Positions 1 to 43,467 of a stretch of DNA of 43,467 nucleotides are shown here, piece by piece. The stretch comes from Flavobacteriaceae bacterium (GTDB taxonomy: Bacteria > Bacteroidota > Bacteroidia > Flavobacteriales > Flavobacteriaceae). The stretch spans positions 1 through 43,467 of the forward strand of contig PBHD01000003.1 in assembly GCA_002719315.1 (NCBI GenBank), in the 5' to 3' direction. The position numbers and the translations under genes were made by a program. Under the pieces are notes generated by a model. The model saw only the letters and a program-made list of their open reading frames with translations, did no database searches and was not told the origin of the DNA. Each line of letters starts with the position of its first letter. Position 1 is the first letter of the stretch.

Positions 1-1573
1 TGATTCAGACGGTGATGGAGTTACTGATCCACTGGATCAATGTGCTAACACACCCAATGGAGAGTCTGTTGATGCTAACGGATGTGCTGATAGTCAAAAA
101 GATCCTGATAATGATGGAATATCTGGAGTAAATGATAATTGCCCTAATACGGCTAATGCTGATCAGGATGATTCAGATGGAGACGGCGTTGGAGATGTTT
201 GTGATAATTGTAATGATGTTATTAATGCAGATCAATTAGATAGTGATGGGGATGGTCTGGGTAATGCCTGTGACAGCGATGATGATAATGACGGAATATT
301 AGATACCGAAGATGCTTTCCCTACAAACCCTTCCGAGTCTATAGATAGCGATGGTGATGGTCTGGGAGATCAACAAGATCCTGATGCAGATAATGATGGG
401 GTAATGGACTCTTTAGACAATTGTGTTATCATTTCTAATTCTGATCAATCCGATTTTGATAATGATGGTATTGGAGATGTCTGTGATAGTGATGATGATA
501 ATGACTCATACCTAGATGAAGATGAGAACAGTTGTCTGTCTAATCCAAGATCTACCTCCTCTACTCCTCCAGATTTAGATAATGACTTTATCTCTGATTG
601 TTTTGATAGAGATATTGATGGAGATAATGTCGATAATTATAAAGACGCATTCCCTGAAGATCCTAATGAGTGGGCAGATAATGACTCTGATGGTATAGGA
701 GACAATGCTGATACCGATGATGATAATGATGGTTATACCGATACTATTGAATCTCAATGTGGTACGGATCCTCTCTCTGCTAATTCTGTCCCTATAGATT
801 CTGATGGTGACTCCACCCCTAACTGTTTAGATCAGGACGATGATAATGATTCTTATCCAGATACCCAGGATTTATTCCCCCTAGATCCAAACGAATGGGC
901 AGATACAGATGGAGACTCTACCGGAGATAACGCCGATAGTGATGATGATAATGATGGATACTCAGATCAAGATGAAATTTCCTGTCAAAGTGATCCTTTA
1001 GATGCCAACAATGTCCCCCTTGATTTTGACAAGGATCTTTCTCCAGATTGTATAGATCAAGATGATGATAATGACCAGTGCCTAGACTCTGAAGATGATT
1101 TTCCTTTAAATAGATTATTATGCAAAGACTGTGATAATGACGGGATTGATAATCGCTACGAGTTCGATTCTGATAATGATGGAATTGGTGATAATCAAGA
1201 TGCTTTTCCATGTGACCCTCAAGAATGGAATGATTTAGATAACGATGGAATTGGAGATAATGAAGACCAAGACGATAATAATGACAGTTTTCCTGACGAG
1301 GATTTAATTGTATCTACAGTCCTAACTCCTAATGAAAATGGATTAGAATCTACTTGGAAGGCTATTAATATAGATAAATACCCTTACACCAAAGTAAAAG
1401 TCTATAGTCCTGATGGAGGCCTAGTTTATGAATCTGATAATTATCAAAATGATTGGAGAGGTGAAAATATAAGAACAGGAAACAAACTCCCTTCTGGGCC
1501 TTATTACTATAAAATAGTTCTAGGAGGAACTAATGGTGAAATCAGAGAAGGCTGGCTTTATATTTTTAATTAA
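1..1573 (+). CDS. TSP3-repeat surface protein, 5' truncated, type B T9SS sorting domain
   Basis: The reading frame is already open at base 2 and runs without interruption to the TAA at 1571-1573, so the gene starts before the window; the internal ATG at 404 is not its start. About 435 of the 523 visible residues are thrombospondin type 3 calcium-binding repeats: Asp-rich units such as DSDGDG, DNDGIGD and DDDNDGY separated by Cys-containing loops (DNCP, GDVCD). The last ~85 residues lack these repeats and match the gliding-motility-associated C-terminal (type B T9SS) sorting domain: LTPNENG, then KVKVYSPDGG, WRGEN, LPSGPYYYKI and a short WLYIFN tail. The family is secreted through the outer membrane by T9SS and attached at the surface. 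Calcium-dependent stiffening of a stalk is the usual role of TSP3 arrays. The ligand-binding part, if any, lies upstream and cannot be seen. Confidence 0.9.
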   Translation, partial: DSDGDGVTDPLDQCANTPNGESVDANGCADSQKDPDNDGISGVNDNCPNTANADQDDSDGDGVGDVCDNCNDVINADQLDSDGDGLGNACDSDDDNDGILDTEDAFPTNPSESIDSDGDGLGDQQDPDADNDGVMDSLDNCVIISNSDQSDFDNDGIGDVCDSDDDNDSYLDEDENSCLSNPRSTSSTPPDLDNDFISDCFDRDIDGDNVDNYKDAFPEDPNEWADNDSDGIGDNADTDDDNDGYTDTIESQCGTDPLSANSVPIDSDGDSTPNCLDQDDDNDSYPDTQDLFPLDPNEWADTDGDSTGDNADSDDDNDGYSDQDEISCQSDPLDANNVPLDFDKDLSPDCIDQDDDNDQCLDSEDDFPLNRLLCKDCDNDGIDNRYEFDSDNDGIGDNQDAFPCDPQEWNDLDNDGIGDNEDQDDNNDSFPDEDLIVSTVLTPNENGLESTWKAINIDKYPYTKVKVYSPDGGLVYESDNYQNDWRGENIRTGNKLPSGPYYYKIVLGGTNGEIREGWLYIFN

Positions 1574-1599
1574 AATATTCCTTAAAAAACTATCCAAAT

Positions 1600-1646
1600 A
1601 ATCTAATTAAAAGATTATAAAAATATTTCAATTTTAATTAGATTTG
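1600..1646 (+). promoter_or_regulatory. Perfect 13-bp inverted repeat overlapping a putative katG promoter
   Basis: AATCTAATTAAAA at 1600-1612 is repeated exactly in inverted orientation at 1632-1644 with a 19-nt spacer. The right arm runs into TAGATTTG at 1639-1646, a full match to the Bacteroidota -7 box TAnnTTTG, 35 nt before the katG ATG. No good -33 TTTG was found. The layout suits either an operator over the katG promoter or an AT-rich hairpin ending the upstream gene. No regulator binding can be shown from sequence alone. Confidence 0.45.
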
Positions 1647-1666
1647 CCTTAAAGCATTATTAATAA

Positions 1667-3898
<2,232 letters not shown>

Positions 3899-3959
3899 AT
3901 TAATTTAATATTTGTTATTTATTAATTTATTATTTTAATGAACCATAAACTAATTTTAA

Positions 3960-6900
3960 ATGATGAATAAAACAATTCTGTCTGTTTTATTATTTATCTT
4001 TTATAGCCCTTTAAGTCTATCGCAAAATAAAAATGATCAAACTTTATCTGTTGGAAACAATATAATTGAAAACTATAGCAATAGTTTTTTAAATAGACCC
4101 ACTTCCGTATGGTCTGTTTTAAGGTCTTCTCAAAATAAAATGATTTATTATGGAACATTTGATGGAATTCTCGAATATAATGGTAAGGACATTTCATCAA
4201 TTTCAATTAATGGTAGTATTGAGGAAGAATTAGAAACATCTTATGTTAGAAAAATTATTGAAGATGAAAGTGGTTCAATTTATGCTGCTGGAAGAGGTGT
4301 TTTTGGAAAATTAATAAAAAATAACTTTGGAAAAACAGTTTATCAATCTCTTATGGATAAAATCCCTGATAGCATAAATCCATATAATCAAGCTTTTTGG
4401 GGAGCTGTAAAACAAAAATCTAATTTATTTCTTTATACAAGAGAGAGAGTTTTTAAATGGAATGGAATAAGTTTTGAAAAAATCTGGAAAATTTCTGATG
4501 ATAAAGAAGGAATTGATGCTCTAGGCACTATTCAAACTCTAATTAAAGTAAATGAAAGAATTTTTATAAGAGTTTTTGGTAAAGGAATATTTGAGCTTAA
4601 AGGAAATTCTTTTGAGCTTATAAAAAACTCTACTGTATTCATTAATAATAGAATTGAGTCTGCTAAAATGGTAAATAATAAAATCGTCTTTTTTAGCAGT
4701 AATAATGGAGCCTATGAAATGAATAATAATGAAGAATTTAAAAAAATAAAGAATAAGCCCTTAAACAGTTGGTTAACTAAAAATAAAGTATATAACACTG
4801 AAGAAATAAAATTATTCAGTGATAATCGTTTTCCACTTATATCATTAGAAGGAGGAGTTTTAATTTTAGATGAAAAATTAAATATTGTAGATCTGATAAA
4901 TCAAGAAGATGGATTATTGTCTAATACAATAACAAGTTTTTTTATTGATGTTAATGATGATTTATACTTAACAAGTCTTTTAACTTCCTCAAAAGTTAAA
5001 ATGAATAAATCTTTAACTATTTATAATGAATCTGATGGAATAAAAGGCTTGGTAAGAAAAATTAAAAGATTAAATAATCAACTATTTTTCAGTACAACTG
5101 AAGATATTTTTAAAGTTATCAATAATTCTAATCCTTTAATTAATAATAAAATTAATGATTTAGGAGTTGACGATATACCTAAGAGTTTTATATCACTTGG
5201 TGAAACTATTGTGTCTGCTAACAATTTAAATTTATCAGCAACTTTTAAAAATAAAAAAACTATAATTTCTAATGACAGATTAATCCAATCTCCTCAAAAA
5301 AGTTTAATTGATAAAAGTCTTTTAATAGTTGCTCATCCAATTGAAGGAATTATTTTTTTTAAAAAGAATAAAAAGAATTTAATTAATAAAATAAAATCAA
5401 CTAAAGTATATGGAAAAGGAATAATTGGATTAAAAGAAATTAGTCCAGGAAATTTATACATAGAACTTAGTGAAGACGAAGGATCTTTTATAGCAACTTA
5501 CGATAAAAAGTTAAATATTTCTTTCAAAAGAGTCTTGATTCCTGAAAATCAAAAAATTATAGATGAAAAAGAAATACTCTCAAACAAACTCTTAAATTCA
5601 GATCTTATCGAATTATTTGAAACAGCTGAATTAAATTTTTTTGAAACAGGATTAGGATATTTAGTTTTTGATGATAATCTAAATCTATATAGTGTAAATG
5701 AGAATTTAAAACTTAATGATTTGAAAATAGATCTTTTTCCAATTTTTGAAAATCTAATAGATTTTAATCGACAAAGTATTATTGCAGATGAAACTCAATT
5801 TACTTCAGTAAATCAAAAAACTAAGAATAATTGGTTTTTACAAAATAATGGCGTTATGGAAGTTAAATTTAATGAGTCAGGATATGAAATTCTTAATAAT
5901 TACTCTTACGGAAGTATTGATGATAAAGAACTTTCAGGGGCTTTTTTAAGTGAAACATTTCAAAACCAAGACATATTATGGTTGGGGTCTAAAGATTCTA
6001 AAATAATTTCATGGATACCAAAAAAATATAATTCAATTAAAAAGATAAATATTAAACCAATAATTCAAAACATATCATTTAATGAAAATAATATAGATTT
6101 ATCATTAACTAATAATGCTTTTGATGAAAGTAGAAATATTAAATTTTCATATACTTATCCCTCTTTTGAAAAAGTTGAAAATAATCTATATCGGGCAAGA
6201 TTAATTGGTCAAGATGATACATGGAATAATTGGTCTAAATCGAATGAAAGTAATTACAATAATTTATGGGAAGGTGACTATGATTTTCAACTTCAAGCCA
6301 TGGATACTAATGGGGATATTAGTGAAATCGTTTCTTATAAATTTTCTATAAAGCCTCCTTGGTTTAGAACCTACTTCGCTTATGCTATTTATATTCTTAT
6401 AACTGTTTTTTCAATTAGATTTTTTGGAAAATATCAAGCTAAAAAATCTTTAGAAAAGTCAGATAATGAAAGAAGAGTCAAAGAATTAGAAGAAGCTAAA
6501 AAAATTCAAGAAAGCATGTTGCCTAAAAAGTTTCCTGAATTAAGTGATTTAGATATTGCTGCTGGATTAATAACATCAACTGAAGTTGGAGGTGACTACT
6601 ATGACTACTTTTTAGAAGATAATGGAGATATCTATATAGTTTGTGGTGATGCAACTGGTCATGGAACTGCTGCTGGCATGATGGTTTCCATCATTAAATC
6701 TGCTCTAAATGGCCTGCCTGTTCTGCCCGTAAATAAAATATTAGAACAATTAAATAAAATTGTTAAAAAAATAGATTTAGGTCGTTTAAAAATGAGTTTA
6801 ACTGTTTCTAAAATTATAGGAAATAAATTGTTTTTAAGTTCTGCAGCTATGCCTCCAACCTACTTGTTTAATATTAAAAATAAAAATTGTGAAGAAATTA

Positions 6901-7187
6901 TGATTCAAGGTCTTCCTTTAGGAGGTTTAAATAATGAAACTTTTAAACTTTATGAAAACAAATTTTTTAAAGGTGATATTCTAGTAATGATTTCAGATGG
7001 TTTACCTGAGGCTGAAAATGAAAATTCTGAAATGTACAATTACGACAGAATAAAAAATACTATTCTTAAAAACTCTAATGAATCAGCTAGTAAAATTAAA
7101 GATTCTCTTTTAGATGAGCTTGATATTTGGTTAAAAGGAGGTATTCCAGAAGATGATGCAACAGTGGTAGTAGTTAAGAAATTATAA
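3960..7187 (+). CDS. Membrane sensor serine phosphatase: propeller, Y_Y_Y, TM, SpoIIE/PP2C domain
   Basis: A 1075-residue sensor phosphatase. An N-terminal signal peptide (residues 1-22, ending SLSLSQ) leads into a long region with two-component-regulator propeller character (SVWSVLRSSQN, ILEYNGK, EDGLLSNTITSF), then a Y_Y_Y-type domain at about 700-798 (YRARLIGQDDTWNNWS, WEGDYDFQLQAMD). One membrane helix spans about 804-822, followed by a short coiled coil (KELEEAKKIQESMLP). The C-terminal SpoIIE/PP2C phosphatase domain keeps its metal-binding acidic residues: VGGDYYDY (D879), GDATGHG (D897), ISDGLPEA (D1013) and PEDDATVVVV (D1065-D1066). The family removes phosphate from Ser/Thr on STAS antagonist proteins. 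A STAS protein and a matching HATPase kinase lie 1.6 kb downstream, so this is the likely input phosphatase of that switch, sensing a periplasmic signal. There is no histidine kinase domain. Confidence 0.92.
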   Translation: MMNKTILSVLLFIFYSPLSLSQNKNDQTLSVGNNIIENYSNSFLNRPTSVWSVLRSSQNKMIYYGTFDGILEYNGKDISSISINGSIEEELETSYVRKIIEDESGSIYAAGRGVFGKLIKNNFGKTVYQSLMDKIPDSINPYNQAFWGAVKQKSNLFLYTRERVFKWNGISFEKIWKISDDKEGIDALGTIQTLIKVNERIFIRVFGKGIFELKGNSFELIKNSTVFINNRIESAKMVNNKIVFFSSNNGAYEMNNNEEFKKIKNKPLNSWLTKNKVYNTEEIKLFSDNRFPLISLEGGVLILDEKLNIVDLINQEDGLLSNTITSFFIDVNDDLYLTSLLTSSKVKMNKSLTIYNESDGIKGLVRKIKRLNNQLFFSTTEDIFKVINNSNPLINNKINDLGVDDIPKSFISLGETIVSANNLNLSATFKNKKTIISNDRLIQSPQKSLIDKSLLIVAHPIEGIIFFKKNKKNLINKIKSTKVYGKGIIGLKEISPGNLYIELSEDEGSFIATYDKKLNISFKRVLIPENQKIIDEKEILSNKLLNSDLIELFETAELNFFETGLGYLVFDDNLNLYSVNENLKLNDLKIDLFPIFENLIDFNRQSIIADETQFTSVNQKTKNNWFLQNNGVMEVKFNESGYEILNNYSYGSIDDKELSGAFLSETFQNQDILWLGSKDSKIISWIPKKYNSIKKINIKPIIQNISFNENNIDLSLTNNAFDESRNIKFSYTYPSFEKVENNLYRARLIGQDDTWNNWSKSNESNYNNLWEGDYDFQLQAMDTNGDISEIVSYKFSIKPPWFRTYFAYAIYILITVFSIRFFGKYQAKKSLEKSDNERRVKELEEAKKIQESMLPKKFPELSDLDIAAGLITSTEVGGDYYDYFLEDNGDIYIVCGDATGHGTAAGMMVSIIKSALNGLPVLPVNKILEQLNKIVKKIDLGRLKMSLTVSKIIGNKLFLSSAAMPPTYLFNIKNKNCEEIMIQGLPLGGLNNETFKLYENKFFKGDILVMISDGLPEAENENSEMYNYDRIKNTILKNSNESASKIKDSLLDELDIWLKGGIPEDDATVVVVKKL

Positions 7188-7190
7188 CGG

Positions 7191-7276
7191 ATATGGGTCT
7201 TTAAAATTTAAATAGAAAAACTACTTTTAAAAAAGTTATTCTTCGAATAAGAAAATTCAATCTTAAAAACCCAAAT
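7191..7276. terminator. Structured convergent intergenic region, probable bidirectional terminator
   Basis: This spacer separates the stop codons of two converging genes. An 11-nt arm TGGGTCTTTAA (7194-7204) pairs with TTAAAAACCCA (7263-7273) with one mismatch, and a looser pairing extends inwards. Inside lie two more small inverted repeats: ACTTTT/AAAAGT around 7221-7234, and TTATTC/GAATAA around a TTC loop near 7236-7250. A three-arm structure used as a terminator in both directions is plausible. It is GC-poor, so its folding strength is uncertain. Confidence 0.4.
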
Positions 7277-7310
7277 TAAATAATGTTAGTTATTCTGCAT
7301 ATGCAACAAA

Positions 7311-7667
7311 CTAATTTGTAGTATAGGCGGAAAAATTATTTGAAGACTTATTTTTTCCTTTCTTCAAACTGTATTTAGATTTAGTCTTTTTCTTCTCTTT
7401 AGTTATTTTTTTACTGCTAGTCTTTTTTATGTTAGAGCCATAGCCAGTATAAACCTGTTTTTTTTCTATACTAGACTTTCCTGTTTCTAAAGATGATTTA
7501 TAAGATGCTACCCTATCTTTTTGAGTAAATAACTTTTTGTCTTTAGAAGCTACTTTTTTAAAAGCATTAACAGCATCTTGATTAGATGAGGTACTAGCTT
7601 CAGCAGAATCACAGGAATAATTAATAAGTACAAAAAAAGATAAAAAGAAAATTAAAGCTCTAATCAT
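7311..7667 (-). CDS. Small Lys/Ser-rich putative lipoprotein, unknown function
   Basis: Not recognised as a known family. I take the ATG whose first base is 7667 (MIRALIFFLSFFVLINYSC), which gives a clean hydrophobic signal ending in Cys19 and begins 10 bp after the stop of the preceding gene. Longer forms starting at 7691 or 7736 would overlap that gene. The mature part is about 100 residues, polar and very rich in Lys, Ser and Thr, especially the last 45 residues, with no predicted fold. The lipobox (N-Y-S-C) is loose, so lipid attachment is only likely. It probably shares a transcript with the lipoprotein gene at 7678-8682. Role unknown; its position within the partner-switch cluster may be coincidental. 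Confidence 0.6.
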   Translation of the reverse strand: MIRALIFFLSFFVLINYSCDSAEASTSSNQDAVNAFKKVASKDKKLFTQKDRVASYKSSLETGKSSIEKKQVYTGYGSNIKKTSSKKITKEKKKTKSKYSLKKGKNKSSNNFSAYTTN

Positions 7668-7677
7668 AGTTGAAATA

Positions 7678-8682
7678 TTAATCAATTCTTTCATATACAA
7701 GCCCTCTAAATCTTTTTTGACCAGTTTCTTTATCAATTTGACCTTGATTAAGAGTGTCTTTTCTTATCTGTAAAAACAAGTCATCACTGTAAAAAGTAAT
7801 ATCATGAAAATTTTTGTTAGATCTAGGAGCAGAGAAACTATCGTTACCCCAATTTCCTGATCCGACCTCTCCCATTTCATTCATAACGCCTGTTTTAGAA
7901 TCATATTCAAATTGGCCATAACCTCCTCCTCCTCCATGCTCAGGTGAATTTGGATCAGTAATTTGCGTTACATCAACTTGATATAAATACCTTCCTTCAA
8001 ACATAGCCTTTACATCAAAAACTACATCAGAAGAAACACTAGTAGTATCAACAGCAATACCATTTATATATTGGATTTCATAAACTCTTTTCCAAACTCC
8101 ATCAAGCTTTGTTTTTGGACCAGCTGGTTCTAGTTTTTCAAAAAACTCAGCAAAATACTCCCCTGCTTGAGCTGTTCTAGAATCTCCCTCATTAATCTCA
8201 TTTGCTCTCATTATTTGCGAGTAAGTATTTTTAGTAACATTAGAACTAAAATTATAAGTTTCAAAATTTACTTTTAAAGAATCTTTATAATTATTTAAAA
8301 AAGCTCCAAACCACCCTGTTCCATGTGACATATATTCAGAAAGGGAATCTTTTGAATGCACTTTGTACTTTCCATAACCTCCCATTCCTCCTGACCAAGG
8401 ATTATTTATAGTATCTGTCCAATTATTAAGCCAGACTACATGACCTCCTTTAGAATAACTTTTTATTTGGCGATAATTTTTATTGTCCTCTGTATTTACA
8501 AATTTAATTGTATCAACAGGTATACCATTTACATATTGAATAGTTCCTGTTCGAAGCCAAAATCCTTGAATTTCCTTTTTATAAGAATCACCAATTTCTT
8601 TTTTTGGAGACCCACAAGAAATAATTAGAATTGAAATTAAAAAAAATAAAAACTTAACAGAATAATTAAAATAATTCTTCAT
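7678..8682 (-). CDS. Two-domain lipoprotein with an internally duplicated lipocalin-like module
   Basis: A 334-residue putative lipoprotein; the signal ends LISILIISC with Cys23 as the lipidated residue, followed by GS. The mature protein holds two related halves. GFWLRTGTIQYVNGIPVDT near residues 40-58 matches GVWKRVYEIQYINGIAVDT near 196-214, and each half later has a Gly-rich GGYG(K/Q)(F/Y) segment (GGMGGYGKYKV and GGGGGYGQFEYD). The opening G-x-W-x-R and predicted beta strands suggest a duplicated lipocalin-like barrel, but no family could be assigned with certainty. It is probably anchored to the outer membrane or faces the periplasm. It is divergent from the HATPase-STAS-cyclase operon, with 86 bp between the start codons. 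Confidence 0.75.
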   Translation of the reverse strand: MKNYFNYSVKFLFFLISILIISCGSPKKEIGDSYKKEIQGFWLRTGTIQYVNGIPVDTIKFVNTEDNKNYRQIKSYSKGGHVVWLNNWTDTINNPWSGGMGGYGKYKVHSKDSLSEYMSHGTGWFGAFLNNYKDSLKVNFETYNFSSNVTKNTYSQIMRANEINEGDSRTAQAGEYFAEFFEKLEPAGPKTKLDGVWKRVYEIQYINGIAVDTTSVSSDVVFDVKAMFEGRYLYQVDVTQITDPNSPEHGGGGGYGQFEYDSKTGVMNEMGEVGSGNWGNDSFSAPRSNKNFHDITFYSDDLFLQIRKDTLNQGQIDKETGQKRFRGLVYERID

Positions 8683-8729
8683 AATTACATGGTTTAATGA
8701 TTAATTTCAAATTTAAAAAAAAATTTTTA

Positions 8730-8737
8730 TAAATTTG
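8730..8737 (+). promoter_or_regulatory. Putative -7 promoter box of the HATPase-STAS-cyclase operon
   Basis: TAAATTTG is an exact match to the Bacteroidota -7 consensus TAnnTTTG, 31 nt before the ATG at 8769. A weak -33 candidate (TTTC) lies about 21 bp upstream. It falls in the short divergent spacer between the lipoprotein gene and the signalling operon. Confidence 0.45.
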
Positions 8738-8768
8738 GACAACATAAGCCAATTAGTAAACAATTAAA

Positions 8769-9191
8769 ATGAAGAAAAACCCTACTGTAGAACTTAAATT
8801 ACCAGTTCTAAAAGACATGGAATTAGTTGCAACCCAATCCTCTGAAGTAATTGCTAAGCACATGAATCTTTCAGAAGAAAAGTCAGCAGAAATTTCTATG
8901 GCTCTAATAGAGGCTTGTATAAATGCTTTTGAACATTCTGAAACAAAAACTGAAATTTTTATAAATTTTATAATCTCAGATGACAGCTTAACTATTAAAG
9001 TCATTGATAAAGGAAAAGGGTTTGACGCTTCATCAATTCCTCTTCCTGACATAGATGATAAATTAGTTTCTGATAAAAAAAGAGGTTGGGGATTAATGTT
9101 AATTAAAGAACTTATGGATAATGTCGATTACGAATCAGATCATACAGGAACTACATTAACGATGGTTAAAAACAAGAATAAAGATGAGTAA
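8769..9191 (+). CDS. Anti-sigma-type serine kinase (RsbW/SpoIIAB-like HATPase)
   Basis: A 140-residue stand-alone GHKL ATPase of the anti-sigma-factor kinase family. The N-box is EACINAFEHS (N52, putative Mg-ATP ligand), the G1 box is VIDKGKGFD (D80, G82, G84) and the G2 region is KRGWGLMLIKELMD (G106, G108), ending with the usual TGTTLTMVK strand. Such proteins phosphorylate a STAS partner on serine and also hold a target (classically a sigma factor) until released by unphosphorylated STAS. The next gene is a STAS protein that overlaps this one by 8 bp, so the two are translationally coupled. No sigma factor gene lies nearby; the clustered cyclase is a candidate alternative target, which is inference. 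Cytoplasmic. Confidence 0.93.
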   Translation: MKKNPTVELKLPVLKDMELVATQSSEVIAKHMNLSEEKSAEISMALIEACINAFEHSETKTEIFINFIISDDSLTIKVIDKGKGFDASSIPLPDIDDKLVSDKKRGWGLMLIKELMDNVDYESDHTGTTLTMVKNKNKDE

Positions 9192-9525
9192 GGTAATAAA
9201 TACGGAAAGCAAAGACGGATTAACTATAATCTATACTGATGGGTATCTAAATAAAGATTTAGGTGAAGAAATTCAAAAGATCGCATATGAACATATTGAA
9301 AACGGTGAATTGAATTTTTTATTAGACCTTAAACAATCTAACATTGTTAATAGTATTGGTGCTTCAATTTTAATTGAGATTATAGAAAAACTTCAAGATG
9401 TAAATGGAAATTTATATCTATGCAATCTAGCTCCCATAATTGAAAAAACTTTTAACATTATGGGGTTGACTAAATATTGCAAAACTTTTAAATCTCAATC
9501 AGAAGCCATTGAAGAATTAAGCTAA
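9184..9525 (+). CDS. STAS-domain anti-sigma factor antagonist (SpoIIAA/RsbV-like)
   Basis: A 113-residue single STAS domain: N-terminal beta strands (GLTIIYTDGYLNKD), central strand NFLLDLKQSNIVNSIGASIL, and a C-terminal NLAPIIEKTFNIMGLTKYCKTF segment typical of bacterial antagonists. The canonical phosphorylation loop D-S-S-G appears here as N-S-I-G (residues 56-59), keeping Ser57 as the likely phosphoacceptor while Asp becomes Asn and the second Ser becomes Ile. Expected cycle: phosphorylated by the HATPase kinase encoded just upstream and dephosphorylated by a SpoIIE phosphatase, for which the membrane sensor at 3960-7187 is the nearby candidate. The start codon lies inside the end of the kinase gene, and the cyclase gene begins one base after this gene's stop. 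Confidence 0.92.
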   Translation: MSKVINTESKDGLTIIYTDGYLNKDLGEEIQKIAYEHIENGELNFLLDLKQSNIVNSIGASILIEIIEKLQDVNGNLYLCNLAPIIEKTFNIMGLTKYCKTFKSQSEAIEELS

Positions 9526-9526
9526 A

Positions 9527-11464
9527 ATGTCTTCTAATTTCGATAAATTTCAAGAGAATTTGTCTTCAATTAAATCTCCTATTGAAATTATTTCATTACT
9601 AATAAAAAAGATTGAGGAGAATAATTCAAAATGTCATATTATTATTAATAAACCTCTTAAATCTTTACATTTTTTAAATAAAAATATTAAGATTAAAGAA
9701 ATTAATTATGATTTAATATTAAAAGAAAAAAAAAATTGGTCTGAAAAATATTTTTATGATAAATTTAATTTAGAGCCATCAAAAACAAAATACAAGTATA
9801 CAAATGTTAATTATATATCAGTTGGAAAAAAATTAAAAGGATTGATATACGTATGCTACAATGAAAAGTGCAGTCATGAAATATTATTAAATCGATTAAA
9901 CTTTGAAATTTCTAATTTGATAGAAAAAGAAAATCTAAGAAAAAAAATTAATGCAAAGAATAATCTTCTAAAAAATAAAACTTTAGAAATAGAATCATTG
10001 TTTGACATCACAGAAATGTTAAATTCTGATGAAAATTTAAAACCTTTATTTGATAAAATTTTATATTTTCTAATTTCTTTATTTAATGCTTCAAAAGGAA
10101 TAATTTTCCTAAGAGACGCTAACTCAAAAAACTTCAATATTCAATCTTCTTTTAACTATGATTTAAGTAAAATAAATACTAGAATAATTAGAGATACTAG
10201 AGGCATTCACAAAGAACTTAAGGAAAGTTTTAAATCAAGAATAATAAATAATCTAAAAAGGTATCCTCTTTTAGAAGAAGGAAAATTAAATTGTATATCT
10301 GGACCTATAATTAGTGATAAAAAATTAGATGGGAGTATTTTTTTATTTGATAAAGAGTCAAGAAAAGGATTAACAACCTTTAATAATTATGACCTAAAAC
10401 TTTTTGATTCAATAATTAAAAAAATCAGTCTTACTTATAATAATTTATTCTTAGTTCACTCACTAAAAGATTCGAAAAAAATGATAGACAGTATAATGTC
10501 TTCTATTTCAACTGGTATAATTAAAATAAACATGTTAGGTGAAATAGAGTACATTAACGAATCCGCTTCTTCTATTTTTAAAATAGATTCAAAATCTATA
10601 GTTAATAATCACTATGCAATCCTTTTTCATAATAATCAAGAAATTTTAGATATACTTGAAAGAGCAGAAAATAGCTCTCATATATTTTATGAAGAAAATT
10701 TAAAAATTAATACTAACGAAAATAATCTTGGAGCTGTTAACCTTACTATCTCTCCAGTTTTTGATGATGGAATTAATTCTGGTATGGTAATAACTTTAGA
10801 GGATCTATCCAATATAAATAAGGTAAAGTCAACCTTTAAAAAATATGTTTCTGAAAGTATAGTTGATGAACTTTTATTAAATGAAAATTCTCTAGAACTA
10901 GGTGGTGTGCAAAAAGATGTTTGTGTATTATTTGTTGATATAAGAGGATTTACATCTATGTCAGAAAATTTAGAACCGGAAAAGGTGGTTTCTCTACTAA
11001 ATAATTATTTCCAAAAAATGATAAATGTTGTGTTTAAAAATAATGGAACTCTAGACAAAATTATTGGAGATGAGCTAATGGTTTTATATGGTGTACCGAT
11101 AAGTTATGAAAATGATAACCAGAATGCTGTCAATACTTCAATTGAGATGTTTAAAGAATTAAAAAATTTCAATAAGAAAATTAAAGATGAAGGGTTACCT
11201 GAAATATCTATTGGTATTGGAATAAACTTTGGAAAGGTAATTTCAGGAAATATAGGTTCTGATCAACAAATGAATTATACTGTGATTGGAGACAATGTAA
11301 ATATTGCTGCAAGACTTTGCTCTGTGGCTAAGCCTGGGGAAATAATTATTTCAGATTCCGTTTACAATAAACTTACTAATTCATCAGGTTTTCATTTAAA
11401 TAAACCGTTGAATTTAAAGGGTAAATCTAAGCCAATTAAAAACTGGTTAATGAAAGTATCTTAG
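9527..11464 (+). CDS. GAF/PAS class III adenylate (nucleotide) cyclase
   Basis: A 645-residue soluble signalling protein. A poorly defined N-terminal part and a short coiled coil (about 120-155) precede a GAF-like domain (about 155-305), a PAS domain (about 310-425, starting MDSIMSSISTGIIKINMLG) and a C-terminal class III cyclase domain. The two metal-binding Asp are D471 (FVDIRGFTSMS) and D515 (KIIGDELM), the proper 44 residues apart. Lys511 and Thr585 (YTVIG) occupy the base-selecting positions and fit the Lys/Thr pair of bacterial adenylate cyclases. The transition-state residues are N592 and R596 in NVNIAARL. All catalytic residues are present, so cAMP is the most likely product. It is the third gene of the kinase-STAS operon (1-bp gap), and its stop overlaps that of the converging PycTM-like gene. 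Confidence 0.93.
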   Translation: MSSNFDKFQENLSSIKSPIEIISLLIKKIEENNSKCHIIINKPLKSLHFLNKNIKIKEINYDLILKEKKNWSEKYFYDKFNLEPSKTKYKYTNVNYISVGKKLKGLIYVCYNEKCSHEILLNRLNFEISNLIEKENLRKKINAKNNLLKNKTLEIESLFDITEMLNSDENLKPLFDKILYFLISLFNASKGIIFLRDANSKNFNIQSSFNYDLSKINTRIIRDTRGIHKELKESFKSRIINNLKRYPLLEEGKLNCISGPIISDKKLDGSIFLFDKESRKGLTTFNNYDLKLFDSIIKKISLTYNNLFLVHSLKDSKKMIDSIMSSISTGIIKINMLGEIEYINESASSIFKIDSKSIVNNHYAILFHNNQEILDILERAENSSHIFYEENLKINTNENNLGAVNLTISPVFDDGINSGMVITLEDLSNINKVKSTFKKYVSESIVDELLLNENSLELGGVQKDVCVLFVDIRGFTSMSENLEPEKVVSLLNNYFQKMINVVFKNNGTLDKIIGDELMVLYGVPISYENDNQNAVNTSIEMFKELKNFNKKIKDEGLPEISIGIGINFGKVISGNIGSDQQMNYTVIGDNVNIAARLCSVAKPGEIIISDSVYNKLTNSSGFHLNKPLNLKGKSKPIKNWLMKVS

Positions 11465-11997
11465 AAATAGGAAAAAACAGCAAATAAAATTAAAAAAGCT
11501 ATTGATCTTATAAGTGATATAATACCCTTATTAACGAAAAAGAATTTTTTTGCAGCAATATGTCCAGTTGCAAAAACAATTTGAGACAAATGTCTTCTGT
11601 ATTCAGGCTCATTATCAATAATTTTATTTATAGTTTTTTCAAAAGAATTAAAATCTCTAAAATGAACAGGATAATCCCCGAAAAAAAAAGGTGATTTTTC
11701 AGTGGTAAAATTTAATCGAGGAAGATAGCATTGAACGCATCTTCTAAGTGAAAGAACTGTAAAAATAATAGCTGGAATAAGAAAAAAAAACTTTATAGAA
11801 TCTTCTATTGAGTTTACCGAAAGATTATAAATATTGTCTTCATCTAATATATCCAAAGTATAACTAACTGTTAAAAGAAGACTATAAAATGATATAATTA
11901 CACTTGCTTTAATTTCTGCAAACCTAATTTGTTCATAATTATAATCAATTATTGGCCAAAATTCCTCAGAAATTGACTCAATTTTCGTATTCTTCAT
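11461..11997 (-). CDS. Three-helix membrane protein resembling Pycsar effector PycTM (DUF5706)
   Basis: A 178-residue protein with membrane helices at about 31-50, 69-87 and 157-177. The pattern matches the Pycsar-effector/DUF5706 family as I know it: an N-terminal amphipathic segment ending in an acidic-x-Lys-Ala motif (AEIKAS, 27-32) that enters the first helix; a second helix followed by a short Arg/Pro linker (SLRRCVQCYLPRLN); then SPFFFGDY (102-109, family LFFG), a cytoplasmic helical stretch, and HLSQIVFATGHIAAKKF (136-152), before the last helix. In Pycsar phage defence such proteins are thought to damage the membrane when a cyclic nucleotide is made. This gene ends tail-to-tail on the cyclase gene, sharing 4 bp, which supports a functional link. 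The call rests on motif recall, and the family also has uncharacterised non-defence members. Confidence 0.65.
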   Translation of the reverse strand: MKNTKIESISEEFWPIIDYNYEQIRFAEIKASVIISFYSLLLTVSYTLDILDEDNIYNLSVNSIEDSIKFFFLIPAIIFTVLSLRRCVQCYLPRLNFTTEKSPFFFGDYPVHFRDFNSFEKTINKIIDNEPEYRRHLSQIVFATGHIAAKKFFFVNKGIISLIRSIAFLILFAVFSYF

Positions 11998-12133
11998 TTT
12001 AAAATTGGTTTACGAACAATATTACAAATAATTTGAAATAATTAAAAACGATTTATATTTCTATTTTTATTGAAATATACTTATAATAAATTATATTTTA
12101 TTTATATAAATTCGCAGCAAACTCTAGTAATTC

Positions 12134-12904
12134 ATGTCACAAAGTCTAAAAAATTTATTTATAATTCTTTTACTTTCAATATTTAATTCAGTTTTTTCAC
12201 AAAATATAATTACCGATCGACCTGATCAAACAGAAAGTCCAAATACATTAAATAAAGGGAATCTTCAAATAGAGAGCGGATACCTTTCTCTTAAAGACAG
12301 AGAAACCAGTAGTAAAATGACTCAAAGCTTAATTCCAACTAACTTATTTCGTTATGGTTTAAATAGTAAGATTGAGCTTCGTCTACTTACCCAATTTGAA
12401 AATCAAGAATTCGAAAACGTGAAAATATCTGGTATTAATGATCTTGAATTAGGAATAAAAATTAAAGTATTAAAAAAAGAAAATATTAATACTGAAATTT
12501 CTTTTCTTACTACTCTCATAATTCCTTCAGCTTCAAATGATTTGTCTATAAATTCTCTTGGAATATCTAATAGAATGATTTTTTCTCATACTTTATCTGA
12601 TAAAACAGGTTTAGGATATAATTTGGGCTATGATTATTTTGGAAGTGGCAAAGGTAATTTAACATATACTTTAGCAATAGGCACTTCATTGACGGAAAAA
12701 CTTGGTTTTTTTATGGAGCCCTTTGGAGAAATAGTTGATATAAAAAGTTTCATTCTAAATTTTGATTCTGGGTTCACATATTTAGTAAAAGATAATTTTC
12801 AACTTGATTGTTCTTATGGGACAGGTGTTAATAGTAAAATGAATTTCTTTTCTTTTGGAATAAGTTGGTTAATTAAAAAAAGAAAGAAAATCAAAAATAT
12901 TTAG
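12134..12904 (+). CDS. Outer-membrane beta-barrel protein, MetA-pathway/transporter family
   Basis: A 256-residue exported protein whose signal peptide ends NSVFSQ at about residue 23. The mature start ITDRPDQTESPNTL is the hallmark opening of the phenol-degradation MetA-like outer-membrane family, common in Bacteroidota as generic transporters. Alternating beta strands (LQIESGYLSL, IELRLLTQFE, LGYNLGYDYFG, FSFGISWLI) cover the rest, in keeping with a barrel of about 12 strands. The substrate cannot be inferred. It starts 136 bp from the divergent PycTM-like gene and is followed after 18 bp by the LTA-synthase-like gene, so it is probably the first gene of a three-gene operon. Confidence 0.8.
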   Translation: MSQSLKNLFIILLLSIFNSVFSQNIITDRPDQTESPNTLNKGNLQIESGYLSLKDRETSSKMTQSLIPTNLFRYGLNSKIELRLLTQFENQEFENVKISGINDLELGIKIKVLKKENINTEISFLTTLIIPSASNDLSINSLGISNRMIFSHTLSDKTGLGYNLGYDYFGSGKGNLTYTLAIGTSLTEKLGFFMEPFGEIVDIKSFILNFDSGFTYLVKDNFQLDCSYGTGVNSKMNFFSFGISWLIKKRKKIKNI

Positions 12905-12922
12905 ATTTAAAAAAAAATCTAT

Positions 12923-14845
12923 ATGAGCTTTAGAATAAATGAAATCTCTATTTTAATTTATAGAATTTTTTTAGTCTATATAAACTATACTTTTTGTCGT
13001 TTACTTTTTGTTTATTTTAATAATGATCTTCTTCAAATAGATAATTTTTTACAATTAACTAAACTTCTTTACCATGGAATAAGATTTGACAGTTTGTCAA
13101 TTGTTTATCTTAACTCCATATTTATTTTACTTTCAATAATTCCATTTAAAATTAATACTTCAAAAATTTATCAAGATGTATTGATTTGGATATACTTTAT
13201 TTTTAATGGAATTGGAATGTTACTAAATTTTATTGATTTTGAATATTATAGATTTAATTTAAATAGATTAATGAGCTCTTTTTTGGAAGCTATTGAATCT
13301 GAACCTAATAAATCAGAATTAATTTTACACTATATTTTTGATTACTATCATATTTTAATAATCTACTTAACCTTTCTTTTTGTTTGGATCTTTTTATATA
13401 AGATGATAAAACATAAGGATCAAATTTATTTTAGAAATAAAAATTATTATTTAAGTTCTATTTTTATCTTTTTATTTACTGCTGTATTTTGTGTTATGGG
13501 TGCTAGAGGTGGTGATTTAAAAAAAAGCACAAGGCCAATAACAATTATTGATGCTATGGATAATGTAAACAATCCTCAACATGCTGATATAATTTTAAAT
13601 ACACCTTTTACTATTCTTAAAACTCTATTTAAAAAGCCATTTAAACTAATTAATAAATTTAATAATGATGAAATTTTAAATGAATTAAATACAATAAAAC
13701 AATATAATAGAGTATTAATAGACCCTTCACCAAATGTTATAATTTTCATTCTTGAAAGTATGGGTAGAGAATACTGGGGGTCAATGAATAAAGAAAGAAA
13801 AATCAAGGATTTTAAAGGATTTACCCCTTTTTTAGATTCTTTAGCTGAGCATAGTCTAGTATTTTCTAACGCTTTTGCAACTAGCAGAAAATCAATTCAT
13901 GCAATGCCATCAATTTTAGCTGGAATCCCATCATTTGAAATCTCATATACCTCAACACCATATTCAAAACAAAAAATTGAATCAATAGTTTCTATTGCTA
14001 ATTCTATGGATTATAACACTTCATTTTTTCATGGAGCTTCAAACGGATCAATGGGTTTTCTTGGATTTTCAAACACTTTAGGATTTAAAAATTATTATGG
14101 AAGAAATGAATTTAATAATGATGATGAATATGATGGATATTGGGGAATATGGGATGAACCATTTTTACAATTCACAAAGGAAACCCTTGACAATAAAAAA
14201 CAACCATTTTTAGCTACTGTTTTTACTATTACTTCTCATGAACCTTATGTAATACCTAAAAAATACGATAATAGGTTTAATCAAGGAGTAATTCCAATGC
14301 ATAAATGTGTTTTATATACTGATTTTTCAATTAGAAAATTTTTTGACGCATCAAAAAACTCTGATTGGTTTAAAAATACTGTTTTTCTTTTTACAGCCGA
14401 TCATAGTAATCAATCATATTATCCATATTATCAGAAAACTATAAATCGATTTGCAAATCCTATTATGATCTATATTCCTAATAGTGAATTTAAAGGAGAA
14501 ATAAATTCCCTAGCTTCTCATATGGATATATATCCAACTATAGTTGATTTGATCGGGTATAAGAAAGCTTTTAGAAGTTGGGGTAAAAGTTTAGTTACCC
14601 CAGATAATTTAAATTCAATAGTTGTAAATTATTTAGGAGGTGGGAGTTATTTTATTATGAATGACAGTTTAATTTCTGTTCACAATGGCGAGAAAGCAAT
14701 AGGTTTTTATGATATTCAGGATAAAAATTTTAAAAATAATTTAATACAAAAAAGAAATAAAAAGATGAATGATTTAGAAAGAAAAGGATCAATGTTTCTT
14801 CAAGATTACTTCAATAGAATAATAAAAGGTGAAATGAATTATTAA
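12923..14845 (+). CDS. LTA synthase family phosphotransferase (alkaline-phosphatase fold)
   Basis: A 640-residue inner-membrane enzyme: about five membrane helices in residues 8-195, then an extracytoplasmic sulfatase/alkaline-phosphatase-fold domain. Metal and nucleophile motifs are ILESMGREYWG (E278), FATSRKSIHAMPS (318-330, containing the Thr/Ser nucleophile), ITSHEPY and FTADHSN (D493, H494). This is the architecture of LtaS and related phosphoglycerol or phosphoethanolamine transferases. LtaS cleaves phosphatidylglycerol, moves the glycerophosphate to an acceptor and leaves diacylglycerol. In a Gram-negative host without lipoteichoic acid the acceptor may be a glycolipid, periplasmic glucan or lipid A, and the donor could be phosphatidylethanolamine. 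The diacylglycerol kinase gene starts on its stop codon (TAATG), which fits recycling of a diacylglycerol by-product. Confidence 0.88.
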   Translation: MSFRINEISILIYRIFLVYINYTFCRLLFVYFNNDLLQIDNFLQLTKLLYHGIRFDSLSIVYLNSIFILLSIIPFKINTSKIYQDVLIWIYFIFNGIGMLLNFIDFEYYRFNLNRLMSSFLEAIESEPNKSELILHYIFDYYHILIIYLTFLFVWIFLYKMIKHKDQIYFRNKNYYLSSIFIFLFTAVFCVMGARGGDLKKSTRPITIIDAMDNVNNPQHADIILNTPFTILKTLFKKPFKLINKFNNDEILNELNTIKQYNRVLIDPSPNVIIFILESMGREYWGSMNKERKIKDFKGFTPFLDSLAEHSLVFSNAFATSRKSIHAMPSILAGIPSFEISYTSTPYSKQKIESIVSIANSMDYNTSFFHGASNGSMGFLGFSNTLGFKNYYGRNEFNNDDEYDGYWGIWDEPFLQFTKETLDNKKQPFLATVFTITSHEPYVIPKKYDNRFNQGVIPMHKCVLYTDFSIRKFFDASKNSDWFKNTVFLFTADHSNQSYYPYYQKTINRFANPIMIYIPNSEFKGEINSLASHMDIYPTIVDLIGYKKAFRSWGKSLVTPDNLNSIVVNYLGGGSYFIMNDSLISVHNGEKAIGFYDIQDKNFKNNLIQKRNKKMNDLERKGSMFLQDYFNRIIKGEMNY

Positions 14846-15735
14846 TGATGAAAAAAAATAAAATATTTTTTATAGTTAATGCCCTACATTCAAAAAAGAA
14901 TAAAAACCTAAAAAAATTAATCCGAACTAAATTTTTGTCTGAAAAATATGATGTAAATATCTTAATTTCTAAATACAAAGGTCATTGCATTAAATTAGCT
15001 GAAAAAGCTGTTGAAAATAAAGCTAATATAGTTGTTGCGTGTGGTGGAGATGGAACAATAAATGAAGTTGGTCAAAGCCTAATTAAAAAACCCGTTTTAC
15101 TTGGGGTAATTCCACTAGGTTCTGGAAATGGTTTTGCTCGTCATTTTAATATTCCAAGAAATCTAAATTATGCGCTTGATATAATTTCTAAAAATTTTTC
15201 AACTACAATAGATGTAGGAAAAATAAATAAAAGATTTTTTTTTAGCAATTTTGGATTAGGTGTTGAAGCAAAATTTATTGAAGAATATTCAAAAATTAAA
15301 GCAAGAGGTCTTTTAGGTTACATAACAAGTTTTTTAAAAATAATTTCGACATATAAAAAACAAAAAATAGAGATTGAATTTAATAATATAAGAAAAAAAA
15401 TATTTCCTTTTTTGTTTCTAATCTCCAATACAAGCGAACAAGGATATAATTTTTCAATAACACCTAAAGCTAAAGCTGATAATGGCAAACTAGAACTTGT
15501 ATATACTGAAAACCATTCTGTTTTGATTCTTTTTTACAATCTAATTATTAGTTTTTTTATACGAATCAAATCCTTTCAACTTCTAAAATATTTTGAACTA
15601 AATAAAATAAAAATAATTAAAAAAGATAATGCTCCTTTTTGTTTACAAATTGATGGAGAAACAATAAACATTGTTGATAAAAAAATATTTTTAGAATTAG
15701 TTCCAAAATCATTAAAAGTTATTATTCCAGAATAA
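14845..15735 (+). CDS. Diacylglycerol/lipid kinase (YegS/DgkB family)
   Basis: A 296-residue cytosolic or membrane-associated lipid kinase of the DAGK catalytic family. The nucleotide-binding motif GGDGT is at 67-71 (VACGGDGTINEVGQSL), followed by PLGSGNGFARH at 90-100, both diagnostic. Later parts match the beta-sandwich C-terminal domain (NFGLGVEAKFIEEY; FLFLISNTSEQGYNFSI with AKADNGKLEL). The family uses ATP to phosphorylate diacylglycerol or related lipids, returning them to phospholipid synthesis as phosphatidic acid. Translation is coupled to the upstream LTA-synthase-like gene: the ATG uses the last A of its TAA. A second ATG at 14848 is an equally possible start. The converging next gene ends 6 bp away. 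Confidence 0.93.
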   Translation: MMKKNKIFFIVNALHSKKNKNLKKLIRTKFLSEKYDVNILISKYKGHCIKLAEKAVENKANIVVACGGDGTINEVGQSLIKKPVLLGVIPLGSGNGFARHFNIPRNLNYALDIISKNFSTTIDVGKINKRFFFSNFGLGVEAKFIEEYSKIKARGLLGYITSFLKIISTYKKQKIEIEFNNIRKKIFPFLFLISNTSEQGYNFSITPKAKADNGKLELVYTENHSVLILFYNLIISFFIRIKSFQLLKYFELNKIKIIKKDNAPFCLQIDGETINIVDKKIFLELVPKSLKVIIPE

Positions 15736-15741
15736 AATTAC

Positions 15742-16713
15742 CTATTTTAACAATAAACTATAATTTCCTGCAACTTCTATACAAGCACTTGAACCAATAT
15801 CATCTATAATTGATTTATTTATCTTTTTATCAATTAAAACCAAATCTATTTTTGAATTCATACTTTCTTCAATTTTAGAATCCATAAACCCTTGAATTGG
15901 AGCTGCCAATTTAGTTGATTTTGATCTAATAGCTTTAACAATTAATTTATATTTATTATTATCCATTTCAATTGAAACTTCTTCTTTACTTATAGAACAC
16001 TTTCTAAGATTTGAAAAATTATAAGTAGTAAATTCAATTAACTCAGAATTAACCCATACACCAGCAATAAAACCAATAAAAGAAAAACCTTTTATTGGAA
16101 TCTTTGCAACAGATAATTTAAATGAAATTTCACTTTTACTAAAATGATTTGATTGCATCCAAACGTATCCTAATGGAAAAGAGTGTCCCCAATCCTTTTC
16201 AATATAACCTCTTCCACAATCAAAATTTATTTTATTCTTGTTTATAATTAACTCTCCATTAATAGAATGATTCATGCTTAATATTCCATGATAACACTCC
16301 ATAAATGGCAAAAAAGAAAAAGGTCCCATAATTCCAGGAGAAAAAAATGATTTTGACCATGGTACAATATCATTAAAAATTAATTTTCCTTTTACATCAG
16401 GAAGATTTAATTCAATTGAATTTGTTTTAAATCTATTTTTTCCAATAATTATATCATGAACTGAAGGATTAGGTTTAAATTCATCAAAAGGAAATTTAAT
16501 ATAATTAGACTTTAGTTTTTTGCCATCTAAAATTTGAATAAAAGCTTGTTTTATACCATTTTCATCCATTGCAATGCCAGGAATAAAAGCAAATGCATAA
16601 TCTTGATCTTTAGATATTATTTTGTAATACCATCCCTCAAAAAATTTATTTTTTTTACCCCAACCATGATAAAGTTCAGGCTTCCATATTGCTCTAAGTC
16701 TGTTAAAAATCAA
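15742..16713 (-). CDS. Tocopherol-cyclase-like lipocalin-type protein
   Basis: A 323-residue protein with the hallmarks of the tocopherol cyclase family as seen in non-plant bacteria: an N-terminal WKPELYHGWGKKNKFFEGWY, a central GPFSFLPFMECYHGILSM segment, and the conserved CGRGYIEKDWGHSFPLGYVW. Plant and cyanobacterial members close the chromanol ring of vitamin E. Heterotrophic bacteria carry homologues without the rest of the tocopherol pathway, so the reaction here is unknown and may involve another quinol or lipid substrate. No signal peptide is visible. Its start lies 83 bp from that of the divergent CmoA-like methyltransferase. Confidence 0.82.
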   Translation of the reverse strand: MIFNRLRAIWKPELYHGWGKKNKFFEGWYYKIISKDQDYAFAFIPGIAMDENGIKQAFIQILDGKKLKSNYIKFPFDEFKPNPSVHDIIIGKNRFKTNSIELNLPDVKGKLIFNDIVPWSKSFFSPGIMGPFSFLPFMECYHGILSMNHSINGELIINKNKINFDCGRGYIEKDWGHSFPLGYVWMQSNHFSKSEISFKLSVAKIPIKGFSFIGFIAGVWVNSELIEFTTYNFSNLRKCSISKEEVSIEMDNNKYKLIVKAIRSKSTKLAAPIQGFMDSKIEESMNSKIDLVLIDKKINKSIIDDIGSSACIEVAGNYSLLLK

Positions 16714-16796
16714 CTTTTTAAAAATTAAATTATTTTTTTTGGCAATAATTTATTGATTTATTTGTTATAATATTGAAAAGTAGTAAATAATTTAGA

Positions 16797-17543
16797 ATGA
16801 AATCTTCAAAAGAAAAGTCAACAAATTCTGGTGATAATATAAATGCAGGAAATGGTAAATGGACATTTTCAGGTGAAATGGTGAATAATTTTGAACAACA
16901 TGTAAAAAAATCTGTTCCAATTTATAGTGAAGGACAAAAATTAACAAAAGATTTAAGTGAATACTTTATTAAAAATGATTCTGTAGTTTATGATATAGGA
17001 TGTTCTACTGGAAAATTACTTATTGATTTAGTTAACCAAAATAAACATAAAAAAAACTCAAAATATATTGGAATTGACATTGAAAGTGATATGATAAAAT
17101 TTGCTAAAAAGAAGCAAAAAAAACTATCTATAAAAGTAGCAAAGCTAAATTTTATAAATGAAGATATTATTACTTATGATTTTGAAAAGTCTGACTTAAT
17201 TATTTCATATTTTACAATCCAATTCATTCATCCAAAACATAGACAAAAATTAATTAATAAAATTTTTGAATCATTAAATTGGGGTGGAGCATTAATTTTA
17301 TTTGAAAAAGTAAGATTTAATGATGCTAGATTTCAGGACATGATCACTACGCTTTACAATGATTACAAATTAGAAATGGGATATACCCATGAAGAAATCC
17401 TAAATAAAACAAGAAGTCTAAAAGGTATTTTAGAACCTTTTTCCTCTAATGCTAATATTCAAATGTTAGAAAGAGCAGGTTTTAAAGATACATGTACTAT
17501 CATGAAAAAACTATGCTTTGAAGGTTTTTTGGCTATAAAATAA
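16797..17543 (+). CDS. cmoA: CmoA-like carboxy-SAM synthase / methyltransferase
   Basis: A 248-residue Rossmann-fold methyltransferase with strong CmoA character throughout: KWTFSGEMVNNFEQHVKKSVP near the N-terminus, SAM motif YDIGCSTGKL (65-74), GIDIESDMI with D94, SYFTIQFIHP, GGALILFEKVRFNDAR, and KTRSLKGILEPFSS, where R206 aligns with the Arg that in E. coli CmoA binds prephenate. CmoA makes carboxy-SAM, which CmoB uses to build the cmo5U tRNA wobble base. No CmoB is encoded in this window. The protein could therefore be a carboxy-SAM synthase with its partner elsewhere, or a relative with another job. It ends one base before the stop of the converging isoprenylcysteine-methyltransferase-like gene. 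Confidence 0.75.
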   Translation: MKSSKEKSTNSGDNINAGNGKWTFSGEMVNNFEQHVKKSVPIYSEGQKLTKDLSEYFIKNDSVVYDIGCSTGKLLIDLVNQNKHKKNSKYIGIDIESDMIKFAKKKQKKLSIKVAKLNFINEDIITYDFEKSDLIISYFTIQFIHPKHRQKLINKIFESLNWGGALILFEKVRFNDARFQDMITTLYNDYKLEMGYTHEEILNKTRSLKGILEPFSSNANIQMLERAGFKDTCTIMKKLCFEGFLAIK

Positions 17544-17544
17544 T

Positions 17545-18255
17545 TTATACTTTATAAGTTTTATTTCTTTGCTCTCTTTTTTTAAAAAATCTTGTCATTA
17601 AATATATAATTGAGAGAAAAATAAGAGCTGAATAATAATAAACTGAATCTGGTTGAATATCTCCTTTAATCTTAAAATTATTATACGCAAATAATAATGT
17701 TGCTCCAACAGTCCAAACAAAAGTTGTGTTATATTCCTTATATATTACTTTTTTTAAATTAAATTCATTTTCACTAAATGTTTTATTTAATCCTCTTACT
17801 TTTGGAATCCATCTATTTACCCTATTACAATATTCTTTGTAACCTTCTTTAAATTTTGATTTTAAAAAATCTTCCTCAGCAATAACTATAGTTTGATAGA
17901 TAAAAATAAATAATGGTATTAATATCAATATAGACAATAATGAATTTGAAAAAATACTTAAACCAATTATCATTAAAATATTTCCAACATACATTGGATT
18001 TCTACAATGAGAAAATAAACCCTCAGTAACCAATCCTTCAGCATAAATTCTTCTCTTTCTACCCCCCCTAATTACATAAACTAACCCAATTGTAACCATC
18101 CTTATTAATTGACCTATTATAGTAATGGAAATACCTATTATAGCAATAATTTTATAGTTAACTACTAATTGAGAAGAAGGAATAAATAGAAATAAATAAA
18201 AAATTGGGAAAATGAAATTTCTAGTTCTAAAAAATAAATTTCCTATTTTAACCAT
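17545..18255 (-). CDS. Isoprenylcysteine carboxyl methyltransferase-like membrane methyltransferase
   Basis: A 236-residue integral membrane protein with about five to six helices and the ICMT/PEMT core: an RRIYAEGLVTEGLFSHCRNPMYVGN segment in which HCRNPMYVGN is the SAM-binding signature, and later AEEDFLKSKFKEGYKEYCNRVNRWIP, the typical C-terminal E-x(2)-L...Y-x-x-Y...R-W-x-P. The last about 75 residues add two extra predicted helices and a Lys/Arg-rich tail (RFFKKREQRNK). Bacteria lack prenylated CaaX proteins, so the substrate is unknown; related enzymes methylate phospholipids or isoprenoid compounds. It is divergent (79 bp) from the GGT-like lipoprotein gene. Confidence 0.85.
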   Translation of the reverse strand: MVKIGNLFFRTRNFIFPIFYLFLFIPSSQLVVNYKIIAIIGISITIIGQLIRMVTIGLVYVIRGGRKRRIYAEGLVTEGLFSHCRNPMYVGNILMIIGLSIFSNSLLSILILIPLFIFIYQTIVIAEEDFLKSKFKEGYKEYCNRVNRWIPKVRGLNKTFSENEFNLKKVIYKEYNTTFVWTVGATLLFAYNNFKIKGDIQPDSVYYYSALIFLSIIYLMTRFFKKREQRNKTYKV

Positions 18256-18334
18256 GTTTTTTTTATGAAGTCCAATTTATATCTTTTAATAAAAAGTAAA
18301 AAGTAATTTTATATTAATTTATCAATAGCAGAAA

Positions 18335-19918
18335 ATGAAATACTATTCAATTTTAGTTTTATTATTTTTTAATTTATTGTCGTGTGATTCATCTAATAAG
18401 AAATTAAGAAACAATGTAATATCTTCAGGTCATCCATTAGCTTCATTAGCAGGAAAAGAAATGTTCAAAAAAGGAGGTAACGCAGCTGATGCTGCAATTG
18501 CCGCTGCTTTTACATTATCTGTTGTAGAACCAAGCATGAGTGGTTTAGGAGGTAGACTTCAGGCAATTTATAGAAGTAAAGATGGTTTTATTGGAGGTGT
18601 TGATGCATCAACAGAAGTTCCTTTGAATTATGACAAAAAAATAGACCATAAAAATTATGGTTATAAAACCATAGGTATTCCAGGCGTAGTAGCTGGTTTA
18701 ATAAAACTTCATAAAGAACAAGGATCTCTGCCTTTACAAACTATTATGAATCCATCTATTAAATACGCAGAGAAAGGTTTTAAAATTTTACCAGGAGAAT
18801 CCTTGAGACATAAATCTGAAATAAAAAAAATTCTAGAATTTGAAGGAACACAATTTCATTTCTTAAAGAATGATCTAAAAAATTATAATGCAGATGAAGT
18901 TTTTATTCAAAAAGATTTAGCAGTTTTATTAAAAAGAATTTCCAAAAATGGACACAAAGGGTTTTATGAAGGAGAAACCGCAGAATTAATTGTTGATGAT
19001 ATAAATAAAAATGGCGGATATCTATCTTTAGAGGACTTAAAAAACTATAAAGCATTAGATTCTAAAGTTTTAATTGGAAAATTTAATAATTACAAGGTTT
19101 TTTCTTTATTTCTTCCCTCCTATGGAGCTTTAACTATTCAAATTTTACAATTAATGGATCAATTTAAAGATTTGAATAATGAAGAAAATTGGTCATTTTT
19201 AGTTGGAAAAGCAACAAAACTATCATATGGTTATAGACGTCTTCAAGAAAATAAAGATTCTTTAGTTAATATTCTTTCTTATGAAAAAGCTAAAAATGAT
19301 GCTTTAATGTTAGTTAGTAATAATTTTTTCAAAAAAGAACAAACTGAAATATCTAATATTTCAGGTGAAAAAGTTGGACATACGACTCACCTGACCACAG
19401 CAGATAAATTTGGAAATGTTGTGTCATTAACCCAAACCATTGGTCCAAATATGGGGTCAAAAGTTGCAACTAAAGGTTTAGGGTTTTTATATGCTGTGAC
19501 ATCCGGAAGTTATCTTGGTATGTATGAACCCGGTAAAAGAGTTAATTCTTTTATCTCTCCTACTTTAATAGGAAACAATGAAAAAATAATTCTTGCTCTT
19601 GGAGGAGCTGGGGGTAATAAAATTGTTACTGCTATTGCACAAATTGCATCAAGATATTTTCAACAAAAAAAAAGTTTAAAAGATGCTTTATTTTATCCTA
19701 GAGTTTATCCTGAAAATGATACTTTACTTATAGAAGATCATCTAGAATTAAAGAATTTAAGGTTAAAAATAAATTCAAAAAACTTGAATATTAAATTTAT
19801 TAATGAAAAGGCCCGTTTTGGAAGAATTCACGCAATTGCAATGGACACAATTAATAATTCATGGATTGGTGAAGCCGATCCAGACTGGGAGGGAACTGTA
19901 GAAATCTTAAGAAACTAA
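18335..19918 (+). CDS. Divergent gamma-glutamyltransferase-like lipoprotein
   Basis: A 527-residue Ntn-hydrolase of the GGT family, with a lipoprotein signal ending FFNLLSC (Cys17). The large-subunit signature is GGNAADAAIAAAFTLSVVEPSMSGLGG. The self-cleaving and catalytic threonine is T350 in GHTTHLTTAD, and the small subunit has ALGGAGGNKIVTAIAQ. The segment that in GGT-type enzymes carries the substrate-carboxylate-binding Arg (ASGRSP in the neighbouring paralogue) reads ASTEVP here, with Glu94 in place of Arg, and GGD becomes GGR. Autoprocessing is therefore expected, but ordinary gamma-glutamyl binding is doubtful. It is probably anchored in the periplasm or outer membrane. It converges on the AtoE-like transporter gene with 24 bp between the stops. 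Confidence 0.85.
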   Translation: MKYYSILVLLFFNLLSCDSSNKKLRNNVISSGHPLASLAGKEMFKKGGNAADAAIAAAFTLSVVEPSMSGLGGRLQAIYRSKDGFIGGVDASTEVPLNYDKKIDHKNYGYKTIGIPGVVAGLIKLHKEQGSLPLQTIMNPSIKYAEKGFKILPGESLRHKSEIKKILEFEGTQFHFLKNDLKNYNADEVFIQKDLAVLLKRISKNGHKGFYEGETAELIVDDINKNGGYLSLEDLKNYKALDSKVLIGKFNNYKVFSLFLPSYGALTIQILQLMDQFKDLNNEENWSFLVGKATKLSYGYRRLQENKDSLVNILSYEKAKNDALMLVSNNFFKKEQTEISNISGEKVGHTTHLTTADKFGNVVSLTQTIGPNMGSKVATKGLGFLYAVTSGSYLGMYEPGKRVNSFISPTLIGNNEKIILALGGAGGNKIVTAIAQIASRYFQQKKSLKDALFYPRVYPENDTLLIEDHLELKNLRLKINSKNLNIKFINEKARFGRIHAIAMDTINNSWIGEADPDWEGTVEILRN

Positions 19919-19942
19919 TTTAAACTTATTATTATCCTAGAA

Positions 19943-21340
19943 TTACATTGGCATATAGGTAACAAATATTGATTGAATTATAAATAATAAAATAAAAGGT
20001 ATAACTAAATATCCCATTACATCCCTTGCTTGAATTTTTGTTCCGGCACCCATAATAGGTATAATTAAAAGTAAATAAAAAGGTTGTAATAAATTAGTCA
20101 AACTCTCTCCATAGGCAATTGAGAGAGAAGCTCTAGAAATCATCGTTATTATCTCCTCAGGAGGTAAATCATTTCCAATTACTTTTACAGCTTCAATTAT
20201 ACTAGGGCCAATAACAGCAAACTCTCCTCCCCCAGAAGGAATAGCGAAATTAACAATACCTCCTATTAAAAAAGCAAAAAAAGGATAGGTGTGAATATTA
20301 GAAATTTCAGCAAACTTTAAAGCTAGAGTCTCGCCAAGACCTGTATATATCATTATACCCATAATACCAGCATAAAAAGGAAACTGAAATAAAATACTTG
20401 ATACATTACTGCTAGCCCTTCTCATAGCTATACCGTATTTTAAAGGAGACTTATGCAATATTAAACCTAACATCAAAAAAATAAAAATCATAATATTTAA
20501 ATTCAAGTCAAAACCTTTATTAAGAAAATGAAAGAAAACATAGACGAGAGCAGGAATAAAAATTAACAATACCAAAAAAAAACTATTATTTAATTTATCA
20601 GATAAAGCCCAATAAGGAAGTTTTTGAATATTTGCTTCTTTTTCAATACTAATTTCCTGAACTGGTTGATCATTTATTAAATAATTTTTTATTTCAAATG
20701 AATAATCTTCCTTCGGCTTTATAAGAATCATTAATAAAGGAATAAAAATGAGATAAAGAATTATAACGCTTAAATTTAAAGGGGAACCTAAAGTAATTGC
20801 TGTTGGAATAGTGGATTCGATTATTTCGGATTTTATTAAATAATTGTTTTCCGTATTAAGAAGTAAAGGTATTGAGCTAGATAGCCCCGTAACCCAACTT
20901 CCATTAGAAATATATGCACATGCAATTAAAAAAGGATAATTAATTCCTTTTACTCTTAAAGCTAGTTCTCTTGCTAAAACAGCAGCTATAACAATCCATC
21001 CCCAACTAACCATTGAGACCAAAAGGCCTAATAAAATTACCGTAAAATAAACTTGTGAAGGAGTTTTAATTAATCTTGATAGAGAATTAATTTTATTTCT
21101 TATAAAAGGTGAAAGAGCAATGGTATATCCCGTAACTATTAATAATACCATTTGCATTCCAAACTCTAATAATAACCAAAAACCCTTGTACCAAGAATCA
21201 ATTATAATTAACCAAGAAGAACCAACGAAAAAAAATGAAGATAGAGCTACTATTAAAGTTAAAATTAGTGCAAAAATAAAGGCATCAGGCATATTTTTTT
21301 TAAAAAAATCTGTAAAAACATGACCTACTTTTGAAAACAT
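19943..21340 (-). CDS. AtoE-family short-chain fatty acid transporter
   Basis: A 465-residue inner-membrane protein with about 11 to 12 helices that resembles the AtoE/short-chain fatty acid transporter family: start FTDFFKKNMPDAFIFALIL, then WYKGFWLLLEFGMQMVLLIVTGY, SMVSWGWIVIAAVLARELA, and the conserved late segment NFAIPSGGGEFAVIGPSI, which matches the PSGGGQ-type motif, followed by YGESLTNLLQPFYLL. E. coli AtoE takes up acetoacetate and butyrate. Here the gene is the last of a run with an S9 peptidase and a GGT-fold enzyme (16 bp after the GGT gene), so its cargo may be a small acid released from peptides or gamma-glutamyl compounds; that is inference from position. Confidence 0.88.
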   Translation of the reverse strand: MFSKVGHVFTDFFKKNMPDAFIFALILTLIVALSSFFFVGSSWLIIIDSWYKGFWLLLEFGMQMVLLIVTGYTIALSPFIRNKINSLSRLIKTPSQVYFTVILLGLLVSMVSWGWIVIAAVLARELALRVKGINYPFLIACAYISNGSWVTGLSSSIPLLLNTENNYLIKSEIIESTIPTAITLGSPLNLSVIILYLIFIPLLMILIKPKEDYSFEIKNYLINDQPVQEISIEKEANIQKLPYWALSDKLNNSFFLVLLIFIPALVYVFFHFLNKGFDLNLNIMIFIFLMLGLILHKSPLKYGIAMRRASSNVSSILFQFPFYAGIMGIMIYTGLGETLALKFAEISNIHTYPFFAFLIGGIVNFAIPSGGGEFAVIGPSIIEAVKVIGNDLPPEEIITMISRASLSIAYGESLTNLLQPFYLLLIIPIMGAGTKIQARDVMGYLVIPFILLFIIQSIFVTYMPM

Positions 21341-21356
21341 TTTAAATGTTTAATTT

Positions 21357-23057
21357 TTAATATCCTGATGCGTTACCATCTTTTCTTGATTCAGAAGCGC
21401 CATAGAAAACTTTATTTTTATAATCAAACTTAATTGCTTGATAACCTCCAAATGATCCAATATCATAACCAACTTTATGTCCATATTTGAGAAGTTTTCT
21501 TATTGATCTATAATCAAACCCAGATTCTAAAAATACTTTTCCTCCATCCAACATTTTTCCACCAGTAGGTTGTAAGTCGGATGTATGTCTTATTCTTGGA
21601 GCATCTCCAGCCTCTTGAATATTCATATCGAAATCAATCAAATTAATTACTATCTGAGCATGTCCTTGTGGTTGCATAGCACCTCCCATTAGACCAAAAC
21701 TCAACCAAGGCTTGTTATTTTTTGTTATAAAAGCTGGTATAATAGTATGAAAAGGTCTTTTATTAGGTTCATAAACATTAAAATGACCTTCTTCTAATGA
21801 AAATAACTCTCCTCTATCTTGAAGCATAAATCCTAATTTAGGCGGAACCATTCCAGAACCCATCCCTCTGTAATTACTTTGAATAAGTGAGATCATATTT
21901 CCTTGACTATCTGCAACAGTTAAATATATTGTATCTCCATTTTCAATATCTGCTGCTTTTACTTGATTTGCTGCTTTTGTTGGATTAATTTCATTTCTTC
22001 TTTTAGTGGCATAATCTTTGGAAATTAAATATGAAACTGGTATTTCATTAAAATCCATATCTGCATAATATTTTGCTCTATCAGCAAATGCTATTTTTTT
22101 TGCCTCTATAAAATGATGAATATATTCAGCAGACCCAAAGCCCATACTTTTTAAATCAAAACCTTCCATTATATTTAATATTTGAAGTGCGGCTATGCCT
22201 TGACCATTAGGCGGTAATTCCCAAACATCATAACCTCTATAATTTGTTGAAACAGGCTCTACCCAGTTTGATTTATGACTTTTCAAATCTTCCTCAGACA
22301 AAAATCCACCTTGACTTTTAACAAACTTAGCTATAGATTTTGCTATGGTTCCACTGTAAAAAACTTTTCTTCCTTTTTTAGCTATTTCTTTTAATGTAGA
22401 TGCTAAAAAAGGATTTTTAAAAATCTCCCCCTTTTTTGGAGTTCTCCCATTTATCATATAGGTAGATGCAAAATTTGGATAATCTTTAAATCTTTTTGAA
22501 GATAAATTCATATAGTATGCTACTAATTCAGTCAAAGGAAATCCATTTTCTGCATATTCTATTGTTGGTTTTAAAATCTCACTCATTTTTATGTTTCCAA
22601 ACTTTTCATGAAGAGAAAACCATCCATCTACACAACCAGGAACAGAAACTGGAAGAGGCCCATAAGCAGGTATAGTTTCATAATTATTTTCTTTAAAAAA
22701 TTTTAATGTTAAACTTTTTGGAGATCTTCCACTGGCATTTAATCCATAAAGTTTATTTTCTTTAGCACTCCAGACAATTGCATACAAATCTCCTCCTATA
22801 CCATTACCTGTTGGCTCCATAAGACCTAATGCTGCATTTGCTGCAATAGCTGCATCAATGGCATTTCCTCCTTTTTTTAAAATGTCAAGTCCTATTTGTG
22901 TAGCTAGAGGATGACTTGTAGCTACCATTCCATTTTGAGCTATAACTTCTGACCTTGTAGAAAATAATTCACCTGTTATCCTATCTTGAGAAAAACTAAT
23001 GGAAAATATAGAAAAGGAAAAACTAAGTAATAGAGTTGTGTAAAAATTTCTATTCAT
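21357..23057 (-). CDS. ggt: Gamma-glutamyltransferase (GGT) family, secreted
   Basis: A 566-residue GGT-fold Ntn-hydrolase with a signal peptide ending SISFSQ (about residue 24). Large-subunit motifs are KKGGNAIDAAIAANAALGLMEPTGNGIGGD and NASGRSP, with Arg111 as the expected substrate-carboxylate-binding residue. The processing/catalytic threonine is T376 (NGDTIYLTVAD), and the small subunit continues with SNYRGMGSGMVPPKLGFMLQ and GLMGGAMQPQGHAQ. The SGR(A/S)P and D-T-x-Y-L-T pattern is that of the broad bacterial GGT-like group rather than the E. coli type (RExAP, TTHYS), so hydrolysis of glutathione or other gamma-glutamyl or acyl compounds is likely but the exact substrate is open. Periplasmic. 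It lies between the S9 peptidase (9 bp upstream) and the AtoE-like transporter (16 bp downstream). Confidence 0.92.
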   Translation of the reverse strand: MNRNFYTTLLLSFSFSIFSISFSQDRITGELFSTRSEVIAQNGMVATSHPLATQIGLDILKKGGNAIDAAIAANAALGLMEPTGNGIGGDLYAIVWSAKENKLYGLNASGRSPKSLTLKFFKENNYETIPAYGPLPVSVPGCVDGWFSLHEKFGNIKMSEILKPTIEYAENGFPLTELVAYYMNLSSKRFKDYPNFASTYMINGRTPKKGEIFKNPFLASTLKEIAKKGRKVFYSGTIAKSIAKFVKSQGGFLSEEDLKSHKSNWVEPVSTNYRGYDVWELPPNGQGIAALQILNIMEGFDLKSMGFGSAEYIHHFIEAKKIAFADRAKYYADMDFNEIPVSYLISKDYATKRRNEINPTKAANQVKAADIENGDTIYLTVADSQGNMISLIQSNYRGMGSGMVPPKLGFMLQDRGELFSLEEGHFNVYEPNKRPFHTIIPAFITKNNKPWLSFGLMGGAMQPQGHAQIVINLIDFDMNIQEAGDAPRIRHTSDLQPTGGKMLDGGKVFLESGFDYRSIRKLLKYGHKVGYDIGSFGGYQAIKFDYKNKVFYGASESRKDGNASGY

Positions 23058-23066
23058 AACTAAAAA

Positions 23067-25487
23067 TTAATTTTTTAAATATTTCTCAAGCCATTGATCT
23101 TGTTCCCAAAGTAGATGAAGAATCGTTTCTTTAGCACGATATCCATGACTTTCTTTAGGAAACATAACTAATCTGACTGTAGCGCCTAAACCTTTTAACG
23201 CATTAAAATATCTCTTACTTTGCATTGGATAAGTGCCAGAATTATTATCTGCTTCACCATGAATTAATAAAAGAGGTGTCTTCATTTTATCAGCATGCAT
23301 AAATGGAGACATTCTGTAATAAACTTCTGGAGCCTCCCAATATGTTCTTTCTTCACTTTGAAAGCCAAAAGGAGTTAAAGTTCTGTTATATGCTCCACTT
23401 CTTGCTATTCCAGCAGAAAATAAATTGGAATGACTTAATAAGTTAGCAACCATAAAAGCTCCATAGCTGTGACCTCCTACTGCAACTTTTTTTGGATCTA
23501 TGTAACCTTTTTTATCTAATTCATCAATAGCAGCTTTAGCATTTGAAACAAGTTGATTTCTGAAACTATCATTTGGCTCAACATCTTTTTCTCCAATTAT
23601 AGGAAAAGAAGCTCTGTCTAAAAGAACATATCCTTGAGTAACCCAATATATAGGTGAAGCCCAAGATGGATAAATAAACCTGTTTGGATTATTTGTTTTT
23701 TGCGAAGCACTATTCTTGTCTTTATACTCCCTAGGATATGCCCATAAAATCATTGGTTTTCTTTCAGGCTTAGTTTTATCATAATCTGGAGGTAAATATA
23801 AAACTCCACTTAAATCAAGACCATCTTCTCTTTTATAAGTTATAGTTTGTTTTGATACCTTTTTTAAGGATTCAAATGGATTTTTAAAAAATGTAATTTG
23901 ATCAAGAATGTTATTTTTAGAAAGTTTTCTGAAATAATAATTTGGAAAATCCTGTTTGCTTTCAATTCTCACAAAAAGTTCGTTTTTTTCAAAATCAAAA
24001 TCTATAATATTTTCAAATTTTGTTTCATAATTAGATTTATAAATTGTAGCTGTTGAAAGATCATTAATATTTAATTTTTCAACATAAGGAAATTGACCCT
24101 CTTTTGAAAATCCATCTGCTATTCTAAATAAATTATTATTTTTAATTAATAAAACACTTCTATTATAATCATTCCTTTTTGTTACATAAGAACCTGGATT
24201 GCTATAAATATCCTGATAATTCCTGTCTGAAATTATTTTAGGTTTAACATTAGAATTAGATGGATTAAAAAGATAAGTTTTAGTGTTTCTATTATTCCAC
24301 CAAATATCTCTAACTATTGCAAAATTTTCATTTCCCCAATTAATATTATTAATTCTATTTATAGTTTTAATTAAAAACTCAGGATTTTTATTAAATGGAG
24401 CGTCCCAATTCATTAATTTATCTCTGTAATCAACCTCAACTGATGGATCCCCTCCATCTAGTGCTTCAATATATCTTAAAGAAGAAGGTAGATCATTTCT
24501 CCACGAAATACTTCTTTTACCCACTTTTGTGGCCATAAACCCTTTAGGTAAAACTTCTAAAAGCGGAGACTCAGCTATTTTTTTAATAAGTTTTCCATTT
24601 AAATCATAAACTAGAGTTTCATTAGGAAATCTTGAATAAGTGACAATGTATGAAAAAGGTTTTTTTATAATATTAACAAGGACGTATTTACCGTCAGGAG
24701 AAAAAGAAATCGATCTATACATATTCTCATCAAGCCATTGGGAGATTTTTCCTTTTAAACTAACTTTGATAAGTTTTGATCTAGACAATTGCTCGAAATT
24801 ATTTTCATCAGTAATGTTTTTTAATAAATCCTGATATGTTCTATTTTGAGCTTTATCTCCCATATTTTCTGTTATAGTTGGACCTGTAGGGGTCATATTT
24901 TCTTGATCAATTATAATATTTGAATTTTCAGGCCTAATTTTAATCAAAAGGCTTTTATTATCTGAAAACCAATTAATAACAGATCCCAGTGTTGCATTTA
25001 ATGAGGGAGTATTAATTCTTCTGGCTAAAGCTTTTTCAATATTTAAGACCCATAATTCCAATCTATCAGAAGTTGTATTTATCATTGCAATTTTGGATTG
25101 ATCAGGTGAATAAACAAAATTTGATAATTTCGGGTTAGTTGGTAATCCTTTAACTTCAATAGGTGATTTATCTCCTTTTTTTAATCTTAAAATTTTCACT
25201 TTATTATAATAAGTTGTTCTACTACCAATATTGAGGTAAGGATTTACTCTAAGTCCTCCAAGGCGCATCTCCTTTTGTGAAAGTTCGTCAATTGATTTAT
25301 ACTCAGGTCTATAAACAAAAACCATATAATTGTTTTTTTCATCTTTTAATACAGAAGGAGCTCTGTCAACATCGACTAAATCTAAAATTTCTTTTTTAGG
25401 TATCTGATATGTGAGGTTTTTTTGAGAGTATGAAACAAAAGAAAAAAACAATAAAAAAAAGACGGTAAAATTTTTTAAATAATTCAT
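23067..25487 (-). CDS. S9-family serine peptidase (prolyl oligopeptidase-like), secreted
   Basis: An 806-residue exported peptidase. Its signal peptide (ending FVSYSQ, about residue 22) is followed by a beta-propeller (about 80-560, with WSFSPDG-like repeats such as FVYSPDQSKIAMI and ISFSPDGKYVLV) and a C-terminal alpha/beta-hydrolase domain. The catalytic triad is S674 (GGHSYGAFM), D747 (HGEADNN) and H781 (ESHGY). GATVRLVMFPKESHGY and a trailing LWEQDQWLEKYL are typical of the S9C/S9D group that includes glutamyl endopeptidases and acylaminoacyl peptidases. It probably releases short peptides in the periplasm. It is first in a run with a GGT enzyme and a transporter, pointing to peptide use as a nutrient source. 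Confidence 0.92.
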   Translation of the reverse strand: MNYLKNFTVFFLLFFSFVSYSQKNLTYQIPKKEILDLVDVDRAPSVLKDEKNNYMVFVYRPEYKSIDELSQKEMRLGGLRVNPYLNIGSRTTYYNKVKILRLKKGDKSPIEVKGLPTNPKLSNFVYSPDQSKIAMINTTSDRLELWVLNIEKALARRINTPSLNATLGSVINWFSDNKSLLIKIRPENSNIIIDQENMTPTGPTITENMGDKAQNRTYQDLLKNITDENNFEQLSRSKLIKVSLKGKISQWLDENMYRSISFSPDGKYVLVNIIKKPFSYIVTYSRFPNETLVYDLNGKLIKKIAESPLLEVLPKGFMATKVGKRSISWRNDLPSSLRYIEALDGGDPSVEVDYRDKLMNWDAPFNKNPEFLIKTINRINNINWGNENFAIVRDIWWNNRNTKTYLFNPSNSNVKPKIISDRNYQDIYSNPGSYVTKRNDYNRSVLLIKNNNLFRIADGFSKEGQFPYVEKLNINDLSTATIYKSNYETKFENIIDFDFEKNELFVRIESKQDFPNYYFRKLSKNNILDQITFFKNPFESLKKVSKQTITYKREDGLDLSGVLYLPPDYDKTKPERKPMILWAYPREYKDKNSASQKTNNPNRFIYPSWASPIYWVTQGYVLLDRASFPIIGEKDVEPNDSFRNQLVSNAKAAIDELDKKGYIDPKKVAVGGHSYGAFMVANLLSHSNLFSAGIARSGAYNRTLTPFGFQSEERTYWEAPEVYYRMSPFMHADKMKTPLLLIHGEADNNSGTYPMQSKRYFNALKGLGATVRLVMFPKESHGYRAKETILHLLWEQDQWLEKYLKN

Positions 25488-25794
25488 AATTAGACAAGTA
25501 TTAATTTCAAATATATATAATTAGAGTTTTCCAAACAATCTCATTATTTCATATAATTTCTTATAAGATATAGTATTTTGATATATTTGTAGGTTAGCCA
25601 TATAGTATTCATATGTAAAATATCTAATATGACTATGTAGTAAAGTATTAAATGAATATTGTAATGTATAACAACTAAATAATTTATAAATAAAAAATAT
25701 TTAGAAATTTTTTAGAAATTTTTTAGAAAAAAATTAGAATATTAAAATAAATATTTTAGATTTGTAATAGAAAATATTATAATATTATTTTAGA
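25488..25794. promoter_or_regulatory. Non-coding region with 11-bp phased TAGA motif and putative promoter
   Basis: A 307-bp, extremely AT-rich divergent spacer between the S9 peptidase and ParB-like genes; no ORF or RNA gene is evident. TAGA occurs at 25702, 25713, 25724, 25735, 25757 and 25768, all on the same 11-bp register, with only 25746 missing. The first three copies follow six-base T runs or similar. TAGATTTG at 25757-25764 matches the -7 box TAnnTTTG, 30 nt before the ATG at 25795. T/A tracts repeated about once per helical turn predict curved DNA. Another -7-like box, TATATTTG, lies at 25582-25589. Expected role: promoter region of the adhesin operon. Confidence 0.5.
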
Positions 25795-26529
25795 ATGGAT
25801 CTAGAAAATGAATTTAAGGTAGACATTACCGAGGATTACAAGTTTTTCCAATTTTTGGATAACAATCGTAAGCCTAATGAGAAAATATTAGGTAGACTCG
25901 AGAAAAGCATAAAAGAAAACGGCATACAAATACCTATTGTTTTAAATCACAATAATCAAATTATTGATGGTCAACATAGATTTTGGGCTCTTAAAAAATT
26001 AGGCTACAAAGTTCCTTATATTAAAAGTAAAACCTGGAAAGAAGACAAACATACTATAGAAATCAATAATACTGGTTCTAAGTGGAATGCTATGGATTTT
26101 GCTAACTACGCTGCTGAGAGTGGAAATAATGATGTACAAGAAGCTATAAAAATTGCCAAAAGATGGGAAAAAGAAACTGCAAAAAGACTTAGACCAACAA
26201 CTTCCTTAGAAATATTAATGGAAGGTCGATCTCATGTTGGCTTACTTAGTAAGCTAAAAAAGCTTACCTATAAATTAGATCGAGATAGAGGTATGCAAGT
26301 ATATGATTCCTTAAATGAAATGAGTAAACACAAAATGAAAGCTAGCCCCTACTCTTCTAGAATTGCCAGGTCAATTAAAATTATGAATTACGATCTAGAT
26401 GATTTAGACGAGGAGGTCATTGAGGTTATGTGTACTGATAATTATATTCAAAACTTTAACAAAGAGAATGATCAATTGGAATATCTCAGAGATATTTATG
26501 ATGAAGCCAAACAAAAATTAAATAGATAA
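25795..26529 (+). CDS. ParB-like N-terminal domain protein, non-partitioning type
   Basis: A 244-residue protein. Residues about 12-78 form a ParB/Srx-type domain: KILGRLEKSIKENGIQIPIV, then IIDGQHRFWALKKLGY, with DGQHR at 58-62 in place of the GERR box of true chromosomal ParB. The rest is helical and charged (KIAKRWEKETAKR, DLDDLDEEVIEVM), with no clear helix-turn-helix and no ParA gene beside it. Proteins of this sort in phages, plasmids and other accessory regions act as regulators or nucleases; ParB-domain CTPase activity cannot be judged here. It is first in an apparent operon with a membrane protein (start on its stop codon, TAATG) and the giant adhesin, so a regulatory role is possible but unproven. 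Confidence 0.75.
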   Translation: MDLENEFKVDITEDYKFFQFLDNNRKPNEKILGRLEKSIKENGIQIPIVLNHNNQIIDGQHRFWALKKLGYKVPYIKSKTWKEDKHTIEINNTGSKWNAMDFANYAAESGNNDVQEAIKIAKRWEKETAKRLRPTTSLEILMEGRSHVGLLSKLKKLTYKLDRDRGMQVYDSLNEMSKHKMKASPYSSRIARSIKIMNYDLDDLDEEVIEVMCTDNYIQNFNKENDQLEYLRDIYDEAKQKLNR

Positions 26530-27113
26530 TGAGTAATACAGAAATTATTTCTAAAGCATACGATACTCTTTCTGGGAAATGGTTAAGAGTTTTATTTCCA
26601 TTTTTTATAGTTGCTTTAATTCCAAATCTCTATCAACCCAGCGCTAACTATAGCCCTCCTATTTACTTAGCTTTTATTAGCCTATTTGCTTCAGGGCCAT
26701 TTATATATGGAGGTTCGCTTTTAGCTTTAAAAATTTCAAGAGGAGAAGATTTTAATTTTGAAATGATATTTTCCGGTTTTAATCATTTTATTAAAACATT
26801 ATTACTTTACGTATCTTTTATATTGATAGTTATTGCTGGTTTATTATTACTTATAATTCCAGGAATATATTTTTCTTTAAAATACTCTATGTGCTTTTTT
26901 GCTTTAGTGGAAAATCCAGAACTATCTATTGGTGAAGCTTTACAAAGAAGTGGTGATTTAATGAAGGAAGATAAATATAAACTTTTTCTTCTTTATCTAT
27001 TGTATTTTTTAATTGTTATTGCAGGGCTTATAACTATCATCGGATGGCTTTGGGCTCTTCCATTGATATACGTGTCTAGTGCAATTTTTTATGAGTATTT
27101 AAAAAACAAATAA
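26529..27113 (+). CDS. DUF975-like polytopic membrane protein
   Basis: A 194-residue membrane protein with about five to six helices. The layout resembles DUF975 / glycerophosphodiesterase-membrane-domain proteins: an N-terminal AYDTLSGKWLRVLFPFFIV, ALKISRGEDFNFEMIFSGFNHF, the helix pair ending LLLLIIPGIYFSLKYSMCFFAL, then ENPELSIGEALQRSGDLMKEDKYKLFLL and a closing LPLIYVSSAIFYEYLK. The G-F, IPGI..KYS and S..LM..K.K motifs are the family's signature points; its biochemical function is unknown. The ATG overlaps the stop of the ParB-like gene by one base, and the giant adhesin gene follows after 10 bp, so the three are probably co-transcribed. It might assist export or envelope placement of the adhesin; that is a guess. 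Confidence 0.75.
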   Translation: MSNTEIISKAYDTLSGKWLRVLFPFFIVALIPNLYQPSANYSPPIYLAFISLFASGPFIYGGSLLALKISRGEDFNFEMIFSGFNHFIKTLLLYVSFILIVIAGLLLLIIPGIYFSLKYSMCFFALVENPELSIGEALQRSGDLMKEDKYKLFLLYLLYFLIVIAGLITIIGWLWALPLIYVSSAIFYEYLKNK

Positions 27114-27123
27114 CTAAAGCTGA

Positions 27124-30100
27124 ATGATAAAAAATTCTTTAAAATATCTATTTCTAGCACTACTCTTCTCTACGGGTCTTATGGCTCAGGTGCAAGTAGG
27201 TCAACCAATTCTTGGTGCAGCTTCAGGAGATTATTTTGGAGAAAATACAGCTATAAACGGAAACGGAACAATAGTTGCTGGATTTGCTACCATGCATGAC
27301 TCAAATAAAGGGCACGTAAGAGTTTTCCAATATACACCAACAGGAAATGCCTCTTGGACTCAAATGGGCTCTGATATAGATGGAGAATCGGCAAACGACA
27401 ATGGTGCTATTGAAAATGGTGGAAACAATATTGCTCTTAATTTGGCTGGAAATATTTTAGCATTTGGCTCTGTTAATGATGATGGAACTGCTACAAATGC
27501 GGGTCATGTTAGAGTTTTTCAATTTATAAGTGGTAATTGGGTCCAAATGGGAGATGATATTGACGGAGAAGCTCAAAGTGATAATCTTGGAGTTTCTGTG
27601 GCGCTTAGTGATGATGGTTATACAATAGTAATTGGAGCTAATGAACATGATGATGACGGTGCAAGTCAGACAGGGGCTATATATGTATACACTTGGAATG
27701 GTTCAGCTTGGGTTCAAAAAGGTTCTTCACTACATGGATCAGCAAATCATTTATTTGGCAATGATGTTTCTGTCAATAGTAATGGAACAATAATAGCGGG
27801 ATCCTCAAGAAGGGCATCATCGAATAAAGGACAAGTTAAAATATATCAATACAATTCTTCTGCTACAGATTCATGGACTTTAATAGGAAGTATTTTAGGA
27901 GAAGCTAATAATGATTATTCTGGAGCAAGTATTTCACTAAATAGTAGTGGTAATATTATTGCTATAGGCGCAACTAATAATACTGGAGCAAATGGCTCTC
28001 AGTCAGGTCATGTAAGAGTTTATAAATACTCCCCAACAGGAAATGCATCTTGGACTCAATTAGGAGCAGACATAGATGGTGAGTCTGCGAGTGATTACTT
28101 TGGAGATGCCGTTTCTTTAAGTGGTGATGGTTTTACCCTTGCAGTTGGAGCTAGGCAAAATGAAGGAGGTGGTTCTACAAGAGGAGGTGTTTATATTTAT
28201 AAATTTACTCCTACAGAAACTACTTCATGGACTCAGTTTAGAACTGATATTGATGGAGGAACAAGCAATAATGCCTTTTGGGGAGAGTCTGTTAGTATTA
28301 GTAAAGATGGTACTAGAGTTGTTGGAGGTTCTTGTTTAGCTGATGATGGCCCTGGAAGTAATGCAGGGTTACTAAAAGTTTTTGACTTTTTACCTGAGGT
28401 TGATATTTTCCCTGAGGCTGCTAGATACATAGAAGATTCTAATAGTGAACAATATTATGGAGCTATAATGCCAAGTTCGGGTCAAGTTACTTTTACAGCT
28501 ATTTTTTCCGAGCCCATTAACGCTATAACCCCCCCAACCATTACTATTGGCAATGGTGTTACTAGCGCTACAATGACTGCAATTACAAGTCAAACTTTTA
28601 TGGCTTTTGCTCAAAGTGGGGTAGCAAGTTATGTGTCAACTGATAATTCCAGCATGACTTTTTGGACCTACAATGTAAATGGAACAACTCAAAATTATAG
28701 CACAAGCTTTACTGATAATGCCGTATGGGTATATTCCCTTAATATGGATAACTGGTCTGGATCAGCTAGTGGTACTTTTACCGCTATTGTTTCTGCAACA
28801 GATTTTGGTGGATATCTTACCACTGCTACAACTACTTATACTTTTGAAAATATAATGATTGACACTACTACTCCTACAGTTATTCTGAGTGACAATTTAA
28901 AAGAGGAAAAAATTCTAGATATAGGGTGGAATTCAACAACAAGTACAGGTGGAGACGGTGCCTGGCAAGAATTTACTCCAACTAAAAGTGGTTACGTTTA
29001 TTCAATTTATTTAAAACAAGGTAATCCTACAAATTTTGGCTATGGCTTCGACAGGTCAAAAAATAATCCTGCTCGAGATTTTGGCTTTGAAATGAAAATT
29101 TATAGTGGTGTTACGGGAAATAATGGAAGTTCTTTAAGCGGAGGAACTTTAATTGGTACAACAAAAGGTTATATACCAAGAAATCAAACAACTGCAGGTG
29201 GAGTAGCTTACGTTTTTGAAACGCCTGTTTCGGTTACTGGAGGCACAAAATACTGGTTCCAAATTAAAGCACTTGATTCATCTATTAGTACTTATTCTAA
29301 TACCTATATGGTAGCTCCAGATACTTACGCTAACAATGCAGGGCTGATTGGAGGAAGTTCTAAAGACTTGGCCTTCCAAGTGTGGATGAAAAATACTCTT
29401 TCAAAAAATATTGGTCTTTCCTCAACAGTAACTCTTGTTGCGAATTTTAGCAAATCTATGGCTAACTCTCCTACAATAACTATTGGAAATGGAGTTAGTA
29501 ATGCTTATATGACAGCAAGTAGTTCTTCAACTTGGAAATATGTTTTAGATATGACAAGTTGGTCTGGATCTGGCACATCAGCAAAGGCTACAGTTAATGG
29601 TAAAGATTATTTCGGAAATACCATCTCAGGAAATAGCAGTATAACTTTTAACATTGATACTACAACACCTACTGTTACTCTTACAAGTACTGATGCAGAT
29701 AACCGCCTTGGAATTTCAGATACAGTAACTTTTACGGCTACTTTCTCTGAGTCTATGTTAGATTCTCCTACAATTACTATTGGAGATGGAGTTGTAAATA
29801 AAACCATGACTGTTTCGTCAAGCTCTGGAGTAACATCTACAGTCTGGACGTATTTTCTAAATATGTCCACCTGGTCTGGATCACAAAGTGATACATTTAA
29901 AGTAACAGTTGCTGGAAAAGATCTTTCAGAAAACCCCTATTCAGGATCAGATAGTATAACAATCTCTATAGATACTGTAGCCCCTACAGTAATGCTAAAC
30001 GATACTGATGCTGATAATATTATTGGGTCTAGTGGAAGCGTAACTATAACAGCATTTTTTTCAGAGCAATTGACTGCAAATCCAATTATAAATTTGTCAG

Positions 30101-33100
30101 GCATAGGGTCTGCTACCATGACTCCTTTAACCGGAACAACTACGTCTGGAATTACTATAACAGGTAGCTCTCTCTGGAATAGTGGCGAACCTAACAATTC
30201 CAATTCAGGTACTGAAAAATATGGTATGATTCAAGACAATGGTGGCTGGGGATTAAATGATTCTACTCCATCTCATCAAACTGTTCATGTTCTTGAAATT
30301 AATTCAACTGATATAAAATCAATTTCTGGTTATAATTTCTTAGGTACATTTAATGGCCATAATTATTTTCAATCAACAGGTAGAGCTACTTGGGAAAACT
30401 CTAAAACTCAAGCGGTTTCCAAAGGTGGATATTTATCTGTTATTAATAGCACTGCCGAATTTAATTTCTTAGTTGCGCAAACCTTTTCAAATGTAAATAT
30501 TGGAATATGGATTGGTCTTTATCAAGACACAAATGACCCCAATTATTCTGAACCTTCAGGTGGTTGGAAATGGATAAATCAAAATTATTATGCATATAAA
30601 TATATTCTTACTAGCTCCAACTCAGTCGCCACAACAACTGCTACAGTATCAGGAACCGATAGCAATGGAAATGCTTATTCTGGATCTGAGAGTATAACAT
30701 TTAACTTTGATTATACTAATCCTCAAGTTACACAAAACGGAATTTCTGCCGACAATCTGACCGTTAGTTTAACCTTTAACGAAGCTGTATATACAGAATT
30801 AATTAGTGGTCAGGGATCTAATTCTCTTTCGACTTCAGATTTTCAGATTTCACTATCTGGCAACTCAAGTGTTACTTTAGGCTCTAGTTCTCCAACATCA
30901 GTTACCAGAATTTCAGGTACCAATATATATTCATTGACTATATCATTAACAGGATTTGCTTCTGGACAGGAAACATTAACTATAACTATCCCTAGTAATT
31001 CAATTTATGATATTGCTGGAAACAGTCCATCAACAGTTATAAATATTTCATTAAAAAATAATCTTTTAGTTTACTATGATTTCTCAAATCCAAACTCATA
31101 CAATGGGTTAGCTACTTCTAATAGCAATAACACTGTAGAGGACTTGAGTGGAAATAATTACGATGGAATTATTAAAGAGACCGATAGAGTTTATTATGAT
31201 TCTTATCAGGATGCCATCTATTTTAATGGAAGTGAACAAGAAAATGCAGGTATAGCCATCAAAACTTTAAACTACGTTAATAATAATTCTGATCAGCTAA
31301 ATGAATTGAGTATTGTTGCTCGAGTAAAATTAAAAACTGGTGAATTAAACCGTGGTAATGATCAAAGAATTTTGTTTACTATGGATAGGTCTGAAAACTT
31401 TAGATTTTCTGTGGGATCAGATTATAATACTGACGCTAAAGGTAAATTGGCATTCCATTTTAACGTTAACGGTACTGTTTTTGACACTCATGCAGTTAGT
31501 CAAACTTTAGATTTAAGAGACGAAAAATGGCATACTGTAGGTGTAACGTTTAAAGCTAATGTTCCTGGAGGTCTAAAGTATTATGTAGATGGTATATTAG
31601 TTTACCAACATCCTGGAAATTTTGGTCCAATAGGAAGTGAAAATGGTGGTCCAGGCCCAAGATATGGTTGGGTAGGTAATGGAAGTGAATCTGCATCAGA
31701 AGGAAATAATACAGGTCCAAACCATCTCTTTTATGGTTATATGCAAGCTGTAAAATATTATAACAAACAGCTTTCAGTTAATCAACTTAATATCCCTGAA
31801 ACAAGTCCTCCAAATGTTATTTTAACAGATACAGAATCTGACAATATTATTAAAGGTTCAGATACAGTTACGATAACTGCTACATTTAATGAAGCTATGA
31901 GCTCCTCTCCTACTATTAATATTTCTAATCAGGTGACTAATGCTGCAATGACTGTTTCATCTACAAATAATATATGGTATTACAATTGGAGTGTTACTAG
32001 TCAATATAGTGGTCTTGCAACAGCTACTGTATCAGGAACAGATCTATCAGGAAACGCATACGCGGGAACTGAAAGTATAACATTTTCTGTTGATAATACA
32101 GGCCCTAGCGTAGGTCTAACACACACGCATCCTGATCAAATTGTTTCAGATCTAGATAATCTTGCTTTAACTGCCACATTTAATGAATCTCTAAGTTCTA
32201 CACCAACTATATTTATAACTGGTCTAATGAGTGAAACATTTATGAGTTCAACTAACAGCTCTACTGTATGGACTTATTATTGGAATGTCCCTGGGGTTGC
32301 TTCAGTTACCACTGGAGACTTTAGTCTTTCAGTTTCTGCAACAGATATTGCAGGTAACCTAGCCACTATGACTAACAGTGTCACATTTACAATAGATAAT
32401 GTAAAACCTAAATTTAGCTCTGCTGCAATTAATACAAATCAAGATGAAATAACGTTAAGTTTTACTGAAAATGTTTATACCAATCAAAGAAGCGCTTCTA
32501 ATCTTAAATCCTCGGGAGCATTAGTTGTTGGTGATTTTGTCTATTCTATTTCTGGGGGAACAGCGACTCTATCAAGCACTACCCCTTCAAGTATTCAAAT
32601 TAATTCAGCTTCTTCTGTAAGTCTCGGAGTTCAGTTAAATGGAATCCCTGATGGAAACGAAATAATAACTATTGATGCTGCAACATCAGAATCAATTCAT
32701 GATATAGTAGGAAATTCAATGTCAGGAGCTGCAGGGTATCTGATAGGGCCTAATAAAGGTTGGACAGCTTCTCAAGGATCTTTTCAAAATTTTTCTGGAA
32801 GTTCAGGAAATAAACCATACATAGCAGAAAATAACTTAATTTTTGCATATACAGATAATGTGTCTGTCTACAAAACTTTTGATATCCCCACAGGTGTAAC
32901 TACAATAACATTAAGTGTTGATTACTTTAAAAATTATAGTGCTGATACAGGTAAGGTTGTTGTAAAATGGTACAATGGAAACAATTATACTAATTATACA
33001 AGTAACTCTGGTACACTTACCGCTGATAATACCAATGGAAAAAATTTCACGCAAAGCTGGGCGATACCTATGGCTTCTGATGTTAATAACAGGAAGGTCA

Positions 33101-36100
33101 GAGTGGAATTACATCAGATTAATGAAGCTGAATATTGGGCAGGAAATTATGGAATGAAGTACAGAAACTTAAAAATTTATGGAGTTGATGGCGGTTCAGA
33201 TACAGGCCAAATAAGCAATTCTGTCAAACTTACAAACGTTAAACCAAATATAGTTTCTACAACTATTACAAGTGATAATTCTTCTGTAACAATTATTTTT
33301 AGTGAGAATGTAACTGCTCCAGTAGGTCAAAGTGCAATAGATGCTGGTGATTTTGAACTTTCTATAAGCGGAGGATCTGCAACACTTTCCTCAACAACCC
33401 CTTCATCATTTACAGCAACTAATTCAAAAACTTATGTTCTAGGGTTACCACTATCCTCTGCGGCTAATGGCTCTGAAATTCTAACTGTAAAAACTCTTTC
33501 AAATTCTGTAATTGATTCTTCCGAACAGCAGGTTGATTATTCTCTAGCTCAATCAAATACAATTCAATTAAATGATAAAGCAGGCCCTGTAATTATTGAA
33601 TCTGTACTTCAAAAAAGAAATAAATATATCGATCTAACCTTTAATGAAGGTGTTTATGCTGACACATCATCATCAACAGGTCTTTCAACATCAACGCTTA
33701 GTTTGACTCAAACTAATGGAGCAGATATTGGCTTATCTATTATTGGTGTTAAGACCGCAAACAATGAAGAGTTAAATAATGCAGGAAGATTATCTGGAGG
33801 GGAAACAAAAATTCGAGTCTTTTTAACTTCTACCAACTCTCCTACTGGAAATGAAGTTTATACAGTTTCGGCTTATAATTCATCTTCAATTTATGACGCC
33901 CTAGGTAATAATATGTTAACTAATCAAACTAATAATACTTTTAAATTAAATCCACCTGTTTCTGGACCCCCATCACTTCTATTATCTACTATAGAAGCTG
34001 ATCCAGAAACTATTGTGGTTAAAAGCGAAAGATTAACATCAGTGAATAATACAACCTCATCTGATATTTCTGGTACTACAGTTTCTTCTCCAACAGTTAA
34101 TATATTAAGAGAAGAAGTGACTGGACCTGACTTATCAAAAATTGGATCAGAATTTCAGTCTGTGGAAACAAATAATGCTAGAGCTTCAACTATTATTATT
34201 CAAGCAGTAGATAGTTTAGGGCAAAAATTTAATCAAGGAGGTGCATCAGTAAAAGTATTTTATTTCCTTTTTGGAAATAGAGTTACTCTTGATACAAAAG
34301 ATAATAATGACGGTACATATACTGTTGAATTTAACCCAGGAATGATTGGAGAAAACAAAGATTTTACTTTAGGGTTTACCCTTTATGAAAAAGAGGCAAA
34401 AGACAAAACAAAAGTATCAGTATTGATGGATTCTGATGGAGATGGTATTGCAGACACTTTTGACCTTTGTCCATTTACTGAATTTGGAAAAAGCGTAAAT
34501 AAAGATGGTTGTGCACTATATCAAGTTGATAAAGATAAAGATGGCGTGTATGATAATTTTGATGCATGTCCAAACACCCCTGAGGGAGAAAAAGTTGACG
34601 AAAATGGTTGCTCAGATTCAGAAAGAGATACTGATAAAGATGGTGTTTTTGATATAGATGATAATTGCCCAGAAGAATATAATCCTAAACAAGAAGATAA
34701 AGATGGTGATGGTATTGGAGATGTTTGTGATACAGAAAATCCATTGCCAGAATTAAGAACTAATCAGATTAAATTTGTTCAACTTCCAAAAAATAAGTCT
34801 TCAGTTGGTAAAGTTTCAGCTATTGATCCTGAAGGAGAATCTTTAAGTTTTAGTTTAAATCCTAATTCTAAATTTGTTAATGTATTAGACATAACTCCTT
34901 CTGGTGAAGTTATTGTAATCTCTGGTCCTCTTCTTGAGTTTAAATCACAGTATAATAATTCTGATTTAGAAATCATAATTGATGATGGCACAAATCAATT
35001 AAAAGTTTCTGTCAGAATTGTAATTGAAGATCAGCCTAGACCACCTGAGATCTTTGTAACACTACTTCCTGTTAAAGAAGATGCATTGCCTGGGGTTACT
35101 GTTGCTATTATTGAAGCTGAAGATCCCATGGGTGGAGAAATTATCTCTCTAACTTTTGAAAATCCAACAGGAGTTTTTGAATGGCTTCCAACAATTGAAG
35201 GAGATAGCGGAATAGTAAAATTAGCAGCACCTCTTGATTTTGAAGAGCAAGAATCTCATCCAATTATAATAACAGCCGTTGGGGAAGAATTAACGGGAAT
35301 TTTTCAAGATGAAATTCCAGTTGAAGACATTCCTAACGCAGTATATACAGGAAGATTTTCTCTTGCTGTTTTCCCTGTTCAAAATCAAACACTAGGAGCA
35401 AAAGTTGATCATACAAGATATCATAACCCTTTTAACAAAAGTGTAGGTAAATGGAAAATTAAAAAGAAAATTTCTGGAGGAGCTGATAGAGCATTATTTG
35501 AAATTAAAACAAAATCTACTGAACCTGAAATTAATCAAAAAACACCTCAGGATGAAAATGAATCCTATTTAGCATTTATTAATCCTCCTGATTTTAATAA
35601 TCCTCAGGATCATAATAAGGATAATGTATACGAAGTTGAAGTTGATTTTATAAATTCTGAAGATGGTGCTGTAGAGGTACCAGTTGTTGTTACTCAAACT
35701 CAAATTCAAGTTCCTGAAGGAGCTCCTGTTGCACTCGAGCTCCAATCTACTCCTGCTTTACCTACAGATGATACTGATGGTGATGGTGTTGCTGATATAA
35801 TTGACAACAGTCCTTTAGTTGCAAATCCTGACCAAATTGATGAGGATGGAGATGGAGAAGGTGATGTTTCAGATGATTTTGATCATGATGGAGTTTGGAA
35901 TCCATATGATGTATGTGCTGATACTCCTTTAGGAGAGGTAGTAAATATGGAAGGTTGTGTATTATTTTATATCCCAGGACAAAACTTTAATATTTCGAAA
36001 ACTGAAAAATGTGCAGGAACTAATCAAATAAACCTTGCTGTAGAAGACACCTCTTACACTTATAAAGTAAATGTTACAGGTGCAGTAAATTCTAATTATA

Positions 36101-36687
36101 GCTTTTCAAACAGCAATTGGTCTTTAGATAATTTATCCGCTGGAGATTATAATATTTGCGTTACCGTTGATGGCGTAGATCCTACTATGTTTGAAAGATG
36201 TTTTAAAGTAAACATCAAAGAACCTTCTCCACTATCTGTTTTTGCTATGGCTAATGATTTGGAAAATAAAGTTTCTTTTAACCTTTCTGGTGGTTCTGTC
36301 TATAATATAACTCACAATGGTAAAACAACTCAAACTTCAAAATCAAATCATACACTAAGTTTAAAAAGAGGTTTAAATAGAGTTACTATAACAACGGGTA
36401 TTGAATGTCAAGGAATTTTTGAAGCGACTTATCTAAATTCTAATGAAGTAAAGTTTTCACCTAATCCATTTAATGAATTTATTAGTATTTATGTTGGAGG
36501 AGAAGATCGAGATATAAAAGTTGAGATTCACGCTACAGATGGAAGATTAATACATTCTGAAAATTGTGTTTTAGACAATTATTCAAGAACTTTAGAAATA
36601 AATACTGGTGAGTTCAAACAAGGAACATATTATATTAAGGTTAAAGGGGAGAATACAGATCAGTCATTTAAAGCAATAAAATATTGA
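27124..36687 (+). CDS. Giant T9SS-secreted mosaic adhesin: propeller, Ig-like, lectin, LamG, TSP3
   Basis: A 3187-residue secreted protein. Order by residue: signal peptide 1-22 (GLMAQ); seven FG-GAP-like repeats, about 27-423, fitting one seven-bladed propeller; Ig-like repeats opening with DTTTPTVTLT..D or variants, spread over about 425-2300; a jelly-roll-like insert 597-757; C-type lectin halves in swapped order 1018-1154; a LamG/concanavalin-like domain about 1315-1558; a further beta-rich insert about 1875-2035; TSP3 calcium repeats 2435-2539; cadherin-like repeats about 2545-2870; a short second TSP3 array 2883-2955; and a C-terminal type A T9SS sorting domain (FSPNPFNEFISIYV...GTYYIKVKG) about 3110-3187. 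Likely a surface protein that binds glycans or particles. It follows two small genes in an operon and is followed by a lipoprotein gene. The reading frame is intact over 9.5 kb. Confidence 0.9.
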   Translation: MIKNSLKYLFLALLFSTGLMAQVQVGQPILGAASGDYFGENTAINGNGTIVAGFATMHDSNKGHVRVFQYTPTGNASWTQMGSDIDGESANDNGAIENGGNNIALNLAGNILAFGSVNDDGTATNAGHVRVFQFISGNWVQMGDDIDGEAQSDNLGVSVALSDDGYTIVIGANEHDDDGASQTGAIYVYTWNGSAWVQKGSSLHGSANHLFGNDVSVNSNGTIIAGSSRRASSNKGQVKIYQYNSSATDSWTLIGSILGEANNDYSGASISLNSSGNIIAIGATNNTGANGSQSGHVRVYKYSPTGNASWTQLGADIDGESASDYFGDAVSLSGDGFTLAVGARQNEGGGSTRGGVYIYKFTPTETTSWTQFRTDIDGGTSNNAFWGESVSISKDGTRVVGGSCLADDGPGSNAGLLKVFDFLPEVDIFPEAARYIEDSNSEQYYGAIMPSSGQVTFTAIFSEPINAITPPTITIGNGVTSATMTAITSQTFMAFAQSGVASYVSTDNSSMTFWTYNVNGTTQNYSTSFTDNAVWVYSLNMDNWSGSASGTFTAIVSATDFGGYLTTATTTYTFENIMIDTTTPTVILSDNLKEEKILDIGWNSTTSTGGDGAWQEFTPTKSGYVYSIYLKQGNPTNFGYGFDRSKNNPARDFGFEMKIYSGVTGNNGSSLSGGTLIGTTKGYIPRNQTTAGGVAYVFETPVSVTGGTKYWFQIKALDSSISTYSNTYMVAPDTYANNAGLIGGSSKDLAFQVWMKNTLSKNIGLSSTVTLVANFSKSMANSPTITIGNGVSNAYMTASSSSTWKYVLDMTSWSGSGTSAKATVNGKDYFGNTISGNSSITFNIDTTTPTVTLTSTDADNRLGISDTVTFTATFSESMLDSPTITIGDGVVNKTMTVSSSSGVTSTVWTYFLNMSTWSGSQSDTFKVTVAGKDLSENPYSGSDSITISIDTVAPTVMLNDTDADNIIGSSGSVTITAFFSEQLTANPIINLSGIGSATMTPLTGTTTSGITITGSSLWNSGEPNNSNSGTEKYGMIQDNGGWGLNDSTPSHQTVHVLEINSTDIKSISGYNFLGTFNGHNYFQSTGRATWENSKTQAVSKGGYLSVINSTAEFNFLVAQTFSNVNIGIWIGLYQDTNDPNYSEPSGGWKWINQNYYAYKYILTSSNSVATTTATVSGTDSNGNAYSGSESITFNFDYTNPQVTQNGISADNLTVSLTFNEAVYTELISGQGSNSLSTSDFQISLSGNSSVTLGSSSPTSVTRISGTNIYSLTISLTGFASGQETLTITIPSNSIYDIAGNSPSTVINISLKNNLLVYYDFSNPNSYNGLATSNSNNTVEDLSGNNYDGIIKETDRVYYDSYQDAIYFNGSEQENAGIAIKTLNYVNNNSDQLNELSIVARVKLKTGELNRGNDQRILFTMDRSENFRFSVGSDYNTDAKGKLAFHFNVNGTVFDTHAVSQTLDLRDEKWHTVGVTFKANVPGGLKYYVDGILVYQHPGNFGPIGSENGGPGPRYGWVGNGSESASEGNNTGPNHLFYGYMQAVKYYNKQLSVNQLNIPETSPPNVILTDTESDNIIKGSDTVTITATFNEAMSSSPTINISNQVTNAAMTVSSTNNIWYYNWSVTSQYSGLATATVSGTDLSGNAYAGTESITFSVDNTGPSVGLTHTHPDQIVSDLDNLALTATFNESLSSTPTIFITGLMSETFMSSTNSSTVWTYYWNVPGVASVTTGDFSLSVSATDIAGNLATMTNSVTFTIDNVKPKFSSAAINTNQDEITLSFTENVYTNQRSASNLKSSGALVVGDFVYSISGGTATLSSTTPSSIQINSASSVSLGVQLNGIPDGNEIITIDAATSESIHDIVGNSMSGAAGYLIGPNKGWTASQGSFQNFSGSSGNKPYIAENNLIFAYTDNVSVYKTFDIPTGVTTITLSVDYFKNYSADTGKVVVKWYNGNNYTNYTSNSGTLTADNTNGKNFTQSWAIPMASDVNNRKVRVELHQINEAEYWAGNYGMKYRNLKIYGVDGGSDTGQISNSVKLTNVKPNIVSTTITSDNSSVTIIFSENVTAPVGQSAIDAGDFELSISGGSATLSSTTPSSFTATNSKTYVLGLPLSSAANGSEILTVKTLSNSVIDSSEQQVDYSLAQSNTIQLNDKAGPVIIESVLQKRNKYIDLTFNEGVYADTSSSTGLSTSTLSLTQTNGADIGLSIIGVKTANNEELNNAGRLSGGETKIRVFLTSTNSPTGNEVYTVSAYNSSSIYDALGNNMLTNQTNNTFKLNPPVSGPPSLLLSTIEADPETIVVKSERLTSVNNTTSSDISGTTVSSPTVNILREEVTGPDLSKIGSEFQSVETNNARASTIIIQAVDSLGQKFNQGGASVKVFYFLFGNRVTLDTKDNNDGTYTVEFNPGMIGENKDFTLGFTLYEKEAKDKTKVSVLMDSDGDGIADTFDLCPFTEFGKSVNKDGCALYQVDKDKDGVYDNFDACPNTPEGEKVDENGCSDSERDTDKDGVFDIDDNCPEEYNPKQEDKDGDGIGDVCDTENPLPELRTNQIKFVQLPKNKSSVGKVSAIDPEGESLSFSLNPNSKFVNVLDITPSGEVIVISGPLLEFKSQYNNSDLEIIIDDGTNQLKVSVRIVIEDQPRPPEIFVTLLPVKEDALPGVTVAIIEAEDPMGGEIISLTFENPTGVFEWLPTIEGDSGIVKLAAPLDFEEQESHPIIITAVGEELTGIFQDEIPVEDIPNAVYTGRFSLAVFPVQNQTLGAKVDHTRYHNPFNKSVGKWKIKKKISGGADRALFEIKTKSTEPEINQKTPQDENESYLAFINPPDFNNPQDHNKDNVYEVEVDFINSEDGAVEVPVVVTQTQIQVPEGAPVALELQSTPALPTDDTDGDGVADIIDNSPLVANPDQIDEDGDGEGDVSDDFDHDGVWNPYDVCADTPLGEVVNMEGCVLFYIPGQNFNISKTEKCAGTNQINLAVEDTSYTYKVNVTGAVNSNYSFSNSNWSLDNLSAGDYNICVTVDGVDPTMFERCFKVNIKEPSPLSVFAMANDLENKVSFNLSGGSVYNITHNGKTTQTSKSNHTLSLKRGLNRVTITTGIECQGIFEATYLNSNEVKFSPNPFNEFISIYVGGEDRDIKVEIHATDGRLIHSENCVLDNYSRTLEINTGEFKQGTYYIKVKGENTDQSFKAIKY
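27202..28392 (+). repeat. Seven FG-GAP-like repeats forming a predicted beta-propeller
   Basis: Seven units of about 55-60 residues share the pattern (D/L)xxGE(S/A)xxD..G..(V/I)SL(S/N)xxGxxIAxGA...GHVRV(F/Y)xY. Examples are DIDGEAQSDNLGVSVALSDD, ILGEANNDYSGASISLNSSG and DIDGESASDYFGDAVSLSGD. Seven copies equal one closed propeller. At the DNA level the copies have drifted, so this is an old protein repeat rather than a recent duplication. Confidence 0.75.
30166..30597 (+). other. C-type lectin-like domain with halves in reversed order, nested in an Ig-like repeat
   Basis: SLWNSGEPNN (from residue 1017), then YGMIQDNGGWGLND and VHVLEI, is the C-terminal half of a C-type lectin fold (W-x-GEPNN, WND, LE). 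It is followed by GYNFLGTFNGHNYFQS, ATWENSKTQAVSKGGYLSVIN, IGIWIGLYQD and GGWKWIN, which is the N-terminal half. The whole block interrupts an Ig-like repeat between SATMTPLTGT and YYAYKYILTS..ATVSGTD. See findings for interpretation. Confidence 0.7.
34426..34740 (+). repeat. TSP3 calcium-binding repeat block in the adhesin
   Basis: Residues about 2435-2539 contain DSDGDGIADTFDLCP, DKDKDGVYDNFDACPNTP, DTDKDGVFDIDDNCP and DKDGDGIGDVCD: four thrombospondin type 3 units with Asp calcium ligands and paired Cys. A shorter block, with DTDGDGVADIIDN and DHDGVWNPYDVC, follows near residue 2883 (35770-35990). Such blocks often precede the T9SS sorting domain in Bacteroidota surface proteins, as in the truncated gene at the window's left edge. 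Confidence 0.85.
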
Positions 36688-36689
36688 TT

Positions 36690-37385
36690 ATGAGAAAAAA
36701 TCTAATTTATATAATATTATCCCTGAGTGTTTTAGTTCAGATTAATTGTAGTAATGATTCTGGACCTAAAGATCCTTTAGCACCTAACCTTATTTCCCCT
36801 AATAATAATGAAGCTTGTTTTGATGGGACTATTGTAAATGATACTCAAAGTAGTGTTGATTTTCAATGGAGTGTTTCTGAAAATGCCGTTAGTTATGAAG
36901 TTTTAGTTAATAACTTAGCTAATCAAACATCTCAAGTATACGGTAGTGGAACTAATCAACTTAATATAACACTAACTAATGCTGAGCCTTACTCATGGTC
37001 TGTAAACGCTTTAGGAGAAGATGGCACAACACCTGCATCAAGTCAAACATGGAAATTTTATTTAGCTGGAAAAAATATTATTAACTATGCTCCGTTTCCA
37101 CCAGAATTATTAAGCCCTAGATCTGGAGGAAATTTGACCCCTGTCAATGGAATAGTATTATTAAGTTGGAATTGTACTGATGTTGACGATGATCTTGAGT
37201 CTTTTGAAGTTTATCTTGATAATTCAAATGGAACCACATTGCTCAAAACCATACCCTATGAAACTCTTACTACCGAAATTGAGGTGGATGTAGAAAATAA
37301 AAAAGATTATTATTGGAAAATAATTGCTATCGATTCTAATGGTAATTCCAGCAGTTCTGGTGTATATGGTTTTAGAACTAATTAA
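36690..37385 (+). CDS. Lipoprotein with two fibronectin-III-like domains
   Basis: A 231-residue putative lipoprotein. I take the ATG at 36690 (MRKNLIYIILSLSVLVQINC), 2 bp after the adhesin stop codon; a TTG at 36684 would overlap that stop and add only two residues. The signal ends at Cys20. The mature protein has two beta-sandwich domains: about 28-120, ending SWSVNALGEDG..TWKFYLA, and about 130-230, PELLSPRSGG...VLLSWNCTDVDDDLESFEVYLDN...YYWKIIAIDSNG. Both keep the W and Y/W core residues of fibronectin type III domains. Its position directly after the giant adhesin suggests an accessory, for example a surface anchor or partner. Confidence 0.8.
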   Translation: MRKNLIYIILSLSVLVQINCSNDSGPKDPLAPNLISPNNNEACFDGTIVNDTQSSVDFQWSVSENAVSYEVLVNNLANQTSQVYGSGTNQLNITLTNAEPYSWSVNALGEDGTTPASSQTWKFYLAGKNIINYAPFPPELLSPRSGGNLTPVNGIVLLSWNCTDVDDDLESFEVYLDNSNGTTLLKTIPYETLTTEIEVDVENKKDYYWKIIAIDSNGNSSSSGVYGFRTN

Positions 37386-37467
37386 TTCTTCTTCCAAGAG
37401 TTTAAAATATAATATATATATAATTTTTATTTATTTTTATGCTTAGTTCTTTAATCTAAATATAAAC

Positions 37468-38937
37468 ATGAGATCAAAAAATTCAAACAATTCTAAATCA
37501 AGAAGAAATTTTCTAAAAAAAAGTTTAGTAGCCTCATCTATTTTCATAGTTCCTAGAAATGTTCTAGGAGGTAAAGGATATATAGCTCCTAGTGACCAAT
37601 TAAATCTTGCTGCTATAGGCTCAGGTGGTAAGGGAGCTAGTGATATAAGACTTGCTTCAGTGAAAGGAAGAGAAAAAGTTGTTGCCCTATGTGATGTAGA
37701 CTTTTCAGGAAGTGCAAAAAGTTCAGTGAAAAGATTTCCTAAAGCTAAAAAATACGCTGACTACAGAATTATGCTTGATAAAGAGAAAAATATTGATGCA
37801 GTAACAATCTCCACTCCCGATCATGTTCATGCTCCTGCAGGAGTTTTTGCTATGGAAAGAGGGAAGCATGTTTATATTCAAAAGCCTATGGCGCACAATA
37901 TTAGAGAAACTCGAATCTTGACTGAAATGGCTCGAAAGCAAAAAGTTGTAACTCAAATGGGAAATCAAGGTGGTTCTAATCCTTATTTGAAAATGGTTCA
38001 AAATTGGATCGACAATGGCTCAATAGGTAAAGTTTCCGAAGTTAAAATATGGACAAACCGACCTGTTTGGCCTCAAGGGATTAAAATGCCAGATCCTGAT
38101 GCAGCTAGCAAACCAGAAGCTCTTAATTGGGACTTATGGTTAGGACCTGCTCCTTACAAACCATATACACCTAACATGCATCCCTTCAATTGGAGAGGAT
38201 GGTGGGATTATGGAACTGGAGCATTAGGTGATGTGGGTTGTCACTTAATTGATATTCCTTTCAGGACTCTTAATTTAAAATATCCAACTGATGCAGAATG
38301 CAGCGTTGGAAGTGTTTTTACTAAAATGTGGACGCCTGACTATTACCCTGAAGGATGTCCTCCATCTTCTTTTATTACTATTAATTTCAAAGCTACTGAT
38401 AAAAGTAATTCTCCAATTAAAATGACTTGGAGTGATGGTGGAATTAGGCCTGCTCATCCTGATATTATTCCTGCCAATAGTGATATAGGAGGTACCAATA
38501 GCGAAAATGGAGTTTTGTTTATTGGAGCTAAAGGAATTATTTCAACTAATATTAATGACAGTTCTCCTTTAATGCCAAAATTATATCTTTATGATGGTAC
38601 CAAAGATTTTGGTCCCGAAAATGAAAGAGGTCCATTATTTCCTGAACCAGAATATGGTCATCAACACAAATGGGTTGATGCTTGTAAAGCAGGTTTTAAT
38701 AGTAAGGAACATAAAAGTTTAACCTGTTCATTTGATTATGCAGGGCCAATGACTGAAACCGTTTTAATGGGTAATCTCGCAATTAGGAGTTTTATGCTTA
38801 GAAAAGAATCCGGTAGAAGAACCGATTATTTTGCTAGAAAAAAATTATTATGGGATGGTGACACTATGAAGATTACAAATATTGATGAAGCTAATCAATT
38901 TGTAACGAGAGATTATAGAGATGGCTGGAGAGTTTAA
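37468..38937 (+). CDS. Tat-exported Gfo/Idh/MocA-family oxidoreductase
   Basis: A 489-residue NAD(P)-dependent sugar oxidoreductase. The N-terminus SRRNFLKKSLVASSIFIVP carries a twin-arginine motif (R12, R13), so it is probably exported folded to the periplasm with its cofactor. The Rossmann start is LNLAAIGSGGKG (46-56), followed by VVALCDVD, and the family lysine sits in YIQKPMAHN (K139, equivalent to the EKP motif). The C-terminal half has WDLWLGPAPYKPY, NWRGWWDYGTGALGDVGCHLID and EYGHQHKWVDACKAG, typical of the Bacteroidota and Planctomycetes subgroup. Several such enzymes oxidise the C3 of glycosides or inositols. Next come a FucP-type sugar transporter and a DUF1080 protein, whose family includes 3-keto-disaccharide hydrolases, so a 3-keto-sugar route is a reasonable inference. 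Confidence 0.92.
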   Translation: MRSKNSNNSKSRRNFLKKSLVASSIFIVPRNVLGGKGYIAPSDQLNLAAIGSGGKGASDIRLASVKGREKVVALCDVDFSGSAKSSVKRFPKAKKYADYRIMLDKEKNIDAVTISTPDHVHAPAGVFAMERGKHVYIQKPMAHNIRETRILTEMARKQKVVTQMGNQGGSNPYLKMVQNWIDNGSIGKVSEVKIWTNRPVWPQGIKMPDPDAASKPEALNWDLWLGPAPYKPYTPNMHPFNWRGWWDYGTGALGDVGCHLIDIPFRTLNLKYPTDAECSVGSVFTKMWTPDYYPEGCPPSSFITINFKATDKSNSPIKMTWSDGGIRPAHPDIIPANSDIGGTNSENGVLFIGAKGIISTNINDSSPLMPKLYLYDGTKDFGPENERGPLFPEPEYGHQHKWVDACKAGFNSKEHKSLTCSFDYAGPMTETVLMGNLAIRSFMLRKESGRRTDYFARKKLLWDGDTMKITNIDEANQFVTRDYRDGWRV

Positions 38938-39013
38938 TTTTTTTTTTAAATAATAAATAAAACCTTATTTTTTAATACCTCACTTATTAAATTAATAAAT
39001 AATTCATATTATT

Positions 39014-40330
39014 TTGATTAATAAAGAAAAATCTCTTTCATCAACTTCCATTGTAGATAAAAAATTTATTTTTCCATTTATACTTGTTACCTCATTATTT
39101 GCTCTTTGGGGCTTTGCAAATGCTGTAACGGACCCCATGGTTAATGCTTTTAAAAAAGTTCTTGAGCTATCAAATAGAGAAGCAGCTTGGGTTCAAATGG
39201 CTTTTTATGGAGGATACTTTTCAATGGCTTTACCTGCAGCAATTTTCATAAGAAAATTTAATTACAAAAAAGGAATTCAATTAGGATTATTTTTATACGC
39301 TTTAGGAGCATTGATGTTCTACCCTGCCGCAATAACAGAAAAATTTTGGTTTTTTTGCCTTGGTTTATATGTTCTTACATTTGGATTAGCTTTTTTAGAA
39401 ACTACAGCCAATCCCTATGTTCTTGCTATGGGAAATAAATCAACAGCAACAAGAAGATTAAATCTTGCACAAGTTTTTAATCCAATTGGTGCGATTATTG
39501 GGTTATTAATTGCCCAACAATTTGTCTTAAAAAATCTTAAATCAGATGACATATCATCTTTTGAAAATTTAGATATAGCTCAAAAAATTTTAATAAAAAC
39601 ATCTGATTTAATTGTAATTAGAGATCCTTATGTGATTTTAGGTTTAATAGTTTTAATTTTCTTTACAATAATTAGTATAGTAAAAATGCCTCAATTCAAA
39701 GAAGATGATAAGAGTTTTTCAATAAAAAAAACATTATCAAAACTCCTTTCAAGAAAAATGTATCGTTTAGGGGTTTTAGCTCAGGCTTTTTACGTGGGAG
39801 CTCAAGTCATGTGTTGGACATATATTTATCAATATTCTGAAGGGAAAGGAATAAATAGTGTTACAGCTGCTAACTTTCAGTTTTTCGCATTTATTTTATT
39901 TTTGTTAGGAAGAATTTTTGGAACTTACCTTCTAAAAAGTTTTAATGCAGAATTTCTTTTAAAAGTTTTTTCATCATTTTCTGGTATTTTAATAATTGTA
40001 ACCATTTTTAGCAATAGTATATATGGTTTATATAGCCTTGTAGGCGTTTCTTTTTTTATGTCATTAATGTTCCCAACTATTTACGCTCAAACATTAAAAG
40101 GACTTAATGATTCAGATACAAAAATAGGAGCTTCTGGACTTGTTATGGCAATTGTAGGAGGAGCACTTATGCCAAAATTACAAGGGTTTATAATAGACTT
40201 TGGAGGACCTGGAGTTAATGATATAAAAATCTTAGAAGTAAGCGAAGTTAACTTCTCATTTATACTTCCGCTAATTAGCTTTACTTATATTTATTTCTAT
40301 GGAAAAATTTTAAGTAAAAGCAATAATTAA
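39014..40330 (+). CDS. FucP-type sugar:proton symporter (MFS)
   Basis: A 438-residue major facilitator with 12 predicted helices. It matches the L-fucose permease family closely: FALWGFANAVTDPMVNAFKK, AAWVQMAFYGGYFSMALPAAIFIRKFNYKKGIQLGLFLYALGALMFYPAA, then LAFLETTANPYVLAMG, and GAIIGLLIAQQFV. There is no ATG before the first helix in this frame; the first in-frame ATG falls inside the conserved NAVTDPM segment, so the start is most likely the TTG at 39014. Substrate (fucose, glucose, galactose or a keto-sugar) is not determined by sequence. It follows the oxidoreductase gene after 76 bp, and its stop overlaps that of the converging DUF1080 gene by 4 bp. Confidence 0.9.
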   Translation: MINKEKSLSSTSIVDKKFIFPFILVTSLFALWGFANAVTDPMVNAFKKVLELSNREAAWVQMAFYGGYFSMALPAAIFIRKFNYKKGIQLGLFLYALGALMFYPAAITEKFWFFCLGLYVLTFGLAFLETTANPYVLAMGNKSTATRRLNLAQVFNPIGAIIGLLIAQQFVLKNLKSDDISSFENLDIAQKILIKTSDLIVIRDPYVILGLIVLIFFTIISIVKMPQFKEDDKSFSIKKTLSKLLSRKMYRLGVLAQAFYVGAQVMCWTYIYQYSEGKGINSVTAANFQFFAFILFLLGRIFGTYLLKSFNAEFLLKVFSSFSGILIIVTIFSNSIYGLYSLVGVSFFMSLMFPTIYAQTLKGLNDSDTKIGASGLVMAIVGGALMPKLQGFIIDFGGPGVNDIKILEVSEVNFSFILPLISFTYIYFYGKILSKSNN

Positions 40331-41076
40331 AGTTTTCGATACCAAATATTTCTATAACTAACTAAATTACCATGATCTTGAATCATTAAAGACTTTTTTG
40401 GAAAATTTGTCATTTTAGTTTTTGGGGGACCAATATATTCTGTAGTACCTAAAATTTGAGCGTTATTTTGAATTAATATACCGTTATGAAAAACAGTAAA
40501 CCTTCCCACTCTTAAAATTTCTCCATTGTCATCATACAAAGGTTCCATAAATATAATATCATATTCTTGCCATTCTCCAGGAGGTCTTGATGCATTTACA
40601 AGAGGAGCATATTGTTTATATATTGAGCCAGCTTGACCATTAGAATAAGTTCTGTTTTTATAACTATCTAAAACTTGAATTTCATATCTGTTTTGAAAAT
40701 AAACTCCACTGTTACCTCTACCCTGACCAGAGCTAATCACTTTTTTTGGAGTTTTCCACTCTATATGTAATTGAATTGAACCATGTTCTTCTTTTGTTTC
40801 AATTGCACCTTTTCCTGGAAAAACAGTCATAGAGCCATCTTTATTAATAGTCCATTCAACAGAACTGTTTTTTCCATAAGCTTTCCATTTTGAAAAATCT
40901 TTACCATCAAATAAAATAACAGCATCACTTGGAGGTAGATTTTTTTTCCCTGGATTAATTATATTTGGTTCTGGATTCCAAACTTCAGTATCTTCAGGTT
41001 TATATTGAGAATTGATTTTAAAGGAAAAGATTAAACAAAAAATAAAAATGAAATTTCTTATAAAACGATTATTCAT
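40327..41076 (-). CDS. DUF1080 / 3-keto-disaccharide hydrolase-like secreted protein
   Basis: A 249-residue exported protein with a signal peptide ending FSFKINSQ (about residue 23). The DUF1080 core is plain: DAVILFDGKDFSKWKAYG, VEWTINKDGSMTV, IQLHIEWKTPK, GRGNSGVYFQNRYEIQVLDSY, GSIYKQYAPLVNASRPPGEWQEYDI and a closing LMIQDHGNLVSYRNIWYRKL. The fold is a concanavalin-like beta sandwich. Characterised relatives hydrolyse 3-keto-glycosides made by Gfo/Idh/MocA dehydrogenases, and such a dehydrogenase gene lies about 1.4 kb away, so oxidation and cleavage in the periplasm followed by uptake through the FucP-type symporter form a coherent hypothesis. Confidence 0.9.
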   Translation of the reverse strand: MNNRFIRNFIFIFCLIFSFKINSQYKPEDTEVWNPEPNIINPGKKNLPPSDAVILFDGKDFSKWKAYGKNSSVEWTINKDGSMTVFPGKGAIETKEEHGSIQLHIEWKTPKKVISSGQGRGNSGVYFQNRYEIQVLDSYKNRTYSNGQAGSIYKQYAPLVNASRPPGEWQEYDIIFMEPLYDDNGEILRVGRFTVFHNGILIQNNAQILGTTEYIGPPKTKMTNFPKKSLMIQDHGNLVSYRNIWYRKL

Positions 41077-41146
41077 AGTTTTTTTAAAAGCCTAATTTAA
41101 GAAATTTTAAATCTTTTAATACTTTTACACAAATATTAATTACTTG

Positions 41147-41980
41147 ATGGAAGAAGTTTTAAACTATTTTGAAAAAATACCTACTTTACACAGAAGTATA
41201 ATTTTAGTTGGTGGAATTACTTTTTTTTGGATTCTTGAAGGTAATTTACCTTTATTTAATTTTAATTATAAAAAATGGAAACACGCTATTCCAAACTTCT
41301 TTTTTACAATTACTACAATTATAATAAATTTTGCCCTAGCTTTTCTTCTTTTAAATACTGCTGATTGGGTAGCTCTAAATCAATTTGGATTATTATATAT
41401 TTTTGATAATATACCGATATATATTTCTGTATTTATAGGAATATTAATGTTGGATTTAATAGGGGCATATCTACCTCACTTTTTAGAACATAAAATAAAA
41501 CCTCTCTGGATGATTCATTTGGTTCATCACACTGATCATAAAGTAGATATAACAACAGGAAATAGGCATCATCCATTAGAAAGTATAATAAGGTTTACTT
41601 TCACTTTATTTGGAGCTTTTATTATTGGAGCAAATATTGGAATTGTCATGTTATACCAGTCTTTATCTGTATTATCTACTCAGTTTACACACGCAAATAT
41701 TTCCTTGCCAAAAAAAATCGATTATTATTTAAGTTTTATAATTGTATCCCCTGATATGCACAAAATTCATCATCATTATAAGCTTCCGTATACAGATTCT
41801 AATTATGGAAACGTTTTTTCTATATGGGATAGACTATTTGGAACTTATAAAAGATTTGATAGGGATAAACTTGTATATGGAGTTGACGTTTTTTATAATG
41901 AAGAAAAAAATGGAAAAATATATGAGTTACTAAAACAACCCTTTCAAAAATACAGAAAACCTTCAGAGGTTGAAAATTAA
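41147..41980 (+). CDS. Fatty acid hydroxylase / sterol desaturase family protein
   Basis: A 277-residue membrane di-iron protein. I take the ATG at 41147; a TTG one codon earlier is possible. About four helices are present, along with the full set of histidine boxes: HFLEH (111-115), HLVHHTDH (124-131), RHH (140-142) and HKIHHH (205-210), followed by YGNVFSIWDRLFGTY, the family's closing motif. These enzymes use non-haem di-iron and oxygen to hydroxylate or desaturate lipids. Bacterial members act on sterols, carotenoids, alkylglycerols or sphingoid chains; the substrate here is unknown. The gene ends with a 4-bp overlap against the converging hisS gene. Confidence 0.92.
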   Translation: MEEVLNYFEKIPTLHRSIILVGGITFFWILEGNLPLFNFNYKKWKHAIPNFFFTITTIIINFALAFLLLNTADWVALNQFGLLYIFDNIPIYISVFIGILMLDLIGAYLPHFLEHKIKPLWMIHLVHHTDHKVDITTGNRHHPLESIIRFTFTLFGAFIIGANIGIVMLYQSLSVLSTQFTHANISLPKKIDYYLSFIIVSPDMHKIHHHYKLPYTDSNYGNVFSIWDRLFGTYKRFDRDKLVYGVDVFYNEEKNGKIYELLKQPFQKYRKPSEVEN

Positions 41981-43362
41981 ACTTTTAGCATTTCTTTTAA
42001 CTTTAAATACAATTCTTTTAAAGGGAAAGATAATTGTTCTCCAGAAATCATGTTTTTAATGATACATTTTTTTTCTTTAAATTCTTCAGGACCAATTATA
42101 ACAACATATTTAATGGCCTTTTTATTTGCATAGCTTAGTTGTTTTTTCAACTTATCATTAGAGGGGTATAATTCACATGAAATGTTATTTTTTCTCAATT
42201 TATTTATTTCATTATGAATGTTATTGATTATATCATTTCCGAAATTTAAAAATAGAACCTCAGTGTTTTTTTTAATTTTTTCGGGAAATAATTTAAGAGA
42301 TTCAATCACATGATAAATTCTTTCAAATCCGAATGAAATTCCAATTCCGCTAATATTTTTTAATCCAAATTTTGAAGTTAAATTATCATATCTGCCCCCT
42401 CCTCCAATTGAACCTATTTTTATAGCTGGTGGAGGAGATACTTCTATTATCATTCCAGTGTAATAATTTAAACCTCTAGCTAAAGAAAAATCAAAATCAA
42501 CAGTTGAAGCTATTAATTGTGTTTTATCAAGATATTTTAAAACAAAAGAGATTTCATCTAATCCAGATTTATCTGATTTATAATCTTTAAATATTTTTTC
42601 TATAAATTTTAATTTCTCAATTGTAGTTCCCGAAAATTTAAACAAAGAGTTAATTTTATTTATAGCCTTTTGAGGAAATTTTTTAATTTCAAATTCTTTA
42701 ATAGCTCCATCAATTCCAATTTTGTCTATTTTATCAAAAACAGCAGTAAATTCATTAAAACGATCTGAAATTTCTAGTAATGAGCAAATATTGGATAAAA
42801 TTTTTCTATGGTTAATTCTTATTTTTACACCTTTTAAATTTAATCTACTAAAAACTTCATCGTATAATAAAATCATTTCAATTTCTTGCCAAAGAGATCT
42901 ATTCCCAATTATATCTGCATCACATTGAAAGAATTCTTGAAATCTTCCATGCTGAGGTCTATCTGCTCTCCATACAGGTTGTATTTGATATCTTTTAAAT
43001 GGGAAAGTGATTTTATTTTGATTCTGAGAAACATATCTTGCAAAAGGAACAGTCAAGTCATATCTCAAAGCTTTCTCAGATATAGATCTTGAAAATTTTT
43101 CATAATCTTCTTTTTCAAAAGAATTTAAATCTGCTTTTTTTACTTTCTCACCCGAGTTGATAATCTTAAATATTAACCTGTCTCCTTCATCTCCATATTG
43201 ACCCATTAATGTTTCTGTTTTTTCAAATGATGGGGTTTCTACAGGTTCATATCCAAAAATCTCAAAAGAAGAAACTAGTATGTTTTTTATATAATTTCTT
43301 TTAAAAATCTCTTCACTAGAAAAATCTCTGGTTCCCTTTGGTATTGTCGGTTTAATGGCCAT
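41977..43362 (-). CDS. hisS: Histidyl-tRNA synthetase
   Basis: Class II aminoacyl-tRNA synthetase that charges tRNA-His. I choose the ATG giving MAIKPTIPKGTRDF (first base 43362), which matches the usual flavobacterial N-terminus; ATG at 43368 or TTG at 43380 would only add 2 or 6 residues. The protein has 461 residues. Motifs: PKGTRDF at the start, LRYDLTVPFARYV (99-111), motif 2 KRYQIQPVWRADRPQHGRFQEF (123-144, histidyl-adenylate pocket), the HisA box ARGLNYYTGM, GGGGRYDNL, and motif 3 GISFGFERIYH. The C-terminal anticodon-binding domain is present (VLFLNFG...NISCELYP...YVVIIGPEE). It is the one clear housekeeping translation gene in the window and is intact. Confidence 0.98.
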   Translation of the reverse strand: MAIKPTIPKGTRDFSSEEIFKRNYIKNILVSSFEIFGYEPVETPSFEKTETLMGQYGDEGDRLIFKIINSGEKVKKADLNSFEKEDYEKFSRSISEKALRYDLTVPFARYVSQNQNKITFPFKRYQIQPVWRADRPQHGRFQEFFQCDADIIGNRSLWQEIEMILLYDEVFSRLNLKGVKIRINHRKILSNICSLLEISDRFNEFTAVFDKIDKIGIDGAIKEFEIKKFPQKAINKINSLFKFSGTTIEKLKFIEKIFKDYKSDKSGLDEISFVLKYLDKTQLIASTVDFDFSLARGLNYYTGMIIEVSPPPAIKIGSIGGGGRYDNLTSKFGLKNISGIGISFGFERIYHVIESLKLFPEKIKKNTEVLFLNFGNDIINNIHNEINKLRKNNISCELYPSNDKLKKQLSYANKKAIKYVVIIGPEEFKEKKCIIKNMISGEQLSFPLKELYLKLKEMLKV

Positions 43363-43467
43363 ACTCATTAAATATAACAAAAATGATTTTATTTTTTATT
43401 CAAATTGAAAAACAAGTCTTAAGAGATTTAAATTTTTTTCCATCTGAAATTGTTGCTCCCTTTTTTA

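Follow-up and report, generated by a model that had tools for sequence, protein, structure and literature searches.

Few binding folds are used or studied as widely as the C-type lectin-like domain (CTLD). Its elements canonically run b1-a1-a2-b2-long loop-b3-b4-b5, and its original ends, strands b1 and b5, are adjacent in the fold. Circular permutations typically arise when a domain is duplicated within one slot of a protein and the outer halves are then lost. The NC1 domain of collagen IV, like the domain reported here, departs from the usual topology of the C-type lectin-like superfamily, but by segment swapping rather than permutation: it is a structural outlier in that superfamily of SCOP, listed as segment swapping in the accessible part of PMC3779223, which names two other superfamilies, not the C-type lectin-like one, as circularly permuted. 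No permuted CTLD is described in the accessible parts of PMC3779223, PMC4444583, PMC3521204, PMC7824862, PMC8195603 and PMC8286594, and no natural one was found in the full-text literature searched, a scope that leaves out most subscription papers.

The window analysed here, a stretch of 43,467 nucleotides from a Flavobacteriaceae genome, very probably encodes a secreted, adhesin-like giant protein in which a naturally circularly permuted CTLD is inserted into a loop of one Ig-like repeat of the stalk. The domain shares with the Pfam family PF00059 (Lectin_C) both halves and the WIGL, W.W, EPN and ND positions, and the N-terminal half of its model matches solved CTLDs, but its halves are reversed and it is attached to its host via the long loop. 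Half-specific HMMs place the C-terminal half (C-half; residues 1014-1067, 30163..30324, + strand, as are all features given here; E 1e-15), which comprises three predicted strands b3-b4-b5 and most of the b5-b1 linker, before the N-terminal half (N-half; residues 1068-1153, 30325..30582, E 1e-31), which by HMM and model comprises b1-b1'-a1-a2-b2 and ends at GGWKWIN. These HMMs were built from alignment A2, and a scan of all 3187 residues of the protein found no further CTLD half above thresholds. A chance origin of the reversed order is excluded because of the HMM E-values and the same order in many genomes. The preliminary description, made from the sequence alone, had claimed swapped halves at 30166-30597, and translation and half-specific HMMs confirm both the order and, to a few residues, the span; the ten-residue linker that it proposed (residues 1060-1069, 30301..30330), which would run from b5 to b1 as the fused canonical termini and overlaps the HMM-drawn ends of both halves, is borne out by the predicted strands 1053-1059 and 1070-1076 that flank it in the AlphaFold2 model.

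The host open reading frame (27124..36687, + strand, 3187 amino acids, characterized by translation and Pfam) has a signal-peptide-like start (by eye), FG-GAP repeats, tandem Ig-like repeats, TSP_3 repeats and a C-terminal type IX sorting domain (PF18962, 28.7 bits, cut-off 27; TIGR04183, 25.3 bits, cut-off 23). FG-GAP_2, TSP_3 and Por_Secre_tail match above the Pfam cut-offs, and a Big_3_3 match falls below (24.3 vs 27). The protein meets the criterion for type IX secretion, namely a C-terminal sorting domain; export via the type IX system is itself inferred. The repeat that holds the lectin begins at 29977..30162 (residues 952-1013; predicted strands 957-960, 972-979, 988-991 and 995-998) and, after a short junction, resumes within 30583..30723 (predicted strands 1156-1163, 1170-1179 and 1184-1192). 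Two further non-Ig stretches lie between Ig repeats of the same protein, at about 28850-29450 (by eye) and at 31438-31596, the latter with a weak Laminin_G_2 match (E 0.098). Neighbouring frames (25795-27113 and 36684-37385) are tightly packed against the giant one; they include one with a ParB_N match under the cut-off and a DUF975 frame, and the downstream neighbour, which has weak fn3/Ig-like matches, overlaps the stop codon of the giant frame.

Circular permutation was judged by whether rotation yields one continuous match, with the cut at the linker, and at the level of sequence profiles this criterion is satisfied. In the native order, Lectin_C aligns only to the second half when the whole frame is scanned (residues 1088-1159, profile 3-66 of 107, 20.6 bits, below the cut-off of 22.6) and covers profile 3-62 at 23.5 bits when the domain is isolated; with the halves exchanged, a single match covers profile 3-97 at 29.9 bits. 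All five units subjected to this exchange gain 6.4 to 13.2 bits (23.5 to 29.9, 32.2 to 45.4, 31.1 to 41.6, 13.7 to 22.9 and 21.6 to 32.5), with the match extending from about 2/3-59..64 to 2/3-97..103 of the 107 profile positions. Against an HMM trained on 101 canonical rows alone, 57 of 58 permuted units score higher when rotated at the linker, the mean rising from 71.0 to 93.1; the sole unit without a gain (L100, residue 925) scores slightly lower (55.7 to 54.5). The best cut in a scan with a step of four residues lies at most 12 residues from the linker in 56 of the 58 units and at -22 and +13 in the other two. No canonical row was improved by exchange (0 of 101; the cut, after residue 88, falls near the boundary of the halves), with the caveat that the canonical rows of this HMM were themselves found with profiles from permuted ones.

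AlphaFold2 predicts a fold for the isolated domain (47 sequences) with a mean pLDDT of 86.2 and a pTM of 0.84; the model has elements E24-29, E33-38, E44-50, E61-67, E70-75, H81-90, H101-110, E119-125 and E139-141, in the order b3-b4-b5-b1-b1'-a1-a2-b2. This is a cyclic shift of the canonical series and does not meet the CTLD strand-order criterion, so the domain is classed as a permuted variant and not as an ordinary member. The structure prediction named as a check in the preliminary description gives one compact domain, although pTM and pLDDT alone, without half-half contacts, speak for the two halves packing on each other. Foldseek comparison of this model with the PDB returned 183 matches at E up to 10 and none at 0.001, which excludes nothing because it is expected of a permuted chain. 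The 50 matches listed by VIA-align are all CTLDs by title (Z 7.0-7.8, where 7-8 is middling according to the tool's note; 78-90 residues, 1.7-4.1 A) and cover only model residues 51-154, the N-half, as a permuted CTLD predicts under a sequential aligner. Prediction of the domain together with its host repeat, from an alignment with one plain Ig row removed and the other rows thinned, is weaker (pLDDT 77.1, pTM only 0.62). The top match of that model is 9flw, the Aureispira grappling hook protein, a bacterial adhesin (Z 9.4, 2.0 A, 81 residues, model 2..245); behind it come immunoglobulin-type receptors, SiiE and further large adhesins of bacteria, and many antibodies. Since only 81 residues align across so long a span, the flanks are inferred to align as one Ig with the lectin skipped; when joined, they align with four other Ig repeats of the 3187-residue protein. 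The earlier proposal that both termini of the lectin fall inside one Ig-like repeat holds in this structure alignment, in which the flanks close into one Ig across the insert.

A second genome of the same genus (L005) has the same half order, with 91-92% amino acid identity over the domain, 91% nucleotide identity and a dN/dS of 0.17 (0.09 in the first half, 0.25 in the second). Permuted units, recognized by half-HMMs or by eye, are present at 32 of 66 loci in named assemblies, the remaining loci having the N-half first or alone. The 32 loci come from 24 assemblies, most of them with Flavobacteriaceae or uncultured Bacteroidetes in their titles; the 24 also include three of 'Marinoscillum' (Reichenbachiellaceae) and a single Crocinitomicaceae bin. 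One record with permuted units is at chromosome level (NZ_OU342399.1, 2.03 Mb, Candidatus Arcticimaribacter forsetii; L100 and L107). Among 397 genomes of the window's family, a set that overlaps the 24 assemblies, 30 have a match and permuted units were read in 12. The window's own genome has two more permuted CTLDs in a 9046-residue open frame (L020; G000:C5, about 13233-14630), and the scanned stretch of this frame has DUF7507 and DUF11 repeats around both.

Half-HMMs, used with a lenient C-half threshold (E up to 5, Z 5000), find a C-half directly before 61 distinct N-halves (54 before only and 7 on both sides), after only for another 64, and not at all for 50. Eight of the 54 are second units of C-N-C-N arrays and the 7 two-sided N-halves are first units. 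At least one entry among the 61 duplicates another in truncated form (L034 / L062, third unit). The 50 N-halves without a detected C-half were sorted by eye only: those at eight loci (L044, L093, L100, L103, L104, L107, L108 and L123) are permuted with a diverged C-half, and most others are canonical in appearance, their diverged C-half lying downstream. One N-half with a degenerate C-half (L104, residue 2002) stands among the 64, and among the 102 canonical rows of the tree described below, but is permuted in later counts. Thinning at 93% similarity leaves 59 permuted and 101 other rows; the 59 come mostly from Flavobacteriaceae or unclassified Bacteroidetes, with Reichenbachiellaceae and one Crocinitomicaceae bin. 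The position of the cut, between the GGWKW strand and W..GEPNN, corresponds across the rows listed wherever conservation permits judging. Cysteine is absent from 52 of the 59 permuted units as trimmed for alignment and also from 47 of the 101 canonical rows.

In wider samples, no permuted unit outside the window's own genome was seen among the loci read, either from the phylum (395 genomes, 21 matched; N-halves L145-L174) or from the class (395 genomes, 22 matched at 1e-8; L175-L191), and most of the loci read have a C-like stretch downstream of the N-half. These samples overlap the earlier ones, and only part of their matches were assigned loci or read. A search of viral contigs with the whole 3187-residue protein found no relative, and profile A3 found two viral loci (L192 and L193) with a near-identical protein in which a canonical CTLD is interrupted by another domain. 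On these IMG/VR phage contigs (about 4794-6542) the insert is a Laminin_G_3 domain in the long loop; the loop is opened at the place corresponding to that of the permuted units (by eye), but a foreign domain is inserted there and the order remains canonical.

Permuted units occur in Big_3-like Ig repeats in the window, L107, L123 and L044 (by eye), and also in DUF7507/DUF11 repeats (L020), a Calx-beta repeat protein (L092) and a PKD/Ig-like repeat (L080, by eye). Another lies near the N-terminus of a SASA-esterase/YadA_head/Peptidase_S74 protein of tailspike-like make-up (L097). This locus, the only one of its group to be domain-scanned, and L098, L101, L102 and L105 all place the permuted CTLD close to the N-terminus of open frames of about 680-1120 residues. 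Canonical CTLDs in Ig-like repeats of Bacteroidota (for example L131, and L024 by eye) have in common with the permuted units a SEPxGGWKW-type subfamily signature, but differ in their normal N-then-C order. The canonical CTLD of L131 (from residue ~343; also L177) occupies the same slot, in the same type of Ig repeat, as the permuted CTLD of L080.

The preliminary description favoured a true circular permutation over the remnant of two tandem lectins, and the rotation tests, the compact predicted fold, the closure of the Ig repeat, purifying selection and a clustering in trees that is compatible with one origin all back that preference. A remnant of two canonical CTLDs in one Ig slot, deprived of their outer halves and with the remaining halves no longer folding together, is improbable. 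Tandem canonical CTLDs are known in Planctomycetota loci (N-C-N-C, L126 and L138), and C-N-C-N arrays with a degenerate first C-half (L063 and L065) make such tandems a plausible ancestral route; what does not fit is the present state, because a dN/dS of 0.17 is not expected of debris, C-N pairs are kept in many genomes and several host repeats, and the model is confident and compact. Useless half-domains are rejected on the same dN/dS and model. Pairing of the N-half of one unit with the C-half of its neighbour beyond an intervening Ig repeat, which would give a canonical lectin with an Ig in its long loop, is hardly tenable. It draws on giant proteins in which successive units have stalk repeats between them (L020, L062 and L073) and on the viral loci L192 and L193, where Laminin_G_3 is inserted in a canonical CTLD at the same loop position, yet lone units exist in open frames of 522 and 531 residues (L071 and L068), the flanks close into one Ig, and the isolated unit is predicted to fold alone. 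For the window protein this pairing is rejected, as only one C-half and one N-half are detected in its 3187 residues. An assembly or binning rearrangement, conceivable for a protein with repeated Ig units in a 17-contig draft genome, can be practically ruled out, being contradicted by the same order in an independent genome (L005), by permuted units elsewhere, including the chromosome-level record, and by the lack of a tandem DNA repeat at the site (the only array found is at 35580). With dozens of relatives sharing the rearrangement, the reversed-half CTLD appears to be a genuine and inherited novel form of a very widespread fold.

The permuted domain is likely to have arisen by tandem duplication and loss of the outer halves, a route that is inferred, with a maintained family and not debris as its product. 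The original ends b1 and b5 would have been joined through the short linker; new ends would have arisen within the long loop, where the GGWKW strand leads to the W..GEPNN loop, and, lying side by side, would have been plugged into the Ig hairpin. No full tandem lectins, for which the preliminary description had proposed a search, were found in this type of Ig repeat; the nearest cases are L131 compared with L080, and the C-N-C-N arrays of L063 and L065 in other repeats. Arrays of this kind with a degenerate first C-half are also seen at L090, L091, L096, L099, L100, L103, L104 and L110. Some (L063, L065, L090, L099 and L100) may be later duplications of a permuted unit or partial reversals, and the arrays may hold either two permuted lectins or a single canonical lectin flanked by outer halves.

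A quick tree of 160 rows requires 5 changes between the permuted and canonical states, compared with 47 in shuffles, and a tree from N-halves alone, with the L104 row relabelled, requires 4. Forcing all permuted rows into one clade gave a likelihood 16.7 above that of the free search (p-AU 0.648), and 20.5 above it in the N-half-only tree (p-AU 0.753), so that the single clade is rejected in neither case. The rows had been reduced from 168 to 160; L030, L031, L145, L038, L075, identical starts, rows more than 93% alike and canonical rows with fewer than 40 residues after the N-half were excluded. Any row that was not read as permuted received the canonical label by default, and many forks of the trees lack resolution. 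A single origin of the permuted units is the simplest reading and is compatible with these trees, but is not proven by them.

The first-placed C-half carries an EPN motif of calcium-site-2 type (residues 1022-1024, 30187..30195), a glutamate equivalent by alignment to the third site-2 ligand of mannose-binding CTLDs (residue 1031, 30214..30216) and the ND of a WND-type motif (residues 1045-1046, 30256..30261). E1022, N1024, E1031, N1045 and D1046 match the site-2 ligands of mannose-binding protein A. The window copy therefore has the ligand residues of the site intact, and the retained EPN..E..ND set may form a calcium-dependent glycan site for attachment to polysaccharide particles or cells; such adhesion is inferred from residues alone, without binding data. 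The corresponding positions are kept to differing degrees in the 59 permuted units (E in 37, P in 58, N in 43, the second N in 33 and D in 48), and E, N, N and D occur together at aligned positions in 23 of the 59, a set that is not universal, suggesting that some copies probably bind sugars via calcium and that others have drifted, again without binding data. As all five ligands lie in one half, the permutation would leave the chain segment of the site unbroken and shift the point of attachment beside it. With its new ends in the long loop, the lectin is inferred to hang from the stalk by its ligand-loop side and not by its base. Given its type IX sorting tail, the protein is best guessed to be a glycan adhesin, either at the surface or released.

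If confirmed, the permuted domain would mean that the CTLD fold tolerates opening in its ligand loop, would provide a natural template for mounting a lectin in a stalk through a pair of neighbouring ends, and would reveal a class of lectins that appear as half domains in ordinary profile searches. With a canonical CTLD in one case and a permuted CTLD in another occupying a shared Ig slot, this evolutionary step can be tested directly.
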